Source of the DNA: Streptomyces sp. CC0208
GTDB lineage: Bacteria > Actinomycetota > Actinomycetes > Streptomycetales > Streptomycetaceae
Reading direction: 5' to 3'
DNA length: 64,000 bases
NCBI RefSeq assembly: GCF_003443735.1
Contig: NZ_CP031969.1
Location: 1,054,001-1,118,000 of the forward strand
A program made the position numbers and the translations under genes. The notes beneath the pieces were generated by a model. It did no database searches. It was given only the letters and a program-made list of their open reading frames with translations, and was not told where the DNA came from. Positions 1 to 64,000 of this stretch are shown piece after piece. The stretch's first letter is position 1, and each line of letters starts with the position of its first letter.

Positions 1-46
1 TCACCGCGTTCTCGCCCAGGCCGGATGTGAAAGGCTTCGTATCCAT
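1..46 (-). CDS. 5' end of an unidentified gene (runs off the left edge)
   Basis: Only the first 15 codons are in the window, reading MDTKPFTSGLGENAV on the minus strand. The ATG is preceded by a good ribosome binding site (GGAAGGA, about eight bases upstream). The gene follows the aromatic-catabolism operon on the same strand and could be its last member, but about 150 bases separate it from the transporter remnant. Too little is visible to name a family. Confidence 0.55.
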   Translation of the reverse strand, partial: MDTKPFTSGLGENAV

Positions 47-101
47 CGGAGTGTCCTTCCAGGAGTGCATCGATCTCAGGCGCTCCTGGCGACACCGAAC
101 G

Positions 102-155
102 TCAGCCGCCGGACCGTGACGGGTTGAGGGAGCACCCACGGGTAACTGCGTTCAC
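102..155 (-). CDS. possible 17-residue leader peptide
   Basis: A GTG-started reading frame of 17 codons (MNAVTRGCSLNPSRSGG, then TGA) has a near-ideal ribosome binding site, GGGAGG, eight bases upstream. It lies between the transporter remnant and the partial gene that starts at 46, on the same strand. Its size and position would suit an upstream leader or regulatory peptide for that gene. The only support is the ribosome binding site; a chance frame in GC-rich DNA is equally possible. Confidence 0.25.
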   Translation of the reverse strand: MNAVTRGCSLNPSRSGG

Positions 156-197
156 GGGGCTCACCTCCCTACGGCGACTTCACGGTCCACGTGGAAA

Positions 198-979
198 CTA
201 GCAACGAGGCGCCGCGTCGCTCAAATCATTTTCAGGAGCCGGTGCCATGCCGATGAAGACCATGGACGACAGGCCGGCGACGGCGAAGGCCGTGAAGCCC
301 CAGTCGCCGTTGCCCGAGGCGAGCAACTGGCCGCCGAGCCACGGGCCGAAGACGGCGCCGAAGCGACCCATGCCCGAGGTCCAGCCGACGGCCGTGGCGC
401 GGTTGTCGGCGTCGGAGCGGATCGAGACCGTGGCGTAGATCATCGTCTGGACGCTGAGCAGGAAGACGCCCGCGGCGGTCAGCGTGAACCAGAGCGCCGA
501 GATGCGCGGGGCGCCGAAGCGGTCGGGGGCCCGGCCCGCGACCAGCATGCCCACGATGCCGCCGAGGTTGAAGCGACCACGAAGGACAGGGCGGAGCCCA
601 GTTCGTAGCCCTCGGCCCGCATCAGGGTGGGCAGCCAGGTGGCGACGCCGTAGACGAGGAGCAGACCGCCGAACGAGGCCACCCAGTAGAGCAGCGTCTG
701 GATCCACTCGTTCCCGCGGAAGAGGTTCGCCAGGTTGGTCCAGCGGTCCCCGGCGCCGCCGGTACTCGCGGCGGGCACCTCGACGTCGTAGCGCTCGGCA
801 AGGGCCATGGCCTCCTCGCCGCGGCCCTTGGCTACCAGGAAGCTCAGCGACTCCGGCAGCAGCTTCGCCAGCACCGGGGCGAAGAGCAGTGGGAGGACGC
901 AGACCCAGAACGCGGCACGCCAGCCGACGGTGAGGCCGAAGGTCCTGGTCTCCAGCAGGTGGGGCAGCACCAACGGCAA
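198..979 (-). pseudogene. aromatic-acid MFS transporter remnant (N-terminus lost, frameshifted)
   Basis: The reading resembles the AAHS family of aromatic-acid:H+ symporters (PcaK type), usually about 450 residues with 12 membrane segments. Here about 260 residues remain. The first half up to TM5 is absent: the surviving sequence begins a few residues before the GWRAAFW stretch that normally leads into LPES and the central loop. The frame then breaks near 570. Upstream reads ...ALSFVVAS, and one extra base restores ...FNLGGIVGMLVAGR and the rest of the C-terminal half, including GWTSGMGRFGAVFGPWLGG. It follows the ring-cleavage dioxygenase by about 30 bases and was probably the substrate importer of this operon. 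The frameshift alone could be a sequencing error; the missing N-terminus could not. Confidence 0.8.
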
Positions 980-1010
980 GCGGGACCTACGTGGCTCGGA
1001 ACACCGCAGC

Positions 1011-1961
1011 TCAGGCCACCGGCGGCGTCCCGTGTGTATGGAACGACTCGATGGTCTTCAGACCCCAGGCCTGGCCCTTCTTCCGCTCCTCCTCGGTCCA
1101 GGTGACGAGCGGCCAGTCGGGCGCCAGCACCAGCCGGGTGAGCGGGTTGCACAGCTCGATACGGTTGCCGCCGGGCTCGTAGACGTACAGGAAGAACGTC
1201 TGCTGGATGGCGTGCTTGTGCGGGCCGGTCTCGATGAACACGCCGGTGTCGATGGCGAGATCGGCCGCGCGCAGGACGTCCTCGCGGGTGTCGGTCGCGA
1301 AGGCGATGTGGTGCAGCCGCCCCTCGCTGCCGGTCCAGTCCGAGGTGTAGACGACGTCGTACGACTTGTTCGTGTACGTCAGCCAGCGCGCCGCGATCTT
1401 CCCGCTGTCCAGCCGGATCTGCTCGGTGGGCCGGGCGCCGAGCACGTTCTGCTGGAACTCGGCGTTGGCGAGCACGTCGGCCGCGAGGAAGTTGATGTGG
1501 TCCAACCGCCGTACGCCCACTCCCCTGTTGGGCTTGGCCTGCGGCTGGTTCTTCAGCGCGGGTTTCAGATCGTCGGGGGCCCGGTAGTGCTCGCTCTCCC
1601 AGTAGAGGGCGTGTTCGTGGCCGTCCGGGTCGGTGGTGACGTAGAGCTTGCCGAGACCGGGTTCGTCCTCGACCCAGGTGCCGGTGCCACCGGACTCCTC
1701 AACTGCCTTGATACGGCGGTGAAGTGCCTCCTCGCTGGAGGTGCGCAGGGCGAGCCTGCCGAGCCCGGGCTGCTCGCGGGCGGTGAGGACCAGGCTGTGG
1801 TGCTCGTAGTCGTCGTAGGTCCGCAAGTACACCGTGTCGCCGTCCTGGCCGTTGACGGTGAGGCCCAGGAAGTCGGTGAAGAAGGCGACGCTGGCGTCCA
1901 GGTCCGGGGTGAACAGCTGGGTGTGGCCGATGTGGGCGATGTCGCCGAGCGGCGGAGTCAT
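1011..1961 (-). CDS. VOC-family extradiol ring-cleavage dioxygenase (catechol 2,3-dioxygenase-like)
   Basis: This 316-residue protein has the two-domain vicinal-oxygen-chelate layout of type I extradiol dioxygenases, which open catechol-type rings next to the diol using Fe(II). The three metal ligands are visible in the C-terminal domain: His155 in LDHINF, His218 in LHHIAF and Glu269 in NRIELCN. Their spacing matches BphC/XylE enzymes. The N-terminal domain carries GHTQLFTPDL. I chose the ATG at 1961 because AGGAGG sits six bases upstream; the GTG one codon earlier is too close to it. The start overlaps the stop of the galD-like gene. The context predicts a gallate- or protocatechuate-like substrate, which is unusual because known enzymes feeding this lower pathway are LigAB/GalA type. 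Substrate is inferred. Confidence 0.85.
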   Translation of the reverse strand: MTPPLGDIAHIGHTQLFTPDLDASVAFFTDFLGLTVNGQDGDTVYLRTYDDYEHHSLVLTAREQPGLGRLALRTSSEEALHRRIKAVEESGGTGTWVEDEPGLGKLYVTTDPDGHEHALYWESEHYRAPDDLKPALKNQPQAKPNRGVGVRRLDHINFLAADVLANAEFQQNVLGARPTEQIRLDSGKIAARWLTYTNKSYDVVYTSDWTGSEGRLHHIAFATDTREDVLRAADLAIDTGVFIETGPHKHAIQQTFFLYVYEPGGNRIELCNPLTRLVLAPDWPLVTWTEEERKKGQAWGLKTIESFHTHGTPPVA

Positions 1962-3052
1962 CACTGACCTCCTGTGGGTCGGTCGGCGGCCCGGGGGAAG
2001 ACGGCGCCGTCGAAGATCTTGCGGGCCGTGCGGACCACGGCGGTACGGCGGGCCGAGGGTCGGCCGTCGGGAGTGGTGGTCAGACTGCTCTCGATGTCCA
2101 GGAATCCGGTGGGGTGTTCTATGCGCACGCGGTCGCTTCTCGGGTCGATCGCCGCGATTCCCGTGCCCACGCTCCCGTCGATCCGCAGGCCCGCCGCCAC
2201 GCTCGCCGCGCCCAGGACGCCGATGGAGGTGTGGCAGCGCACGGGGATGAAGGTGCGGGTGGTGACCGCGCCGCCGGCGCGCGGCGGGGCGAGCAGCGTG
2301 AGCTTGGGCACGGTGGCGTCGGACACGTCACCGAGACCCATCAGACGACCGGCCGCCAGACGGATGGTGCGCAGGCGATCCGCCAGGGCCACGTCCTCCT
2401 CCAGGTCCCGGGGCGGCTCGTAGCCGGTGACCTTGAGGGAGGTCGCCGGGATGAGGACGGTCGGCATGCCGTTGTCCACGCAGGTCACCTCGACGCCGTC
2501 GATGACGTCGACGGCGTTGCCGGTGGGGAGCAACTCCCCGGCGCCCGGCGGGAACTCGATCACCACGGGCGCCGCTGTCCCGGGCACGCCCGAGATCTGC
2601 GCGTCCCCCGTGTAGTCCACACGGCCACCGGGGGTCGGGAAGGTCGCCGTGGCACGGTCGCCGGAGTTGACCATGCGGATCCGGACGGAGGTCCGCCGCT
2701 CCCCCGCCGGGACGAGTCCGCGCTCCACGGCGAACGGGCCGACGCCGGCGAGGATGTTGCCGCAGTTCTGACGGTCGCTCACCTCGGGCCGGTCGACCAC
2801 GACTTGGAGGAACAGGTAGTCGACATCGGCTTCGGGGTCGGCGGACGGCGAGATCACGGCGACCTTGCTGGTGAGCGGGTGAGCGCCCCCCAGGCCGTCG
2901 ATCTGCCGCTCGTCAGGACTGCCCATGATGCGCAGCAACAGATCGTCGCGCAGGGCGGGTTCGGCGGGCAGGTCGTCGGCGAGGAAGTAGGCGCCCTTGG
3001 AAGTGCCGCCCCGCATCAGCATGCAGGGCACCTCCTCGGGCAGCGGGGTCAC
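1961..3052 (-). CDS. galD: 4-oxalomesaconate tautomerase (PrpF family)
   Basis: The 363-residue protein begins with the PrpF-family signature MLMRGGTSKGAYF and continues with GSPDERQIDGLGGAHPLTSKVA and DRQNCGNILAG, the paired domains of the diaminopimelate-epimerase-like fold. GalD-type members interconvert keto and enol forms of 4-oxalomesaconate in gallate and protocatechuate 4,5-cleavage breakdown. The GTG at 3052 overlaps the stop of the upstream aldolase gene as GTGA, showing translational coupling, and its own stop overlaps the dioxygenase start. PrpF relatives also act in methylcitrate metabolism; the flanking galB- and galC-like genes favour the GalD role. Confidence 0.85.
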   Translation of the reverse strand: MTPLPEEVPCMLMRGGTSKGAYFLADDLPAEPALRDDLLLRIMGSPDERQIDGLGGAHPLTSKVAVISPSADPEADVDYLFLQVVVDRPEVSDRQNCGNILAGVGPFAVERGLVPAGERRTSVRIRMVNSGDRATATFPTPGGRVDYTGDAQISGVPGTAAPVVIEFPPGAGELLPTGNAVDVIDGVEVTCVDNGMPTVLIPATSLKVTGYEPPRDLEEDVALADRLRTIRLAAGRLMGLGDVSDATVPKLTLLAPPRAGGAVTTRTFIPVRCHTSIGVLGAASVAAGLRIDGSVGTGIAAIDPRSDRVRIEHPTGFLDIESSLTTTPDGRPSARRTAVVRTARKIFDGAVFPRAADRPTGGQ

Positions 3053-3753
3053 GGCCGCTCCCCCGTGTACTCCTCGTAGGACTGGTACTCGACGCCGAGG
3101 TTCTTCAGCGTCTCGCGCAACCCGTAGCGATCCAGGCCCAGTTGGCCGTCGAGGAAGGCGGCCCGGGTGGCGGCCTCCTTGGCCTCGCGGGCCTCGGACC
3201 TCTCCACCGTCGCGGCCACGCGCGCACGCGGGACGACCACGACACCGTCGTCGTCGGCGAGGATCACGTCGCCCGGGTTGATCACCTGCCCGTCGATGGC
3301 GATGGGCACGTTGACCGAGCCGCCGGTGGCCTTGACGGTGCCCTGCGAGGAGACCGCGCGGGACCAGGCGGCGAATCCCATCTCGCGCAGCTCCTGGGTG
3401 TCCCGGATGCCGGTGTTGGTGACGACCCCGCGCACCCCGCGCCGCTGCAGAGCGGTCGCGAACAGCTCGCCGAACAGGCCGTCCGTGCACGGGGAGGTGG
3501 TGGTGACGACGAGGATGTCGCCCGCGCCGCACTGCTCCACGGCCGCGTGGATCATGAGGTTGTCGCCGGGCCAGCTCAGCACGGTGACCGCGGTGCCCGC
3601 GACCCGTACGCCCTGCTGGACGGGGCGAATTGCCGGGCCCAGCAAGCCCGTTCGGCCCATCGCCTCGCTGACGGTGGCCACGCCGTACCGCGCGAGCGCG
3701 TCGACGTCCTTCAGGTCCGCCTTCGGCGGGTTGGTGACGATCACGCCGCTCAC
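3049..3753 (-). CDS. galC: 4-carboxy-4-hydroxy-2-oxoadipate (CHA) aldolase
   Basis: This 234-residue protein belongs to the RraA-like, divalent-metal-dependent class II pyruvate aldolases. It carries the family stretches GPAIRPVQQGVRVAGTAVTV, GDNLMIHAAVEQCGAGDILV, GVVTNTGIRDTQEL and GDVILADDDGVVVVP. CHA/HMG aldolases (LigK, GalC, ProA) split CHA into pyruvate and oxaloacetate, the last step of gallate and protocatechuate 4,5-cleavage catabolism. The GTG start overlaps the stop of the upstream galB-like gene (GTGA), and the stop overlaps the next start in the same way, so galBCD and the dioxygenase form one tightly coupled unit. Confidence 0.9.
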   Translation of the reverse strand: MSGVIVTNPPKADLKDVDALARYGVATVSEAMGRTGLLGPAIRPVQQGVRVAGTAVTVLSWPGDNLMIHAAVEQCGAGDILVVTTTSPCTDGLFGELFATALQRRGVRGVVTNTGIRDTQELREMGFAAWSRAVSSQGTVKATGGSVNVPIAIDGQVINPGDVILADDDGVVVVPRARVAATVERSEAREAKEAATRAAFLDGQLGLDRYGLRETLKNLGVEYQSYEEYTGERP

Positions 3754-4499
3754 GCCAGCTCCTTCGCGATCTGCGGGTAGGGGCGCATGTACGCCTCGGC
3801 CATGGTCCTGTGGGCCAGCCCCAGGTTCGGGCCCGCGTTGCGCTTCAGCTGGACGCCCCGGCGTACGGCGAGGTCGGTGTAGTAGTCCCACAGGTGCTGC
3901 TGGGCGCCGAGGCACTCCATGGCCTTGCGCTTGGTCTCCCAGACCTCGGTGATGTCGAGGAGGACCTCGGGCCTGAAGCCGCTCATCTCGGGCTGGTGGG
4001 GCTCGAAGTAGAAGACCGGCGGGGCGCCGATGATCTCGCCCTCGCCCGGATAGCCGATGGCCTGCGCGAGGATCCGGGCCTGAAGCGCCAGGCGGTTCGC
4101 GGCCGGGTGGTCGCCGTTGTACGGGTCCTCGACCGGGTGGGTGAGCACGACGTCGGGCTGGGTGGCCCGGTAGACCTCGACGAGTCGGTCGGTCAACTCG
4201 GCGGTGGTGACCAGCGGGTAGTCGCCTGCGTCGAAGAAACGGACCTCGGCGCCGAGAGTGGCGGCGGCGCGCTCGGCCTCGTCCCGGCGTATCGCCTTGA
4301 TCTCGTCGAGCTTCCTGCCCTCGCGCCAGGCCTTCGCGGACTCCCCGCGCTCGCCGAAGGTCAGACAGGCGACGGTGACCTTCTCGCCCCGGGAGGCGGC
4401 CAGGGCGATGGCGCCGCCCGCCCGCCACACGAAGTCCCCGGCATGCGCGGTGATCACAAGGGTCGAACGGGCAGGGGCGGGCGCGCCTGACTGCGTCAT
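3750..4499 (-). CDS. galB: 4-oxalomesaconate hydratase (PIG-L/LmbE-like family)
   Basis: The 249-residue protein is a PIG-L-fold zinc enzyme. The expected N-terminal motif appears as TLVITAHAGDFVWRAGGAIA, the usual AHPDD being AHAGD, and the histidine region is TQPDVVLTHPVEDPYNGDH. In Pseudomonas, GalB of this fold hydrates 4-oxalomesaconate to CHA, the substrate of GalC. AAGGAG stands nine bases before the ATG. It is the first enzyme gene after the GntR regulator, 48 bases downstream, so the order is gntR-galB-galC-galD-dioxygenase-(transporter). Confidence 0.88.
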   Translation of the reverse strand: MTQSGAPAPARSTLVITAHAGDFVWRAGGAIALAASRGEKVTVACLTFGERGESAKAWREGRKLDEIKAIRRDEAERAAATLGAEVRFFDAGDYPLVTTAELTDRLVEVYRATQPDVVLTHPVEDPYNGDHPAANRLALQARILAQAIGYPGEGEIIGAPPVFYFEPHQPEMSGFRPEVLLDITEVWETKRKAMECLGAQQHLWDYYTDLAVRRGVQLKRNAGPNLGLAHRTMAEAYMRPYPQIAKELA

Positions 4500-4547
4500 T
4501 GCTGAAATCTCCTTGGAGTGGGCAGGTTCGCGCCCGCCTCGCGCGGC

Positions 4548-5198
4548 TCAGTCGCGCAACGCCTCGATCACACTGGCGAGGTGGGCACGGACGGCCTTCT
4601 CGGCCGCCTGCGGGTCCCTGGCCCTGATCGTCTCGATCATCGCCAGATGCTCGTTCAGGGAGTGCTGCGGGCGTCCCGGCCTCAGCGCCAACTGGAAGCG
4701 GTGGCGTACCAGTTGGGCGTTGAGCCGCTCCAGCAGATCCACGGCGGTCTGCTGGCCGGAGAACTCCCGCACCTTGGTGTGCAGTTCCTGGTTGAGCTCG
4801 GAGTAGGTCACCGGCTCGCCGTCGGCCACGGCCTTGGTCATCGCCGTGCCCAGCTCGGTCAGTTCGGCGAGCTGCTCGTCGCTGGCCAGGGTCGCCGCCT
4901 TGGCCGCGCACAGCCCTTCGAGCACCATGCGGCACTCGGTGATGGCGACCGCCTCCTCGACGGTCACCACCCGCACCCGGGAACCCCGGTTGCGGATCCG
5001 CTCGACGAGGCCCTGGGCCTCCAGATCGATGAGTGCCGCCCGGATGCTGGCCCGTGTCACACCGAACTGCTCGGCGAGCTCGTTCTCCACCAGCCGCTGC
5101 GCCGGTGCCATCTCGCCGTGCAGGATCGCCTGCCGCAGCTGCGCGAACGCGTGCCGCTTGGCCTGCTCCCCGGTGCTCGGACGGGCTTCTTTCGGCAT
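4548..5198 (-). CDS. GntR-family (FadR/FCD subfamily) regulator of the aromatic operon
   Basis: The 216-residue protein has an N-terminal winged helix (residues about 10-75, with LVENELAEQFGVTRASIRAALIDLEAQGLVERIRNRGSRV) and a helical FCD effector domain with histidines and acidic residues for metal and ligand binding (ECRMVLEGL, HTKVREFSGQQ, HLAMIETIRARD). Proteins of this kind usually repress neighbouring catabolic genes until a pathway acid binds. GGAGGG precedes the ATG. The gene heads the operon, and a dyad at 5244-5267 just upstream is a probable binding site, implying autoregulation. Confidence 0.9.
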   Translation of the reverse strand: MPKEARPSTGEQAKRHAFAQLRQAILHGEMAPAQRLVENELAEQFGVTRASIRAALIDLEAQGLVERIRNRGSRVRVVTVEEAVAITECRMVLEGLCAAKAATLASDEQLAELTELGTAMTKAVADGEPVTYSELNQELHTKVREFSGQQTAVDLLERLNAQLVRHRFQLALRPGRPQHSLNEHLAMIETIRARDPQAAEKAVRAHLASVIEALRD

Positions 5199-5243
5199 CG
5201 TTGCCCTCCCTGAGTGAGTGCCTGTCGAACGTAAATCTAGCCA

Positions 5244-5267
5244 GACAACATTGTCAACAATTTTGTC
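5244..5267. promoter_or_regulatory. probable GntR operator, double dyad
   Basis: Two nested inverted repeats share one centre: inner arms ATTGT and ACAAT around CA (5250-5261), and outer arms GACAA and TTGTC (5244-5248 and 5263-5267). TTGTNNACAA is a common core for FCD-type GntR operators. On the minus strand the inner dyad contains TTGACA, a -35-like hexamer, so binding would block the promoter of the gntR-gal operon that starts 46 bases away. Confidence 0.7.
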
Positions 5268-5402
5268 CGCTGTATTGGTGGGCGGCCGGTGGTTGGTCTA
5301 CGGCGACCGGCGGGAGGTGATGGGGAAGGCAAGCGGGTGCCGGCCGGACGTCGCCCACCAAAGCCATCGGCAGCCATCGATCGACGCAACAGCTGGACCC
5401 GC

Positions 5403-5915
5403 CTACTTGATCACCGCGTTCGCCACCACGACCACCACGCCCAGCATCGCGTCCCCCACCCCGATGCTGACCGCGGCCGGCCACGAGCGATGTGACCAGC
5501 GGGCCGTGACCAGGCCGAGGGTGAACAGGAGGGTGATGTTGAGGGCGAAGGCCGGGTACTCGACGCCCTTCGCGGGCCACCAGCCCCAGCCGGCGCCGAT
5601 CAGGACGACGCCCGTGGGCAGGACGGCCGCGACCAGGGGCCACTCGTCGGCCAGCGTGCGCAGGGCGTCCCAGCGGCGGTGCGGGGCGCGCTCGGCGATG
5701 TAGTGGGCGTAGCCGTGCGCGAGCGCGGAGGCGAGGGCGGTGACCAGGAGCCACGCGGCGTCGTAGCGGCGGCTGTCCCGGGAGGTGTGCCCGTACTGGG
5801 TGAGCGCGGCGACCATGGAGCAGGCCAGGACCGAGCCGTAGACGCCGCCGAACAGCACGGCCTCGCGGGTGTCGTGCTGCTGCGGCCGGGACGCGGCAGC
5901 CTCGGTGTCGGCCAT
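5403..5915 (-). CDS. small integral membrane protein, unknown function
   Basis: About 170 residues with four or five hydrophobic segments, for example FGGVYGSVLACSMVAAL, AAWLLVTALASALAHGYAHYI, VAAVLPTGVVLIGAGW, ALNITLLFTLGLVTA and DAMLGVVVVVANAVI. There are charged and aromatic loops between them and no catalytic motif I recognise. The start is uncertain: the ATG at 5915 has GGAGG only two bases away, and in-frame GTG codons lie just upstream. It stands alone on the minus strand, upstream of a divergent cupin gene. Confidence 0.6.
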   Translation of the reverse strand: MADTEAAASRPQQHDTREAVLFGGVYGSVLACSMVAALTQYGHTSRDSRRYDAAWLLVTALASALAHGYAHYIAERAPHRRWDALRTLADEWPLVAAVLPTGVVLIGAGWGWWPAKGVEYPAFALNITLLFTLGLVTARWSHRSWPAAVSIGVGDAMLGVVVVVANAVIK

Positions 5916-6026
5916 GCCCTCCACGATCACCCGGACCGCGAGGTGCCGCCAGTTCGCGACGGAGTGTCCGCCCACCTGCGCCGGCACTGCGCACACTGTC
6001 GACGGACGGGCCGGGAACGATCTCGC

Positions 6027-6032
6027 TAGGGT
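6027..6032 (+). promoter_or_regulatory. -10 hexamer of a probable leaderless promoter
   Basis: TAGGGT fits the actinobacterial -10 consensus TANNNT and ends exactly six bases before the ATG of the cupin gene at 6039, which has no ribosome binding site. Transcription would start at the A of the start codon. Confidence 0.5.
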
Positions 6033-6038
6033 CGCCTC

Positions 6039-6383
6039 ATGGACCACAGCTTCGTACTGCACATCCCCGACGCCGAGCTCGAATCCGAGCCCCTCGCCCG
6101 CGAGCAGATCGTCTCCGGGACGCCCGAGGTGACCGGGAAGGTGGTGTGGGAGTCGCAGGACGGGCGTCAGCTCCGGGGTATCTGGCAGATCACGCCGGGC
6201 GTCGTCACCGACACGGAGGCGGACGAGCTGTTCGTCGTCATCAGCGGCTCGGCGACCATCGAGGTCGAGGGCGGGCCGACGTTGAACGTGGGGCCAGGCG
6301 ACATGGCCGTACTGCGCGAGGGCGACCGTACGACGTGGACGGTGCACGAGACGCTGCGGAAGGCGTACGCGATCAACCTCTGA
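6039..6383 (+). CDS. small cupin-domain protein (Cupin_3/DUF861-like)
   Basis: A 114-residue single cupin barrel. The central strands read LRGIWQITPGVVTDTEADELFVVISGSATIEV, followed by the second cupin motif GPGDMAVLREGDRTTWTVHETLRKAYAI. Metal-ligand histidines of classical cupins are mostly replaced, as is common in this subfamily (EutQ- and YkgG-like cupins). The role is unknown; such proteins are often sugar or amino-acid related. It lacks a ribosome binding site and appears leaderless. It ends six bases before the convergent LacI gene. Confidence 0.75.
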   Translation: MDHSFVLHIPDAELESEPLAREQIVSGTPEVTGKVVWESQDGRQLRGIWQITPGVVTDTEADELFVVISGSATIEVEGGPTLNVGPGDMAVLREGDRTTWTVHETLRKAYAINL

Positions 6384-6389
6384 CCGCCG

Positions 6390-7397
6390 TCACTGTCCCT
6401 CCGGCGGGGCCGCCGTCGTCCCCCGGACCTCAAGGACCGGCGTCGCGAGATCCGTACGCCCCGCTCCCCCGCGCCCCTCGAACCGGTCGAGCAGACAGCG
6501 TGCCGCGCGGCGGCCGACCTCGTGGCTGGCGTTGTCGACGGTGGTGAGCCAGACGTGGCGCAGCCGGGCGATGCTGGTGTTGTCGTAGCCGACGACGGAC
6601 AGGTCGCGCGGGACGGTCAGGCCCAGTTCCTCGGCGGCCGACACCGCGCCGATCGCGGCGATGTCGTTGACGGCGAAGACGGCGGTCGGCCGGTCGGGGC
6701 GGCTCAGCAGCCGGACCGTCGTGCGGTAGCCGCCTTCCTCGGTCATGTCGCTCGGTTCGACGACCGCTTCCCCGGCGAGGCCGTGCGCCCGCATCGTCGC
6801 CTCGAAGCTGCCCCGGCGCAGCTCGCCGACCGCCCCGTATCCCGCGATGTGCGCGACACGGCGGTGGCCGAGGCCGATCAGGTGCTCGGTGACCAGGCGG
6901 GCGCCGCGCTCGTCGTCGTTGGCGACCACGTCCACCCCCGGCAGCCCGGGTTCGCGGGCGCCGGCCACGACCACCGGGAGGCGTTCGGCCACCGCCCCGA
7001 GCGCGGCGGGATCGGGCAGCGTGCCGACCACGATCAGGCCGTCCACCCCGAGGTCCAGGAAAGGGCCCGCCGGGTCCTGCCCGGTACGGCGGTTGAGACG
7101 CGCGTCGGCCAGGAGCATGCGCAGGCCGTTGTCGTGGAGCAGGGAGTTGAGACCGTCGAGCAGGTCGACGAACCACGGGTTGCGCAGGTCGTTCAGGAGG
7201 ACGCCGACCGTGCGGGTGCGCTGCTCGCTGAGGCTTCGGGCGGCGGCGTTCGGGCGGTAGCCCAGCTCGCGCACAGCCCGCAGCACGGCCTCCCGTTTCT
7301 CGGGACGCACCTGGTCGGAGCCCCGCAGCACGAGGGAGACCAGCGACTTCGAGACACCGGCCCGGTCGGCCACATCGCGGATCGTCGGCGCTCTCAT
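6390..7397 (-). CDS. LacI-family transcriptional regulator
   Basis: The 335-residue protein opens with a LacI helix-turn-helix and hinge (TIRDVADRAGVSKSLVSLVLRG ... RPNAAARSLSEQRTRTVGVLL). It continues with a periplasmic-binding-protein-like sensor domain ending in DLSVVGYDNTSIARLRHVWLTTV. It very likely represses the divergent Gfo/Idh gene and itself in response to a sugar or sugar acid. I chose the ATG at 7397 (MRAPTIRDV); an in-frame ATG six codons upstream overlaps the operator-like dyad at 7402-7415. Confidence 0.9.
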   Translation of the reverse strand: MRAPTIRDVADRAGVSKSLVSLVLRGSDQVRPEKREAVLRAVRELGYRPNAAARSLSEQRTRTVGVLLNDLRNPWFVDLLDGLNSLLHDNGLRMLLADARLNRRTGQDPAGPFLDLGVDGLIVVGTLPDPAALGAVAERLPVVVAGAREPGLPGVDVVANDDERGARLVTEHLIGLGHRRVAHIAGYGAVGELRRGSFEATMRAHGLAGEAVVEPSDMTEEGGYRTTVRLLSRPDRPTAVFAVNDIAAIGAVSAAEELGLTVPRDLSVVGYDNTSIARLRHVWLTTVDNASHEVGRRAARCLLDRFEGRGGAGRTDLATPVLEVRGTTAAPPEGQ

Positions 7398-7401
7398 GGA
7401 T

Positions 7402-7415
7402 ATGGACCGTTCCAT
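7402..7415. promoter_or_regulatory. LacI-type operator (regulator side)
   Basis: ATGGA and TCCAT form a perfect dyad around CCGT, immediately upstream of the LacI gene. It resembles the perfect palindrome at 7495-7506 (TGGACC/GGTCCA), so both probably bind the same regulator. Confidence 0.6.
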
Positions 7416-7494
7416 GTCGCCCCGCGGGTTGTCAAAGGGTCGGGAAGGCTTGACAGCAGGCGAAGACGGCACCCAAGGTGACCTGGACAGATTA

Positions 7495-7506
7495 TGGACC
7501 GGTCCA
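7495..7506. promoter_or_regulatory. LacI-type operator, perfect 12-bp palindrome
   Basis: TGGACCGGTCCA is fully palindromic with the central CG typical of LacI-family operators. It lies 18 bases before the preferred start of the oxidoreductase gene and overlaps an upstream in-frame ATG (7494), which is one reason to reject that ATG as the start. Confidence 0.75.
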
Positions 7507-7523
7507 AAGAGGGGCTGTCAGTC

Positions 7524-8672
7524 ATGGTGGACACGCTCGGCGTCGCCGTCGTCGGATTCGGCTGGATGGGGCGGGTGCACACCCAGGCGTACGCCCGTGT
7601 CCCGCACCACTACCCGCGGCTCCCCCTGCGTCCGGAGCTCGTGACGGTCGCCGAGGACGTGCCGGGGCGGGCCGAGGAGGCCGCCGCGCAGTTCGGGTTC
7701 GCCTCGACGACCCGCGACTGGCGGGAGGTCGCCGCCGACCCCCGCGTCCAGGCGGTCAGCATCACCGCGCCCAACTTCCTGCACCGCGAGATCGGCGTGG
7801 CGATGGCTGAGGCCGGCAAGCACATCTGGATCGAGAAGCCGGTCGGTCTCACCGCCGAGGACGCCCGGGCGGTGGCCGACGCGGCGGCCGGGGCCGGGGT
7901 GCGGAGCGCGGTCGGCTTCAACTACCGCAACGCCCCCGCCGTCGAGGCCGCCCGAGAGCTGATCGCCTCCGGGGAGATCGGCACGGTCACCCATGTCCGC
8001 GTCCGGCTCTTCAGCGACTACGCGGCCCACCCGCAGGGTGCCCTGACGTGGCGCTTCGAACGCGAACGCGGCGGCAGCGGAGTGCTCGGCGACCTCGCCT
8101 CGCACGGCGCCGACCTGGCCCGCTTCCTCCTCGGGGACATCGCTTCCCTCACGGCCGACACCGCGGTCTTCGTACCGGAGCGGGCCCGCCCCACCGGCGC
8201 CACCGCCGGGCACACCCTCGCCACCGGGGAGCTCGGGCCGGTCGAGAACGAGGACTACGTCAACTGCCTGCTGCGTTTCGCCTCCGGTGCCCGGGGTGTC
8301 CTGGAGGCCTGCCGGGTCTCGGTCGGCGAGCAGAACAACTACGGCTTCGAGGTGCACGGCACGAAGGGCGCGGTGTTCTGGGACTTCCGCCGTATGGGCG
8401 AGCTGGGCATCAGCCGCGGCAGCCGCTACCAGGACCAGCCGGTCAGCACGGTGTATGTCGGCCCGGGCGACGGCGAGTTCGGCGCCTTCCAGCCGGGCGC
8501 GGCCAACGCCATGGGCTACGACGACCTGAAGGTCGTGGAGGCGTACCGCTTCCTGCGTTCGGTCGCCGAGGGCACGCCGTACGGGGCCACGCTGGAGGAC
8601 GCCGTGCACAGCGCCGCCGTACTGGACGCGATGGCGCGGTCCGCGCAGAGCGGTGCGTGGGTGGACGTGTAG
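7524..8672 (+). CDS. Gfo/Idh/MocA-family oxidoreductase
   Basis: The 382-residue protein has an N-terminal Rossmann fold (GVAVVGFGWMGRVHTQAY), the family's catalytic-lysine motif IEKPVGL, and a C-terminal alpha/beta domain with GDLASHGADLARFLLGD. Enzymes of this family are NAD(P)-dependent dehydrogenases of sugars, cyclitols or their derivatives; the substrate cannot be read here. The start at 7524 (MVDTLGV) is favoured because AGAGGGG is nine bases upstream and the alternative ATG at 7494 lies inside the LacI operator. It is divergent from its probable regulator. Confidence 0.88.
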   Translation: MVDTLGVAVVGFGWMGRVHTQAYARVPHHYPRLPLRPELVTVAEDVPGRAEEAAAQFGFASTTRDWREVAADPRVQAVSITAPNFLHREIGVAMAEAGKHIWIEKPVGLTAEDARAVADAAAGAGVRSAVGFNYRNAPAVEAARELIASGEIGTVTHVRVRLFSDYAAHPQGALTWRFERERGGSGVLGDLASHGADLARFLLGDIASLTADTAVFVPERARPTGATAGHTLATGELGPVENEDYVNCLLRFASGARGVLEACRVSVGEQNNYGFEVHGTKGAVFWDFRRMGELGISRGSRYQDQPVSTVYVGPGDGEFGAFQPGAANAMGYDDLKVVEAYRFLRSVAEGTPYGATLEDAVHSAAVLDAMARSAQSGAWVDV

Positions 8673-8678
8673 GAGGAG

Positions 8679-8733
8679 CCCCTTCAATACGGCCCCTTCA
8701 GCACGGCCCTTCAGCACGGCCCCTTCAGTACGG
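8679..8733. repeat. four tandem copies of a 14-bp repeat
   Basis: The unit CCCCTTCAGYACGG occurs four times head to tail (8679-8692, 8693-8706, 8707-8719, 8720-8733). The third copy lacks one C and the first has AAT in place of AGC/AGT. The array fills the space between the stop of the oxidoreductase and the convergent LacI gene, and its last copy includes the LacI stop codon. Confidence 0.85.
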
Positions 8734-9744
8734 CATGTTGTACGGCGTCACCACCTGTATCGCCGAAGGTGTCGTCGGACCGGCCGGCGGCAACGCCCCG
8801 TGCGCCCGCATCACGATGTGACACGCCTCCCGCATGTCCTGGCGCAGATCGTGGTGCAGCACGGCCGACAGGCGATGTTCCCGCAGCAGCCGGTCGTTGT
8901 CGTGGTCGAGGTCGTGGGCCACGAAGACCGCGCATTCCCGGCCCAGGTCCTCGAAGGCCCTGAGCGTGGCGATGTTGCCGCCGCCGATCGAGTAGACCGC
9001 GCGGATCTCCGGGTCCCGCTCCAGCGCGGCCCGGACGAGGTCGTACTGCGTGGCGTCCAGGCCCTGGCCCTCGGCGATCTCGACCAGTGCCCGCTCGGGG
9101 TGCCGGGTGCGCATGGCGCTGCGGAACCCCATCTCGCGCTCCTCCTCGTTGCGGAAGAAGCCGCTGCTGAGGCTGGTGAGGACGTTGCCGGGGCGGTCGC
9201 CGAGCCACTGGCCCATGAGGTAGGCGGCGGTCGCTCCCGCGGCCCGGTTGTCGATGCCGACGTAGGCGAGGCGGGCCGTGGAGGGCAGGTCGGTGACCAG
9301 GGTGACCACGGGGATGCCCGCCTCCGCGAGCCGGCCGACGGCCGCCGTGACCTCGGGGACGTCCGGGGCCTTCAGGATCACTCCCTGGGAGCCGCGCCGG
9401 GCTATCCGGTCGAGGGTCTTCGTCAGCTCCGCCACCGGGCCGGTCTCCCGGAAGTGGAAGCGGGAGCGCAGCACGGCGGGGTGCAGCGCGGGCAGCTCGG
9501 CCTCCAGGGCGGCACGGACGGCCGTGGAGAAGCGTTCCGGCGTCTGCATCACTATGTCGATCATGAAAGTGCGGCCGACCAGCCGGACCTGGGTGCGCTG
9601 CCGGTCCAGGTCGGTGATCGCCTGACGGACCTCGCGGGCGGTGTTCTCCCGGACCCCTCCCCTGCCGTTCAGGACCCGGTCGACGGTGGCCTCGCTCAGT
9701 CCCGCCTGACGTGCGATCTCCCGGATCGGATAGGGGTGGCCCAC
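8725..9744 (-). CDS. LacI-family transcriptional regulator
   Basis: The 339-residue protein has an N-terminal LacI helix-turn-helix (PIREIARQAGLSEATVDRVLNGRGGVRENTAREV) and a sugar-binding-protein-like sensor domain (AYVGIDNRAAGATAAYLMGQWLG ... VYSIGGGNIATLRAFEDLG). The GTG at 9744 is preferred because AAGGAG lies seven bases upstream. A longer frame from an ATG at 9804 has no ribosome binding site and would overlap the palindrome at 9798-9809. It is divergent from the PhyH-SDR-dehydrogenase operon, its likely target. Confidence 0.88.
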   Translation of the reverse strand: MGHPYPIREIARQAGLSEATVDRVLNGRGGVRENTAREVRQAITDLDRQRTQVRLVGRTFMIDIVMQTPERFSTAVRAALEAELPALHPAVLRSRFHFRETGPVAELTKTLDRIARRGSQGVILKAPDVPEVTAAVGRLAEAGIPVVTLVTDLPSTARLAYVGIDNRAAGATAAYLMGQWLGDRPGNVLTSLSSGFFRNEEEREMGFRSAMRTRHPERALVEIAEGQGLDATQYDLVRAALERDPEIRAVYSIGGGNIATLRAFEDLGRECAVFVAHDLDHDNDRLLREHRLSAVLHHDLRQDMREACHIVMRAHGALPPAGPTTPSAIQVVTPYNMPY

Positions 9745-9797
9745 GCGCCTGCTCCTTGAGGGGTTTTTGATGGCTGCCTGCTGGTTGTTCGACGCCT

Positions 9798-9823
9798 TTG
9801 TCATGACAAGAATGACAGCGCTG
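9798..9823. promoter_or_regulatory. two operator-like palindromes between lacI and phyH
   Basis: TTGTCATGACAA (9798-9809) is a perfect palindrome, and CAGCGCTG (9816-9823) sits in TGACAGCGCTGAG, a LacI-type arrangement with a central CG. Both fall in the 107-base intergenic region once the GTG start at 9744 is accepted. They are candidates for control of the divergent PhyH operon. Confidence 0.6.
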
Positions 9824-9851
9824 AGTCGCCCCTGTCACCGAGAGGACGCCG

Positions 9852-11018
9852 ATGTCCTTCACCGCCGTACACCGCCGCGCCTGGCTGTCCGAGCAGGACT
9901 GCGACCTCGGCTCGTTCCGCGCTCTCGTCGAGCGGACGGCCGACCCCGCCGACTACCCGTACGCGAGTGCCGTGGACCGGAACGTCCTGCTGTACGACAC
10001 CGGACGCGTCCTCGGCGCCAAGGACCGCCGCGAGGTGCAGGAGGAGCTGGTGCGCGCCCTGACCGACGGCCCCGGGGTCGTCGTCTGTCGGGGGGCGTTT
10101 CCCGATCACGCGGTCGTGGACCGGTTCACCGAGGTCTTCGACTCGCTGATCCGCGAGCAGTACGCGGCGGGCACGACCGCCGGCGACCACTTCGCGAAGC
10201 CCGGCGCCAACGAGCGGGTGTGGAACGCGCTGGAGAAGGCCGCCCTCTACGACCCGGCGGCGTTCGCCGACTACTACGCCAACCCCGTCGTCGCCCTGGT
10301 GTCCGAGGCCTGGCTCGGCCCCGGCTACCAGGTCACCTCGCAGGTCAACGTGGTCAACCCCGGCGGCCTCGCGCAGACCGTGCACCGCGACTACCACCTC
10401 GGCTTCCTCTCCGACGAGGCGGCCGCGGCCTATCCGGCGCACGTCCACCGGCTCTCCCCCGTGCTCACGCTCCAGGGCGCGGTCGCGCACTGCGACATGC
10501 CCGTGGAGTCGGGGCCGACCCTGTACCTGCCGTTCTCGCAGCTGTTCGAGCCCGGGTATCTGGCCTGGCGGCGGCCGGAGTTCCAGGCGTACTTCAAGGA
10601 GCACCACGTCCAGTTGCCGCTCGCGAAGGGCGACGCCGTCTTCTTCAACCCGGCGCTGTTCCACGCGGCCGGGACCAACCGCACCACCGACGTGCGGCGC
10701 ATGGCCAACCTGCTCCAGGTGTCCTCGGCCTTCGGACGCGCCATGGAGACCGTGGACCGGGAGGCGGTCTCGAACGCCGTGTACCCCGCGCTGCTGCGGC
10801 GGAAGGCGGAGGGTGCCGACGCGGAGTGGCTGGACAACGTGATCGCCGCGAGCGCCGAGGGCTACCCCTTCCCCACCAACCTCGACAGCGACCCCCCGGT
10901 CGACGGACTCGCCCCGCCCTCCCAGGCGGACCTCGTACGACGGGCGCTCGCCGAGGGCTGGACCCCGCGCACGCTGAGGGACGAGCTGCGGGCGTGTGCC
11001 GACCGGCGCACTAGCTGA
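9852..11018 (+). CDS. phytanoyl-CoA dioxygenase (PhyH)-family Fe(II)/2-oxoglutarate oxygenase
   Basis: This 388-residue protein has the facial triad of non-haem iron, 2-oxoglutarate-dependent oxygenases: His178 and Asp180 in QTVHRDYHLGF, and His271 in FFNPALFHAAGTN, with the 2-oxoglutarate-binding arginine following in TTDVRR. PhyH relatives hydroxylate diverse small molecules. It starts a same-strand set with an SDR (31 bases on) and a cyclitol-type dehydrogenase, so it probably oxygenates or de-alkylates a sugar or cyclitol-like compound before dehydrogenation. GAGAGGA precedes the ATG. The substrate is unknown. Confidence 0.85.
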   Translation: MSFTAVHRRAWLSEQDCDLGSFRALVERTADPADYPYASAVDRNVLLYDTGRVLGAKDRREVQEELVRALTDGPGVVVCRGAFPDHAVVDRFTEVFDSLIREQYAAGTTAGDHFAKPGANERVWNALEKAALYDPAAFADYYANPVVALVSEAWLGPGYQVTSQVNVVNPGGLAQTVHRDYHLGFLSDEAAAAYPAHVHRLSPVLTLQGAVAHCDMPVESGPTLYLPFSQLFEPGYLAWRRPEFQAYFKEHHVQLPLAKGDAVFFNPALFHAAGTNRTTDVRRMANLLQVSSAFGRAMETVDREAVSNAVYPALLRRKAEGADAEWLDNVIAASAEGYPFPTNLDSDPPVDGLAPPSQADLVRRALAEGWTPRTLRDELRACADRRTS

Positions 11019-11049
11019 ATCACCACGGCTGAAAGGTATTGGCACGTTC

Positions 11050-11826
11050 ATGGGACTTCTCGACGACAAGGTCGTCCTCGTCAACGGCGGCAGCCAGGGG
11101 GTCGGTGCCGCCATCGCCCGGGCCGCCGTCCGTGAGGGGGCGGTCGTGGCCGTCACCGGCCGCCGCCCCGAGCCCGGCGAGGCGCTGGTGGCGGAGCTGG
11201 AGGCGGCCGGCGGCAAGGCGCTGTTCGTCCGCGCCGACCTCGCCGACGCCGAGCAGGCCAAGACCTCCGTCACCCGGGTCGTGGAGGCGTACGGCCGGGT
11301 CGACTGCCTGGTGAACTCCGCCGGGCTCACCTCCCGGGGCACGCTCCTCGACACCACGCCCGAGTTGTTCGACCAGCACATCGCGATCAACCTGAAGGCG
11401 CCGTTCTTCGCCATGCAGGCGGCGGTGGCGGACATGGTCGGCCGGGGAGCGTCCGGCACGGTCGTCAACATCATCACCTCCTCGGCGCACGGCGGGCAGC
11501 CGTTCCTGGCGCCCTACGTGGCCGCGAAGGCCGGCCTGATCGGTCTCACCCGCAACGCGGCGCACGCGCACCGCTGGGACCGGGTGCGGATCAACGGCCT
11601 GAACATCGGCTGGACGGCGACCGAGGGCGAGGACGCCACCCAGAAGACCTTCCACGGCGCCGGCGACGACTGGCGTGAGGAGGCCGCGGCCAGGCTCCCG
11701 ATGGGCAAGCTCGGCCAGCCCGACGAGATCGCCGACTTCGTGGTCCTCCTGCTGTCCGACCGGTCGGGCGTGGTGACCGGATCGGTGATCGACTGGGACC
11801 AGAACGTCCTCGGCGGCCTCGACTAG
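11050..11826 (+). CDS. short-chain dehydrogenase/reductase (SDR)
   Basis: A classical 258-residue SDR. The cofactor loop reads LVNGGSQGVGAAIA, NSAG marks the core, and the catalytic residues appear as Ser in ITSSAHGG with Tyr and Lys in PYVAAKAGLIGL. The C-terminal signature SGVVTGSVIDWDQNVLGG is typical. It is an NAD(P)-dependent alcohol or sugar dehydrogenase of unknown substrate. I took the ATG at 11050 (MGLLDDKVVLV), since an upstream frame would overlap the PhyH gene. Its ribosome binding site is weak, suggesting coupling to PhyH translation. Confidence 0.88.
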   Translation: MGLLDDKVVLVNGGSQGVGAAIARAAVREGAVVAVTGRRPEPGEALVAELEAAGGKALFVRADLADAEQAKTSVTRVVEAYGRVDCLVNSAGLTSRGTLLDTTPELFDQHIAINLKAPFFAMQAAVADMVGRGASGTVVNIITSSAHGGQPFLAPYVAAKAGLIGLTRNAAHAHRWDRVRINGLNIGWTATEGEDATQKTFHGAGDDWREEAAARLPMGKLGQPDEIADFVVLLLSDRSGVVTGSVIDWDQNVLGGLD

Positions 11827-11861
11827 CACCCCCGCACCAACCCTCAAGGAGCTGCACCCCC

Positions 11862-12866
11862 ATGCGTATCGGAATCCTCGGCCTCGGCCGCATCGGCGCC
11901 TTCCACGCCGAGACCCTCTCCGGACTCGACGCGGTCGAGTCGCTCGTGCTCACCGACCCCTTCGCGCAGGCCGCCAAGTCCGCCGCGGACCGGTTCGGCG
12001 GCGAGGTCGTCGACTCGCCCGAGGCCCTGCTGGCCGCCGGCGTGGACGGCATCGTCATCGCGGCCGCGACGGACGCCCACCCCGGGCTGATCCTGGCCGG
12101 CGTCGAGGCCGGCATCCCCGTCTTCTGCGAGAAGCCCGTCGCCAAGCACATGAGCGAGGGCGTCCAGGTCCTCAAGGCCGTCGAGGGCAGCGACGTCCCG
12201 ATCCAGATCGGTTACAACCGCCGCTTCGACACCGGTTTCGTCAACGCGCGGGCCGCCGTCCAGGCCGGTGAGCTGGGCAAGCTGCACACCGTGCGCTCGA
12301 CCACCCTGGACCCGGCCCCGCCGCCGGCCGCGTACATCGCCGCCTCCGGTGGCATCTTCCGGGACTGCTCGGTGCACGACTTCGACATCATCCGCTGGGT
12401 GACCGGCCGCGAGGTCGTCGAGGTGTACGCCGTCGGCGGCAACCGGGGCGCCGACTTCATCAAGGAGGCGGGCGACGCCGACACCACCGGCGCGATCCTC
12501 ACCCTCGACGACGGCACGATCGCGGTGGTCTCCAACTCCCGCCACAACGCCCGGGGTTACGACGTCCGCATGGAGATCCACGGCTTCACGGACTCCATCG
12601 CGGTGGGCCTGGAGGACAAGCTCCCGCTGCGCTCGGTCGAGCCCGGCGTGACGTTCCCGGCGGGCACCCCGCACGACTTCTTCATGGACCGCTTCACGGC
12701 GGCCTACCGCGCCGAACTCACCGCGTTCACCGAGGTCGTGGCCGGCAACCGGCCCTCGCCGTGCACCGTCGCGGACGCCCTGGAGGCGGGCTGGATCGCC
12801 GAGGCGTGCACGCTGTCCCTGCACGAGCACCGCCCGGTGACGATCGCCGAGGTCCGCTCCGCCTGA
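11862..12866 (+). CDS. inositol 2-dehydrogenase-like Gfo/Idh/MocA oxidoreductase
   Basis: The 334-residue protein starts with a clear Rossmann motif (MRIGILGLGRIGAFHAETL). It has FCEKPVAKH with the conserved lysine, then GYNRRFDTGF and GGIFRDCSVHDFDIIRWVTG, which contains the His/Asp pair expected in inositol dehydrogenases (IolG). It is probably an NAD-dependent cyclitol or sugar dehydrogenase. AAGGAG precedes the ATG. It is the third gene after PhyH and SDR, and a strong hairpin directly follows its stop, so the operon ends here. Confidence 0.87.
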   Translation: MRIGILGLGRIGAFHAETLSGLDAVESLVLTDPFAQAAKSAADRFGGEVVDSPEALLAAGVDGIVIAAATDAHPGLILAGVEAGIPVFCEKPVAKHMSEGVQVLKAVEGSDVPIQIGYNRRFDTGFVNARAAVQAGELGKLHTVRSTTLDPAPPPAAYIAASGGIFRDCSVHDFDIIRWVTGREVVEVYAVGGNRGADFIKEAGDADTTGAILTLDDGTIAVVSNSRHNARGYDVRMEIHGFTDSIAVGLEDKLPLRSVEPGVTFPAGTPHDFFMDRFTAAYRAELTAFTEVVAGNRPSPCTVADALEAGWIAEACTLSLHEHRPVTIAEVRSA

Positions 12867-12871
12867 GCCCG

Positions 12872-12909
12872 CCGCCGTGGCCCGGGCCCCCGTGCCCGGA
12901 CCACGGCGG
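12872..12909 (+). terminator. strong hairpin terminator after the PhyH-SDR-dehydrogenase operon
   Basis: Nine-base arms CCGCCGTGG (12872-12880) and CCACGGCGG (12901-12909) enclose a second perfect stem, CCGGGC/GCCCGG, with a six-base loop. There is one mismatch between the stems. It begins five bases after the stop codon. There is no T run, as is usual in Streptomyces terminators. Confidence 0.75.
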
Positions 12910-13006
12910 GGTGAACGCCCCGCCCGCGACACCCGTTTACGGTCACGTGATCTCTCCGTACGACCATGAGAGCCTCCCACGTCCGACCGACCCAGGAGTC
13001 ACGAGC

Positions 13007-14329
13007 ATGCAGGAGTTACGCGGCACCGCAGGCCCCCGAACCGTGGCCGTCGTGGGCGCGGGACCCAGCGGCCTGGCCGCCGCCCGCGAACTGGAGCGCG
13101 CCGGGCACCGGGTGACCGTACTGGAGGAGCAGGCCACGGTGGCCGGGAAGTGCCAGAGCGTGCACATCGACGGGCACGCCTTCGATCTCGGCGGGCACAT
13201 CTGCACCAACAGGTACGAACGGATCGCTCAGTTGCTGACCGAACTGGACGTGGCGACGGAGCGCACCAGCCGGTACCGCGTCCTCGACACCGGGGGACGC
13301 GCCGTCCGCCAGTCGATGGCGTTCCTGCGCGACGGCTCCCTCCAGCGCTACCGGGCGCTGCGGGAGCGGGAGTTCCCCCGAATCGGCGAACCCGGGCTGG
13401 CCCACTCCGCGCGGGCGCTGGCCGCTCCCGTCGCCGACTGGCTCGCCGAGCACGGGCTCGGGTCCATGGCCGACTCCTTCGGCACCGGTTTCACGGCGGC
13501 CGGGTACGGCCACCTCGACGACGACATCCCGGCGCTGTACTTCGTCAAGTACGCGGAGATGACCGGGCTGTTGGACCCCGGGCCCGAACTCCTCGGCCAT
13601 CCGGGGGACTTCACCGTCGTGGGCGGGTTCGCCACGCTGTGGCGGCGGGTCGCGGAGGAGCTGAAGGACGTGCGGTGCGGGGTGCGTGTGACGTCGGTGG
13701 AGCGCCGCGAGGACGGGGTGCGGGTGCGCACCGACTCGGGCCCGGTCGAGGCGGACGACGTGGTGCTCGCGGTCGCGCCGGACCGGGTCCTGCCGGTCCT
13801 GGACGCCACCGACGAGGAGCGCGACCTCACCGCGCGGATCCGCAGCAACGCCTACCACACCACCCTCGCCGCGGCGTCCGGCCTCCCCGGGGACGCCTTC
13901 TACTTCCTCGCCGCCCACACCGAGAGCCGCGAGACGTCCGGCCACTGTGTCTCGTACCACCACCGCTACCCGGGCAGCGAGGTGCGGACCTTCTACTCCT
14001 ACGGCCGCCCCGGCGACGTCACCGCGCTGCTGCGGGAGGACGTCGCGGCCCTCGGCGGGCGGCTGGAGGAGGTACGTCTGCAGCGCGAGTGGGCGTTCAT
14101 GCCGCACTTCGGCAGCGCCGACCTCGCAGGCGGCGCGCTGGACCGGCTCGACGCGCTGCAGGGCCGGCACCGCACCTACTACGTCGGCGGGCTGCCGGCG
14201 TTCGAGCTCGTCGAGTGCACGGTGGCGCACGCCCAGGAGCTCGTGCGCCGCCACTTCCCACCCGCGCGGGGGACACTGACCCGGCAGGACCACGGACCTG
14301 CCACGACGGAGGAGGAACGGCAGACATGA
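13007..14329 (+). CDS. FAD-dependent oxidoreductase (flavin amine-oxidase-like)
   Basis: The 440-residue protein has the dinucleotide-binding motif VAVVGAGPSGLAAARELERAG, followed by the second FAD motif VTVLEEQATVAGKCQS and DLGGHICTNRY. The C-terminal end GGLPAFELVECTVAHAQELV resembles the FAD-clamping end of amine-oxidase and protoporphyrinogen-oxidase-like proteins. I cannot assign a substrate. The ATG at 13007 has AGGAG nine bases upstream. Its stop overlaps the start of a Gfo/Idh gene (ATGA), so the two are translated together and presumably act on one pathway. Confidence 0.8.
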   Translation: MQELRGTAGPRTVAVVGAGPSGLAAARELERAGHRVTVLEEQATVAGKCQSVHIDGHAFDLGGHICTNRYERIAQLLTELDVATERTSRYRVLDTGGRAVRQSMAFLRDGSLQRYRALREREFPRIGEPGLAHSARALAAPVADWLAEHGLGSMADSFGTGFTAAGYGHLDDDIPALYFVKYAEMTGLLDPGPELLGHPGDFTVVGGFATLWRRVAEELKDVRCGVRVTSVERREDGVRVRTDSGPVEADDVVLAVAPDRVLPVLDATDEERDLTARIRSNAYHTTLAAASGLPGDAFYFLAAHTESRETSGHCVSYHHRYPGSEVRTFYSYGRPGDVTALLREDVAALGGRLEEVRLQREWAFMPHFGSADLAGGALDRLDALQGRHRTYYVGGLPAFELVECTVAHAQELVRRHFPPARGTLTRQDHGPATTEEERQT

Positions 14330-15333
14330 ACGAACCGCTGCGCATCGGAGTCCTGGGAGCCGCGCGGATCAGCGGGGCCTCGCTGATCGGCCCCGCCCGG
14401 GCGACCGGCCACCGGGTCGTGGCGGTGGCCGCGCGCGACCGGGCCCGCGCCGAGGCCTACGCGGCCGAGCACGGAGTAGAGCGCGTGGCGGGGTCGTACG
14501 CCGAACTGATCGCCGACCCCGAGGTCGAGGTGGTCTACAACCCGCTCGCCAACGGGCTGCACGGGCCGTGGAACCTTGAGGCGCTCGCCGCCGGCAAGCA
14601 CGTGCTGAGCGAGAAGCCGTCGGCGAGCAACGCCGAGGAGGCCGCGGAGGTGCGGGAGGCTGCCGCGAAGGCCGGGACGGTCTTCATGGAGGCCTTCCAC
14701 TACCTGTTCCACCCGGTCACCCGGCGCCTGCACGAGGTTCTCGCGAGCGGGGAGATCGGGGAGCTGCGGCATGTGGAGACCATGGTCGCGATCCCGGCGC
14801 CGGCGGACTCCGATCCGCGCTGGTCGCTGCCGTTGGCCGGCGGGGCGGTGATGGACCTCGGCTGCTACAGCCTGCACGCGCTGCGCGTGCTGGCCCCCTG
14901 GGCGGGCGGCGCGCCGCGGCTGGTCTCCGCGCGCGGCGGGGAGCGGGCGGGCGCACCGGGCGTCGACGAGTGGCTGGACGCCGACCTGGCCTTCCCGGGC
15001 GGCGCGACCGGGTCCGCGCGCTGCCACATGGCGTACGACCGGTTGGAGATGAGCTGCCGGATCATCGGTTCGCAAGGGGAGGCCTTCGCACCGAACTTCG
15101 TGCTGCCGCACACGGACGACCGTGTCGTGGTGCGCACGGCGGCCGGCGAGCGCACCGAGCGGCTCGGCACCCGGTCGTCGTACACCTACCAGCTGGAGGC
15201 CTTCGCCGACCGGGTGCGCGGGGGCGCCCCGCTGCCACTGGACCCGGACGACGCGGTGTCGACGATGACACTGATCGACTCCGCGTACCGAGCGGCAGGC
15301 TTCGAGCCGAGGCCGCGGTACGCCAGGTCCTGA
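14326..15333 (+). CDS. Gfo/Idh/MocA-family oxidoreductase
   Basis: A 335-residue protein with the Rossmann motif RIGVLGAARISGASLIGPA, the LSEKPSASN lysine motif and MEAFHYLFHPVTRRL. GGAVMDLGCYSLHALRVLAPW marks the catalytic region. This pattern resembles the glucose-fructose oxidoreductase and dihydrodiol-dehydrogenase branch rather than inositol dehydrogenases. GGAGGAAC precedes the ATG, which overlaps the stop of the FAD oxidoreductase gene. Together they look like a two-gene oxidation module of unknown substrate. Confidence 0.85.
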   Translation: MNEPLRIGVLGAARISGASLIGPARATGHRVVAVAARDRARAEAYAAEHGVERVAGSYAELIADPEVEVVYNPLANGLHGPWNLEALAAGKHVLSEKPSASNAEEAAEVREAAAKAGTVFMEAFHYLFHPVTRRLHEVLASGEIGELRHVETMVAIPAPADSDPRWSLPLAGGAVMDLGCYSLHALRVLAPWAGGAPRLVSARGGERAGAPGVDEWLDADLAFPGGATGSARCHMAYDRLEMSCRIIGSQGEAFAPNFVLPHTDDRVVVRTAAGERTERLGTRSSYTYQLEAFADRVRGGAPLPLDPDDAVSTMTLIDSAYRAAGFEPRPRYARS

Positions 15334-15607
15334 AACCGTCGAAGGGGCCGGACCGCGACGCAGGGTGGGTCCCGGACTCTGCTTCCGCCCGGCGCCGGGA
15401 AAGTCGCATGGCCCGAGCCTCGGCCCCCGCCCAGGTCCCACCGCGGCATCCGGGTGGGCCGACAGCACCCTCCGGGAGGCCTGAGGGCCGTCCCGGGGGG
15501 GCCTGTTTGACCGGTCCGGGCCTTGGCCTCGGTCGGCGTCCCGCCGCAACCTCCCTGTGAGCACGTAGCAGCTCTGGAGGCCCCCGGCCCCATCCGGCCG
15601 GTCCGAC
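15334..15607. other. intergenic region between convergent genes
   Basis: This 274-base stretch separates the ends of a plus-strand and a minus-strand gene. I see no credible gene. The sequence is GC-rich with several short complementary tracts (for example GACCGGTC at 15509-15516) but no clear long hairpin. Confidence 0.5.
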
Positions 15608-16600
15608 CTAGCCCCCGGACCGATCCGCCGTGAAGTCGGGGTCCAGGTCACCGAGTTCTCGGCGGATGCCCGACTCCTTGTCGGCCTCGCCGAGTTCGCC
15701 GAGGACATCCGCGAGGCAGGTCAGGGCCGAGGACAAGGCGCTCGCGCCGAGTGGCCTGCGGGCCTCGGCCACCGCCTCCACGGCGCAGGCGCGGGCCTCG
15801 GCCGGGGCACCGGTGGCGCTGTGGCAGCGGGCGAGGTCCACCAGGAGCCGTACCCGCAGGGGCAGGACGATCTCCGGGACAGCCCACGCGACGGGGCCGC
15901 GCAGCGCCTCCCTGGCCTCGGGACCCACGCCCAGCGCGTCCTCGTGGCGCCCCGACGCCCGCAGCCCGCCGACCAGTTCGGCCAGCACCCGCGGCCGCAC
16001 CAGCTCGACGTGGGAAAGCTCCCTGAGCGACATGGCGGCGAGGAGCGCCGCGCACTCCTCGTACACCGCCACGGACTCCTCGGTCCGGCCGACCACGGCG
16101 AGCAGCATCCCGTAGGTGCGCAGTGCGCCGGGCAGACTGCCGAGCGCCCGCTCCCGGCGTTCGGAGCCGGACAGCCCGCGGTACGCCTCCACGCACGCGC
16201 GTGCCACGGACACGGCCTCCTCGGTCCGGCCGGCTCCCGCGAGGGCCTGTGCCCGCACATCGTCGGCGAAGGCGGTCAGTGCCGGGGACGCCTGCGCCCC
16301 GGGAACGGCCACCGCGTCGGCCACGGCCGCGCACGCCTCCTCGTACCGGCCGGACAGCAGCAACGCGTGGGCGCGCAGCGCCAGAGCGCGGCCGAGCCCG
16401 TCGGCGTCGGCCGTCGCGCGGTAGACCGCGACCGCTTCCTCGGCCCAGGCGAGCCGCCGCTCGGGCGACGGCGACCGCAGCCCGGCCCAGGAGGGCGTGA
16501 CGCAGTACGACAGTGCCGCCCCGAGCAGCGGTCCGCCCCTCTCCGGCGCCAGCCGGGCCGCCGCACGCGGCAACGGCAGCAGTATCCGTACGAGTCCCAT
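15608..16600 (-). CDS. tetratricopeptide-like repeat protein
   Basis: A 330-residue alanine- and arginine-rich helical protein made of about six TPR-like helical pairs. Recognisable units include RRLAWAEEAVAVYRATAD, ALRAHALLLSGRYEEACAA, AQALAGAGRTEEAVSVARA and MLLAVVGRTEESVAVYEE. There is no signal peptide, membrane segment or catalytic motif. Such Streptomyces proteins are usually orphan scaffolds or the TPR part of SARP/NB-ARC-type regulators; no DNA-binding or NTPase domain is present here. The ATG at 16600 is chosen for its purine-rich upstream GAGGGGG. Confidence 0.7.
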   Translation of the reverse strand: MGLVRILLPLPRAAARLAPERGGPLLGAALSYCVTPSWAGLRSPSPERRLAWAEEAVAVYRATADADGLGRALALRAHALLLSGRYEEACAAVADAVAVPGAQASPALTAFADDVRAQALAGAGRTEEAVSVARACVEAYRGLSGSERRERALGSLPGALRTYGMLLAVVGRTEESVAVYEECAALLAAMSLRELSHVELVRPRVLAELVGGLRASGRHEDALGVGPEAREALRGPVAWAVPEIVLPLRVRLLVDLARCHSATGAPAEARACAVEAVAEARRPLGASALSSALTCLADVLGELGEADKESGIRRELGDLDPDFTADRSGG

Positions 16601-16692
16601 GACCACCCCCTCGCCGCCCCGCCGAGGACAGCCGCGCCATGGTCGCACAGGGGGTCACGCGGATACCGCGATTCACCGAGTACGTAGCGAGC

Positions 16693-16720
16693 ACGGGGGA
16701 ACTTCACCGAACTCCCCCGT
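16693..16720 (-). terminator. hairpin terminator after the inositol-like minus-strand operon
   Basis: Perfect eight-base arms ACGGGGGA (16693-16700) and TCCCCCGT (16713-16720) flank a 12-base loop, 12 bases past the stop of the dehydrogenase that ends at 16732. Confidence 0.6.
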
Positions 16721-16731
16721 ACAGCGCGGAG

Positions 16732-17751
16732 TCAGCCGTACAGCCCGGGTCGCTCCACGAGTTCCACCGGCACCCGGCCGCCCTCGTTCAGCGACCGTAC
16801 GCCCGCCTCGCACACCGCGGCCGCCGCATAGCCGTCCCACACGCTGGGGCCGGTGACCTCGCCCCGGCGGGTGGCGTCGACCCAGGCCTGGACCTCACGG
16901 TCGTAGGCGTCGGCGAAGCGTTCGACGAAGTCCTGGGCGATGGTGCCGCCCCAACGCCCCGCCATGTTGGTGACCATGGCGTGGCCGTCGCCGATGCGGG
17001 CGGTGCCGCGTTCGCAGACCGCCTCGGCCTGGACCTGGTAGCCGAAGCCGCAGTTGACGAAGATCTCCACGTCGGACAGGGCGCCGCCGTCGGTCTCGAA
17101 GACGACGAACTGGGGGTCCTGGAGGTCGTCGGGGGCGTTCGCCGTCGGGGTCGGGCGCAGCACCGTGACCGCCGTGATCTCGTGTCCGAGCAGCCAGCGG
17201 GTCACGTCGGTCTCGTGGGCCACGGAGTCGCTGATCAGCATGGAGCTGGTGAAGAAGGGCGGGCTCGCGGCGTTGCGGTGCCGGTTGTGCAGCATGAGCG
17301 GCCGCCCCAACTGGCCGGTCCCGAGCAGGGACTTGAGCTTCATGTACTCAGCGTCGTAGCGCCGCATGAAGCCCACCTGGGCACGCCGGTGCCCCAGTTT
17401 CTGCTCGGCCTCGACGACCCGCAGCGCGGAGGCCGCGTCGGGGGTGAGCGGCTTCTCGCACAGCACCGGCAGGTCGTGCTCGAAGGCCAGCAGGAGTGCC
17501 GCCTCGTGGGCGGGGCCCGGTGAGGCGATCAGGACGGCGTCCACGTCGGCCGCCGCCATCGCGGAGGCCGGATCGGTGTAGGCGGTGCAGCCCTCGACGC
17601 GGGCCGCGATCTGCTTGGCGCGTTCCGCGTCGAGGTCCACGACGGCGCTCACCCGGGCGCCGCTCACGACCTCATGGATACGACGGACATGGTCGGCGCC
17701 CATCTTGCCGGTGCCGATGACGGCGACGCCCAGCGTGGCTCGCTCGGTCAT
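16732..17751 (-). CDS. iolG: inositol 2-dehydrogenase-like oxidoreductase (Gfo/Idh/MocA)
   Basis: The 339-residue protein has [19 protein letters not shown] (NAD-binding Rossmann), [11 protein letters not shown] (catalytic Lys), [11 protein letters not shown] and [17 protein letters not shown] with the Asp/His pair typical of myo-inositol 2-dehydrogenases. It would oxidise a cyclitol to the inosose. It is the last gene of the minus-strand set (binding protein, permease, ATPase, IolE-like, dehydrogenase) and follows the IolE-like gene by 10 bases, which supports a cyclitol role. The exact substrate (myo- or another inositol) is not decided by sequence. Confidence 0.85.
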
Positions 17752-17761
17752 GGTGATCCCT

Positions 17762-18664
17762 TCAGGCGCCGCAGGACCTCAGGAACTGACGGGTGCGCGC
17801 CGCGATCGGCAGTGGCTTGTCCGGCTCGCACGGGTACATGTCCTGCTCGACGATGGCGAACAGCTCCACGCCGAGTTTCTGCGCGGCCACCAGCACCGGC
17901 TCCAACTCGGGTACGCCGGACGGCGGTTCGCACATCACCCCCCGCTGGACGGCCGGGCCGAACGGCACCTCGTTCGTCACGACGTCCGCGAGGATCTCCG
18001 GGTCCACCTGCTTGAGGTGCAGATAGCCGATGCGCTCGCCGTACGTCTCGATGAGCTTGACGCTGTCCCCGCCGCAGTAGGCGTAATGCCCCGTGTCCAG
18101 GCAGAGGTTGACGAGCTCGGAGTCCGTCGAGTCCAGGAAGTGCTCGACGTGGTCCTCGGTGTCGAGGTGGGTGTCGGCGTGCGGGTGGACCACGAGGTCG
18201 AGCCCGTACGTCTCCTTCACCTCGTGGCCGAGCCGTTCCATGCCCTTGGTGAGGTGGGCCCACTGCTCGTGGGTCAGCTCGGGCGGCTCCAGGATCTCGG
18301 CGGTCTTGTCGTCCCGCCAGAAGGACGGGATGACGACGAGGTGCCGCGCGCCCATCGCCTGGGTGAGCGCGGCGACCTGGCTGACGTGCTCCCAGGTCGA
18401 CTCCCACACCGAGGGGCCGCGGTGCAGCCCGGTGAAGACCGTCCCCGCCGAGACCTTGAGGTCGCGCCGCGCGATCTCGTCGGTCAGGCGGGCCGGGTCG
18501 GTCGGGAGATAGCCGTACGGCCCCAGCTCGATCCAGGAGTAGCCCGCCTCGGCGACCTCGTCCAGGAACCGTTCCCACGGCACCTGGGCCGGGTCGTCGG
18601 GGAACCAGACGCCCCAGGAGTCCGGGGCCGAACCGACACGGATGCGGTCGAGTGAGGCCGCCAT
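17762..18664 (-). CDS. iolE: inosose dehydratase-like TIM-barrel isomerase/dehydratase (IolE family)
   Basis: The 300-residue protein is of the xylose-isomerase-like TIM-barrel family. Its opening [14 protein letters not shown] and [18 protein letters not shown] are characteristic of IolE-like proteins. Metal-site residues lie in [34 protein letters not shown] and [10 protein letters not shown]. IolE converts scyllo-inosose to the trihydroxycyclohexanedione that IolD cleaves, and iolD is present on the opposite strand. The start is one base past the ATPase stop. An isomerase or epimerase acting on another sugar (IolH/IolI type) is the main alternative. Confidence 0.82.
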
Positions 18665-18665
18665 C

Positions 18666-19583
18666 TCAGGACTTCCCCTCGCCGGGGGTGGCCGCGGTGA
18701 GGTCTTGCTCTTCGGGGAGGGCCTCGGTGTCGACACCGCGGACCTGACTCAACTCGTGCTTGAGGGCTGCGAGTTCGGCGCCGCCGGCCATGTGGTTGGT
18801 GAGTTCTTCCAGGGTGATCCGGTCGCGGGGAGCGGACAGTTCCATGGTGCCCAGGCGCAGCACGCTGAAGTGGTCGCCGACCATGTAGGCGTGGTGGGGG
18901 TTGTGGGTGATGAAGATGACGCCCAGGCCGCGGTCGCGGGCGGCGGCCACGTACTTGAGCACCACGCCGGACTGCTTCACACCCAGGGCCGCGGTGGGCT
19001 CGTCCAGGATCAGGACGCGGGCGCCGAAGTAGACGGCGCGAGCGATGGCCACACACTGGCGCTGGCCGCCGGAGAGGGTGCCGATGGGCTGTTCGAGGTC
19101 GTCCAGGACGATGCCCATCTCGCGCAGCTCGTGGTCGGCGGTCTTCTTCATCCTCTCGATGTCGAGACGACGGATCGGCCAGGGACCCTTGGTCATCTCG
19201 GAACCGAGGAAGAAGTTGCGCCACACCGGCATCAGCGGGACCACGGCGAGGTCCTGGTAGACCGTCGCGATGCCCTTGTCCAGCGCTTCACGCGGGGTGC
19301 TGAAGCGCACCGGGCTGTTGTCGACGAGGAAGTCGCCCTCGGTGTGCTGGTGCAGGCCGGAGATGATCTTGATGAGGGTGGACTTGCCGGCACCGTTGTC
19401 GCCGAGCACGCAGCTGACCTGGCCGGGACGGACCGTCAGGTTCACGCCGTGCAGGGCGCGGATGTTGCCGTAGGACTTGCCCGCGCCGCGCAGCTCCACG
19501 ATCGCCCCGTCCGCGCCGCCGACGGCATCGTCGGGGGTGTCGGTGAGGATCGCGCCGTGCGGGCCGGTCTCTTCAGTGGTCAT
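18666..19583 (-). CDS. sugar ABC transporter ATPase, single-cassette type
   Basis: A 305-residue ATPase with Walker [11 protein letters not shown]-loop [22 protein letters not shown], signature [14 protein letters not shown] and Walker [13 protein letters not shown], with the switch histidine in FITHNPHH. Carbohydrate CUT2 ATPases (RbsA) usually carry two cassettes in about 500 residues; this one has a single cassette, as in FrcA-type inositol and fructose importers. It lies eight bases after the permease gene and powers uptake of the cyclitol or sugar recognised by the binding protein. Confidence 0.92.
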
Positions 19584-19590
19584 AGCGCTT

Positions 19591-20670
19591 TTACCTCCGG
19601 GTCGCGGTGCGGCTGACCCACAGATTGATCATGACGGCGCCCAGCAGCATCACGCCGAGGAAGGCCTTGAACCAGTCCGGGTTCCAGTTGGCGTAGACGA
19701 TGCCCTGCTGGACCATGCCGAACATGAACGCCCCGAACACCGGCCCGATCGCCGAGCCCGCGCCGCCGGTCAGCAGACAGCCACCGATCACCGCGGCCGA
19801 GATGTAGATGAGTTCCTGGCCGACACCCTCGCCGGACTGCACGGTGTTGAAGGAGAACAGGTTGTGCATGCCGACGAACCAGGCGGCGAAGCCGACCAGC
19901 ATGAACAGGCTGATCTTGGTGAACTTCACCGGGACACCCACGGCTCGGGCGGATTCCTTGTTCCCACCCACCGCGAAGATCCAGTTGCCGTACTTGGTGC
20001 GCAGCAGCACCCAGGTCGCCAGGGCGGCGAAGACGAGCCAGTAGATGATGGTGATCTTGATCTGGACGCCGGCCACTTCGAAGGAGTTCGCGAAGACCTT
20101 CTTGGCCTGGTCGAAGCCGTCCATGTCGCTGATGTCGTCGGTGGCCACGTTCCCGGTGACCAGCTTGGTCACCGCGAGGTTGACGCCCTGGAGGATCAGG
20201 AAGGTGCCCAGGGTGATCAGGAAGCTCGGCAGACCGGTCTTGACGACCAGCCAGCCGTTGAGGAACCCGATCCCCAGCGCCACCAGCAGCGCCACGACGA
20301 CGCCCACCCACACGTTCAGCGTGAGCTGGAAGGCGAACATGCTCGCGGTCAGCGCCGAGGTGATCACCGCGACACCCGAGGACAGGTCGAACTCCCCGCC
20401 GATCATCAGCAGGGCGACCGGCAGCGCCATGATCCCGATCGTCGACGACTGGTAGAGGATGTTCGCCATCGAACTGCCCTCGCGCACCGGCGGAGCAGCG
20501 ATCAGGAAGAACACCCACACCGCCACCGCGCCCAGGAACACCCCGACCTCGGGGCGCGCCAACAGCCGCAGGGCGAGCGGTCGTTCCGCGGTCCGGCCGT
20601 CCTTGGCCTGGCTGGGGCCGGGGGCCGGCGGTGTGGTCACCGCCGGCTCGGCGTGCTGGGTCATACCCAT
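19591..20670 (-). CDS. sugar ABC transporter permease (CUT2 family)
   Basis: The 359-residue membrane protein has about ten hydrophobic segments and the CUT2 permease signatures [48 protein letters not shown] and the coupling-loop stretch [15 protein letters not shown]. It forms the membrane channel for the binding protein encoded upstream. The ATG at 20670 shares one base with the stop of the binding-protein gene. A hydrophilic N-terminal tail of about 45 residues precedes the first membrane segment. Confidence 0.92.
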
Positions 20671-21689
20671 CACCTGGTGCCCTTCGCGGCGAACTTGGCG
20701 ACGGTGTCGACGTTCGACTTGTCCACGAAGGCCGGACCGGTCAGCACCGGCTGCTCGCCGCCGCCCATGTAGTTGCCGTTGTTCTTGTAGAGCCACAGCG
20801 AGTCGATCGCCAGGTAGCCCTGGAGGTAGGGCTGCTGGTCGACGGCGAAGGCGATGGTGCCCTTGCTGATGGCGGTCGTCAGGTCCTTGTTGAGGTCGAA
20901 GGTGGCGACCTTGGCCTTGCTGCCTGCGTCGGACCCCGCCTGCGACGCGGTCAGCGCGATGGGCGCGCCGAGGGCGACGACGTAGTCGATGGACTTGTCC
21001 TGGCTGAGCTTGGCGGTGATCGTCGACTTCACCGAGGGCATGTCCGCGCCGTTGACGTTCAGCGTCTGGAACTTGCCGGTGAAGGTCTTCTTGACGCCGT
21101 CGCAGCGCTGGGTGAGGCCGATGTTGCCCTGCTCCTGGATGACACAGACGGCGCTCTTGGCGCCCTCCTTGTTCAGCCGCTTGCCGAGCGCCTCACCGGC
21201 CACCGTCTCGTCCTGGCCGAAGAACTCCATGAGGCCGAGCTTCTGCCACTCGCTGACGCCGGAGTTCAGGCCCACGACGGGTATGTTCTGCGCCTTCGCC
21301 TTGGCGACGACGTCCTTGAGGGCGTCGGGCTTGGCGAGGGTGATGGCGATGCCGTCGACCTTCTGGTCGATGGCGTTCTGGACGAGGTTGGCCTGGCCGC
21401 CCGCGCTCGGGTCGGCGGAGTAGACCAGCTTGACGTTGTCCTTGGCGGCGGCGGCCTGGGCGCCCTTGCGGACGATGTCCCAGAAGGTGTCTCCGGGCGA
21501 CTGGTGGGTGACCAGGGCGATGGTCATCCGGGGGGTGGTGGCCTTGCCCGCGGAGGCGCCGTCCGCGCTCTCCTCGGACTTCTTGCCGCCCGAGCTGCTG
21601 GAGCAGCCGGCGAGCGTCAGGGCCGCGGCCGCAGCCAGGGCCACGGCGGGAGCGAATCTCCGCGAACGGGAGAGAGAAGAGCGGTCCAT
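20670..21689 (-). CDS. sugar-binding lipoprotein (CUT2 ABC importer)
   Basis: The 339-residue protein has a lipoprotein signal: basic SRSRRF, a hydrophobic stretch and the lipobox LAGC with the lipidated Cys29. The mature part is a periplasmic-binding-protein type 1 domain (MTIALVTHQSPGDTFWDIVRKGAQAAA ... KVDGIAITLAKPDALKD ... VVGLNSGVSEW), as in ribose- and inositol-binding proteins. The ATG at 21689 is chosen because AAGGAAAG is just upstream and the signal peptide then has normal length. It is the first gene of the minus-strand importer operon. Confidence 0.92.
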   Translation of the reverse strand: MDRSSLSRSRRFAPAVALAAAAALTLAGCSSSSGGKKSEESADGASAGKATTPRMTIALVTHQSPGDTFWDIVRKGAQAAAAKDNVKLVYSADPSAGGQANLVQNAIDQKVDGIAITLAKPDALKDVVAKAKAQNIPVVGLNSGVSEWQKLGLMEFFGQDETVAGEALGKRLNKEGAKSAVCVIQEQGNIGLTQRCDGVKKTFTGKFQTLNVNGADMPSVKSTITAKLSQDKSIDYVVALGAPIALTASQAGSDAGSKAKVATFDLNKDLTTAISKGTIAFAVDQQPYLQGYLAIDSLWLYKNNGNYMGGGEQPVLTGPAFVDKSNVDTVAKFAAKGTR

Positions 21690-21831
21690 CTTTCCTTGCA
21701 CCTCACTGTGCGACGGGGGAGAACGTCGGGAAAGGGGGCGGGATTCAGGGCCCGGGACCTCGGGAGTCCGGGTCGGGTGCCGCGACATCACGGCAGTTGC
21801 GTTGGGACGGAATCCAATCCCCGAGCGCGCC

Positions 21832-21901
21832 CGCTGTCAATACTTTGTTAAGACATCATTTCACAAGCAGGTCCGAATGTAAGTACAAACTATTGACAGC
21901 G
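21832..21901. promoter_or_regulatory. back-to-back promoters with mirrored 11-bp TATTGACAGCG motifs
   Basis: CGCTGTCAATA (21832-21842) and TATTGACAGCG (21891-21901) are exact reverse complements, 48 bases apart in an AT-rich island. Each contains TTGACA pointing outwards, so they may be the -35 regions of the divergent importer and iolC operons. The conserved extra bases (TA before, GCG after) suggest a shared regulator site as well. The rest of 21690-21981 holds no gene. Confidence 0.65.
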
Positions 21902-21981
21902 TTGCCCTTCGAGTCCTACACCTGGGGAAGCAGCGGGCCCGTGGGCCCCACGTCCCCAGGTCGGATCGAGGAGCGTCGCGC

Positions 21982-22953
21982 ATGGTCGAGCCAGTGCTGC
22001 AGTTCGACGTGATCAGTATGGGCCGTATCGGAGTTGATCTCTACCCGCTGCAGTCGGGGGTGCCCCTGGCCCAGGTCCGGTCCTTCGGGAAGTTCCTCGG
22101 CGGGTCGGCCGCGAACGTCGCGGTCGCCGCCGCGCGGCTCGGCCGCTCCACCGCGGTCATCACCCGTACCGGAGCCGACCCTTTCGGCACCTACCTCCAC
22201 CAGACCCTCACGGATTTCGGCGTCGACAACCGCTGGGTTACGCCGATCGAGGCCTCTGCGACCCCGGTCACCTTCTGCGAACTGTTCCCGCCGGACGACT
22301 TCCCGCTGTATTTCTACCGCCACCCCAAAGCCCCTGACCTGGAGATACACACCGACGAGCTCGACTACTTCGCCATCCGCGCGGCCCGGATCTTCTGGAT
22401 CACCGGCACCGGTCTGAGCAAGGAGCCGAGCCGCTCGGCCACGCTCGCCGCGCTCAAGTGCCGCGACATGTCGGGCACCACGGTCTTCGACCTCGACTGG
22501 CGGCCCGCACTGTGGAACGACGGGGCAGACCCCGACGAGGCCCGGCCGTACTACGCCGAGGCCCTGCGGCACGCGACCGTCGCGGTCGGCAACCTCGACG
22601 AATGCGAGATCGCCACCGGGGTCCGCGAACCCCGGGCGTGCGCCGAGGGCCTGCTGGCGGCGGGCGTGGAACTCGCGGTGGTGAAGCTGGGCCCCAAGGG
22701 TGTCCTCGCCGTGCACCGGGACGGCACCACGGCCGAGGTCCCGCCGGTCCCGGTCGAGGTGGTCAACGGACTCGGGGCAGGCGACGCGTTCGGCGGCGCC
22801 CTGTGCCACGGACTGCTCTCCGGCTGGGAACTGGATCGGACCGTCCGGTACGCCAACGCGGCCGGCGCGCATGTCGCCGCCCGCCTCGCCTGCTCCGCCG
22901 AGATGCCGACACCGGCGGAGGTCGACGGTCTCCTGAACGGCGTCGCACCGTGA
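21982..22953 (+). CDS. iolC: 5-dehydro-2-deoxygluconokinase
   Basis: The 323-residue PfkB-family kinase has SFGKFLGGSAANVAVAAARLG near the N-terminus, GADPFGTYLHQTL and the C-terminal anion-hole/catalytic motif VNGLGAGDAFGGALCHGL with the base Asp. The arrangement VISMGRIGVDLYP at the start is typical of IolC. In inositol catabolism it phosphorylates 2-deoxy-5-keto-D-gluconate. GAGGAG precedes the ATG by nine bases. It is divergent from the importer operon; its GTGA overlap with the next frame and the downstream iolD support the inositol assignment. Confidence 0.88.
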   Translation: MVEPVLQFDVISMGRIGVDLYPLQSGVPLAQVRSFGKFLGGSAANVAVAAARLGRSTAVITRTGADPFGTYLHQTLTDFGVDNRWVTPIEASATPVTFCELFPPDDFPLYFYRHPKAPDLEIHTDELDYFAIRAARIFWITGTGLSKEPSRSATLAALKCRDMSGTTVFDLDWRPALWNDGADPDEARPYYAEALRHATVAVGNLDECEIATGVREPRACAEGLLAAGVELAVVKLGPKGVLAVHRDGTTAEVPPVPVEVVNGLGAGDAFGGALCHGLLSGWELDRTVRYANAAGAHVAARLACSAEMPTPAEVDGLLNGVAP

Positions 22954-23183
22954 CCGGCCCACCCGCCGGGGACTTCGAGCCCGGGCCACGGCACGGCCGT
23001 ACGACATTCCCGGCACCCCACGGCGGACGGGTCGCGCTCTCGACTGCGCACCCCTGCCACGGCCTGTCCGCCTGGTCGGCGGGCGTCGGCGACCGGTCCC
23101 CATTCCCTCCCCACCGGCACGACGACCACCGCCGGGGCGAGGAGCGGCGCAGCCCGGCCGTCCCCTGCTGCGCCCCGCCGTGA
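22950..23183 (+). pseudogene. iolB: probable iolB remnant (5-deoxy-glucuronate isomerase)
   Basis: A 77-residue frame starts with GTG overlapping the iolC stop (GTGA), the position iolB could occupy in a coupled iolC-iolB-iolD operon. It keeps two short pieces reminiscent of IolB: GGRVAL and, at 23103-23144, FPPHRHDDHRRGEE. The latter matches the metal-binding motif PPHKHD..PGEE that I recall from IolB proteins. Full IolB is about 270-300 residues, so most of the gene is gone. The assignment rests on one motif and on position. Confidence 0.45.
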
Positions 23184-23271
23184 CGGCGGGCCCGCGGCCC
23201 GGCGCGCCCGGTTGATCCGCGACCGCCCCGACCACTCGGGGTCCGCGCCACCCGGCCCGACCGGCCGGTCG

Positions 23272-23280
23272 CCCCCCCCC
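23272..23280. repeat. homopolymer run of nine C
   Basis: Nine consecutive C bases lie in the 132-base gap between the iolB remnant and iolD, followed by further C-rich sequence. Such runs are prone to slippage and to sequencing error. Nothing else is recognisable in the gap except the iolD ribosome binding site. Confidence 0.8.
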
Positions 23281-23315
23281 ACCTCCCCCCTCTACACCGC
23301 ACCGGAGAAGTCCTG

Positions 23316-25190
23316 ATGAGCACCACCATCCGTCTGACCGTCGCCCAAGCCCTGGTGCGGTTCCTGTCCGTCCAGTACACGGAACGGGACGGCGTACGGC
23401 ACCGGCTGATCGCCGGGACCTGGGGCATCTTCGGCCACGGCAACGTGGCGGGGATCGGGCAGGCCCTCCTGGAGGCGGGCGAGGACGCGATGCCCTTCCA
23501 CCAGGGCCGCAACGAGCAGGCGATGGTCCACGCGGCCGTCGGCCACGCCCGCCAGCTCAACCGCCTGTCGGCCCAGGCGGTCACCACGTCGATCGGCCCC
23601 GGCGCCACCAACCTGGTCACCGGCGCGGCCCTGGCGACGATCAACCGCCTCCCGGTCCTGCTCCTGCCCGGCGACTACTTCGCCACCCGCGCCGCCGACC
23701 CGCTCCTCCAGCAGCTGGAGCACCCGACGGAGGCGGACGTGTCGGTGAACGACACCCTGCGCCCGGTCTCCCGCTTCTTCGACCGGATCCACCGCCCCGA
23801 GGCCCTGATCCCGTCGGCTCTGCAGGCCATGCGCGTCCTGTCGGACCCGGCCGAGACGGGCGCGGTCACCCTCGCCCTCCCCCAGGACGTGCAGGCGGAG
23901 GCGTACGACTGGCCGCAGGAGTTCTTCGCCGAGCGGGTGTGGCGGGTCCGGCGGCCCGCGCCGGACCCGGCGGAGCTGGCGGAGGCGGTACGAGCGATCC
24001 GGGGGGCCGCGCGCCCGCTGATCGTGGCGGGCGGCGGAGTGCACCACAGCGAGGCCGAGGAGGCGCTGAAGACGCTGGTGGACGCCACCGGCATCCCGGT
24101 CGCCTCCACCCAGGCGGGCAAGGGCTCCCTGCGCCACGACCACCCCGCCGACGTGGGCGGCATCGGCCACACCGGAACGGCGGTCGCCGACGACCTCGCG
24201 CGCGCCGCAGACCTGGTCATCGGCGTGGGCACGCGCTACTCCGACTTCACCACCGCCTCCGGCACCCTCTTCCAGAACCCGGACGTGCGCTTCCTCAACC
24301 TCAACATCACCGCCTTCGACGCCCACAAGCTGGCCGCGCGGACGGTCGTGTGCGATGCGCGGGCGGGTCTGGAGGCGCTGGCGTCGGCGCTGGCGGGCCA
24401 CCGCGTGGACCCGGCGTATGAGGCCGCGTACGGCGTCGACAAGGAGCGCTGGGAGCAGGTGGTGGCCCAGGCCTACCGCGCCGCCGACGAGAACGCCGTA
24501 CCGACCCAGACCCAGTTGCTCGGCGCGCTGGACGCGGTCGTGGGCGACGAGGACGTGGTGATCAACGCGGCGGGCTCGCTCCCCGGTGACCTGCACAAGC
24601 TGTGGCGGGCCCGCAGCCCGCGCCAGTACCACCTGGAGTACGGCTACTCCTGCATGGGCTACGAGATCCCGGCGGCGATCGGCGTGCAGCAGGCGACCCC
24701 GGACACCCCGGTGTGGGCGCTGGTCGGCGACGGCACGTATCTGATGATGCCGACGGAGCTGGTCACCGCCGTCCAGGAGGGCCTGCCGATCAACCTGGTC
24801 CTCATCCAGAACCACGGCTACGCCTCCATCGGGGGCCTGTCGGAGTCGGTGGGCGGCGAGCGCTTCGGCACGGCCTACCGCTACCGGGCCGCCGACGGCA
24901 CCTTCAGCGGGGCCCCGCTCCCGGTCGACCTGGCCGCCAACGCGGCGAGCCTCGGCATGGACGTCCTGCGCGCCAAGACCGTACGGGAGCTGCGGGAGGC
25001 CCTGGCCACGGCCCGCGCCTCGGACCGTCCGACGTGCGTCTACGTCGAGACGGACACCGCTGCCGCGACCGCTCCCCCGGCTCAGGCATGGTGGGACGTG
25101 CCGGTGGCGGAGACGGCGTCGCGGGAGGCGGCGGTGGCGGCGAGGACGGAGTACGACCGTCAGGCGGCCGCCCGCCGCACCCACCTGTGA
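23316..25190 (+). CDS. iolD: 3D-(3,5/4)-trihydroxycyclohexane-1,2-dione acylhydrolase
   Basis: The 624-residue thiamine-diphosphate enzyme has the family opening LTVAQALVRFLSVQYTERDG. The catalytic-Glu region reads FHQGRNEQAMVHAAVGHARQ. A central domain (PLIVAGGGVHHSEAEEAL) follows, and the ThDP-binding motif is LVGDGTYLMMPTEL ... LVLIQNHGYASIG. IolD hydrolyses the ring dione to 5-deoxy-glucuronate. Length and motifs look intact. The next enzyme, IolB, is represented only by a remnant just upstream, so its product may need an IolB encoded elsewhere. It is co-oriented with iolC and the GntR gene, which follows 35 bases after its stop. Confidence 0.93.
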   Translation: MSTTIRLTVAQALVRFLSVQYTERDGVRHRLIAGTWGIFGHGNVAGIGQALLEAGEDAMPFHQGRNEQAMVHAAVGHARQLNRLSAQAVTTSIGPGATNLVTGAALATINRLPVLLLPGDYFATRAADPLLQQLEHPTEADVSVNDTLRPVSRFFDRIHRPEALIPSALQAMRVLSDPAETGAVTLALPQDVQAEAYDWPQEFFAERVWRVRRPAPDPAELAEAVRAIRGAARPLIVAGGGVHHSEAEEALKTLVDATGIPVASTQAGKGSLRHDHPADVGGIGHTGTAVADDLARAADLVIGVGTRYSDFTTASGTLFQNPDVRFLNLNITAFDAHKLAARTVVCDARAGLEALASALAGHRVDPAYEAAYGVDKERWEQVVAQAYRAADENAVPTQTQLLGALDAVVGDEDVVINAAGSLPGDLHKLWRARSPRQYHLEYGYSCMGYEIPAAIGVQQATPDTPVWALVGDGTYLMMPTELVTAVQEGLPINLVLIQNHGYASIGGLSESVGGERFGTAYRYRAADGTFSGAPLPVDLAANAASLGMDVLRAKTVRELREALATARASDRPTCVYVETDTAAATAPPAQAWWDVPVAETASREAAVAARTEYDRQAAARRTHL

Positions 25191-25225
25191 CGTCCCGCCC
25201 CCGGCCCTCAGAGGGAGGTATCTCC

Positions 25226-26011
25226 ATGGCGAAGCCCGGCGACAGATCACGTGCCGCGACCACCCCCGCGCTCGACGCCCTGGACTTCGCCCTGGACCGG
25301 GGCAGTCCGGTGCCGCTGTACTACCAGCTCGCCCAGCAGCTGGAGGCGGCCATCGAGCACGGCACGCTCGCCCCGGGAAACCTCCTGGGCAACGAGATCG
25401 ACCTCTCGATCCGCCTCGGCCTGTCCCGCCCGACCGTCCGCCAGGCCATCCAGACCCTGGTCGAGAAGGGCCTGCTGGTCCGCCGGCGCGGGGTGGGCAC
25501 GCAGGTGGTGCACAGCCAGGTCAAGCGCCCCCTGGAACTCAGCAGCCTCTACGACGACCTGGAGGCGGCGGGGCAGGGTCCGGCCACGCGGGTCGTGCGC
25601 AACGAGACCGTGCCGGCCTCCGCCGACGTGGCGGCCGCGCTGTCCCTCCCGGAGGGCACCCCGGTCACGGTGCTGGAACGCCTGCGCCTGACCCATGGCC
25701 AGCCGGTGGCCCTCCTGTCCAACCATCTGCCCACCGACCTTCTCGACCTCGCCGACGACCGCCTGGAGTCCACCGGCCTCTACCGCCTGCTGCGCACCGC
25801 CGGTGTCACCCTGCACAGCGCCCGCCAGACCATCGGCGCCCGCTCCGCCACCGCCGAGGAGGCCGCCCGCCTCGACGAACAGGAAGGCGCGGCGGTCCTG
25901 ACCATGCAGCGCACGGCCTACGACGACACCGGCCGCCCGGTGGAGTACGGCAGCCACATCTACCGGGCGTCGCGGTACGCGTTCGACTTCCGGCTGCTGG
26001 TCAGGCCGTGA
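25226..26011 (+). CDS. GntR-family (HutC/UTRA) regulator, probable inositol regulator
   Basis: The 261-residue protein has an N-terminal winged helix (PLYYQLAQQLEAAIEHGTLAPGNLL ... LGLSRPTVRQAIQTLVEKGLLVRRRGVGTQVV) and a C-terminal UTRA ligand-binding domain (LERLRLTHGQPVALLSNHLP ... VEYGSHIYRASRYAFDFRLLV). GAGGGAGG precedes the ATG. It closes the iolC-iolD set and most likely represses the divergent inositol operons; the mirrored motifs at 21832-21901 are candidate sites. Streptomyces inositol regulators are usually of this type, but the ligand is not proven. Confidence 0.87.
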   Translation: MAKPGDRSRAATTPALDALDFALDRGSPVPLYYQLAQQLEAAIEHGTLAPGNLLGNEIDLSIRLGLSRPTVRQAIQTLVEKGLLVRRRGVGTQVVHSQVKRPLELSSLYDDLEAAGQGPATRVVRNETVPASADVAAALSLPEGTPVTVLERLRLTHGQPVALLSNHLPTDLLDLADDRLESTGLYRLLRTAGVTLHSARQTIGARSATAEEAARLDEQEGAAVLTMQRTAYDDTGRPVEYGSHIYRASRYAFDFRLLVRP

Positions 26012-26022
26012 GGGGCACGGCC
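26004..26022. terminator. short bidirectional hairpin between convergent genes
   Basis: GGCCGTG (26004-26010) and CACGGCC (26016-26022) form a perfect seven-base stem with a five-base loop. It includes the GntR stop codon and lies just before the end of the convergent aldo/keto reductase gene. Confidence 0.5.
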
Positions 26023-26045
26023 CGAACGCCTGGGACGTGCTGGCC

Positions 26046-27029
26046 TCAGTGCACCCCGTCCAGCCGTGCCCGCTGCTCCCCCGTGAGTTCCAGGTCCACC
26101 GCCTCCAGGTTCTCCTCCAGTTGAGCCACGGACGACACCCCGGCCAGCGGAACGATCGGAAGGTCCGAGCCGAGCTGCCAGGCCAGGACCACCTGGTTGA
26201 CCGTCGCGCCCGTCTCCTTCGCCACTTCGGTCAGTACCTTCAGGCGGGACGGCGTGCCCGGGTGGTCGAAGTCCGCGGGGAGGCGGTCCGGGTGAGTGTA
26301 GGCACCCTTCAGGAGGGGTGAGTACGCGACCAGGGTGAGGGCGGGCTCCGCGCGCAGGTAGCTCAGCAGGTCCGCGCCCGCGTGACCGAGGCTGCCGTCG
26401 GGGAAGAGGGAGTCCGGGACGTCGGTGCGGGGACGCAGATGGCTGTGGGCGTACTGGAGGACCTCGTAGGCGGGCAGACCGGCCGCCGCGGCCAGTGCCC
26501 GGGCCCGCTCCACCCGCCACACGGCGTGGTTGCTCACCCCCAGCAGGCCCACCGTGCCCTCGGCGACCAGCTCGGCGAATCCCTCCACCGTCTCCTGGAG
26601 CGGGACCTTGTGGTCCTCTATGTGCGCGTAGAGGAGATCCAGCTTCGCCACACCCAGGCGCTCCCGGCTGCGTTCCGCGGACTCGCGGATCACTTTCGCC
26701 GACAGGCCCTCCGCGTTGTCGACGTAGCTCGTGCCGGGGGCCAGGGGTTGGGCGCCGAGCTTCGTGGCGATGACGATCTCGTCGCCGATGCCGCGGCTGC
26801 GCCGCCAGCGGCCGAGCAGTTCCTCGCTCTGGCCGCCCTGGCCGCCGTCCTCCCAGAAGGCGTAGTTGTCGGACGTGTCGATGAAGTTGCCGCCGGCCTC
26901 GACATAGCGGTCGAGGACGGCGAAGGAGGTCTCCTCGTCGGTCCGTGAGCCGAACAGCATCGCGCCGAGCGCGAGGACGCTGACCTCGCGGCGGGTCGCC
27001 GGGGCGGCTCCGATGGTGCGGTACTTCAT
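26046..27029 (-). CDS. aldo/keto reductase
   Basis: A 327-residue TIM-barrel NADPH-dependent reductase. Features are GAMLFGSRTDEETSF near the start, the catalytic Asp/Tyr region NFIDTSDNYAFWEDGG, the catalytic Lys in IVIATKLGAQ, and His in LLYAHIEDHKVP. The cofactor-binding end is LPIVPLAGVSSVAQLEENLEAV. GGGAGG lies nine bases before the ATG at 27029. The substrate is unknown. The upstream promoter has MerR-family architecture (27074-27104), so expression is probably induced by a small reactive or toxic molecule through a MerR protein not present nearby. Confidence 0.9.
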   Translation of the reverse strand: MKYRTIGAAPATRREVSVLALGAMLFGSRTDEETSFAVLDRYVEAGGNFIDTSDNYAFWEDGGQGGQSEELLGRWRRSRGIGDEIVIATKLGAQPLAPGTSYVDNAEGLSAKVIRESAERSRERLGVAKLDLLYAHIEDHKVPLQETVEGFAELVAEGTVGLLGVSNHAVWRVERARALAAAAGLPAYEVLQYAHSHLRPRTDVPDSLFPDGSLGHAGADLLSYLRAEPALTLVAYSPLLKGAYTHPDRLPADFDHPGTPSRLKVLTEVAKETGATVNQVVLAWQLGSDLPIVPLAGVSSVAQLEENLEAVDLELTGEQRARLDGVH

Positions 27030-27073
27030 GATGATTTCCTCCCGTGTGTACCCGTCTCGGGGGCACACACGGC

Positions 27074-27104
27074 AGTGTTCATCTTGAAGCGCACTTCAAG
27101 TCAA
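27074..27104 (-). promoter_or_regulatory. MerR-type promoter with 19-bp spacer and operator dyad
   Basis: On the minus strand a -35-like TTGACT (27104-27099) and a -10-like AACACT (27079-27074) are 19 bases apart. Between them lies the dyad CTTGAAG/CTTCAAG (27083-27089 and 27094-27100). An over-long spacer holding the operator is the hallmark of promoters untwisted by MerR-family activators. It drives the aldo/keto reductase gene. Confidence 0.65.
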
Positions 27105-27116
27105 GGGCCTGCGTGC

Positions 27117-27779
27117 TCACTTGGCGAACGGGCCTTCCAGCGCCGCCCATTGGAGCAACATGATGGTCTTGGCGTCGGCGATCTCCCCGCTTCGGATCAT
27201 CTCCAGGGCTCTGCGGAAGGGCAGTTCGAGGATCTCGATGTCCTCACCCTCCTCGTCGAGACCGCCTCCCTCGTGGGTGCGGGTCGAGGAGGCGTACTCG
27301 GCGGCGTAGAAACTGACGCGCTCGGTGACCGAACCGGGGCTCATGTAGACGTCGAAGACGTGGCGGACCTCGCCGATGGTGTGCCCGGTCTCCTCGACGA
27401 CCTCGCGCCGTACCGCGATCTCGGGGTGCTCGTCATCGTCGTCGAGCAGACCGCCCGGGGTCTCGATCAGCTGCCCGTCGGGGTGGCCGTTGACATACAC
27501 CGGGTAGCGGAACTGGCGGGTGAGCAGCACGGTTTCGCGTTCCGTGTCGTACAGCAGCATGGTGGCGCCGTTGCCACGGTCGTGGGTCTCGCGCTGCTGG
27601 GTGCTCCAGGTCCCGTCGGCGCGCTGGATGTCGAAGGTCGTGGCCCGCTCGACGTACCAGTGGCTGGACAGCAGTTTCACCTCCCGGACCTTGACGCGCG
27701 GGTTGCCGGTCAGGTCCAGGCCGGTGCGGTCGAGTCCGGTGCGGCCCCGGCGGTCGGGGATGTCGACGCCCTCGGTCAT
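27117..27779 (-). CDS. Nudix hydrolase (GDP-mannose pyrophosphatase/ADP-ribose pyrophosphatase type)
   Basis: The 220-residue protein has the Nudix region GGLLDDDDEHPEIAVRREVVEETG, preceded by TRQFRYPVYVNG and LIETPG as in the NudK/ADP-ribose pyrophosphatase group. The right half EX7REVVEETG is canonical. The spacing from the first Gly to the first Glu appears one residue longer than the textbook box. It would hydrolyse a nucleoside-diphosphate sugar to a nucleoside monophosphate and sugar phosphate. The start is uncertain because only a weak ribosome binding site is seen. It stands alone, upstream of the aldo/keto reductase promoter. Confidence 0.82.
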   Translation of the reverse strand: MTEGVDIPDRRGRTGLDRTGLDLTGNPRVKVREVKLLSSHWYVERATTFDIQRADGTWSTQQRETHDRGNGATMLLYDTERETVLLTRQFRYPVYVNGHPDGQLIETPGGLLDDDDEHPEIAVRREVVEETGHTIGEVRHVFDVYMSPGSVTERVSFYAAEYASSTRTHEGGGLDEEGEDIEILELPFRRALEMIRSGEIADAKTIMLLQWAALEGPFAK

Positions 27780-27887
27780 CGGACACCCGCCGGACGCGAG
27801 GAGAAGCGGGAGGAACAGTGGTAGTGCGAGTTGGTCATGCCCGCTTCTACCATTCCATGGCAGGCGGCGTCGCGTACGGCACCCTTT

Positions 27888-27962
27888 CCCGGCGGCCCCC
27901 GCGCTGCTCAGCGTGCCGTGCAGCGGGCGGTCGGCGGTGGCACCGGGAAGGGCGGTGTCAGG
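27888..27962 (-). terminator. possible long hairpin after glpD
   Basis: CCCTTTCCCGG near 27883-27893 can pair with CCGGGAAGGG near 27943-27952 with one bulge, and CGCTG/CAGCG pairs lie inside. This falls in the 247-base gap between the glpD stop and the Nudix start and could end the glycerol operon. The loop is long, so the call is weak; nothing else is seen in the gap. Confidence 0.3.
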
Positions 27963-28026
27963 GACAGGGGGTGCGGGCACCGCGGAACAGGTGGCAGGCG
28001 GCCGTGTGTCCAGTCCCCGGCCCTAC

Positions 28027-29739
28027 TCAGTGCACCGGAATGATGTCGGGGGCGCCGAGCCGTACCGCGTCGGCGGTCTGGTCGTCCGGCTGCTGCTGGG
28101 CCTCGCGTTCGGCGGCCACCCGCTTCAGGTAGTGGTTGACCTCACGGTCCTGGTGCGCTTGGTCCCACCCCAGGTGAGGCGCCATCAGTTCCGCGACGGT
28201 CCGCGCCGCGTCCACACCGCGGTCCCAGGACTCGATGGAGATCCGCGTTCGTCGGGCGAGCACGTCCTCCAGGTGGTGGGCACCCTCATGGGTCACCGCG
28301 TAGACGGCCTCGACCCGCAGGTAATCGTCGGAGCTCGGCAACGGCTCGCCGAGCGAGGAGTCGGCTGCGACCATGGCGAGCAGCTCGTGCACCAGGGAGC
28401 CGTAGCGGTTCAACAGGTGCTCGATGCGGGCGACATGCAGCCCGGAGCGGTCGGCGAGGTGGTGGCGGGAGTTCCACAGGGCCGGATATCCGTCCGCGCC
28501 GAGCAGCGGAACGCGTTGCGTGACGCAGTCGGGTACTTTCTCGTCCAGGCCGCGGGCCGCCTCGTCGACGGCGTCCTTGGCCATCACCCGATAGGTCGTG
28601 TACTTGCCGCCGGCCACCACGACGAGACCGGGTACCGGATGGGCGACCAGGTGCTCCCGTGACAGTTTGCTGGTTTCCGCGGCCTCGCCGGACAGGAGGG
28701 GACGCAGACCGGCGTAGACGCCTTCGACATCCTCCGGAACCAAAGGTGTGGCCAGGACGCTGTTGACGTGTTCCAGCAGGTAGGTGACGTCCTTGGAGCT
28801 GAGGGCGGGATGGGCCTTGTCGAGGGTCCAGTCGGTGTCGGTGGTCCCGATGATCCAGTGCCGTCCCCAGGGGATGACGAACAGCACGCTCTTCTCGGTG
28901 CGGAGGATCAGCCCGGTGCGGGAGTTGATCCGGTCACGGGGGACCAGCAGGTGTACGCCCTTGGAGGCGCGGACGTGGAACTGGCCGCGCGTGCCGGCGA
29001 GGGCCTGGGTGTCGTCGGTCCACACGCCGGTCGCGTTGATGACCTGCTTGGCCCGCACCTCTGTTTCCTCGCCGGTCTCCAGATCCGTGACAGCGGCTCC
29101 CACCACCCGCTCGCCCTGCCGCAGGAAGCGGCTGACACGGGTGCGGTTGGCGGCCAGCGCTCCGTAGGCGACGGCCGTGCGGGCGAGGAACATGGTGTGC
29201 CGGGCGTCGTCGACCTGGGCGTCCCAGTACTGGATCGCGCCGACCAGGGCGTCGGAGCGCAGCGCGGGCGCCTCGCGCAGGGCTCGGCGCTTGAGCAGGT
29301 GGCGGTGGTGGGGCAGACCTCTGGAGGTACCGGAGGCCGCGGCCATGGTGTCGTACAGCAGCACGCCTGCGCCGACGTACGGACGCTCCCGGATCCGGTG
29401 CTGCAGGGGGTAGAGGAACGGCACCGGACGCACCAGATGAGGGGCCAGGAACTGCAGCAGGAGTCCGCGTTCCTTGAGGGCTTCGGCGACGAGCCGGAAG
29501 TCCAGCATCTCCAGGTAGCGCAGGCCGCCGTGGATGAGCTTGCTGGAGCGGCTGGACGTGCCCGAGGCCCAGTCCCGGGCTTCGACCAGGCCGACTCTCA
29601 GGCCCCGGGTGGCGGCGTCCAGGGCCGCGCCGGCACCGACGACGCCGCCCCCGACGACGAGGACGTCGAGCTCGCCCTCGCCCAGTCGGACGAGGGCCTG
29701 CGCGCGAGCCCCGGGCGAGAGAGCCACCGCGTTCGCCAT
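28027..29739 (-). CDS. glpD: glycerol-3-phosphate dehydrogenase, FAD-dependent
   Basis: The 570-residue flavoprotein has the FAD-binding motif DVLVVGGGVVGAGAALDAATRGL and the family motif SSRSSKLIHGGLRYLEMLDF. Downstream are VINATGVWTD, the substrate-side HWIIGTTDTDWT and the C-terminal DAO_C domain (LLNRYGSLVHELLAM ... EAVYAVTHEGAHHLEDVLARRTRI). It oxidises glycerol-3-phosphate to dihydroxyacetone phosphate at the membrane and passes electrons to quinone. GGAGGAG precedes the ATG at 29739. It is the last gene of glpF-glpK-glpD, the Streptomyces gyl arrangement. Confidence 0.95.
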   Translation of the reverse strand: MANAVALSPGARAQALVRLGEGELDVLVVGGGVVGAGAALDAATRGLRVGLVEARDWASGTSSRSSKLIHGGLRYLEMLDFRLVAEALKERGLLLQFLAPHLVRPVPFLYPLQHRIRERPYVGAGVLLYDTMAAASGTSRGLPHHRHLLKRRALREAPALRSDALVGAIQYWDAQVDDARHTMFLARTAVAYGALAANRTRVSRFLRQGERVVGAAVTDLETGEETEVRAKQVINATGVWTDDTQALAGTRGQFHVRASKGVHLLVPRDRINSRTGLILRTEKSVLFVIPWGRHWIIGTTDTDWTLDKAHPALSSKDVTYLLEHVNSVLATPLVPEDVEGVYAGLRPLLSGEAAETSKLSREHLVAHPVPGLVVVAGGKYTTYRVMAKDAVDEAARGLDEKVPDCVTQRVPLLGADGYPALWNSRHHLADRSGLHVARIEHLLNRYGSLVHELLAMVAADSSLGEPLPSSDDYLRVEAVYAVTHEGAHHLEDVLARRTRISIESWDRGVDAARTVAELMAPHLGWDQAHQDREVNHYLKRVAAEREAQQQPDDQTADAVRLGAPDIIPVH

Positions 29740-29815
29740 GGTCTCCTCCTCCTGCAGCGGATGCGGGCGGCGCACGCGGCTCGGGCGGGCCCGTTCGGTC
29801 GCTCCCGGCCGGAAC

Positions 29816-31333
29816 CTATTCGACCTTGGCCCAGTCGAGCGTGCGCTCCACCGCCTTCTTCCAGCCCGCGTATCCTTCCGCGCGCTGTTCCTCGGACCAC
29901 TGGGGTTCCCAGCGCTTGGACTCCTGCCAGTGGGTGCGCAGTTCGTCCTGGTCCCGCCAGAAACCGGTGGCCAGACCGGCGGCGTAGGCGGCGCCGAGCG
30001 CGGTGGTCTCGGCGACGACCGGGCGGCTGACCGGGACGCCGAGGACGTCGGCCTGGATCTGCATGCACAGGTCGTTGGCCGTCACACCGCCGTCGACCTT
30101 GAGCACGTCGAGGTGGACGCCGGAGTCCTGCTCCATGGCTTCCACCACGTCACGGCTCTGGTAGCAGATGGCTTCCAGGGCGGCCCGCGCCAGGTGGCCG
30201 CCGTCGTTGTACCGGGCGAGGCCGACGATCGCGCCGCGGGCGTCGGAACGCCAGTAAGGGGCGAACAGGCCGGAGAAGGCGGGGACGAAGTAGATCCCGC
30301 CGTTGTCCTCGACGGTACGCGCCAGGCGTTCGCTCTCGGCGGCGTCATTGATGATCTTCAGTTGGTCGCGCAGCCATTGCACCGCGGAGCCCGTGACGGC
30401 GATGGAGCCTTCGAGCGCGTAGATCGCCGGGCTGTCGCCGAACTGGTACGCCACGGTGGTCAGCAGGCCGTGCTGTGACCGCACCAGTTCCGTGCCGGTG
30501 TTGAGCACCAGGAAGTTGCCGGTGCCGTAGGTGTTCTTGGCTTCGCCGGGCGCGTAGCAGACCTGCCCGACGGTGGCGGCCTGCTGGTCGCCGAGCACCC
30601 CGGTGATGGGGATGGCGGCCCGCAGCGGCCGGGACGTACGGGTCTGTCCGAACGCCTCCCGGTGGGAGGACGGGCTGATGGTCGGCAGCATCGCCCGGGG
30701 AACGCCGAAGAAGCTCAGCAGTTCGTCGTCCCAGTCGAGGGTCTCCAGGTCCATCAGCATGGTGCGGCTGGCATTGGTCACGTCGGTGGCGTGGACGCCG
30801 CCGTCGGGGCCGCCGGTGAGGTTCCACAGCACCCAGGCGTCGGTGTTGCCGAAGAGGGCATGGCCCTGCTCGGCCGCCTCGCGGACTCCGTCGACGTTCT
30901 CCAGGATCCACTGGATCTTGCCGCCGGAGAAGTACGTGGCCGGCGGCAGCCCTGCCTTGCGGCGGATGACGTCGCCCTGGCCCGAGCGGTCCAGCGCCGC
31001 CGCGATGGAGTCGGTACGGGTGTCCTGCCAGACGATGGCGTTGTAGTAGGGGCGGCCGTTGCGCGGGTCCCAGACGACGGTCGTCTCCCGTTGGTTGGTG
31101 ATACCGATGGCCGCCAGGTCCTCCGGCGAGAGGTTTCCGTGCCGGAGCGCGTTCTGGATCACCGAGTTGGTGCGCTCCCAGATCTCCACCGGGTCGTGTT
31201 CGACCCACCCCGAGCGCGGGAGGATCTGTGAGTGCTCCAGCTGGTGCCTCGCCACCTCGTTGCCGGCATGGTCGAAGATCATGAAACGGGTGCTGGTGGT
31301 CCCCTGGTCCACCGCGCCGACGAAGTCCGCCAT
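29816..31333 (-). CDS. glpK: glycerol kinase
   Basis: The 505-residue FGGY kinase starts [18 protein letters not shown] (ATP phosphate-binding loop), with [22 protein letters not shown], the catalytic region IVWQDTRTD and [13 protein letters not shown]-like [13 protein letters not shown]. The C-terminal half contains [20 protein letters not shown] and [17 protein letters not shown]. Length is standard. It phosphorylates incoming glycerol to glycerol-3-phosphate. GGAGAGG precedes the ATG. It sits between glpF and glpD; the gylR-type IclR regulator usual at this locus is not adjacent. Confidence 0.97.
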
Positions 31334-31395
31334 GGCATGCCGCCTCTCCTTGGGCTCTCCCGGGGCAGCCGGAGCCCGGCCACCCCGGGAGCCGG

Positions 31396-32244
31396 TCAGT
31401 TCTCGTCCGGGGCCGGGACCCGTCCCGGGGGCTCCGGCTCAGCGGTCGGCAGGAACCGGCCGATGAAGACCTTGTACAGGCCCGCTCCCAGCAGACCGCC
31501 GATCACCGGACCGACGATCGGCACCCAGAAGTAGAAGTTCCCGTACTGATCTCGCCACGCTCCGCCGTACCCGGTGAGGAAGCTGGCCAGCCGGGGACCG
31601 AAGTCGCGTGCCGGGTTGATCGCGTAACCCGCGTTGGTACCCCAGGCCATACCGATGGCCACGACGATCAGACCGACGATGAACGGCGCCAGGTTGGCGC
31701 CTGGGGGCGTGTTGAGCAGGTCCGTGACCGCCAGGATCAGCAGCAGCAGGATCGCGGTGCCGATGACCTGGTCGCGGAATGCGCCCCATTCGTGGACCGG
31801 CAGGTTCGGGTTGCCGTTGGCGGGCAGCGTGGAGAAGACGCCCTGCGTCTTGATCGTGTGGGTGGGATCCGCCTTCGCCAGCGCCTCGGTGTAGTTCCAC
31901 CGGACGATCAGGGCTGCCACGAAGGCGCCGGCTGTCTGGGCCAGCGCGTAGGGAGCCACTTTGCTCCACGGGAACCCCTTGAACGCCGCCAGCGCGAGGG
32001 TCACCGCGGGATTGAGGTGCGCACCGCTCAGCCTCGCCGCGACGTACACACCCAGGGTGACGCCGAGGCCCCAGGCCCAGGCGATGCTGTCGTGGTTTCC
32101 CAGGCCGCCCGGCGGAGTCGTGAGGGCCCCGCCGGCGACCACCTGAGCCACCACGCCACAACCGAAGAGGATGAGGATCATCGTGCCGGCGAATTCCGCT
32201 GAAAGCTCGCCGACCAGTCCTGATCTCTTGAGTCGCTCAGCCAT
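31396..32244 (-). CDS. glpF: glycerol facilitator (aquaglyceroporin)
   Basis: The 282-residue membrane channel has six transmembrane segments and both half-helix signatures of the MIP family: [16 protein letters not shown] and [15 protein letters not shown]. The Asp after NPAR is the usual mark of glycerol rather than water channels. It begins the glycerol operon and is followed by glpK after 62 bases. The hydrophilic tail is rich in Pro and Glu. Confidence 0.96.
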
Positions 32245-32749
32245 GGGTGCCCGCTTCCCGCCGGCCTAGGACCGGCCGTCGACTGCCCCGAGTACTCCAC
32301 CCATCAGTGTAAGACTGGCCAGAGCCATACGCGCGCGAGGCGATGGACCTCTGGGCCTGTCGTTCATGCTCCGCTGCGACTGCGACCACTGCTCTCTCCA
32401 CCGGCTCACGAGCAGAAGCGTTCGGCGGTGCGGGCAAATTGGGCGCCGATGTGGACGCGACGAACGCAGGCGGGTTCCGCGTCGTCGTCCCGGGCAGGCA
32501 CTACGCATCCCAGGCAAGCACTACGCCGGCGGCAACCGGGTGGGCTCCCAGGACCTGCGGAACTTCGGCGGCTCCCTCCGAGGAGTGCGAGGCGGCGGCA
32601 GCGAGCACCCATCGCGGACGTCCACAGGGAGACGGCACACTGTTCGTGTGGTGTGCGATCGCGAATGCGCTCGCCTGTCACCGGCGAGGCTTGAACCCCG
32701 TGAGGACACGAGGCAGAGGCTCCGCCGCCGGTTCAACCCGGGAGGTCCC
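32245..32749. other. 505-base divergent regulatory region, glpF / dhaK
   Basis: No credible gene is seen. The region holds two 14-base direct repeats GGCARGCACTACGC (32493-32506 and 32513-32526, 20 bases apart). It also contains the inverted repeat GCACAC/GTGTGC (32635-32640 and 32651-32656), with CACAC-TGTTC-GTGTG inside it. These are candidate operators for the divergent glycerol and dihydroxyacetone genes. The last bases contain the dhaK ribosome binding site GGGAGG. Confidence 0.5.
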
Positions 32750-33754
32750 ATGAAGATGCTGATCAACAGTCCGCAGACCGTGGTCGCCGATGCCCTGCGG
32801 GGCGTGGCTGCCGCCCACCCGCAGCTGGACGTGGACGTGGAGCGGCGGGTGGTCGTACGGCGAGACGCGCGGGAGGGCGGCCGGGTCGGGCTGGTGTCCG
32901 GCGGCGGCTCCGGGCACGAGCCGCTGCACGCGGGGTTCGTCGGGTACGGGATGCTGTCGGCCGCGTGTCCCGGGGAGGTGTTCACCTCGCCCGTCCCGGA
33001 GCAGATGCTGCGCGCGGCGAGCGCCGTCGAGGCCGGGCAGGGTGTGCTGTTCGTCGTCAAGAACTACACCGGGGACGTGCTGAACTTCCAGATCGCCGCC
33101 GAGCTCGCCGAGGAGGACGGCGTCCGGGTCGAGCGGGTCCTGGTCGACGACGACGTGGCCGTCACCGACAGCCTGTACACGGCCGGGCGGCGGGGCACCG
33201 GGGCGACCCTGTTCGTGGAGAAGATCGCCGGGGCGGCCGCCGAGGAGGGCGCACCGCTGGAGCAGGTGGCCGCGATCGCCCGGCGCGTCAACGAGTCCTC
33301 GCGCAGCTTCGGCGTGGCGCTCAGCGCCTGCACCACTCCCGCGAAAGGCGGTCCGACCTTCGACCTGCCGGACGGGGAGATGGAGCTCGGGGTCGGGATC
33401 CACGGCGAGCCGGGCCGAGAGCGGCGGGCGATGATGCCGGCCCGGGCGATCGCGGAGGTCGCGGTGGGCGCCGTACTCGAGGAGCTGGTGGAGGTGGCTC
33501 CGGCCGACGGACCGGTACTGGCCCTGGTCAACGGGATGGGAGCGACGCCGCTGCTGGAGCTGTACGGGTTCCACGCCGAGGTGGCCGGGCTGCTGGAGGC
33601 CCGGGGCGTGCACGTGGCACGGACGCTCGTGGGCAACTACGTCACGTCGCTGGACATGGCGGGCTGCTCGGTGACCCTGTGCCGGGCCGACGCGGAAATG
33701 CTGCGGCTGTGGGACGCGCCCGTGCAGACCGCCGCGCTGCGCTGGGGCCGCTGA
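32750..33754 (+). CDS. dhaK: dihydroxyacetone kinase, DhaK subunit
   Basis: The 334-residue protein is a full-length DhaK domain: RVGLVSGGGSGHEPLHAGFVG, FVVKNYTGDVLNFQIAAELA, and the substrate-binding His in MELGVGIHGEPGRER. The end WDAPVQTAALRWG is typical. DhaK binds dihydroxyacetone covalently and needs DhaL to carry the phosphate-donor nucleotide, plus DhaM in PTS-dependent systems. Neither follows here. A GTG with a fine ribosome binding site stands at the expected dhaL position (33811), but the sequence after it is unrelated. GGAGGT precedes the dhaK ATG. It is divergent from glpFKD. Confidence 0.93.
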   Translation: MKMLINSPQTVVADALRGVAAAHPQLDVDVERRVVVRRDAREGGRVGLVSGGGSGHEPLHAGFVGYGMLSAACPGEVFTSPVPEQMLRAASAVEAGQGVLFVVKNYTGDVLNFQIAAELAEEDGVRVERVLVDDDVAVTDSLYTAGRRGTGATLFVEKIAGAAAEEGAPLEQVAAIARRVNESSRSFGVALSACTTPAKGGPTFDLPDGEMELGVGIHGEPGRERRAMMPARAIAEVAVGAVLEELVEVAPADGPVLALVNGMGATPLLELYGFHAEVAGLLEARGVHVARTLVGNYVTSLDMAGCSVTLCRADAEMLRLWDAPVQTAALRWGR

Positions 33755-33795
33755 CCTCGTGGTGGCGGCAGGACCGGCCGGACCCGACGCGAGGC

Positions 33796-33819
33796 GAGGA
33801 GGTCCGGTGCGTGACGCTG
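33796..33819 (+). other. possible start-site scar of a lost dhaL gene
   Basis: GAGGAGG (33796-33802) stands eight bases before GTG ACG CTG (33811-33819), placed about 55 bases after dhaK where dhaL would be expected. After these three codons the frame no longer resembles DhaL and runs antisense through the tRNA. This could be a deletion junction or chance. Confidence 0.25.
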
Positions 33820-33898
33820 GCTTCTTCCGGCCACGGGAGCGACCTGGAATCGAGAACCCACGGCCCTTCACCATCAGACGAGAGCCCGGAAACGATCG

Positions 33899-33933
33899 AG
33901 GGCCTCGTCTCACACGATGTGATCCAAGGCCCT
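33899..33933 (-). terminator. hairpin downstream of tRNA-Pro
   Basis: AGGGCCT (33899-33905) pairs with AGGCCCT (33927-33933); inside, TCACA (33910-33914) pairs with TGTGA (33918-33922). A competing stem, AGACGAG (33876-33882) with CTCGTCT (33904-33910), overlaps the first arm. It lies 28 bases past the tRNA 3' end on its strand, with TTT following. Confidence 0.55.
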
Positions 33934-33960
33934 GACCTGCGACTACGGAGAGAACTCCAG

Positions 33961-34034
<74 letters not shown>

Positions 34035-34134
34035 GTGCGCTGCCCCGCGGTGGACCGCGGGAACGCGCGTACCGAACTTTACCCCACGTCGGGGACCGGA
34101 CCGAAGCCCGCACCGGGCGCGGGACAATCGACGT

Positions 34135-34653
34135 ATGGCCAGTACATCCTCAGGACGGCAAACGGGGGCGCGGGACCGCGACAGCGAGGGGCGGGCGCGC
34201 AACGCCCGCCCACGGGACGGGCTCGGGCGGCCGCTCCCGTACGGCGCCGACGGCGTCGCGCGGCAACCCGAGGGCGTGGTGCGCACCCCGCGGGAGACCG
34301 TGGCCGAGGCTCAGGAACTCCTCGACGCGGGGCGCCCCTTCCATGCGCACGAGGTCTTCGAGGACGCCTGGAAGTCGGGGCCCGACGGGGAGAAGGCCCT
34401 GTGGCGGGGGCTCGCCCAGCTCGCGGTCGGGCTGACCCACGCGGCCCGGGGGAACGTCACGGGCGGCGCGCGGCTGCTGCGGCGCGGCGCCGGGGCCGTG
34501 GAGGAGTGGGCCGCGTCGGCTCCCGGGCGGGGGCAGCCGTACGGGATGGATCTGGCCGGGCTCGCCGGGTGGGCACGGCAGTTGGCGGAGGAGGTGGAGC
34601 GGGACGGCTCGGCCGTGGACGCACAGGTCCGCCGTCCTCGGCTGCGGGGGTAG
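34135..34653 (+). CDS. DUF309 protein
   Basis: The 172-residue protein carries the short helical DUF309 domain with its typical motif AGRPFHAHEVFEDAWK ... LWRGLAQLAVGLTHAARGN. The arginine-rich N-terminal 60 residues look disordered. Its biochemical role is unknown. There is no ribosome binding site, and GACAAT, a -10-like hexamer, ends six bases before the ATG, so the transcript is probably leaderless. It is followed by cobF. Confidence 0.85.
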   Translation: MASTSSGRQTGARDRDSEGRARNARPRDGLGRPLPYGADGVARQPEGVVRTPRETVAEAQELLDAGRPFHAHEVFEDAWKSGPDGEKALWRGLAQLAVGLTHAARGNVTGGARLLRRGAGAVEEWAASAPGRGQPYGMDLAGLAGWARQLAEEVERDGSAVDAQVRRPRLRG

Positions 34654-34736
34654 GTGAGCAGCCCTGCACCCCCGGACCTGGCGCGATGCACGGAGGCGGT
34701 GCCGTCGCTGTCAGTGGCGTGCGGCAGACTCGGGGT

Positions 34737-35510
34737 GTGCGAAAGATTCATGTCATCGGTATCGGCGCGGGCGACCCCGAGCAGCTCACCCTCCAGGCGG
34801 TCAGGGCGCTGCGGAGCACGGACGTGTTCTTCGTCCTGGACAAGGGCGAGGTGAAGAGCGATCTCACGCAGCTGCGCCGGGACGTGCTGAACACGCACAT
34901 ACCGGACGGGTCGTACCGGGTGGTGGAGGCCCGGGACCCGGAGCGGGACCGTGGTGCGGGCGGCTCCGCCTACTCCCCCGCCGTCGGTGACTGGCGCAGC
35001 GCCCGTGCCGACATCTACGAGCGGCTGATCGCCGAGGAGTTGGGCGAGGAGGAGAGCGGCGCGTTCCTGGTGTGGGGGGATCCGGCGCTGTACGACAGCA
35101 CGCTCGGCATCCTGGAGGAGATCCTGGAGCGCGGCTCGGTGTCCTTCGAGTACGACGTCGTGCCCGGCATCAGCAGTGTGTCGGCGTTGGTGGCACGGCA
35201 TCGCACCGGGCTGAACCGGGTCGCGAGGCCGGTGCAGATCACCACCGGGCGGCGCCTCGCCGAGGGGTTCCCCGAGGGTGTGGACGACGTGGTGGTGATG
35301 CTTGACGCCCATCAGGCCTTCCGGGCGTACGCCGACCAGGACATCGACATCTACTGGGGCGCCTACATCGGCACGCCGGACGAGATCCTTGCCTCCGGCC
35401 CGATCGCCGAGGCCGCACCGCGGATCGAGCGGTTGCGTGCGGAGGCCAGGGAGCGCAAGGGCTGGATCATGGACACGTATCTGCTGCGCCGCCGTCCGAA
35501 GCAGCAGTAG
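34737..35510 (+). CDS. cobF: precorrin-6A synthase (deacetylating)
   Basis: The 257-residue tetrapyrrole methylase starts KIHVIGIGAGDPEQLTLQAV, then AFLVWGDPALYDSTLGIL and VVPGISSVSALVARH, the SAM-binding landmarks of this family. The DLDKGE-like VLDKGEVKSDL and the overall length fit CobF, which methylates C1 of precorrin-5 and releases acetate in aerobic cobalamin synthesis. The GTG start has only a weak ribosome binding site. The cobK gene lies 1.3 kb away on the other strand. The frame continues open for 34 codons beyond the TAG stop (see findings). Confidence 0.88.
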   Translation: MRKIHVIGIGAGDPEQLTLQAVRALRSTDVFFVLDKGEVKSDLTQLRRDVLNTHIPDGSYRVVEARDPERDRGAGGSAYSPAVGDWRSARADIYERLIAEELGEEESGAFLVWGDPALYDSTLGILEEILERGSVSFEYDVVPGISSVSALVARHRTGLNRVARPVQITTGRRLAEGFPEGVDDVVVMLDAHQAFRAYADQDIDIYWGAYIGTPDEILASGPIAEAAPRIERLRAEARERKGWIMDTYLLRRRPKQQ

Positions 35511-35657
35511 GAAGCCTGGCTGGAGGAGCGGGTCGAGCGGGGCCTGGGCCGCCCGTCGGACACGGACCTGCGGGCCGCGGTGGACACGGGAGTCGACGGG
35601 CAGCACCGCGCCTGAAAACCGCGTGCCGAACGGGACGGCGGGACCCATACTCGTCGG

Positions 35658-36080
35658 ATGCCCCCGGCGCCCGCACGCTTCCACGACCCCGGCTCGACCG
35701 CCTTCGACTTCGGCGACTCGGTACTCGTGCGCTGCCCGCGCTGCGACGGGATCGCCCACTTCGAGCGCGGGACGACCCCGGCACCCCGCGTGATCTGCCG
35801 CTCGTGCGGCCTCTGCGGCCCCGCGGACCGGTGCGCCCGGCCCGCCCTGTGGCTGTCCGCGGGGACCAGGCACGGAGAACTGTGGGCGTACAACCTCGCC
35901 CACCTGGACCTGATCAGACGGTTCGTGGCCGCCTCCTTGCGGGAGCGGGCGCCATGGTACAAGCACGGCCGGAAGATGACCTGCGTCGCGCGTCTGCCCG
36001 CCTGGGTCAAACGCGCCAAGAACCGTGACGAGGTGCTTCGCGCGATCGACCGCATGCGGGACTCCGTCATCGCGGGTTGA
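35658..36080 (+). CDS. zinc-ribbon protein, conserved in actinobacteria
   Basis: The 140-residue protein has a four-cysteine zinc ribbon near residues 26-50 (VRCPRCDGIAHFERG ... VICRSCGLCG). A basic helical region follows (LDLIRRFVAASLRERAPWYKHG, VKRAKNRDEVLRAIDRM). Function is unknown. It has no ribosome binding site, and CATACT, close to the -10 consensus, ends six bases before the ATG, consistent with a leaderless transcript. Its last 14 bases overlap the end of the convergent cobK gene. Confidence 0.78.
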   Translation: MPPAPARFHDPGSTAFDFGDSVLVRCPRCDGIAHFERGTTPAPRVICRSCGLCGPADRCARPALWLSAGTRHGELWAYNLAHLDLIRRFVAASLRERAPWYKHGRKMTCVARLPAWVKRAKNRDEVLRAIDRMRDSVIAG

Positions 36081-36816
36081 GGAGGTCCAGCCACCTCTGC
36101 ACTCCCGCCACGTCCGGCACCGCCGTCACCCCGTCCGGGAGGGGCGGTCGGCGTACGACCACCACGGGCAGGGACAGTTGGCGGGCGGCCGTGAGTTTGG
36201 CCGAGGTGGCCGCTCCCCCGCTGTCCTTGGTGACCAGGACGTCGATGCGGTGGTCGTGGAGGAGGGCCGACTCGTCGGTCACCGTGAACGGGCCGCGGGC
36301 CAGGAGGACTTCGGTGCGCGGGGGCATGGGCGGCTCGGGCAGTTCCACCGACCGTACGACGAAGTGCAGTTCGGTGAGGTGGGCGAAGGCGGCGAGCTCC
36401 ATGCGACCGGTGGTCAGGAACACCCGCCGGCCGAGGCTCGGCAGCAACTGGGCGGCCACGTCGAGGGAGTCGACCGGATGCCAGCGGTCCCCCGGTCCGG
36501 GCTGCCAGCCCGGGCGGCGCAGCACCACGCAGGGCACGCCGGTCGCCGCGGACGCCCGGGCCGCGTGGGCGGTGATGGCGCGGGCGAAGGGATGCGTGGC
36601 GTCGACCAGTGCGTCGGCCTGCTCCTCCCGCAGCCAGTCGGCCAGCCCCTCCGCCCCGCCGAACCCCCCGATCCGTACTTCCCCCGCGACCTTGCCCGGC
36701 CGGGTCACCCGCCCCGCGAGAGAGGTGGTGACGCGCCACCCCGGACGCGACGCGAGCGCGGCGGCCAGTTCGCGGGCCTCGGTGGTGCCGCCGAGGATCA
36801 GGATGTGCGGGGACAT
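36067..36816 (-). CDS. cobK: precorrin-6A reductase
   Basis: The 249-residue protein begins with the nucleotide-binding motif ILILGGTTEARELAAAL. It continues with ADALVDATHPFARAIT, VFLTTGRMELAAF and VTKDSGGAATSAKLTAARQLSLPVVVVRRP, all typical of CobK/CbiJ. It reduces precorrin-6A to precorrin-6B with NADPH. There is no clear ribosome binding site. TACGCT, a -10-like hexamer, ends seven bases upstream, so it may be leaderless. The 3' ends of cobK and the zinc-ribbon gene overlap. Confidence 0.93.
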   Translation of the reverse strand: MSPHILILGGTTEARELAAALASRPGWRVTTSLAGRVTRPGKVAGEVRIGGFGGAEGLADWLREEQADALVDATHPFARAITAHAARASAATGVPCVVLRRPGWQPGPGDRWHPVDSLDVAAQLLPSLGRRVFLTTGRMELAAFAHLTELHFVVRSVELPEPPMPPRTEVLLARGPFTVTDESALLHDHRIDVLVTKDSGGAATSAKLTAARQLSLPVVVVRRPPLPDGVTAVPDVAGVQRWLDLLNPR

Positions 36817-36823
36817 GGCGGGA

Positions 36824-36829
36824 AGCGTA
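36824..36829 (-). promoter_or_regulatory. -10 hexamer of cobK, probably leaderless
   Basis: On the minus strand TACGCT (TANNNT) lies seven bases before the cobK ATG, which lacks a ribosome binding site. Confidence 0.4.
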
Positions 36830-36995
36830 CGAGGTCGGAGGCGCGCGGGGGCACGACGGGTGGCGACTACGACCGACGGCCACCCCCGACGGCAGGACAT
36901 GCAGGACGGACGGGTATGCGACTTCGGCCCACGCCTGCCCCCTCGGCAGGACATCGGGCAGCGCACGACAACAGGCGTTCCCGCCCGTCCGTGGT

Positions 36996-37001
36996 TATGG
37001 T
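36996..37001 (+). promoter_or_regulatory. -10 hexamer of a probable leaderless promoter
   Basis: TATGGT ends exactly six bases before the ATG of the HAD gene at 37008, which has no ribosome binding site. Confidence 0.5.
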
Positions 37002-37007
37002 CCGGGC

Positions 37008-37802
37008 ATGGCATCCGTGCGCGCGGTCCTGATCGACATCGACGGAGTTCTCACCGTGTCGTGGGCGCCGCTGCCGCGGGCGGTGGCGGCGTTACGGGAG
37101 GTCCGGGAGGCCGGATTCGGGGTCGCGCTGGTGACGAACACGACCTCGCGGACCCGGGCGTCGATCGCCGCGGTGCTGGAGGGGGCGGGGTTCCCGGTGC
37201 GGGCGGAGGACATTCTCACCGCGCCCGCGGTCACTGCCTCGTATCTGGCCGACCACTGTCCCGGCGCCCGCTGCACATTGCTGAACAGCGGGGACATCGC
37301 CGAGGATCTCGCGGGCGTCACACTGGTCGGCGGCGAGGCCGAGGACGTCGATGTCGTCGTCCTCGGGGGCGCCGGGCCCGAGTTCGGTTACACCGCGCTC
37401 AACCACGCCTTCGGGCATCTCCAGCGCGGGGCCCGGCTCGTGGCGATGCACCGCAATCTGTACTGGCGTACCGAAGACGGGCTCCAGCTCGACGCCGGGG
37501 CCTTCCTGGCCGGCCTGGAGCGGGCCGCCAGGACCGAGGCCGAGGTCACCGGCAAGCCGTCGCCCGCGTTCTTCGAGGCGGCGCTCGCCCGGCTCGGGGT
37601 CGGGGCGGACGAGGCGCTGATGGTGGGGGACGACATCGAGTCAGACGTGCTGGCGGCGCAGCGCGCCGGGCTGACCGGGGTGCTCGTGAAGACCGGGAAG
37701 TACCTCCCGGAGACCCACCGCTCGGCCAGTGGCACGCCCGACCACGTGATCGAGTCCTTCGCGGACCTGCCGGCGCTGCTCGGCGCTTCAGCGCAGCAGT
37801 AG
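37008..37802 (+). CDS. HAD-superfamily phosphatase, subfamily IIA (NagD-like)
   Basis: The 264-residue protein has HAD motif I as LIDIDGVLT, motif II in LVTNTTSRTRASI and motif III/IV as GKPSPAFFEAAL ... MVGDDIESDVLAAQRAG. The C2a-type cap between them fits the IIA group (NagD, HDHD2). These hydrolyse sugar or nucleotide phosphates with broad specificity. It appears leaderless. Its last 15 bases overlap the end of the convergent TSUP transporter gene. Confidence 0.9.
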   Translation: MASVRAVLIDIDGVLTVSWAPLPRAVAALREVREAGFGVALVTNTTSRTRASIAAVLEGAGFPVRAEDILTAPAVTASYLADHCPGARCTLLNSGDIAEDLAGVTLVGGEAEDVDVVVLGGAGPEFGYTALNHAFGHLQRGARLVAMHRNLYWRTEDGLQLDAGAFLAGLERAARTEAEVTGKPSPAFFEAALARLGVGADEALMVGDDIESDVLAAQRAGLTGVLVKTGKYLPETHRSASGTPDHVIESFADLPALLGASAQQ

Positions 37803-38561
37803 CTGTACGCCGCCCACGATCGTCGCCGCGATCACCAGCTGTTCGAAGAGCCGCTGGTTGATCCGGTTCACGGCCCACTTGCCGAGGAACGCGCCGGGCA
37901 CGACGAACGCCACGAGGGCGAGGTCGAGCAGCAGCGAGTGGCCGTCGATCAGGCCGAGGCCGACGCTGAAGGGCACCTTGGAGACGTTGACGATCAGGAA
38001 GAAGAACGCCGAGGTGCCGAGGAAGCCGAGTTTGCGGAAGCCCGCCGACAGCAGGTACATCGACATCACCGGGCCGCCGGCGTTGGCGACCATGGTGGTG
38101 AAGCCGCCGAGGACGCCGTAGGAGCGGGCCTTGACGCGGCCGGTCCGGGTGGCGACCGAGTCGGGTTCCTCGTCCGTGTCGGCCGTGCGGCGGCGCCAGA
38201 CCGTCACCGCGGCCATGAAGAGGAGGATCGCGCCGATCGACGTGCGGACGATCCCGTCGTCCGCCCACTGCAGGAACAGCGTGCCGGCGACGACACCGAC
38301 CGCGACCGCCGGGAACAGCCGCCAGAGGGTGGGCCAGTGGGCGTGTCGTCGGTAGGTGAGCACCGCGAGCACGTCCCCGGCGATCAGGATCGGCAGCAGC
38401 GCGCCGGTGGAGGCGCGGGCGGGCAGCACCGCGGCGAAGATCGCGAGGCTGACCGTGTTGGCCCCGCTCACGGCCGTCTTGGAGAAGCCGACGAGCAGGG
38501 CCGCGGCGGCGAGCGCGGCGAACTCCCAGACGGAGATGTGCCAGAGCGTCATCGTGTCCAT
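37788..38561 (-). CDS. TSUP/TauE-SafE family membrane transporter
   Basis: The 257-residue protein has about seven or eight hydrophobic segments and the two half-repeats typical of TSUP anion transporters. These include ALLVGFSKTAVSGANTVSLAIFAAVLPARASTG near the N-terminus and GVLGGFTTMVANAGGPVMSMYLLSAG in the second half. The family exports or imports sulfite, sulfoacetate and other small anions. The substrate cannot be told. The ATG at 38561 (MDTMTLWHIS) has no strong ribosome binding site. Its end overlaps the HAD gene end. Confidence 0.88.
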   Translation of the reverse strand: MDTMTLWHISVWEFAALAAAALLVGFSKTAVSGANTVSLAIFAAVLPARASTGALLPILIAGDVLAVLTYRRHAHWPTLWRLFPAVAVGVVAGTLFLQWADDGIVRTSIGAILLFMAAVTVWRRRTADTDEEPDSVATRTGRVKARSYGVLGGFTTMVANAGGPVMSMYLLSAGFRKLGFLGTSAFFFLIVNVSKVPFSVGLGLIDGHSLLLDLALVAFVVPGAFLGKWAVNRINQRLFEQLVIAATIVGGVQLLLR

Positions 38562-38661
38562 GCGGAGACCGATGCTAGGCGCAGGTAAGAGATCTTGTAA
38601 GTGCCGTCTCGCCGTGTGGTCCTGTTGCCGCGCTCCCGGCAGTGCCCCTCCGCCACTGCCG

Positions 38662-39849
<1,188 letters not shown>

Positions 39850-39892
39850 GAAAGGACTCCTGACCGTCGTCATCGGGGGACCGAACAGCTTT

Positions 39893-39909
39893 AATTAGCA
39901 CTGCTAGTT
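39893..39909. promoter_or_regulatory. TetR-type operator dyad between thiolase and hydrolase
   Basis: AATTAGCA and TGCTAGTT are near-perfect inverted arms (seven of eight) around a central C, in a small AT-rich island in the 87-base intergenic space. The size and symmetry suit a TetR-family site. No TetR gene is adjacent, so the regulator would be encoded elsewhere. Confidence 0.6.
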
Positions 39910-39936
39910 TCGGACTATAGCGCAGCGGGAGCAGAC

Positions 39937-40737
39937 ATGGCCGAGCACGTCCTCACCGGAACCCACGGCCTCCTCACCGTGCGCGAGTGGCCGCACGAGC
40001 GCCCCCGGTACCTGGCCCTCGTGGTGCACGGATACGGGGAGCACGTCGGACGGTACGAGGAGCTCGCCCAGGTCCTGGTGGCGCACGGCGCGGCCGTCTT
40101 CGGGCCCGATCACACCGGGCACGGGAAGTCCGCCGGGGAACGGGTCCTGATCGAGGACTTCGAGGACGTGGTCACGGACGTTCACGCGGTGGCGGACCTG
40201 GCCCGGGCCGCCCACCCCGGCGTCCCCCTCGTCCTGGTCGGGCACTCCATGGGTGGCCTGATCGCCGCCCGCTTCGCCCAGCGGTACGGCAGCGAGCTCG
40301 CCGCGCTCGTGCTCTCGGGGCCGGTGATCGGTGCCTGGGAGCTGCCCGGGACACTGCTCGCCCTCGACGAGATCCCGGACACGCCCGTCAGCCCGGCCTC
40401 GCTCTCCCGGGACCCCGAGGTGGGCGCCGCGTACCGGGCGGACCCCCTCGTCTGGCACGGGCCGATGAAGCGGCCGACGGTGGAGGCGTTCGCCCGCACC
40501 CTGGAGACCGTGTCGCAGGGCGGTGACGTCGGGCCGCTCCCGCTGCTGTGGCTGCACGGCGACGACGACCGGCTGGTCCCGCTCGCCGGAAGCCGCGTAG
40601 GCGTCGAGGGCATCAGGGGCGGGACGTTCACCGAGCGGACCTACGCCGGAGCCCGGCACGAGGTGTTCCACGAGACGAACAAGGCGGAGGTCTTCGCAGA
40701 CGTGACGGACTTCCTCGACGGCGTGCTCACCGGCTGA
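39937..40737 (+). CDS. alpha/beta hydrolase, monoacylglycerol-lipase-like
   Basis: The 266-residue serine hydrolase has the oxyanion HGYGEH motif, GPDHTGHGKSAG, the nucleophile elbow VLVGHSMGGLIAARFA, acid Asp in LWLHGDDDRLVP, and His in GARHEVFHETNK. The HxGxxH/GHSMGG pair is typical of bacterial monoacylglycerol lipases. It would release fatty acid from monoglycerides or similar esters, which fits the divergent thiolase: both may serve lipid breakdown under one TetR-type repressor. GGGAG precedes the ATG. Confidence 0.9.
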   Translation: MAEHVLTGTHGLLTVREWPHERPRYLALVVHGYGEHVGRYEELAQVLVAHGAAVFGPDHTGHGKSAGERVLIEDFEDVVTDVHAVADLARAAHPGVPLVLVGHSMGGLIAARFAQRYGSELAALVLSGPVIGAWELPGTLLALDEIPDTPVSPASLSRDPEVGAAYRADPLVWHGPMKRPTVEAFARTLETVSQGGDVGPLPLLWLHGDDDRLVPLAGSRVGVEGIRGGTFTERTYAGARHEVFHETNKAEVFADVTDFLDGVLTG

Positions 40738-40781
40738 GACACCACTGTTTGCACGAGTACGCCCGGGGCACCCGCGCCCCC

Positions 40782-41039
40782 ATGGAGTGGTTGCGTCGAG
40801 CGGCCTGCGTGGGCGAGGACCCCGAGCTGTTCTTCCCCGTGGGCACGCAAGGACCCGCGCTGCGGGACACCGCGGCGGCGAAGCGGGTGTGCGCCCGCTG
40901 CCCGGTCGCCCCCGAGTGCCTCGATCTGGCGCTCAGCAGTGGGCAGACCTCGGGCGTGTGGGGCGGAACCTGCGAGCAGGAACGCGACGAACTGCTCCGT
41001 ACCGGCATCGACCATGCCAGAAGGAGGAGCACGGTATGA
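40782..41039 (+). CDS. WhiB-like iron-sulfur regulator
   Basis: The 85-residue protein has the four conserved cysteines of WhiB-family proteins at 9, 37, 40 and 46 (C, then CARCPVAPEC) and the GVWGG turn after them, followed by a basic tail (ARRRST). These proteins bind a [4Fe-4S] cluster and partner the principal sigma factor to control transcription, often in stress or development. No ribosome binding site is seen before the ATG. Its stop overlaps the dps start (ATGA), an uncommon direct coupling of a redox-sensing regulator to an iron-storage protein. Confidence 0.9.
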   Translation: MEWLRRAACVGEDPELFFPVGTQGPALRDTAAAKRVCARCPVAPECLDLALSSGQTSGVWGGTCEQERDELLRTGIDHARRRSTV

Positions 41040-41515
41040 CTGTGGTCAGGAGCACCCTGTCCGAATCCGCCCGCGAGACGGTCGGGGAGGCCCTGCAGAG
41101 CACCCTGGTCGATCTGATCGGCCTGTCGCTGATCGGGAAGCAGGCGCACTGGAACATCGTGGGCCCGCGTTTCCGGTCCATCCACCTCCAGTTGGACGAG
41201 GTGGTGTCGACGGCCCGCACGTTCTCCGACACGGTGGCGGAGCGCGCCGCTGCTCTGGGTGTGGCGCCCGACGGCCGACCGGAGACGATCGCGGCCGCCT
41301 ACACGCTGCCGGGCTCGAAGAGCGGCTGGATCCGGGACGACGAGGTCGTCCGGCTGATCGTGGAGACGCTGGAAGCGGCCATCGGCCGGCTGCGCGAACG
41401 CATCGAGGCCACCGAGAAGGCCGACCCGGTCACGCAGGACCTGCTGATCGGCATCACCGCCGAGCTGGAGAAGCAGCGCTGGATGTTCGAGGCCGAGAAC
41501 TGGCCCCGGGACTGA
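41036..41515 (+). CDS. dps: Dps-family ferritin-like DNA-protection protein
   Basis: The 159-residue protein carries the Dps signature: GKQAHWNIVGPRFRSIHLQLDEVV, then SDTVAERAAALG, giving the ferroxidase His, Asp and Glu residues shared between subunits. Dps dodecamers store iron using peroxide and can protect DNA. AAGGAGGAG lies seven bases before the ATG, which overlaps the WhiB-like stop. There is no long basic N-terminal tail, so direct DNA binding through such a tail is unlikely. DUF3140 and a DNA-glycosylase-like gene follow. Confidence 0.95.
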   Translation: MTVVRSTLSESARETVGEALQSTLVDLIGLSLIGKQAHWNIVGPRFRSIHLQLDEVVSTARTFSDTVAERAAALGVAPDGRPETIAAAYTLPGSKSGWIRDDEVVRLIVETLEAAIGRLRERIEATEKADPVTQDLLIGITAELEKQRWMFEAENWPRD

Positions 41516-41548
41516 CCGGCCGGAAACACCCACGGAAAGGCGCATGCG

Positions 41549-41881
41549 ATGACCGACGCTCTCGAACTCGACGCGCTGTGGGAGGACTTCCACCGCGCGG
41601 TGAACATGACCTCACAGGAGCTGGCCGCCTGGTTGCGGGTCAGCGAGGCCACCGAGTCCGCGGAACCGCTGCCGGAGCACGCGGGTGAGCCGACCGGGCA
41701 GCATGTCCTGGCGATCCTCCAGAAGCGGCGCACGGACCTGACCGACGACGACATCGAGGTGATGTACGAGGTGGTGGACACCGTCACCGCGGATGCCGAC
41801 GTGGAGAACGAACCCCAGGCCGAGGACAGCGTCCGCAGGCAGCGGCTGATGTCCGTCGGACACGACCCGCTCAGGCGGTGA
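41549..41881 (+). CDS. DUF3140 protein
   Basis: The 110-residue acidic protein contains LWEDFHRAVNMTSQELAAWL near the start and HVLAILQKRRTDLTDDDIEVMYEVVDTV in the middle. This pattern is typical of DUF3140 proteins, predicted small helical DNA-associated proteins (K+-sensing/Ku-neighbour type annotations exist, none proven). GGAAAGG precedes the ATG. Its stop overlaps the start of the next gene (GTGA), placing it in the dps stress operon. Confidence 0.82.
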   Translation: MTDALELDALWEDFHRAVNMTSQELAAWLRVSEATESAEPLPEHAGEPTGQHVLAILQKRRTDLTDDDIEVMYEVVDTVTADADVENEPQAEDSVRRQRLMSVGHDPLRR

Positions 41882-42525
41882 CCAGGGCCGAGCGCGTCGT
41901 ACGGGAACTCGTCGGCGCGCATGGACGGACGTACGCCGCGGAGGCGGGCATCACGCTGAAGGACACCCCGCAGCCCCTGTACCGGCTGCTGGTGCTGTCC
42001 CTCCTGCTCAGTGCCCGCATCCGCGGCTCCGTCGCGATCGCGACCGCGCGCGAACTGCACAGGGCGGGACTGCGCGACCCCCGCCGCATGGCCCGGGCCG
42101 GCCGGCAGGAGCGGGTGGAGGCGCTGGGCCGCGGCGGCTACCGACGCTACGACGAACGTACGGCGACGCAACTCGGCCGTGGCGCCGAGCTGTTGACCGA
42201 GCGATGGGGCGGTGATCTGCGCCGACTGCGCGCGGAGGCGGACGGCGACGTAGCCGAACTGCGGCGCCTGCTCCAGGAGTTCCCCGGTATCGGGCCGGCC
42301 GGTGCCGACATCTTCCTGCGTGAGGTGCAGGGCGTCTGGCCGGAGGTCGCGCCCTGTCTGGACGGCAAGGTGCTTGCGGGCGCCGAGCGGCTCGGCCTGC
42401 CGAAGGATCCCGACCGGCTGATCGAGCTGGCCGGTGACGCCCAACCGGACGTTCTCGCCGCCGCGTTGGTACGGGCGGCGATCGACGGCGAGGTGGCCGA
42501 AGACAGCCTCCGGCGCGCCGGGTGA
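41878..42525 (+). CDS. HhH-GPD DNA glycosylase-like protein (endonuclease III fold)
   Basis: The 215-residue protein resembles the endonuclease III helical fold. The helix-hairpin-helix reads LLQEFPGIGPAGADIF and the catalytic-Asp position is kept in PCLDGKVLAG. The lysine that makes endonuclease III a lyase (RKTAN) is replaced by PAGAD, and no C-terminal four-cysteine iron-sulfur loop is present. It may therefore be a monofunctional or inactive glycosylase-like protein. Its GTG overlaps the DUF3140 stop. Location after dps suggests a role in DNA protection or repair. Confidence 0.8.
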   Translation: MTRAERVVRELVGAHGRTYAAEAGITLKDTPQPLYRLLVLSLLLSARIRGSVAIATARELHRAGLRDPRRMARAGRQERVEALGRGGYRRYDERTATQLGRGAELLTERWGGDLRRLRAEADGDVAELRRLLQEFPGIGPAGADIFLREVQGVWPEVAPCLDGKVLAGAERLGLPKDPDRLIELAGDAQPDVLAAALVRAAIDGEVAEDSLRRAG

Positions 42526-42569
42526 CATGGCACACTGCTCGCACATTCCGTCGAGCAGAGGAGCTTTGT

Positions 42570-43364
42570 GTGACCGGGACCGAGTCGGCCGGCCGGCGGA
42601 TCGACACGAGCAGGCCGCATCCGGCCCGGGTGTACGACTGGTTCCTCGGCGGGAAGGACAACTACCCCGTCGACGAGGAGCTCGGACGCGCGATCACGGC
42701 ACAGGGGGACGCTCCCCGGCAGGCGCGCGCCAACCGCCGGTTCATGGAGCGCGCCACCCGGGTCGTCGTACGGGAGGCGGGAATCCGCCAGTTCCTCGAC
42801 ATCGGCTCCGGCATCCCCACCGAGCCCAACCTCCACCAGATCGCCCAGTCCGCCGTACCGGACGCCCGGATCGTGTACGTCGACAACGACCCGATCGTCC
42901 TGGCCCACGCGGCGGCCCTGTTGCACGGCACCCCGGAGGGGGCGACGCACTATCTCCAGGCGGACGCCCGCGAGCCGCAGCGGATCCTCCAAGGCGCCTC
43001 CGCCGTCCTCGACTTCGAGCAGCCCGTCGCGCTGTCGCTGGTCGCGCTGCTGCACTTCATCTCCGACGAGGACGGCGCCCAGGAGCTGGTGGACACGCTG
43101 GTCGGCGCGCTGGCTCCGGGCAGTTGTCTGGTGCTGTCGGCGCTGACGGCGGACTTCGATCCGGAGCGGGTGCACGCGGGCATCGCGGCCTACACGGCGA
43201 GCGGGGTCACCCTGGTGGCCCGCTCGCACGACGAAGTGAGCCGTCTCTTCAAGGGACTCGAGGTCCTTGAGCCGGGGATCGTGTCCCTGTCGCGCTGGCG
43301 TCCGGACGCACGCGAGGAGGGCGACCCCGTGTCGCTGTACGGGGCGGTCGGCATCAAGCGTTGA
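42570..43364 (+). CDS. DUF574-type SAM-dependent methyltransferase
   Basis: The 264-residue protein has the DUF574 opening RPHPARVYDWFLGGKDNYPVDEE, the SAM-binding motif FLDIGSGIPT, ARIVYVDNDPIVLAHAAALL and VALSLVALLHFISDED. Streptomycetes carry many such paralogues with unknown methyl acceptors. The GTG at 42570 has GGAG six bases upstream. It may end the whiB-dps run, being 44 bases after the glycosylase-like gene. A second copy lies at 51383-52195. Confidence 0.88.
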   Translation: MTGTESAGRRIDTSRPHPARVYDWFLGGKDNYPVDEELGRAITAQGDAPRQARANRRFMERATRVVVREAGIRQFLDIGSGIPTEPNLHQIAQSAVPDARIVYVDNDPIVLAHAAALLHGTPEGATHYLQADAREPQRILQGASAVLDFEQPVALSLVALLHFISDEDGAQELVDTLVGALAPGSCLVLSALTADFDPERVHAGIAAYTASGVTLVARSHDEVSRLFKGLEVLEPGIVSLSRWRPDAREEGDPVSLYGAVGIKR

Positions 43365-43391
43365 GCCCGCGGGACGGAGCACCAGGGCTCA
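43362..43391. terminator. bidirectional hairpin between convergent genes
   Basis: TGAGCCC (43362-43368) and GGGCTCA (43385-43391) form a perfect seven-base stem with a 16-base loop, containing the stop codons of both the methyltransferase and the convergent SDR gene. Confidence 0.5.
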
Positions 43392-44078
43392 TCCCAGCAG
43401 CCATCCGCCGTCCACGCTCAACTCCACCGCGTTGACCGAGCCGTTGCGCAGCAGGAAGTCCACGGCGTCCACCACGTCCGCCACGGTCGCGAGCCGTCCG
43501 GTCGGGGTCCTGGCCCGCAGGCCCGCCAGGACCTCCTCCGGCTTGGCCCGCCAGTAGGGGCTGTCCCCCACCACTCCGGGATGGATCGCGTTGACCCGGA
43601 CGGGAGCGAGTTCGACGGCCAGCGAGTGCATCAGCCCCCTCACCCCGGCGTTGACGGTCGCCACCGTCGTCGCGCCCGGGTAGGGCCGCTCCTTGGCCTG
43701 TCCGCCGAACAGCACGATGGCGCTGTCCTCGTGCAGCCGGGACCGCAGTGCGTGCACGACCGCGGTGTAGCCGACGAGCTTGAGCGTGACGAGATGCACG
43801 GCGGCGTCGATGTCGTACGCGGTGACGCGGTTCTCGTCGCGGGAGATGGCCGCGATCACCAGGTGGTCGACGGCCTCCACGTCGCTCAGCGCGTCGACGA
43901 TCCCCTTCGGCCGCGCGAGGTCCAGGGCGAGTCCCCGGGCGCCGATCTCCTTGGCGACGGTGTCGGTGCGGTGAGGGTCGCGCCCGGTGATCACCACCTC
44001 GTCGCCGCGCTCGGCACGCACCCGGGCGAACTCCCTGCCGATGCCCGAGGTTCCCCCGATCACCACCACGCCGCTCAT
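43389..44078 (-). CDS. short-chain dehydrogenase/reductase
   Basis: The 229-residue SDR has VVVIGGTSGIGREFARVRAERG as cofactor loop and ARGLALDLARP, LFGGQAKERPYPGATTVATVNAGVRGL and VDAVDFLLRNGSVNAVELSVDGGW. The catalytic Tyr-x-x-x-Lys of classical SDRs is not obvious (the corresponding segment reads ATTVATVNAG), so this may be a divergent or atypical SDR. GGAGG precedes the ATG, which overlaps the bicupin stop. It is the last gene of the seven-gene unknown operon. Confidence 0.82.
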   Translation of the reverse strand: MSGVVVIGGTSGIGREFARVRAERGDEVVITGRDPHRTDTVAKEIGARGLALDLARPKGIVDALSDVEAVDHLVIAAISRDENRVTAYDIDAAVHLVTLKLVGYTAVVHALRSRLHEDSAIVLFGGQAKERPYPGATTVATVNAGVRGLMHSLAVELAPVRVNAIHPGVVGDSPYWRAKPEEVLAGLRARTPTGRLATVADVVDAVDFLLRNGSVNAVELSVDGGWLLG

Positions 44079-44947
44079 CGGGAAGCCTCCCTCAGGTAGT
44101 CCCAGTCCCGGGTGAATCGGTAAGAGTGCCGCACCGGCGGCTGCGGCGCCTGCGTCTCCAGCCAACGCAGCGGCCCCGCACCGGCGTTGGAGAAGCCGTG
44201 CACACAACCGGAGCCCGCCCAGGCGCAGTCGCCCGGACCGAGCCGGTACGGCGAACCGTCGAAGACCGCGTCCGCCTCGCCTTCGAGGAACAGATACGTC
44301 TCCTCGAAGGGGTGGTCGTGCGTGCCCGCGACGCCGTCGGGCGCGTACTGCACCATGAACATCGTCGAGGCGACCGCTCCCAGGTCGCCGTCGACCATCA
44401 TCTTCACGGTGATCCCGCTGTAGACGAGCAGCGCGGTCCGCATGCTCGCCGACACCGCGAGCAGGTCCTGGGACTGCTTCCCGGGATCCATCTGGGCGGG
44501 CTCGAAATGCCCGAAGGACCGGGTGCGCGGATCGCGGACGTCGATACGGACGGGTGGGCGCACCGGCCAAGCGGAGACCGCCTGGGTGTCGTACCCGTAC
44601 CGGGCCCGCGGTACCGGAGCGAGCATGTCCGCCCAGCGGGCGACGCCGTCCCCGGCGCCGCGCCAGGCGTGCGGAACACCGGTCGCGAGAAGCCCGTAGT
44701 CGCCCTCCTCCAGCAGATACGCCCCCTCGTGCACATCGAGGATCACGGCCCCGTCGAGGATGTGGAAGCTCTCCTCGTACGAGTGGACATGGGCCGCCAC
44801 GCTCCCGTCGGGGCGCAGCTCGCACACCCCGAAACCGGTGTGCGAGCTGCCGTCGGCATCGCCGACCAACTCCCGTCGCCGGTAGCCGTGTTCGTCGTAC
44901 GACGGCTTCGGGAGGTCGGTGACCCGGCGCACCAGGTGCCTGGTCAC
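44075..44947 (-). CDS. bicupin protein of unknown function
   Basis: The 290-residue protein has two cupin barrels. The N-terminal one includes AAHVHSYEESFHILDGAVIL and LLEEGDYGLLATGVPHAWRG. The C-terminal one includes THDHPFEETYLFLEGEADAVF and LGPGDCAWAGSGCVHGFSN. Both keep His/Glu metal ligands (HVH...E and HDHPFEE...H), so two metal sites are plausible. The architecture recalls ureidoglycine aminohydrolase and gentisate-dioxygenase-like bicupins, but I cannot assign a reaction. The GTG overlaps the amidohydrolase stop (GTGA). Confidence 0.85.
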   Translation of the reverse strand: MTRHLVRRVTDLPKPSYDEHGYRRRELVGDADGSSHTGFGVCELRPDGSVAAHVHSYEESFHILDGAVILDVHEGAYLLEEGDYGLLATGVPHAWRGAGDGVARWADMLAPVPRARYGYDTQAVSAWPVRPPVRIDVRDPRTRSFGHFEPAQMDPGKQSQDLLAVSASMRTALLVYSGITVKMMVDGDLGAVASTMFMVQYAPDGVAGTHDHPFEETYLFLEGEADAVFDGSPYRLGPGDCAWAGSGCVHGFSNAGAGPLRWLETQAPQPPVRHSYRFTRDWDYLREASR

Positions 44948-46290
44948 GCCCGGGCCTCCTTCGCGGCCAGCAGCCGGTCGCGGGATTCCTCGACCAGGCG
45001 CCGGGCACGCGCCACGTCGGCCGTGAGCCTGCCGTCGCGCTTGCGGACAACCCCGTCGACGATGACCGTCTCCACGTTGGACACGTCCGCGCTCAACGCC
45101 ACCGCTGCGGCCGCGTCGTGAACCGGGGCCACGTTCAGGGCGGTCGCGTCGATCGCGACGACGTCCGCGCGCTTGCCCGGGGTGAGCGATCCGGTGCGGT
45201 CCTCCAGGCCGGCGACGTGGGCGCCGTTGCGGGTGGCGATCTCCAGCATCTGACGTGCCGTCAACATGGTGTCGGGGACCGGGACGTCGGCCTGCCAGCT
45301 GGCCGCGTTGACGCGGGCGCGCTCGGCGCCGAAGGCCGCACGGATCTGGGTGAACATGTCGCCGGGCACGGTGGTGACGACGTCGATGCTCAGGGAGGGG
45401 CGCAGGCCGTGCTCGATCGCCTTCATCACCGGCGGCCAGCCGTGCCCCATCTGCGTCTCGACCTGCGGTGCGATGGAGACCGTACCGCCGCTGTCGGCGA
45501 CCAGCCGCCACTCCTCGTCGCTCAGGTAGCAGCAGTGGATGTAGGTGGTGTCGGGGCCGAGCAGTCCGAGGTCGTGGAGCTGCTTGACCATGCCGAAGCG
45601 GCCGGCGAGGCGTCCCATGGCCACGTGCACGGTGATCGGGATGTCCAGCTCGCGGGCGAGGGCCCACTCGGAGGTGACGACGTCGTTGACGCAGAAACCG
45701 GGGCCGCGGGTGGCGAGGGCCAGGGTGAGCAGGCCCGCGTCGGAGGAGAAGTACTCCGTGCGGATCCGGCGTACGTCGTCGCCCGGAATCGCGATCTTGC
45801 TCTCGAACCAGTAGTCGGCGAGCGAGGTGTTGGCGCTGCCGTACGCGTACTGGGCGCGGATGCCGCTCTCCGTGAGGGCCCGGATCGCCGCGTCCGGGTG
45901 CTCGGGCGTGTTGTTGATGTGGGACCAGTCGACCAGCGTGGTGATGCCGGCGTTGAGGCACTCCAGGGCGCCCGCGAGGTTGGCGGCGTAGACGTCCTCG
46001 GGGGTGTAGAGAGGGGCGAAGGTGTCGAGGATGTCGACGAAGTAGTCGTCGAGCGTGGCGTCGGGCGCCACGTTGCGGATCGACGCCTCCCAGGTGTGGC
46101 GGTGGCTGTCGACGAAGCCGGGGATCACGATGCGGCCGGTCATGTCGAGGACTTCGGCGTCCGCGCCGATCTCGCGGTCCACGGCCGCGATCCACCCGTC
46201 CTCGATGAGGACGTCCCCCCTCGGCAGGTCCCCGACGGCGGGGTCCATGGAGAGCACGTGTCCGGCACGAAGGAGTATCCGATGGGTCAT
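44944..46290 (-). CDS. amidohydrolase (AtzA/TrzN-like, aminohydrolase group)
   Basis: The 448-residue TIM-barrel metal hydrolase has the metal-site His63 and His65 in PGFVDSHRHTWEAS. Further sites are His in PITVHVAMG, His in TYIHCCYLSDEE and the metal Asp in LSIDVVTT. LEDRTGSLTPGKRADVVAID closes the beta-sandwich part. Relatives deaminate or dechlorinate s-triazines, guanine-type bases, 8-oxoguanine or other N-heterocycles. In this operon it probably removes an amino or similar group from a heterocycle or amide. GAGGAGGAAG precedes the ATG. Confidence 0.87.
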   Translation of the reverse strand: MTHRILLRAGHVLSMDPAVGDLPRGDVLIEDGWIAAVDREIGADAEVLDMTGRIVIPGFVDSHRHTWEASIRNVAPDATLDDYFVDILDTFAPLYTPEDVYAANLAGALECLNAGITTLVDWSHINNTPEHPDAAIRALTESGIRAQYAYGSANTSLADYWFESKIAIPGDDVRRIRTEYFSSDAGLLTLALATRGPGFCVNDVVTSEWALARELDIPITVHVAMGRLAGRFGMVKQLHDLGLLGPDTTYIHCCYLSDEEWRLVADSGGTVSIAPQVETQMGHGWPPVMKAIEHGLRPSLSIDVVTTVPGDMFTQIRAAFGAERARVNAASWQADVPVPDTMLTARQMLEIATRNGAHVAGLEDRTGSLTPGKRADVVAIDATALNVAPVHDAAAAVALSADVSNVETVIVDGVVRKRDGRLTADVARARRLVEESRDRLLAAKEARA

Positions 46291-46312
46291 CGCGCTTCCT
46301 CCTCAGGGATGT

Positions 46313-47293
46313 TCAGTACGCGGCCAGATTCCTGACGGCCGCCACGACCTTGTCGACGGTGGGAATGACCTGTTCCTCCAGCACGTCCGCGAACGGCAGC
46401 GGCACGCACTCCCCCGCCACCCGCCGCACCGGCGCGTCCAGCAGCCCGAACCCCTCGTCGGCCACGACGGAGACGAGCGTCGCGCCCCAGCCGCCCTGGT
46501 ACGGGTTCTCCTCGACGGTCACCAGCCGGGAGGTCCGTCCGAGGGAGGCGAGCACGGTGGCCGTGTCGAGCGGCACGAGGGAGCGCAGGTCGACGACCTC
46601 GACGCCGATGCCGTCCTCGGCGAGCCGCTCCGAGGCCGTGAGCGCGACCGGCACCATCGAGGCGAGCGCCACCAGCGTCACGTCGGCTCCCTCGCGCACG
46701 ACGGCCGCGCGGCCCAGCTCGACGACGTGGTCCGGCGGCGGGGGCGCCCCCTTGGTGGCCAGCAGTCCCTTGTGCTCGAAGAACACGACCGGGTCGTCGC
46801 TGCGGATGGCCGCCGCCATCATCCCGATGACGTCGGCGGGCGTGGCAGGGGCCGCGATCTTCAGTCCGGGAACGGTCAGTGCCCAGTTCTCGGTGGCCTG
46901 CGAGTGCTGGGCGCCGAAACCGAGCCCGCCACCGTTGGCGGTGCGCACCACGAGGGGCACGGTCACCTGACCACCCGTCATGTAGCGCACTTTGGGTATC
47001 TCGTTGGCGAGGTAGTCCCAGCAACAGGCCAGGAAGTCCGAGAACATGATCTCCGCGACGGGCCGCATCCCGGTCATCGCGGCACCCATCGCCGCGCCCA
47101 CGATGGCCTGTTCGGAGATCGGCGTGTCCCACACCCGCTCGGACCCGAACTCCTTGTGCAGTCCGGCGGTCGTCTTGAACACCCCGCCGGCCGCACCGAT
47201 GTCCTCCCCCAGGCAGACGACGGACGGATCGCGTCGCATCTCCCGCGCGATGCCCTCGGCGACCGCCTCCCGGTACGAGATCACGTCCGCCAT
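46313..47293 (-). CDS. 2-oxoacid/acetoin dehydrogenase E1 component, beta subunit
   Basis: The 326-residue protein is a transketolase-like E1 beta chain: ISYREAVAEGIAREM, GEDIGAAGGVFKTTAGLHKEFG, TPISEQAIVGAAMGAAMTG with the catalytic-type Glu, and RLVTVEENPYQGGWG in the C-terminal domain. With the alpha chain it forms a heterotetrameric thiamine-diphosphate decarboxylase. GGAGG lies six bases before the ATG at 47293, inside the end of the alpha gene. No E2 or E3 gene is nearby, so it must borrow them or act as a stand-alone decarboxylase or synthase. Confidence 0.9.
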   Translation of the reverse strand: MADVISYREAVAEGIAREMRRDPSVVCLGEDIGAAGGVFKTTAGLHKEFGSERVWDTPISEQAIVGAAMGAAMTGMRPVAEIMFSDFLACCWDYLANEIPKVRYMTGGQVTVPLVVRTANGGGLGFGAQHSQATENWALTVPGLKIAAPATPADVIGMMAAAIRSDDPVVFFEHKGLLATKGAPPPPDHVVELGRAAVVREGADVTLVALASMVPVALTASERLAEDGIGVEVVDLRSLVPLDTATVLASLGRTSRLVTVEENPYQGGWGATLVSVVADEGFGLLDAPVRRVAGECVPLPFADVLEEQVIPTVDKVVAAVRNLAAY

Positions 47294-48258
47294 GCCGCAC
47301 CTCCGTCCGCCCATACGTCGGTGAAGGCCTCGCGGGGATCGGGCGGCGGCGCGTTCTTCGCGGCCTCGACCGCCTCCTGTACGACGGTCCGCGCGCGCTC
47401 GTCGGCCTCGGCGACCCTCTCCTCGGGCACCCCTGCCTCGACGAGCCGCCCGCGCGCGATGTCCAACGGGTCGTGCTTGAGCCAGCGTTCGACCTCCTCG
47501 GCCGGGCGGTAGGTCGCCGGGTCGGTCCGGCTGTGCCCGAAGTGGCGGTAGGTCTCGGCCTCCAGCAGGGCGGGCCCGTCTCCGGCCCGGGCCCGCCGCG
47601 CCAGCCGTGCCACCGTCTCCTGGACGGAGACGACGTCGTTGCCGTCGACGACCTCACCGGGGATGCCGTAGGCGGGCGCCCGGTCGGCGGCGGGCCGGGG
47701 CACCGCGGTGACATCGGCGATCGGGGTGTACTCCATGTACAGGTTGTTCTCGCAGACGAACAGCACCGGCAGCTTCCACACGGCGGCCAGGTTCAGCGCC
47801 TCGTGGAAGGCGCCGATGTTGGTGGCGCCGTCCCCGAAGAAGGCGACCGCGAGCTGTCCGGTGCCGCGCAGCTTCGCCGACCAGGCGGCGCCGACCGCCA
47901 TCGGGAGGTGGGCGCCGACGATGGCGTAGGAACCGAGCATGTTCGTGGCCGCCTTGGTGAGGTGCATGGAGCCGCCCTTGGCCCCGCACAACCCCGTCGC
48001 CCTGCTCATGAGTTCGGCGAGGCATTCCTCGGGGGTCGCGCCCCGGGCCATCGCGTGGTGGTGGCCGCGATAGGTGGCGAAGACGTAGTCGTCGTCGCGC
48101 AGGGCGGCGCTCGCGCCGACGGCGATCGCCTCGTGACCGGCGGCGAGGTGGGTGGTGCCCTTGACGAGGCCCTGGAGGAACAGGTCGTGGGCGGCCTTCT
48201 CGGTACGGCGGATGAGGACCATCTGCTCGTACAGGGCGAGGAGTTCACCGGTGTCCAT
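47281..48258 (-). CDS. 2-oxoacid/acetoin dehydrogenase E1 component, alpha subunit
   Basis: The 325-residue E1 alpha chain has VLIRRTEKAAHDLFLQGLVKGTTH, the region ATYRGHHHAMARG and the ThDP motif FFGDGATNIGAFHEALNLAAVWKLPVLFVCENN. The phosphorylation-loop-like RHFGHSRTDPATYR is also present. The size and motifs fit the acetoin/pyruvate dehydrogenase E1 alpha group (AcoA, PdhA). It precedes the beta gene with a 13-base overlap and itself overlaps the end of the M24 gene by 14 bases. The true 2-oxo or acyloin substrate is unknown. Confidence 0.9.
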   Translation of the reverse strand: MDTGELLALYEQMVLIRRTEKAAHDLFLQGLVKGTTHLAAGHEAIAVGASAALRDDDYVFATYRGHHHAMARGATPEECLAELMSRATGLCGAKGGSMHLTKAATNMLGSYAIVGAHLPMAVGAAWSAKLRGTGQLAVAFFGDGATNIGAFHEALNLAAVWKLPVLFVCENNLYMEYTPIADVTAVPRPAADRAPAYGIPGEVVDGNDVVSVQETVARLARRARAGDGPALLEAETYRHFGHSRTDPATYRPAEEVERWLKHDPLDIARGRLVEAGVPEERVAEADERARTVVQEAVEAAKNAPPPDPREAFTDVWADGGAAWRT

Positions 48259-49603
48259 CGCCGCTCCCCCGGTGTCCGTCCGCGGTCCCGGTGTTCAGGT
48301 GGGACTGTGCCTCCCGGGCGGTGTTGAGCTCGCCGCCGACCGTCCAGTACTTGCGGCCCGCGACCAGGAGTTCCTCGGCGGGGAACTTGGTGATGACCTC
48401 GCAGCCGTCGGCGGTGACGACCAGTTCCTCCTCGATCCGGGCGGCGGACCAGCCGTCGGCGGCGGGCCAGTAGGTCTCCAGGGCGAACACCATGCCCTCT
48501 TCGAGGACTTCGGGGTGGTCGAGGGAGACCAGGCGGCTGAAGACGGGCTTCTCCCAGATCGACAGTCCCACGCCGTGGCCGTACTGGAGAGCGAAGGCGG
48601 CGGTCTCGTCGGCGAAGCCGAACTCCTCTGCGCGCGGCCACACTTGGACGATGTCGGCGGTCGTGGCGCCCGGCCGGACGAGGGAGATCGCCTGGTCCAT
48701 GTACTCCCGGCAGCGGACGTACGCGTCCCGTTGCGCTCGGGAGGCGCTGCCGACGGCGAAGGTGCGGTAGTAGCAGGTGCGGTAGCCGAGGTGGCTGTGC
48801 AGGATGTCGAAGAAGGCGGGGTCGCCGGGGCGGATCAGGCGGTCGCTGTAGACGTGCGGGTGGGGTGAACAGCGTTCGCCCGAGATGGCGTTGACGCCTT
48901 CGACGTACTCACTGCCGAGGTCGTAGAGAACCTTGCTGACCAGCCCGACGCACTCGTTCTCGCGGATTCCGGGGCGGAGGTGGGCGTAGAGCTCCTCGTA
49001 CGCCGCGTCGACCATCGCGCAGGCCTGGGCGAGCAGGGAGATCTCGTCGCCGGTCTTGACGCGGCGGGCCTCCAGGAAGACCTGCTGGCCGTCGACCACG
49101 TCGATGCCCTCGGCCCGCAGGGCGGCGAGCACGGGCATCTCGGCGACGTCGATGCCGAGGGGTTCGCCGGCGAGGCCGTGGGCGCGCAGTTCGGCGGCGA
49201 TCTTCGCGGCGACGTCCTCGGCGATCCCGGCGTCCGGGTGGAAGGCACCGCGCAGAGTGGAGATGCCGGCACGGGCTCCGGTGGGCGGCCCGTCCTTGCC
49301 GTCGCTGTAGTCGAGCCACGGGTTGTAGAGCTGGTGGTGGCGGGCCGCGGAGCCGAAGTCCCACACGATCGGTTCGCCGCCGCGGACCAGCAGGGCGAAG
49401 CGGATCAGCTTGTCCATCGCCCAGGTGCCGATGTGCGTGGCGGTCATGTAGCGGATGTTGGCGAAGTCGAAGCTGAGCACGGCGCCCAGTTCGGAGCGGT
49501 TCAGCGTGTCGTGGAGCCGGGTCAGGCGCTGTCGGCGCAGCCGGTCGAGGTCTACGCGCTCTTCCCAGTCGACGGCATTGGGGCCGTATGTGCGGATCGC
49601 CAT
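48245..49603 (-). CDS. M24-family (pita-bread fold) protein with an altered metal site
   Basis: The 452-residue protein has an N-terminal creatinase-like domain (GAVLSFDFANIRYMTATHIG) and a C-terminal aminopeptidase-P/creatinase fold. Of the five dinuclear metal ligands, Asp266 (FFDILHSH), the His of YGHGVGL, and Glu in EEGMVFALET and RIEEELVV are present. The position 11 residues after Asp266, an Asp in metal-dependent members, is Cys277 in GYRTCYYRTF. Creatinase and DddP-like DMSP lyases show this fold can do non-peptidase chemistry. The ATG at 49603 is my choice; six more codons are possible. It is the first enzyme gene after the XRE-cupin regulator. Confidence 0.85.
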   Translation of the reverse strand: MAIRTYGPNAVDWEERVDLDRLRRQRLTRLHDTLNRSELGAVLSFDFANIRYMTATHIGTWAMDKLIRFALLVRGGEPIVWDFGSAARHHQLYNPWLDYSDGKDGPPTGARAGISTLRGAFHPDAGIAEDVAAKIAAELRAHGLAGEPLGIDVAEMPVLAALRAEGIDVVDGQQVFLEARRVKTGDEISLLAQACAMVDAAYEELYAHLRPGIRENECVGLVSKVLYDLGSEYVEGVNAISGERCSPHPHVYSDRLIRPGDPAFFDILHSHLGYRTCYYRTFAVGSASRAQRDAYVRCREYMDQAISLVRPGATTADIVQVWPRAEEFGFADETAAFALQYGHGVGLSIWEKPVFSRLVSLDHPEVLEEGMVFALETYWPAADGWSAARIEEELVVTADGCEVITKFPAEELLVAGRKYWTVGGELNTAREAQSHLNTGTADGHRGSGDGHR

Positions 49604-49655
49604 CGCGACCACCCCCACCATCGAGTCAACGACCGTCCACGGGGAGTGTCAAGTG

Positions 49656-50288
49656 TCACTGAACACTTCGGCTCGCCACGAACCAGACGCCCACGGCCGG
49701 TTCGTCGCCGTCGTTGCGGTAGCGATGCGGGGTGGTGGACTCGAAGCAGACGGCGTCGCCGGGGCGCAGGACCTGCTCGTCGAAGCCGAGGGTGAGGACG
49801 AGTTCGCCGGAGGTCAGATAGCCGTACTCGGTGCCGGGGTGCCGCATCAGACCGCCCGAGGTGGAGGAGGACCCGCCGGGCCGGTACGTCACGAGCAGGA
49901 AGTCGACGTCGGTGCCGGGGACGTGCCCGAGCCGCTCCCACACGACACCGGAGTCCAGTTCCAGCACCTCCCGCTCACCGGGTGTGACCAGGGGTCCTAT
50001 GCGTCGGCCGGGATCCGCCGCGAAGGCCGCCAGGGCGTGTACGACGATGGCCTCGCTCGCCGCCACCGCGGTCTCCCGCCCGTCGAAGAGGGCTTCCACG
50101 GAGATGCCGAGAGCCGTGGTGATCGCGTACAGGGTGCTGACCGACGGCTGGCTCTTCCCGGTCTCTATCTGGGAGACCAGGCTCGCGGAGACACCGACCT
50201 CGCGGGCCAGGGCACGCAGGCCGAGACCACGCTCCAGCCGCGCCTGCCGGATACGGGCGCCGACGGAGGGCACGGGGGTAGGGGACAC
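49656..50288 (-). CDS. XRE-cupin transcriptional regulator
   Basis: The 210-residue protein joins an N-terminal XRE helix-turn-helix ([46 protein letters not shown]) to a C-terminal cupin sensor ([20 protein letters not shown] ... [17 protein letters not shown]). Regulators of this type (PuuR-, SutR-like) control catabolic genes by binding small ligands in the cupin. GGAG lies seven bases before the GTG at 50288. The gene is 52 bases upstream of the M24 gene on the same strand and presumably autoregulates the operon. Confidence 0.92.
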
Positions 50289-50346
50289 GGGCGGGCTCCT
50301 CTCCTGTGCAGCCCCATTGAACAACCCGACCCGTCGCCCGGGAAAG

Positions 50347-50373
50347 ACGCCCGCGTCCACCGGGGGCGGGCGT
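50347..50373. repeat. eight-base inverted repeat upstream of the XRE regulator
   Basis: ACGCCCGC (50347-50354) and GCGGGCGT (50366-50373) can form a perfect stem with an 11-base loop, about 60 bases upstream of the XRE-cupin start. It could be an operator or just GC-rich structure. Confidence 0.35.
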
Positions 50374-50430
50374 GCTCTCCCCGGAAGGCTCCTGCGCCGT
50401 ACGAGGGGGGCGTCGCCCGTAGCCCCGGCC

Positions 50431-50508
50431 AGGACCCGCATCCCGGCCGGACGACCCGCGGCCCCCGACGAAAGCCCCGCCCTTCGGAAGAGGACCCGCA
50501 TTCCGGCC
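50431..50508. repeat. 18-base direct repeat, 60 bases apart
   Basis: AGGACCCGCATCCCGGCC (50431-50448) recurs with one change at 50491-50508 (AGGACCCGCATTCCGGCC). The sequence between the copies is unrelated. It lies just upstream of the LuxR-like remnant in a 480-base stretch with no intact gene. Confidence 0.7.
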
Positions 50509-50509
50509 C

Positions 50510-50768
50510 CACGCTCTCGCCGAGGCGGTCCGTGCCGCCGCGGCCGGTGACTCACCGCGCTACCCCCCTCGGCCGCCGGACGTCTGCTCCGGTACCTCAC
50601 CCCGGGCCCGAGGCCGCAGCCGATCGTCGCGCGCCGCCCGGCGCCGGCCACCGCGCCCCTGACCGACCGCGAGTTCGACGTGGTCCGCCTGGCCGCCGCC
50701 CTCGCCGGAGGGACGCGGAGATCGCCGTCCGGCCCGGCAGCACCGGCACGCGCGGCCGGAGAACCGCG
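50510..50768 (+). pseudogene. remnant of a LuxR/NarL-type response regulator (C-terminal part)
   Basis: Three short pieces in different frames read in order like the end of a NarL/FixJ response regulator. They are [14 protein letters not shown] near 50512-50553, AAGRLLRYLTPGP then APLTDREFDVVRLAAALAGG near 50573-50710, and DAEIAVRPGS near 50712-50741. The central LTDRE-FDVVRLAA is the start of the LuxR helix-turn-helix and DAEIA its next helix. At least two frameshifts separate the pieces and no receiver domain is seen. The fragment runs into the end of the convergent kcsA-like gene. Confidence 0.6.
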
Positions 50769-51212
50769 TCACCCCTTCTTCTTCGCTCCCAGCAGCTCCT
50801 CCAGCCGGTCGAACCGCTCGTGCAGGGCATGCAGGGTCTCGGCACCCACCGGGTGCGCACGCTTCTGCTGCCGGGCCACGAACCAGGTGGCGAGTGCCGC
50901 CGTGACCATGCCGTACGTCGTGATCCCGACGACCATGACGACCGTGCCGACGACCCGGCCCCACCAGGTCACGGGGTAGAAGTCGCCGTATCCGACGGTC
51001 GTCGCCGTCTCGACCGACCACCACAGGGCCTTCGGGTACGAGGTCAGACTGGCGCCCCGGGCCCCCTCCTCGGCGACGAGCACCGCCCAGGAACCGGTGA
51101 GCATCACCACGAGCAGCACGGCGGTCGCACCGCCCGCCGCCTTCACATGCAGCGAGCGGCCGTCCCGGCGGCGCATCAACTCGACCATCCTGGCGAGGAA
51201 TCCGGGCAGCAT
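50769..51212 (-). CDS. kcsA: KcsA-type potassium channel
   Basis: The 147-residue protein matches KcsA in layout: an amphipathic N-terminus with His22 (KcsA His25), TM1 (GGATAVLLVVMLTGSWAVLVAEEG) and pore helix WWSVETA with Glu68 (KcsA Glu71). The filter TVGYGD (72-77) and TM2 with GITTYGMVTAALATWFVARQQ follow. Compared with the 160-residue S. lividans protein the cytoplasmic stalk is shorter, but the final tetramerisation helix ALHERFDRLEELL is kept. The pH-sensor positions suggest acid gating as in KcsA. GAGGAG lies six bases before the ATG. Confidence 0.93.
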   Translation of the reverse strand: MLPGFLARMVELMRRRDGRSLHVKAAGGATAVLLVVMLTGSWAVLVAEEGARGASLTSYPKALWWSVETATTVGYGDFYPVTWWGRVVGTVVMVVGITTYGMVTAALATWFVARQQKRAHPVGAETLHALHERFDRLEELLGAKKKG

Positions 51213-51382
51213 GCTCACTCCTCGAAGGCCGGGGGCGGGGCGGGCGCACGGGGCCAGTGTCACCGCCGAGAGGGTGTCCGGCACTTCGGACAGGGCGTTC
51301 GAGTCGCGGGTTCGCGGGACAAGCTGATCATCGGGCGGCACAATGGCCGCAACGGCCGCAGGCACGGAGAAGGAGCACAGTC

Positions 51383-52195
51383 GTGAGCGAGAGCCACACC
51401 CCGTCGGGCGCGTCGGCCAGGCTGAACACAGGTGTGGCGCACAACGCGCGCGTGTGGAACTACTGGATCGGCGGCAAGGACCACTACGAGGTCGACCAGC
51501 GGGTCGGTGACCACGTCGCCGGGATGTTCCCGATCATCCGGGAGATCGCCCGCGCGGACCGCTGGTTCCTGGGTCGCTCGGTGCGCTTCCTCGCCGAGGA
51601 GCGGGGCATCCGGCAGTTCCTCGACGTCGGCACGGGGCTGCCGACGGTGGACAACACCCATGAGATCGCCCAGCGCATCGCGCCCGACGCCCGGATCGTC
51701 TACGTCGACAACGACCCGATCGTCCTCGTCCACGCCCGCACCCTGCTGACCAGCACCCCCGAGGGCGTCACCGACTACATCGACGCCGACGTCCACGACC
51801 CGGCCGCCATCCTCGAACGGGCCGCGCGGACCCTGGACTTCAGCAAGCCGGTCGCGGTGATGATGCTCGGCATCCTCAACTTCGTCCTCGACACCGACGA
51901 GGCACGCAGGATCGCGCACGAGATCATGGCCGCGATGCCGTCCGGCAGCCATCTGGCCCTGACCCACCCCACGTTCGACGCCGACCTCGGCGGCGAGGGC
52001 CAGATCCCGGCCATGAAGTTCTGGAACGAGAACGCCACTCCGCCGATCACGGCCCGCAGCGGCGCTGACATCGCCACGTTCTTCGACGGACTCGACCTCC
52101 TCGAACCCGGCCTGGTCTCCTGCTCGCAGTGGCGTGCCGAGTCCGACTCCCCGGCCGTGGTACCGCAGTTCGGCGCGGTGGCCGTGAAACCCTGA
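51383..52195 (+). CDS. DUF574-type SAM-dependent methyltransferase
   Basis: The 270-residue paralogue of the 42.6-kb gene has ARVWNYWIGGKDHYEVDQRVG, FLDVGTGLPTVDNTHEIAQRIAPDARIVYVDNDPIV and VMMLGILNFVLDTDEARRI. The acceptor is unknown. AAGGAG lies eight bases before the GTG. It is followed, 38 bases on, by the glutamine-synthetase-like gene on the same strand, so the two may be co-transcribed. Confidence 0.88.
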   Translation: MSESHTPSGASARLNTGVAHNARVWNYWIGGKDHYEVDQRVGDHVAGMFPIIREIARADRWFLGRSVRFLAEERGIRQFLDVGTGLPTVDNTHEIAQRIAPDARIVYVDNDPIVLVHARTLLTSTPEGVTDYIDADVHDPAAILERAARTLDFSKPVAVMMLGILNFVLDTDEARRIAHEIMAAMPSGSHLALTHPTFDADLGGEGQIPAMKFWNENATPPITARSGADIATFFDGLDLLEPGLVSCSQWRAESDSPAVVPQFGAVAVKP

Positions 52196-52233
52196 CGCGG
52201 GATCCGATCGGCCGAGCCCGTCGTGGAGGACGT

Positions 52234-53637
52234 ATGACCACCCTTGCCGACCCCGTCCCCGGGGGCCGTCCCGGGGACGTGGACCGGGCCACCGCACTGA
52301 GTGAGGAGCTGTCCGCGAAGGGCGTGCACGGCGTGGTCCTGGCCTATGTCGACACCGCGGGCATCTGCCGGGTGAAGACGGTCCCGACGGCGAAGCTGCC
52401 CTCCGCCGCGGCCTGGGGCGTGGGCATGTCGCCGGTGTTCGACACCTTCCTGGCCAACGACTCCATCGTCACCACGGAGAGCCTGGGCTCCCCGGACGGT
52501 GATCTGCGTCTGTACCCCGATCTGGACCGGCTGGTGGCTCTGGCCGGGCAGCCCGGCTGGGCGTGGGCGCCGGTCGACCGGATCACCCAGGAGGGCGAGC
52601 GCCATCCGGGCTGTTCCCGCACGGTTCTGCGGCGGATCGTCACCGAGGCGGCCGAGCGGCACAGGATCACCTTCGAGGCGGGCATCGAGATCGAGTGGGC
52701 GGTGGGCCGCGGCCCGGCGGCGGACGGTGACTTCGTGCCCGCGGTGTCGGGACCGGCGTACGGCGCCACCCGGCAGGTGGAGCTGAGCGACTACGCGGCC
52801 GACCTGCTGGCGGCCTGCGCCGCCCAGGGCATCGAGGTAGCGCAGCTCCACCCCGAGTACGCGGCCGGGCAGTTCGAGATCTCGACGAGTGCCCTGGACC
52901 CGGTGGCGGCGGCCGACGTCAGCGTCCTCGTACGGCAGACGATCCGTGCGGTGGCCCAGCGGCACGGGCTCGTCGTCTCCTTCGCCCCGGCGGTTTTCGC
53001 GGAGGGCGTCGGCAACGGCGGCCATCTCCACCTCTCCGCCTGGCGCGAGGGCGTGAACCTGCACTCGAGCGGCAAGGGCCGGTACGGCATGACGCGCGAG
53101 GCCGAGTCGTTCGTCGCGGGTGTCCTCGCGCACCTGCACGCGCTGACGGCTCTGACCGCGCCGAGCCCGGCCAGCTATCTGCGCCTCAGACCCTCCCAGT
53201 GGGCCGGGGTGTTCACCGCCTGGGGCCGGGAGACCCGGGAGGCGGCCGTGCGGATCGTCACCGGCACGGCGGGCCTGACCGACCGGGCCGCGAACCTGGA
53301 GCTGAAACCGGTCGACCTCGCCGCGAACCCCTATCTCGCGCTCACCGGGCTGATCGCCGCCGGGCTCGACGGGCTGACCTCGGCCATGCCCCTGCCCAGG
53401 GAGATCACCGGGGATCCGGCCCTGCTCACCGCCGACCGGGCCGCCGCCCTGGGCGTCCGCCGGCTGCCGACCTCCCTGTCCCAGGCGGTCCGGGCCTTCC
53501 GCGCCGACGAACAGCTGCGGGCCGCGCTGGGTCCGGTCCTCGCCGACGCCGTGGTCGCCGTGCGCTTCGGGGAGAGCGACTCCGTGGCCGACCTGGACGA
53601 CGAGCAGATCGCGGCGGCGTACCGCTGGAAGTACTGA
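52234..53637 (+). CDS. glutamine synthetase-like gamma-glutamyl ligase
   Basis: The 467-residue protein is a GS type I-like ligase: VLAYVDTAGICRVKTVP in the beta-grasp part, TFEAGIEIEWAVG and LHPEYAAGQFEISTSALDP in the catalytic barrel. The ammonia/ATP-site stretch appears as SFAPAVFAEGVGNGGHLHLS, and ANLELKPVDLAANPYLALTGLIAAGLDG lies near the end. Members distinct from true GlnA ligate glutamate to amines such as polyamines or ethanolamine. The next gene, two bases away, encodes an amidohydrolase, so ligation and hydrolysis of a gamma-glutamyl amide may be paired. TGGAGGA precedes the ATG. Confidence 0.87.
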   Translation: MTTLADPVPGGRPGDVDRATALSEELSAKGVHGVVLAYVDTAGICRVKTVPTAKLPSAAAWGVGMSPVFDTFLANDSIVTTESLGSPDGDLRLYPDLDRLVALAGQPGWAWAPVDRITQEGERHPGCSRTVLRRIVTEAAERHRITFEAGIEIEWAVGRGPAADGDFVPAVSGPAYGATRQVELSDYAADLLAACAAQGIEVAQLHPEYAAGQFEISTSALDPVAAADVSVLVRQTIRAVAQRHGLVVSFAPAVFAEGVGNGGHLHLSAWREGVNLHSSGKGRYGMTREAESFVAGVLAHLHALTALTAPSPASYLRLRPSQWAGVFTAWGRETREAAVRIVTGTAGLTDRAANLELKPVDLAANPYLALTGLIAAGLDGLTSAMPLPREITGDPALLTADRAAALGVRRLPTSLSQAVRAFRADEQLRAALGPVLADAVVAVRFGESDSVADLDDEQIAAAYRWKY

Positions 53638-53639
53638 GC

Positions 53640-54824
53640 ATGAGCGGACGTGTCCACGAGGCCCTCGCCGCCGCCCGGCTGGTGGACCACCACTGCCACG
53701 GGGTCGTCACCGGCGCACTCGACCGGACGGGCTTCGAGTCGCTGCTCACCGAGGGCAGCGTCTGGCCGGGGATCTCGCCCTTCGACAGCCCCGTCGGCGT
53801 GGCGGTCCGGCGCCATTGCGCGCCCCTGCTGGACCTCCCCCACCACGCATCGCCCGAGGCCTACCTGGCCCGCCGTGCCGAGCTGGGCCCGCACGAGGTC
53901 AACCGCCGCTTCCTGCACGCCGCGGGCACGGACGTGTTCTGCGTGGACACCGGGTACGCGGCGGAACGTCTCACCACACCGGCGGAGCTGGCAGAGGCCG
54001 CGGGCGGGACGGCGTACGAGATCGTGCGGCTGGAGGGTGTCGCGGAGGCGGTGGCGGCGCGGGGCGTGGAGCCGGACGCGTACGCCGACATGTTCCGGGC
54101 GGCCGCTCTGGATGCCGTGGGGCGGCCGGGTGTGGCGGCCGTGAAGTCGGTCGCCGCCTACCGCACCGGCTTCGACCTGGACCCGGCGCGCCCCTCGGAG
54201 GCCGAGGTCACCCGTGCCGCCGCCGACTGGCTCGCCCGCGGCGGCCGGCTGGCCGATCCCGTTCTCGTACGGCATCTGCTGTGGACCGCCGTGGACCTGG
54301 GGCTGCCGCTCCAACTGCACACCGGCTTCGGCGACAGCGACATCCGGATGCACCGCGTGGACCCCACCCACCTCACGGACTGGCTGCACCTGACCGCGGG
54401 CACCGTCCCGGTCCTGCTGCTGCACTGCTGGCCGTACCAGCGGCAGGCCGCCTATCTGGCCGCGGTGTTCGAGCAGGTGTACCTGGACGTGGGCCTCACG
54501 CTGCACTACGTCGGCCCCGCGCGGTCCCGGGCGATCCTGGCGGAGGCGCTGGAGATCACGCCGTTCCGCAAGCTGCTGTACAGCTCCGACGCGTACGGTG
54601 TGGCCGAATTCCATCTGCTCGGCGCGCTGTCCTTCCGGCAGGGTCTGGCCGCTCTGCTCCAGGAGCGGGTGGACGCCGACGAACTGAGCCTGCCGGACGC
54701 CTTGCGCATCGCGGCCTGGACGAGCGGGGACAACGCCCGCCGTCTCTACGGACTTCCCGCCCCGTCCCCGTCCCACCAGGCGAGCGCGACTGAGCACCCG
54801 CCGTCCCCGGAAAGTATGATCTAG
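53640..54824 (+). CDS. amidohydrolase-2 family hydrolase (FluG N-terminal-like)
   Basis: The 394-residue TIM-barrel hydrolase starts with the metal motif LVDHHCHGVV (His18, His20). It continues with LPLQLHTGFGDSDIRMHRVDPTHL, PVLLLHCWPYQRQAAYLA, VYLDVGLTLHYVGPAR and LLYSSDAYGVAEFH, the Asp being the usual last ligand. Its order and motifs match the N-terminal half of fungal FluG and plant NodGS, whose C-terminal half is glutamine-synthetase-like, the kind of gene just upstream. The start is two bases past the GS-like stop. The substrate is unknown. Confidence 0.88.
   Translation: MSGRVHEALAAARLVDHHCHGVVTGALDRTGFESLLTEGSVWPGISPFDSPVGVAVRRHCAPLLDLPHHASPEAYLARRAELGPHEVNRRFLHAAGTDVFCVDTGYAAERLTTPAELAEAAGGTAYEIVRLEGVAEAVAARGVEPDAYADMFRAAALDAVGRPGVAAVKSVAAYRTGFDLDPARPSEAEVTRAAADWLARGGRLADPVLVRHLLWTAVDLGLPLQLHTGFGDSDIRMHRVDPTHLTDWLHLTAGTVPVLLLHCWPYQRQAAYLAAVFEQVYLDVGLTLHYVGPARSRAILAEALEITPFRKLLYSSDAYGVAEFHLLGALSFRQGLAALLQERVDADELSLPDALRIAAWTSGDNARRLYGLPAPSPSHQASATEHPPSPESMI
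54815..54820 (+). promoter_or_regulatory. -10 hexamer of a leaderless promoter
   Basis: TATGAT is a near-consensus -10 element ending six bases before the ATG at 54827. It overlaps the end of the amidohydrolase gene, and the downstream gene has no ribosome binding site. Confidence 0.65.
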
Positions 54825-54826
54825 CA

Positions 54827-55363
54827 ATGTCTGACTTGACCGATACCACGCCCGGCTGGCTGAGCGCCGACGATCTCGAGCAGGCCCGCGCCCGGATGCC
54901 CATCCTGTACGTCGAGGCCGTGCCCGTGCGCGTCGACGACAGCGGCGAAGTCACCAGCGTCGGCCTGCTACTGCGCATAGGACCCGACGGAACGGTCAGC
55001 CGGACTCTGGTCTCCGGCCGCGTTCTGCACCACGAGCGGGTCCGGGACGCCCTCCTGCGTCACCTGGAGAAAGACCTCGGACCCGTGGCGCTGCCCCGGA
55101 TCCCGCCCTCGCTGCAGCCGTTCACGGTGGCGGAGTACTTCCCCACGCAGGGGATCACGCCGTACCACGACCCGCGCCAGCACGCCGTGTCCCTCGTCTA
55201 CGTCGTCCCGGTCAGCGGCGACTGCCAGCCTCGCCAGGACGCCCTGGACCTGGTGTGGTTCAGCCCTCAGGAGGCCCTGTCACCGGCGGTGGCGAGCGAG
55301 ATGCCCGGCGGTCACGGGGTGCTGCTCAAGCAGGCGCTGGCCCACGTGGGGTGCTCGATCTGA
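54827..55363 (+). CDS. DUF4916 / Nudix-like protein
   Basis: The 178-residue protein resembles the actinobacterial DUF4916 group with a Nudix-like fold: ILYVEAVPVRVDDSGEVTSVGLLLRIG, SRTLVSGRVLHHERVRDALLRHLEKDLGPVALP and HAVSLVYVVPVSGDCQPRQDALDLVWFSPQEA. The Nudix box is degenerate (VRDALLRHLEKDLG replaces REUXEEXG), so hydrolase activity is doubtful. A near-consensus -10 sits six bases before the ATG, indicating a leaderless transcript independent of the genes upstream. Confidence 0.8.
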   Translation: MSDLTDTTPGWLSADDLEQARARMPILYVEAVPVRVDDSGEVTSVGLLLRIGPDGTVSRTLVSGRVLHHERVRDALLRHLEKDLGPVALPRIPPSLQPFTVAEYFPTQGITPYHDPRQHAVSLVYVVPVSGDCQPRQDALDLVWFSPQEALSPAVASEMPGGHGVLLKQALAHVGCSI

Positions 55364-55364
55364 G

Positions 55365-55581
55365 GCATGCCCCCGGTCAGGCGGTCTGCCTGCACTGCGT
55401 CGTGCCGGGCTCGCCGCGAGCCCTTGCCTCCGTTCTGGAAGAGCGGGCCGCCCTCACCGCTGTCCTCGTCCCACGTGGGCCGGCTGCGGCGCCCGAGGTG
55501 CGAGGCGAGCCGCTTGGCGTAGCGGTGCGGGCGGTCGGTGGCGACGCGGGCTGCCCATTCCGCGGCCCACGCACACCGCAC
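55365..55581 (-). pseudogene. DUF2218 gene remnant
   Basis: A minus-strand frame from a GTG at 55581 contains AARVATDRPHRYAKRLASHLGRR and TWDEDSGEG, which reads like the first half of a DUF2218 protein (about 90-100 residues). After PLFQNGG the match ends. The next frame offers GEPGTTQCRQTA, which resembles the continuation, so one frameshift probably broke the gene. The frame then runs into the convergent DUF4916 gene. Function of DUF2218 is unknown. Confidence 0.5.
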
Positions 55582-55595
55582 GGCAGGGATGGGTC

Positions 55596-56534
55596 CTAGC
55601 CGCGGGTCCTGCTCGTCATGGAGAACTCGTCGGCCTCCGCCAGGTCGAAGTCGCCGTGGTCGCTGCCCAGGCCCTGCGCCACCAGTGCCGCCGCGGCACT
55701 GCCCAGGATCGCCGCCTCCCGTGGTGTGCGGTCCAGGCTCATCCCGCGCAGGAAGCCCGCCGAGAAGGCGTCGCCGCAGCCGGTGGTGTCGACGACCTCG
55801 ACCTCGAAGGCGGGGACCGTCTCCGTGCCCTCGGCGGTGACCAGGAGGGCGCCGTCGCCGCCGCGGGTGACCGCGACCAGGCCCACACCGCCGGCCAGGA
55901 ACCTCTTCGCGCCGGTGACGACGTCCTGTTCCTCGCTGAAGCCGAGGACCTGGTCCTCGTTGGGGAGCAGGAAGTCGACGTACGGGAGCAGCGGTTCGAT
56001 CTGGTCGAAGGTGCCGAGGTAGCCCGGGGCGAGGAGGTCCACCGAGGTGACCACGCCGTGCTCCTTGGCGTGGGCCAGGATGCGGGCGGCGACCTCGGCT
56101 CCGATCAGCTCGGGGCCGCCGAGGTGCAGGTGGCTCGCCTCGGCGACCGCGTCCCAGGGCACGTCGTCGAGGCCGTAGGTGATGTTGGCGCCGAGCAGGT
56201 GGAGGGTGGGGCGGTCGCCGTTGGGGCGGATGGGCAGGACGGTCGCGGAGGTGGAGGTGTCGATACGGCGGACGAGCAGCGAGGTGTCGATCCCCGCCCG
56301 GTCGAGGAGCTGCGTGAGCAGGTCGCCCGTCGGGTCCGTGCCGATCGCTCCCGCGGTGCGCACCGAGGCGCCCAGCTTGGCCAGGGTGAGGGCGGTGCCC
56401 GCGGCCGTGCCGGCGGCGGTCATGCGGATGTCCTCGACCAGGGTCGCGCCCTGGCCCTCCGGTATCTCCTCGACCGGCCGGACCAGGACGTCCAGCACGT
56501 GCACGCCCATGGTGACGACGTTCTGTGCCCTCAT
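55596..56534 (-). CDS. PfkB-family sugar kinase
   Basis: The 312-residue ribokinase-like kinase has MTAAGTAAGTALTLAKLGASVRTAGAIGTDPTG near the N-terminus and PEVDFLLPNEDQV-like VDFLLPNEDQVLGFS. The catalytic signature is VVDTTGCGDAFSAGFLRGM (DTTGCGDAF with the base Asp). The substrate is an alcohol of a sugar or nucleoside. GGAGGG precedes the ATG, which overlaps the aldolase stop (ATGA), so kinase and aldolase likely act in sequence, as in fuculose, ribulose or related pathways. Confidence 0.9.
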   Translation of the reverse strand: MRAQNVVTMGVHVLDVLVRPVEEIPEGQGATLVEDIRMTAAGTAAGTALTLAKLGASVRTAGAIGTDPTGDLLTQLLDRAGIDTSLLVRRIDTSTSATVLPIRPNGDRPTLHLLGANITYGLDDVPWDAVAEASHLHLGGPELIGAEVAARILAHAKEHGVVTSVDLLAPGYLGTFDQIEPLLPYVDFLLPNEDQVLGFSEEQDVVTGAKRFLAGGVGLVAVTRGGDGALLVTAEGTETVPAFEVEVVDTTGCGDAFSAGFLRGMSLDRTPREAAILGSAAAALVAQGLGSDHGDFDLAEADEFSMTSRTRG

Positions 56535-57217
56535 CGGGTTCCCTCCTGCGCGGATGGTGCGGATTGCGTGGTTCCGTAGTTGCGGGCGAGGGCGGCCTCG
56601 ATCACCGCGATCTGCTGCTGTTCGTCGAGGACGCGGGGCTGCCCCAGGGCGGCCGCGCGCTGGTAGACACCGCAGGCCCACTCCAGGAGCAGCGCGTGTT
56701 CGACCGCCTTGTCGAGGGTCGGGGCGTGGGTGACGGCCCCGTGGTTGGCCATCAGGGCGGCGCTCCGGCCCTCCAGCGCGGTGAGGACCGACTCGGCGAG
56801 TTCCGGGGTGCCGAAGGTGGCGTACGGCGCGACCCGGACGGTGCCGCCGAGGGCCAGCAACTGGTAGTGGACGCAGGGCAGTTCGTCGAGGACGAGGGAG
56901 AGCGCGGTGGCCATCGGGGCGTGCGTGTGCACGACGGCGCCGGCGCCGTAACGGTGGTACACGCCGAGGTGGAGGTCCAGTTCCGAGGTCGGCAGCAGGC
57001 CGCCGGTCACGATCTCTCCGTCGAGGTCGACGACAGTCACCTGGTCCGGGGTGAGCTCGGCCAGGATCGCGCCGGTCGCGGTGATCGCCACCCGGTCCTC
57101 GACGCGGACGCTGACGTTCCCCGCCGTACCGATGAGCAGCCCCTCGGCCCCCAGTCGGCGGCAGGCGTCCGCCACGGCGGCCCGCTCCTCGCTCAGCGCC
57201 GGGCTTGAGTCGGTCAT
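56531..57217 (-). CDS. class II aldolase (fuculose-phosphate aldolase-like)
   Basis: The 228-residue protein has the AraD/FucA fold. It shows GLLIGTAGNVSVRV near the start, TSELDLHLGVYHRYG with the catalytic Glu region, the zinc His pair in VVHTHAPMATALS and the third His in ALMANHGAVTH. It would cleave a ketose 1-phosphate to dihydroxyacetone phosphate and an aldehyde, or act as a related epimerase. It is the first gene of a two-gene operon with the PfkB kinase and is divergent from a TetR regulator. Confidence 0.9.
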   Translation of the reverse strand: MTDSSPALSEERAAVADACRRLGAEGLLIGTAGNVSVRVEDRVAITATGAILAELTPDQVTVVDLDGEIVTGGLLPTSELDLHLGVYHRYGAGAVVHTHAPMATALSLVLDELPCVHYQLLALGGTVRVAPYATFGTPELAESVLTALEGRSAALMANHGAVTHAPTLDKAVEHALLLEWACGVYQRAAALGQPRVLDEQQQIAVIEAALARNYGTTQSAPSAQEGTR

Positions 57218-57229
57218 GCGCGCGACGCT

Positions 57230-57292
57230 AACCTAAACGTGAAACAAAGTCACGTTCAGGTTCGGAGGTAGTCACGTGAGGTCGTCACGTGG
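57230..57292. promoter_or_regulatory. operator region with four ACGTGA half-sites
   Basis: AACCTAAACGTGA (57230-57242) and TCACGTTCAGGTT (57250-57262) are inverted arms matching at 12 of 13 positions around seven bases. Two more TCACGTG copies follow at 57272-57278 and 57285-57291. The cluster lies between the aldolase operon and the divergent TetR gene and is the likely TetR binding region. Confidence 0.7.
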
Positions 57293-57310
57293 GTGAGCGG
57301 AGGTCAGCGC

Positions 57311-57970
57311 GTGGCTGAGTCCGCCTCGGACACCGACCCGGCGGCCTGGATCGCTTCCCTGCGCCGCACACCCCAACAGGCCCGCAGCCGGGCCCGGTTG
57401 GCCAGGGTGCTCGAAGCGGCGGAGCGCATCCTGGTCGAGGAGGGCGTCGAGTCGCTCACCACGACCCGGATCGCGTCCGAGGCGCGGGTGTCGGTCGGTT
57501 CGCTCTACCAGTACCTGCCCGACCGCGGGGCGATCATCGAGGCACTCGCGGTCGGCTACTTCGCGAAGCTGGAAGCGGCGATGGACGCGCTCGTCGAGGC
57601 CGCGGCGGCAGAGCGCTGGGAGGACCCCGTCGGTGTCCTGATCGACGCGTACGCCGAGATCTACCGCACCGAACACGGCTTCCGCGCCCTGTGGTTCGGC
57701 AGCGGGCTGACCGAGCGGACCCGGGCCGCGGACCGTGAGCACAAGCACCGGATGGCCGACGGGATCCGCCGCATCCTGCTCGCGCTGCGGCTCGCCGAGG
57801 ACGACGAGACCCTCGCCCGCGTCTGCCACGCCGCGATCCTCGCCGCCGACGCCCTCGCCCAGGAGGCCTTCCGCCGGGACACGAAGGGGGACACGGCACT
57901 GCTGGAGGAGGCGAAGATCCTGTTGCGCGGATATCTCACGGACATCGCGGCGCGGTACAGACTGTCGTGA
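57311..57970 (+). CDS. TetR-family regulator
   Basis: The 219-residue protein has a TetR helix-turn-helix (ARLARVLEAAERILVEEGVESLTTTRIASEARVSVGSLYQYLPDRGAIIEAL) and a helical ligand domain resembling TetR_C_7/AefR-like domains. I prefer the GTG at 57311, which has GGAGG seven bases upstream, over one at 57293 without a ribosome binding site. It is divergent from the aldolase-kinase operon, and the ACGTGA cluster between them is its probable operator. A DUF1905 gene follows 24 bases on. Confidence 0.9.
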   Translation: MAESASDTDPAAWIASLRRTPQQARSRARLARVLEAAERILVEEGVESLTTTRIASEARVSVGSLYQYLPDRGAIIEALAVGYFAKLEAAMDALVEAAAAERWEDPVGVLIDAYAEIYRTEHGFRALWFGSGLTERTRAADREHKHRMADGIRRILLALRLAEDDETLARVCHAAILAADALAQEAFRRDTKGDTALLEEAKILLRGYLTDIAARYRLS

Positions 57971-57994
57971 CGTCGTCGGGACAACGGGGGTCTC

Positions 57995-58303
57995 ATGCAG
58001 CTCACCTTCACCGGCCGGGTGATCGAATGGCGGGGCCCGGCCCCCTACTACTTCGTCCCCGTGCCCGACCAGGAGTCCGCCGACATCGGTGAGGTGGCCC
58101 GAATGGCCACGTACGGCTGGGGCGTGATCCCGGTCGAGGCCCGGATCGGCGAGGTCACCTTCACGACGTCGCTGTTCCCGAAGGACGGCGGCTATCTGCT
58201 GCCCCTCAAGAACGCGGTGCGCACACCGGAAGGGCTCGACGCGGGCGACGACGTGCGGGTGGAACTGACGGTCCGCTTCCAGACCCCGTCGGCTTGGCAG
58301 TGA
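57995..58303 (+). CDS. DUF1905 protein
   Basis: The 102-residue protein is a single DUF1905 beta-barrel: LTFTGRVIEWRGPAPYYFVPVP, YGWGVIPVEARIGEVTFTTSLFPKDGGYLLPLKNAVR and VRVELTVRF. The domain has no proven activity and often occurs alone or with an OB-like YdeI domain. It follows the TetR gene by 24 bases and may be co-transcribed with it. Confidence 0.85.
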   Translation: MQLTFTGRVIEWRGPAPYYFVPVPDQESADIGEVARMATYGWGVIPVEARIGEVTFTTSLFPKDGGYLLPLKNAVRTPEGLDAGDDVRVELTVRFQTPSAWQ

Positions 58304-58322
58304 CCGGCCGGACCCGACGGCC

Positions 58323-58982
58323 TCAGATGGCCTCGCGGATGGCCTGTTCGAAGCCCTCGACATGGCTGCGGGCGAGCCGTGCCGCGGTGTCGGCGTCGCC
58401 GGAGACGATCGCCTCGATCAGCGGGCCGTGCTCCTCGACATGGCCGGCCATGTCGGACAGCCGGTCCACGAACAGGCACCAGATGCGGGTGGCGAGATTG
58501 TCGTGCCTGACGAGGGTGTCCTCCAGGTACGGGTTGTGCGTGGCGGTGTAGATGGCGCGGTGGACCTGGAGGTCCAGGTGCATGAGTTCTGCGGCGTCCC
58601 GCCCGGGGGCTCCGGCGGTTTCCAGTTCCCGCCGTAGGGCCGTCAGGTTCGCCCGGTCGGTGGCCGTGGCGCGCCGCGCGGCCTGCGCCGCCGCCAGGGG
58701 TTCCAGTTCCTGGCGCACCTCGGAGATGTGGGCGAGGTCGGTGATGTTGACCTCGGTGGCGAAGGTGCCGCGGCGGGGATAGGTCGTGATCAGGCGCTCG
58801 TACTGGAGCCGCTTGAGTGCCTCGCGCACCGGTGTGCGGCCGACGCCGAGGGACTGCCCCAGCTGCTCCTCGTTGATCGGCGCGCCGGGCCGGATCTCCA
58901 GCATGACCAGCCGGTCCCGGATGGCGCGGTACGCGCGCTCGGCGAGCGACAGCTCCTCGGTCTCGGTCGCGACCTGCTCCAT
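58323..58982 (-). CDS. GntR-family (FCD) regulator of the sarcosine oxidase operon
   Basis: The 219-residue protein has a winged helix ([61 protein letters not shown]) and an FCD helical domain ([62 protein letters not shown]) with metal-binding histidines. It is divergent from glyA-soxBDA, and a perfect palindrome lies between them, so it probably represses that operon and senses a pathway metabolite. Confidence 0.9.
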
Positions 58983-59031
58983 GGATGCCCCCTTGACCTG
59001 TGCGGCGAGCTCCCATACCTTAGCGCACAGG

Positions 59032-59043
59032 CTGATATATCAG
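59032..59043. promoter_or_regulatory. probable GntR operator, perfect 12-bp palindrome
   Basis: CTGATATATCAG is fully palindromic and lies in the 95-base space between the GntR gene and glyA. AT-rich dyads of this form are typical FCD-GntR sites. Confidence 0.7.
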
Positions 59044-59077
59044 TTGCTCATTAGCTGGCTCTCAGGATGGTGCACCG

Positions 59078-60373
59078 ATGGCAACGAGTACGTCGCCCAC
59101 CTCGCCGCTCTCCCTCCCCCTCAGCGAACTCGACCCGGACGTCGCCGACGCTCTCGCCGCCGAGCTGCACCGCCAGCAGTCCACACTCGAGATGATCGCC
59201 TCCGAGAACTTCGCGCCCGCCGCCGTGATGGAGGCCCAGGGCTCGGTCCTGACCAACAAGTACGCCGAGGGCTACCCGGGCCGCCGCTACTACGGCGGCT
59301 GCGAGCACGTCGACGTCGTCGAGCGGCTGGCCGTCGCCCGCGTGAAGGAGCTCTTCGGCGCCGAGGCCGCGAACGTCCAGCCGCACTCGGGCGCCCAGGC
59401 CAACGCGGCCGCGATGTTCGCGCTGCTCAACCCCGGCGACACGATCCTCGGCCTCGACCTGGCGCACGGCGGGCACCTGACCCACGGCATGCGCCTCAAC
59501 TACTCCGGCAAGCTGTACGACGTCGTCCCGTACCACGTGCGCGAGTCGGACCTGCGCGTCGACATGGACGAGGTGGAGCGGCTCGCCCTCGCACACCGGC
59601 CGAAGATGATCGTCGCGGGCTGGTCGGCCTACCCACGGCAGCTGGACTTCGCCGGGTTCCGCCGGATCGCCGACGCGGTGGGCGCGTACCTGATGGTGGA
59701 CATGGCGCACTTCGCGGGACTGGTGGCCGCGGGCCTGCACCCGAGCCCGGTGCCGTACGCCGACGTCGTCACGACGACGACCCACAAGACCCTCGGCGGT
59801 CCGCGCGGCGGTGTCATCCTCAGCCGTGCCGACCTGGCCAAGAAGATCAACTCGGCGGTCTTCCCCGGTCAGCAGGGCGGTCCGCTGGAGCACGTGATCG
59901 CGGCGAAGGCGGTGGCCTTCAAGGTGGCGGCGGGCGAGGAGTTCAAGGAGCGCCAGCGGCGCACGCTGCGGGGCGCGAAGATCCTCGCCGGCCGGTTGCT
60001 GGCCGACGACGTGGCCGAGGCCGGGATCACCGTGCTGACCGGCGGCACCGAGGTCCACCTGATCCTGGTCGACCTGCGCAACTCCGAACTCGACGGGAAG
60101 CAGGCCGAGGACCGGCTGCACCGCATCGGCATCACCGTCAACCGCAACGCCGTGCCGTTCGACCCGCGCCCCCCGATGGTCTCCTCGGGCCTGCGGATCG
60201 GGACACCCGCCCTGGCCACCCGCGGCTTCGGCGAGACGGAGTTCCGCGAGGTCGCCGACATCATCGCCGAGGCCCTGAAGCGCGAACGCCCCGAGGACGA
60301 ACTGCGCGCCCGGGTCGAGAAACTGGCCGCCGCCTTCCCGCTCTACCCCCACCTGGACGGAGGCCCGGCATGA
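59078..60373 (+). CDS. glyA: serine hydroxymethyltransferase
   Basis: The 431-residue PLP enzyme has [64 protein letters not shown] and the lysine motif [14 protein letters not shown] (Lys near residue 237). It interconverts serine and glycine with methylene-tetrahydrofolate. As the first gene of the sarcosine oxidase operon it is probably the catabolic copy, turning the glycine and methylene-THF released from sarcosine into serine. Its stop overlaps the soxB start (ATGA). Confidence 0.95.
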
Positions 60374-61590
60374 GTGCCGAACCGCTGCCGGAGCACCCGG
60401 ACTTCCTCTGGCGCAACCCCGAGCCGCGCTCCTCGTACGACGTCGTCATCGTCGGCGCGGGCGGTCACGGTCTCGCCACCGCCTACTACCTCGCCAAGAA
60501 CCACGGCATCACCAACGTGGCCGTCCTGGAGAAGGGCTGGCTCGCGGGCGGCAACATGGCCCGCAACACCACGATCATCCGCTCCAACTACCTGTGGGAC
60601 GAGAGCGCGGCCATCTACGAGCACGCGCTGAAGCTGTGGGAGCGGCTCCCGGAGGAGCTGGACTACGACTTCCTGTTCAGCCAGCGCGGAGTCCTCAACC
60701 TCGCGCACACCCTCCAGGACGTCCGCGAGGGCGTGCGCCGGGTCAACGCCAACCGCCTCAACGGAGTCGACGCCGAGTGGCTCGAACCCGACGAGGTCGC
60801 CAAGGTCTGCCCCATCCTCAACGTCTCGTCCCGCACCCGGTATCCGGTGCTCGGCGCCACCTTCCAGCCCCGGGCCGGCATCGCCAAGCACGACCACGTC
60901 GCCTGGGCGCTGGCCCGCCGCGCCGACGAACTGGGCGTGGACCTGATCCAGGGCTGCGAGGTCACCGGCTTCCTCAAGGACGGCGACCGGGTCGTGGGCG
61001 TCGACACCAACCGCGGCCGCATCCACGCCGGCCGGGTCGGTCTCGCCGCCGCCGGACACAGCAGCGTGCTGGCCGAGCGGGCGGGCATCCGGCTGCCGGT
61101 GCAGTCCCACCCGCTCCAGGCCCTGGTCTCCGAGCTGCACGAGCCGGTGCATCCGACCGTCGTCATGTCGAACCACGTCCACGTCTACGTCTCCCAGGCG
61201 CACAAGGGCGAGCTGGTGATGGGCGCGGGCGTCGACTCGTACAACGGCTACGGTCAGCGCGGCTCGTTCCATGTGATCGAGCAGCAGATGGCGGCCGCCG
61301 TCGAGCTGTTCCCGGTCTTCGCCAGGGCGCATGTGCTGCGCACCTGGGGCGGAATCGTCGACGTCACTCCGGACGCCTCGCCGATCATCGGCAGCACGCC
61401 CGTCGAGAACCTCTACGTCAACTGCGGCTGGGGCACCGGCGGTTTCAAGGCCACCCCGGCGGCCGGCTGGACCTTCGCGCACACCATCGCCACGGGCGAA
61501 CCGCATCCGCTGAACGCTCCCTTCGCCCTCGACCGCTTCACGACCGGCGCGTTGATCGACGAACACGGCGCAGCAGCCGTGGCCCACTGA
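60370..61590 (+). CDS. soxB: sarcosine oxidase beta subunit
   Basis: The 406-residue flavoprotein has the FAD motif [23 protein letters not shown] and the flavin-attachment-type region [48 protein letters not shown] and the C-terminal [24 protein letters not shown] are also typical. It carries the active site of heterotetrameric sarcosine oxidase, which demethylates sarcosine to glycine. Start and stop are coupled to glyA upstream and closely followed by soxD. Confidence 0.95.
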
Positions 61591-61616
61591 GGCATTCAGG
61601 CATTGAGGAGAACGCC

Positions 61617-61898
61617 GTGCTGCTGATCACCTGCCCATGGTGCGGGCCGCGGAACGAGACGGAGTACCGCTACGGCGGACAGGCCCATGTCCCCCATCCC
61701 GAGTCCCCCGCCGACCTCACCGACGAGCAGTGGGCCGAGTACGTCTTCTACCGCGACAACCCCAAGGGCCCCTTCGCGGAACGGTGGATGCACAGCGTCG
61801 GCTGCCGCCGCTGGTTCAACGTCCTGCGTGACACCGCCACCCACGAGGTGCTGACCTCGTACCGGCTCGACGAGCCACGCCCCGGAGGGAACCGATGA
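61617..61898 (+). CDS. soxD: sarcosine oxidase delta subunit
   Basis: The 93-residue protein has the zinc-binding delta-subunit pattern [62 protein letters not shown]. The cysteines and His bind zinc at the subunit interface of the tetramer. TGAGGAG precedes the GTG at 61617. Its stop overlaps the soxA start (ATGA). Confidence 0.94.
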
Positions 61899-64000
61899 CC
61901 GACCAGCGCTTCCGGCTGCCGCGAGGCGGCCGTGTCGACCGCGGCACGCTGCTCCGATTCACCGTCGACGGACGGCAGTTGACCGGTCACCCGGGCGACA
62001 CCCTTGCCTCGGCGATGCTGGCGAACGGCCTCGTCGAGGTCGCCCCCTCGCTCTACCGGGGCCGCCCGCGCGGCATCGTCTCCGCGGGTGTCGAGGAGCC
62101 CAACGCCCTGGTCCAGCTGGGCGGTTCGTGCTCGGAGGGCATGCTCCCGGCCACGACCGTCGAACTGTACGACGGCTTGTCCGCCACCACGCTCTCCGGG
62201 ATGGGCCGGCTCGACCCCACTCCGGATCCCGCCGTCTACGACAAGAAGTACGTCCACACCGACGTCCTGGTCGTCGGCGCCGGACCGGCGGGCCTCGCGG
62301 CGGCCACGACTGCCGCCGCCTCCGGCGCCCGCGTGCTCCTCGTCGACGAACAGCCCGAGCCCGTTGACGGGGAGCGCTGGCAGGAGCTGCGCGCCGCCCC
62401 CGAGGCCCTCGTCCTGCATCGGACCACGGCTTTCGGGTCGTACGACGACAACTACGTGCTGGCCCTTGAGCGGCGCACCGACCACCTCGGCGCCGACGCC
62501 CCCGAGGGTGTCTCGCGGCAGCGACTGTGGCACATCCGCGCCCGTCAGGTGATCCTGGCGACCGGGGCGCACGAGCGTCCGCTGGTCTTCGCGGGCAACG
62601 ACCGGCCCGGCGTGATGCTCGCCGGGGCCGTGCGCACGTATCTCAACCGGTACGCCGTGGCCCCGGGTTCACAGGCCGTGGTGAGCACGACCAACGACAG
62701 CGCCTACGACACGGTCGCCGATCTGTGTGCCGCCGGGATCTCCGTCGCCGTCGTCGTGGACGCCCGCCCCGAACTCTCCGACCGGGCCGCCGAGGTGGCC
62801 GAGCTGACCGGGGCGCGGGTGCTGACGGGCAGCGCGGTGGTCGGTACGGCGGGCGAGCACAGGCTCATCGGCGCCACCGTGCAGACTCTCGACGCCGACG
62901 GTCAACTCGCCGGTGAGCCGCAGTCGTTCGCCTGCGATCTGCTGGCCGTGTCGGGTGGCTGGAGTCCGGTGGTGCATCTGCACAGCCAGCGTCAGGGGCG
63001 GTTGCGCTGGGACTCCGACCTGGTGGCGTTCGTGCCGGACGGGGCCGTACGGGATCAGCAGGTGGTGGGGGCGGCCCGGGGGACGTACGACCTCGACGGC
63101 TGTCTGGCCGAAGGGACCCGGGCCGGAGCACTGGCGGCGACAGCGGCGGGGTTCCCGGTGCCCATACCGGCCGAGCCCGTACGGCGTGCACCGGGGCCGA
63201 CGCGCGCCCTGTGGCTGGTGCCCTCCGCCGAGGGCGAACCGGGCACCTGGGACAGCCACTTCGTCGATCTCCAGCGTGATGTCACGGTCGCCGACGTCTG
63301 GCGCTCCACCGGCGCCGGCATGCGCGGCGTCGAGCACGTGAAGCGCTACACCTCGCTCGGCACGGCGAACGACCAGGGCAAGACCTCCGGCGTCAACGCG
63401 ATCGGGGTGATCGCCGAGGCTCTCGGCGGCTCGCTGGGGGAGATCGGCACCACGGCCTACCGGGCGCCGTACACGCCGATCGCCTTCGCCGCCCTGGCGG
63501 GGCGCGAGCGCGGAGAGCTGTTCGACCCGGAGCGGACCACGGCGATCCACAGCTGGCATGTGGCGCACGGTGCCACGTTCGAGGACGTCGGGCAGTGGAA
63601 GCGCCCCTGGTACTACCCGCAGGCCGGTGAGGACATGGACGCGGCCGTGGCACGCGAGTGCCGGGCGGCCCGGGAGGGTGTGGCGTTCATGGACGCCTCC
63701 ACCCTCGGCAAGATCGAGATCTGGGGCGCGGACGCGGGCGAGTTCCTCAACCGGATCTACACCAACGCCTTCAAGAAGCTGAAGCCCGGCACCGGGCGGT
63801 ACGGCGTGATGTGCAAGCCCGACGGCATGATCTTCGATGACGGGGTGACCCTGCGCCTCGACGACAACCGCTACTTCATGACCACCACGACCGGCGGCGC
63901 CGCGAACGTCCTGGACTGGCTGGAGGAGTGGTCCCAGACCGAGTGGCCCGAACTCGACGTGCGCTGCACCTCGGTGACCGAGCAGTGGGCGACGATCGCC
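61895..64000 (+). CDS. soxA: sarcosine oxidase alpha subunit (cut by the right edge)
   Basis: The first 702 codons are present of a protein usually near 950 residues. The N-terminus has a 2Fe-2S-ferredoxin-like fold remnant ([24 protein letters not shown]), then the NAD-binding motif [22 protein letters not shown] and the helical link [21 protein letters not shown]. The start of the folate-binding aminomethyltransferase domain ([20 protein letters not shown]) follows. It passes the methyl-derived formaldehyde to tetrahydrofolate. soxG would be expected beyond the edge. The reading frame stays open to the last base. Confidence 0.94.

Follow-up and report, generated by a model that had tools for sequence, protein, structure and literature searches.

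Layout of the locus

What do a glutamine synthetase (GS)-like protein and an amidohydrolase do together when their genes lie side by side, in a pairing that recalls the fused enzymes FluG of fungi and NodGS of plants? The window analyzed here (the whole stretch of 64,000 nucleotides, G000:C1:1054001-1118000, of a 9.32 Mb genome) carries such a pair. Both coding sequences lie on the plus strand, encoding 467 and 394 amino acids respectively. Their coordinates and Pfam domains (Gln-synt_C, 4.8e-73, and Gln-synt_N_2, 3.8e-9, in the first protein; Amidohydro_2, 3.5e-18, in the second) confirm what the preliminary description had read from the sequence, a GS-like gene followed by an amidohydrolase gene with two bases between stop and start (Table 1). 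The next gene, of NUDIX/DUF4916 type, begins two bases past the amidohydrolase gene, and a methyltransferase gene lies 38 bases 5' of the ligase gene. Both flanking genes accompany the pair in loci of seven close relatives (L036-L041 and L043) and were not found at L042 or L044. Because it is absent from the description of the Streptomyces coelicolor locus, the methyltransferase gene is probably outside the core module. A minus-strand cluster at 43392-50651 of the window encodes an HTH-cupin regulator, an M24 peptidase, alpha and beta subunits of an E1 dehydrogenase, an Amidohydro_1 protein and an SDR. We rejected this 43-50 kb cluster as part of the module, since, of the Streptomyces loci compared, only L037-L039 share its E1 and M24 genes.

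Table 1. Features of the pair and its surroundings in the window, and locations of the decayed paralogue.
Feature	Position	Strand	Evidence or context
S-adenosyl methyltransferase (Methyltransf_19)	51257..52195	+	Pfam
Predicted gamma-glutamyl-amine (polyamine) ligase, GlnA3 (SCO6962) orthologue	52234..53637	+	Pfam; 12/12 published GlnA3 residues; PA5508 clade
Amidohydrolase-2 family protein, SCO6961 / FluG N-half type	53640..54824	+	Pfam; seven residues; AlphaFold; 2QPX fold
NUDIX-type protein (DUF4916), positional counterpart of SCO6960	54827..55363	+	Pfam
Decayed paralogue, own genome	L048:7992-9134 (G000:C1 about 6.782 Mb)		between transketolase-transaldolase-G6PD-OpcA cluster (tkt-tal-zwf-opcA) and ctaA
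Other decayed copies	L020-L022, L024, L027, L033-L035, L047, L049-L053, L055, L151, L152, L154		

The pair corresponds to glnA3-SCO6961 of S. coelicolor

In S. coelicolor, glnA3 (SCO6962) is followed by SCO6961, of the amidohydrolase 2 family, and then by SCO6960, which encodes a small protein; the three genes are likely co-transcribed, and all respond to polyamines by induction (PMC5403932). The window has the same order of ligase, amidohydrolase 2 and small protein. Its ligase carries all 12 published GlnA3 residues (metal, glutamate, ATP and pocket) at a constant offset of +1; six other offsets gave at most four matches and none of 10,000 shuffles reached 12. This comparison used published residues and gene order and not the S. 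coelicolor sequence itself, and on the strength of both we identify the locus as a glnA3-SCO6961-SCO6960 operon. The genome that carries it appears Streptomyces-like from its composition and genes. The two loci differ upstream, where the S. coelicolor description places SCO6963-6965, encoding a lipoprotein and two small proteins (PMC5403932), and the window has the methyltransferase gene.

The pair is already known as S. coelicolor glnA3-SCO6961, a locus in print since 2017 (PMC5403932), and neighboring bacterial GS and amidohydrolase genes have already been related to FluG, in an account that cites Strong 2003 and Iyer 2009 for the adjacency (PMC6478659). New here are the counts of adjacency without any fusion, the spread of the pair over at least seven phyla, its co-occurrence in Actinomycetota and the decay of the hydrolase without the ligase.

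The ligase belongs with PA5508

Among PDB entries, 4HPP (PA5508; E 7.7e-50) matches the ligase sequence best. In the alignment the ligase keeps the metal, glutamate and ATP residues, while the ammonium-handling residues of true GS are replaced, the flap glutamate by W323 and the ATP-site asparagine by H266, as they also are in PA5508 and FluG according to the tables of PMC6478659. Together with W323 at the flap, a score of 182.2 bits against the cut-off of 429.15 led us to reject a true glutamine synthetase (GlnA, TIGR00653). The cut-off of the gamma-glutamylputrescine synthetase equivalog NF045547 was missed as well (308.1 against 650 bits). In a quick-mode tree of 109 rows, which took ligases within 5.5 kb of an amidohydrolase, carries SH-aLRT support only and has its long branches flagged, 101 ligases and 4HPP (PA5508) fell into one group (SH-aLRT 100). 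Two GlnA-type enzymes and one type III enzyme (3 PDB entries) lay outside this group, as did the four further GS-like matches from the same genome as the window.

S. coelicolor GlnA3 forms gamma-glutamylputrescine in vitro and accepts free polyamines (PMC5403932), from which we infer by analogy that the window ligase glutamylates polyamines. Related enzymes differ in their reported preferences: mycobacterial GlnA3 prefers spermine (PMC11841054), and bulky amines are cited as the preferred substrates of PA5508 (PMC6478659). The latter's genome, that of Pseudomonas aeruginosa, is described as having no SCO6961 orthologue (PMC5403932), so that PA5508 works there without the partner, whereas the window ligase has one alongside. 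Within the tree PA5508 pairs, with support of 100, with a ligase from the window's genus: at locus L046 (G003) this PA5508-type ligase precedes the amidohydrolase, apparently through an exchange of partners.

The amidohydrolase retains a complete metal site

All seven residues tabulated for FluG and 2QPX are present in the window amidohydrolase: the two M-alpha histidines (H18 and H20), the carbamylated lysine (K169), the tyrosine (Y174), the two M-beta histidines (H227 and H262) and the aspartate (D317). Its sole PDB sequence match up to E 1 is 2QPX (LSEI_0440 of L. paracasei; E 2.4e-33). An AlphaFold model built on an alignment of 34 sequences reached a mean pLDDT of 94.1, and Foldseek again placed 2QPX first (TM 0.82, E 4.8e-23), followed by a Planctomyces amidohydrolase 2 and uronate isomerases with TM of 0.60-0.65. 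The Foldseek search gave no close match among enzymes of known reaction.

Relation to FluG and NodGS

FluG, in the literature since 1994 according to the references of PMC6478659, is one protein with the amidohydrolase first, and PA5508 and LSEI_0440 can replace its halves (PMC6478659). These two proteins are also the best PDB matches of the window pair. Both enzyme halves are shared between the pair and FluG, NodGS and CsTSI, a plant GSI-like fusion; comparison by published residues finds all seven tabulated amidohydrolase residues and the GGL/FluG-type ligase residues of FluG in the window. The arrangement differs, FluG and NodGS being single polypeptides with the amidohydrolase first and the window having two genes with the ligase first. 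The kinship with FluG that had been proposed for the window pair is thereby supported indirectly, and the pair looks like a bacterial counterpart, in unfused form, of FluG and NodGS. A literature search, mostly without full texts, returned no paper linking SCO6961 to FluG by name. If the pair is indeed an unfused relative of FluG, S. coelicolor, an organism easily handled in the laboratory and with a known ligase substrate, would offer a direct route to FluG chemistry.

The architecture common to FluG and NodGS also lends itself to another interpretation, in which the pair makes and trims a gamma-glutamyl developmental signal, as thought for FluG in conidiation, and does not serve amine degradation. 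CsTSI makes theanine and has been linked to root development (PMC9909507), which speaks for such a role. The direct evidence from S. coelicolor, however, points to polyamine catabolism and detoxification (PMC5403932), and the module also occurs on Deinococcus plasmids, which argues against a developmental signal as well; we regard this interpretation as improbable.

The pair is conserved across phyla

We collected 156 distinct amidohydrolases (>150 bits and >300 residues) from the fetched loci and recorded the position of the nearest GS-like gene, gaps being measured here and in the divergence test between domain matches and not between codons. In 86 cases a GS-like gene preceded the amidohydrolase on the same strand by no more than 400 nt, and in 15 it also lay upstream on that strand, but further off (425-3112 nt). 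The ligase was directly downstream once (L153), and other arrangements accounted for 5/156. The remaining 49 had no ligase in the fetched stretch, the stretches varying in extent down to 269 nt for the shortest upstream one. None of the 156 was fused to a ligase. A weak remnant below our thresholds (L220, 51 bits) shares an open reading frame with a 27-bit GS fragment. L153 (G048) is the sole locus of the 156 with the amidohydrolase before the ligase as in FluG, with 43 nt between the domain matches.

Part of the collection came from a pattern scan of genome contigs that found 570 relatives and from which we retained the best 80; genome samples supplied the others. The two patterns used to pick these 80 loci cover K169-Y174 and H227, so their intactness is partly selected, and the profile-based Actinomycetota sample described below is the fairer test. 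Judged from record titles, the phyla with pairs number at least seven: Deinococcota, Chloroflexota, Cyanobacteriota, Bacillota, Actinomycetota, Thermotogota and Rokuibacteriota. Distribution of the hydrolase was patchy, with any match in 42 of 246 Actinomycetota genomes and, in the phyla of a Fischerella, a Gemmataceae and a Rokuibacteriota genome, matches in 3/146, 18/149 (16 of the 18 weak) and 18/95 genomes respectively. Both proteins have diverged in step (Mantel r 0.89 over 84 adjacent pairs, 0/999 permutations); the mismatched comparisons passing thresholds numbered 11 and all involved L046. At another locus, L043 (G013), an active-type amidohydrolase is split over two overlapping open reading frames beside a whole ligase, through either a sequencing error or a real break.

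Co-occurrence with the ligase and decay without it

Among the Actinomycetota, 26 genomes had both an intact-type hydrolase and a pair-type ligase, 1 had the hydrolase only, 3 the ligase only and 216 neither (Fisher 1e-30, kinship ignored). Scoring in this sample covered the 6 or 7 strongest first-look candidates of each genome, and the top score of each genome was used. We set the boundary separating pair-type from ordinary ligases (391 versus 366 bits) by eye after seeing the gap, and the table excludes 11 genomes with weak matches (at most 78 bits). Of the 27 intact-type genomes, 25 had their residues checked; G013 (frameshifted, L043) and G156 (a contig-edge fragment) were counted as present unchecked. 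The single hydrolase-only genome, G166, is 85% complete. In four genomes (G053, G067, G200 and G221) the only full-length-type hydrolase has lost metal ligands, and none of the four has a pair-type ligase. The resulting comparison, ligase present or absent with the intact type 26/1 and with the decayed type 0/4, gives a Fisher value of 1.6e-4, which overstates independence because the four genomes come from about two lineages.

Elsewhere, a Meiothermus genome with changed metal-ligand positions had no pair-type ligase (best 320 bits). Where five other genomes carried an intact-type hydrolase without an adjacent ligase, a pair-type ligase was found elsewhere in four: about 0.4 Mb away in G285, on another contig in G286, about 4 kb away in G289 and about 6 kb away in G292 (392 bits only). 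In the fifth, G314, no pair-type ligase accompanied the intact-type hydrolase, and G303 showed the converse, a ligase without the hydrolase. All seven residues were kept in 107/107 hydrolases with a ligase in the stretch, a figure inflated by the pattern selection, and in 23 of the 49 without one, the other 26 having lost at least one.

The claim of a conserved partnership is upheld by adjacency, co-occurrence and matched divergence alike. That the two genes are chance neighbors, each with its own unrelated function, is contradicted by the same three lines, and we rejected it on the adjacency in 86/156, the Mantel r of 0.89 and the co-occurrence table; it can practically be dismissed. Co-occurrence and the pattern of decay argue instead that the hydrolase serves the ligase, and this narrows the choice of assays.

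A second amidohydrolase, 41-49% identical to the first, was present in 22 of 25 genomes of the window's genus (G000-G024), and G012 had only two partial matches, 318 kb apart. No ligase was found beside this paralogue in the loci fetched. All 19 paralogues checked, 17 from the G000-G024 genomes and two from the Actinomycetota sample, lack three metal-site residues (lysine, tyrosine and aspartate), and in a quick-mode tree they cluster as a single clade (SH-aLRT 100) that arises from within the paired active proteins. The paralogue is apparently a conserved, dead enzyme.

A proposed tag-and-release reaction

We propose that the ligase and amidohydrolase of the glnA3-type operon act in one pathway: an amine would be tagged by the ligase, the tagged amine oxidized and its glutamate removed by the amidohydrolase, FluG and NodGS being the fused form. 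To this reading we assign a probability of about 0.6. Using ATP, the ligase would join the gamma-carboxyl of glutamate to the amine, most likely a polyamine. Oxidation would fall to enzymes encoded elsewhere; neither an oxidase nor an aldehyde dehydrogenase was found in the module. The binuclear-metal amidohydrolase would then cleave the gamma-glutamyl amide and free glutamate, the job done in Escherichia coli by the unrelated PuuD, and the eukaryotic proteins may have arisen by fusion of enzymes of these two types.

PuuD is a C26-type hydrolase and not a metal amidohydrolase. The window's genome has six PuuD-type C26 matches, so the hydrolase step could be served without the amidohydrolase. 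We considered that the amidohydrolase might be a needed replacement in a genome without PuuD-type hydrolases, and rejected this since C26 matches occurred in 14/14 genomes and 14/14 controls, which also means that their presence says little. Elsewhere in the same genome, a PuuD-type C26 protein, an aldehyde dehydrogenase and an SDR are encoded next to another GS-like gene (L245, G000:C1:7230000-7246000), a cassette that we count, by analogy, as support for the cassette logic.

The E. coli PuuA-PuuD putrescine pathway follows the same logic of a ligase and a gamma-glutamyl amide hydrolase (PMC9397018). SCO6961 has been placed at the hydrolase step as a prediction (PMC5403932), and cleavage of the gamma-glutamyl amide by the amidohydrolase, predicted in both PMC5403932 and PMC9397018, fits its coupling to the ligase. 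We count against the proposal the C26 matches, the lack of an oxidase or aldehyde dehydrogenase in the module, the reported absence of an SCO6961 orthologue from P. aeruginosa, the 49/156 hydrolases without a ligase in the stretch (23 of them intact), the genome G314 and the mycobacterial glnA3 deletion, which did not raise sensitivity to spermine (PMC11841054).

More tentatively, and at slightly worse than even odds, SCO6961-type proteins may constitute a family of metal-dependent gamma-glutamyl-amide hydrolases unrelated to PuuD, intact mainly alongside the ligase and decaying without it. FluG and NodGS would then be the fused eukaryotic form of the bacterial module, with ligation and cleavage of gamma-glutamyl amines as their chemistry, and the decayed Streptomyces copy, kept in most genomes sampled, would possibly have taken on a new, non-catalytic role.

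Neighboring genes and the range of substrates

In other phyla the pair is neighbored by branched-chain amino acid type ABC transporters, APC permeases, FmdA formamidase, Cyclase, isochorismatase-type and SDR genes. With such transporters, formamidase, Cyclase-family and SDR neighbors, polyamines need not be the general substrate, and other amines or amides are suggested. Several loci lie near genes for FmdA formamidase, Cyclase (PF04199), isochorismatase-type proteins, N-formylglutamate amidohydrolase or M20, as might be expected if the amidohydrolase acted before the ligase, cleaving an acylated, formylated or cyclic amide to supply the amine that the ligase would glutamylate. This order has been proposed for FluG, whose N-half product could feed the C-half (PMC6478659). 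The S. coelicolor pair, in contrast, is induced by polyamines and its GlnA3 takes free polyamines in vitro (PMC5403932), and we consider the reversed order unlikely, if less so than a signaling role. Tagging by the ligase with later release by the amidohydrolase remains our preferred order.

Several loci had further genes around the pair. In Actinomycetota MAGs (L119, L125, L127, L139 and L140), APC permease and SDR genes surround it, as assigned by clustering and, for L119, by Pfam; L125 has in addition an isochorismatase-type gene by scan. A gene of 863-868 amino acids lies between ligase and amidohydrolase in two Nostoc loci (L101 and L105), with several GAF domains in L101, the one of the two that was scanned. 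In Thermalbibacter longus (L131:7141-8247), the amidohydrolase gene is followed on its own strand, practically without a gap, by an M24/creatinase-type gene.
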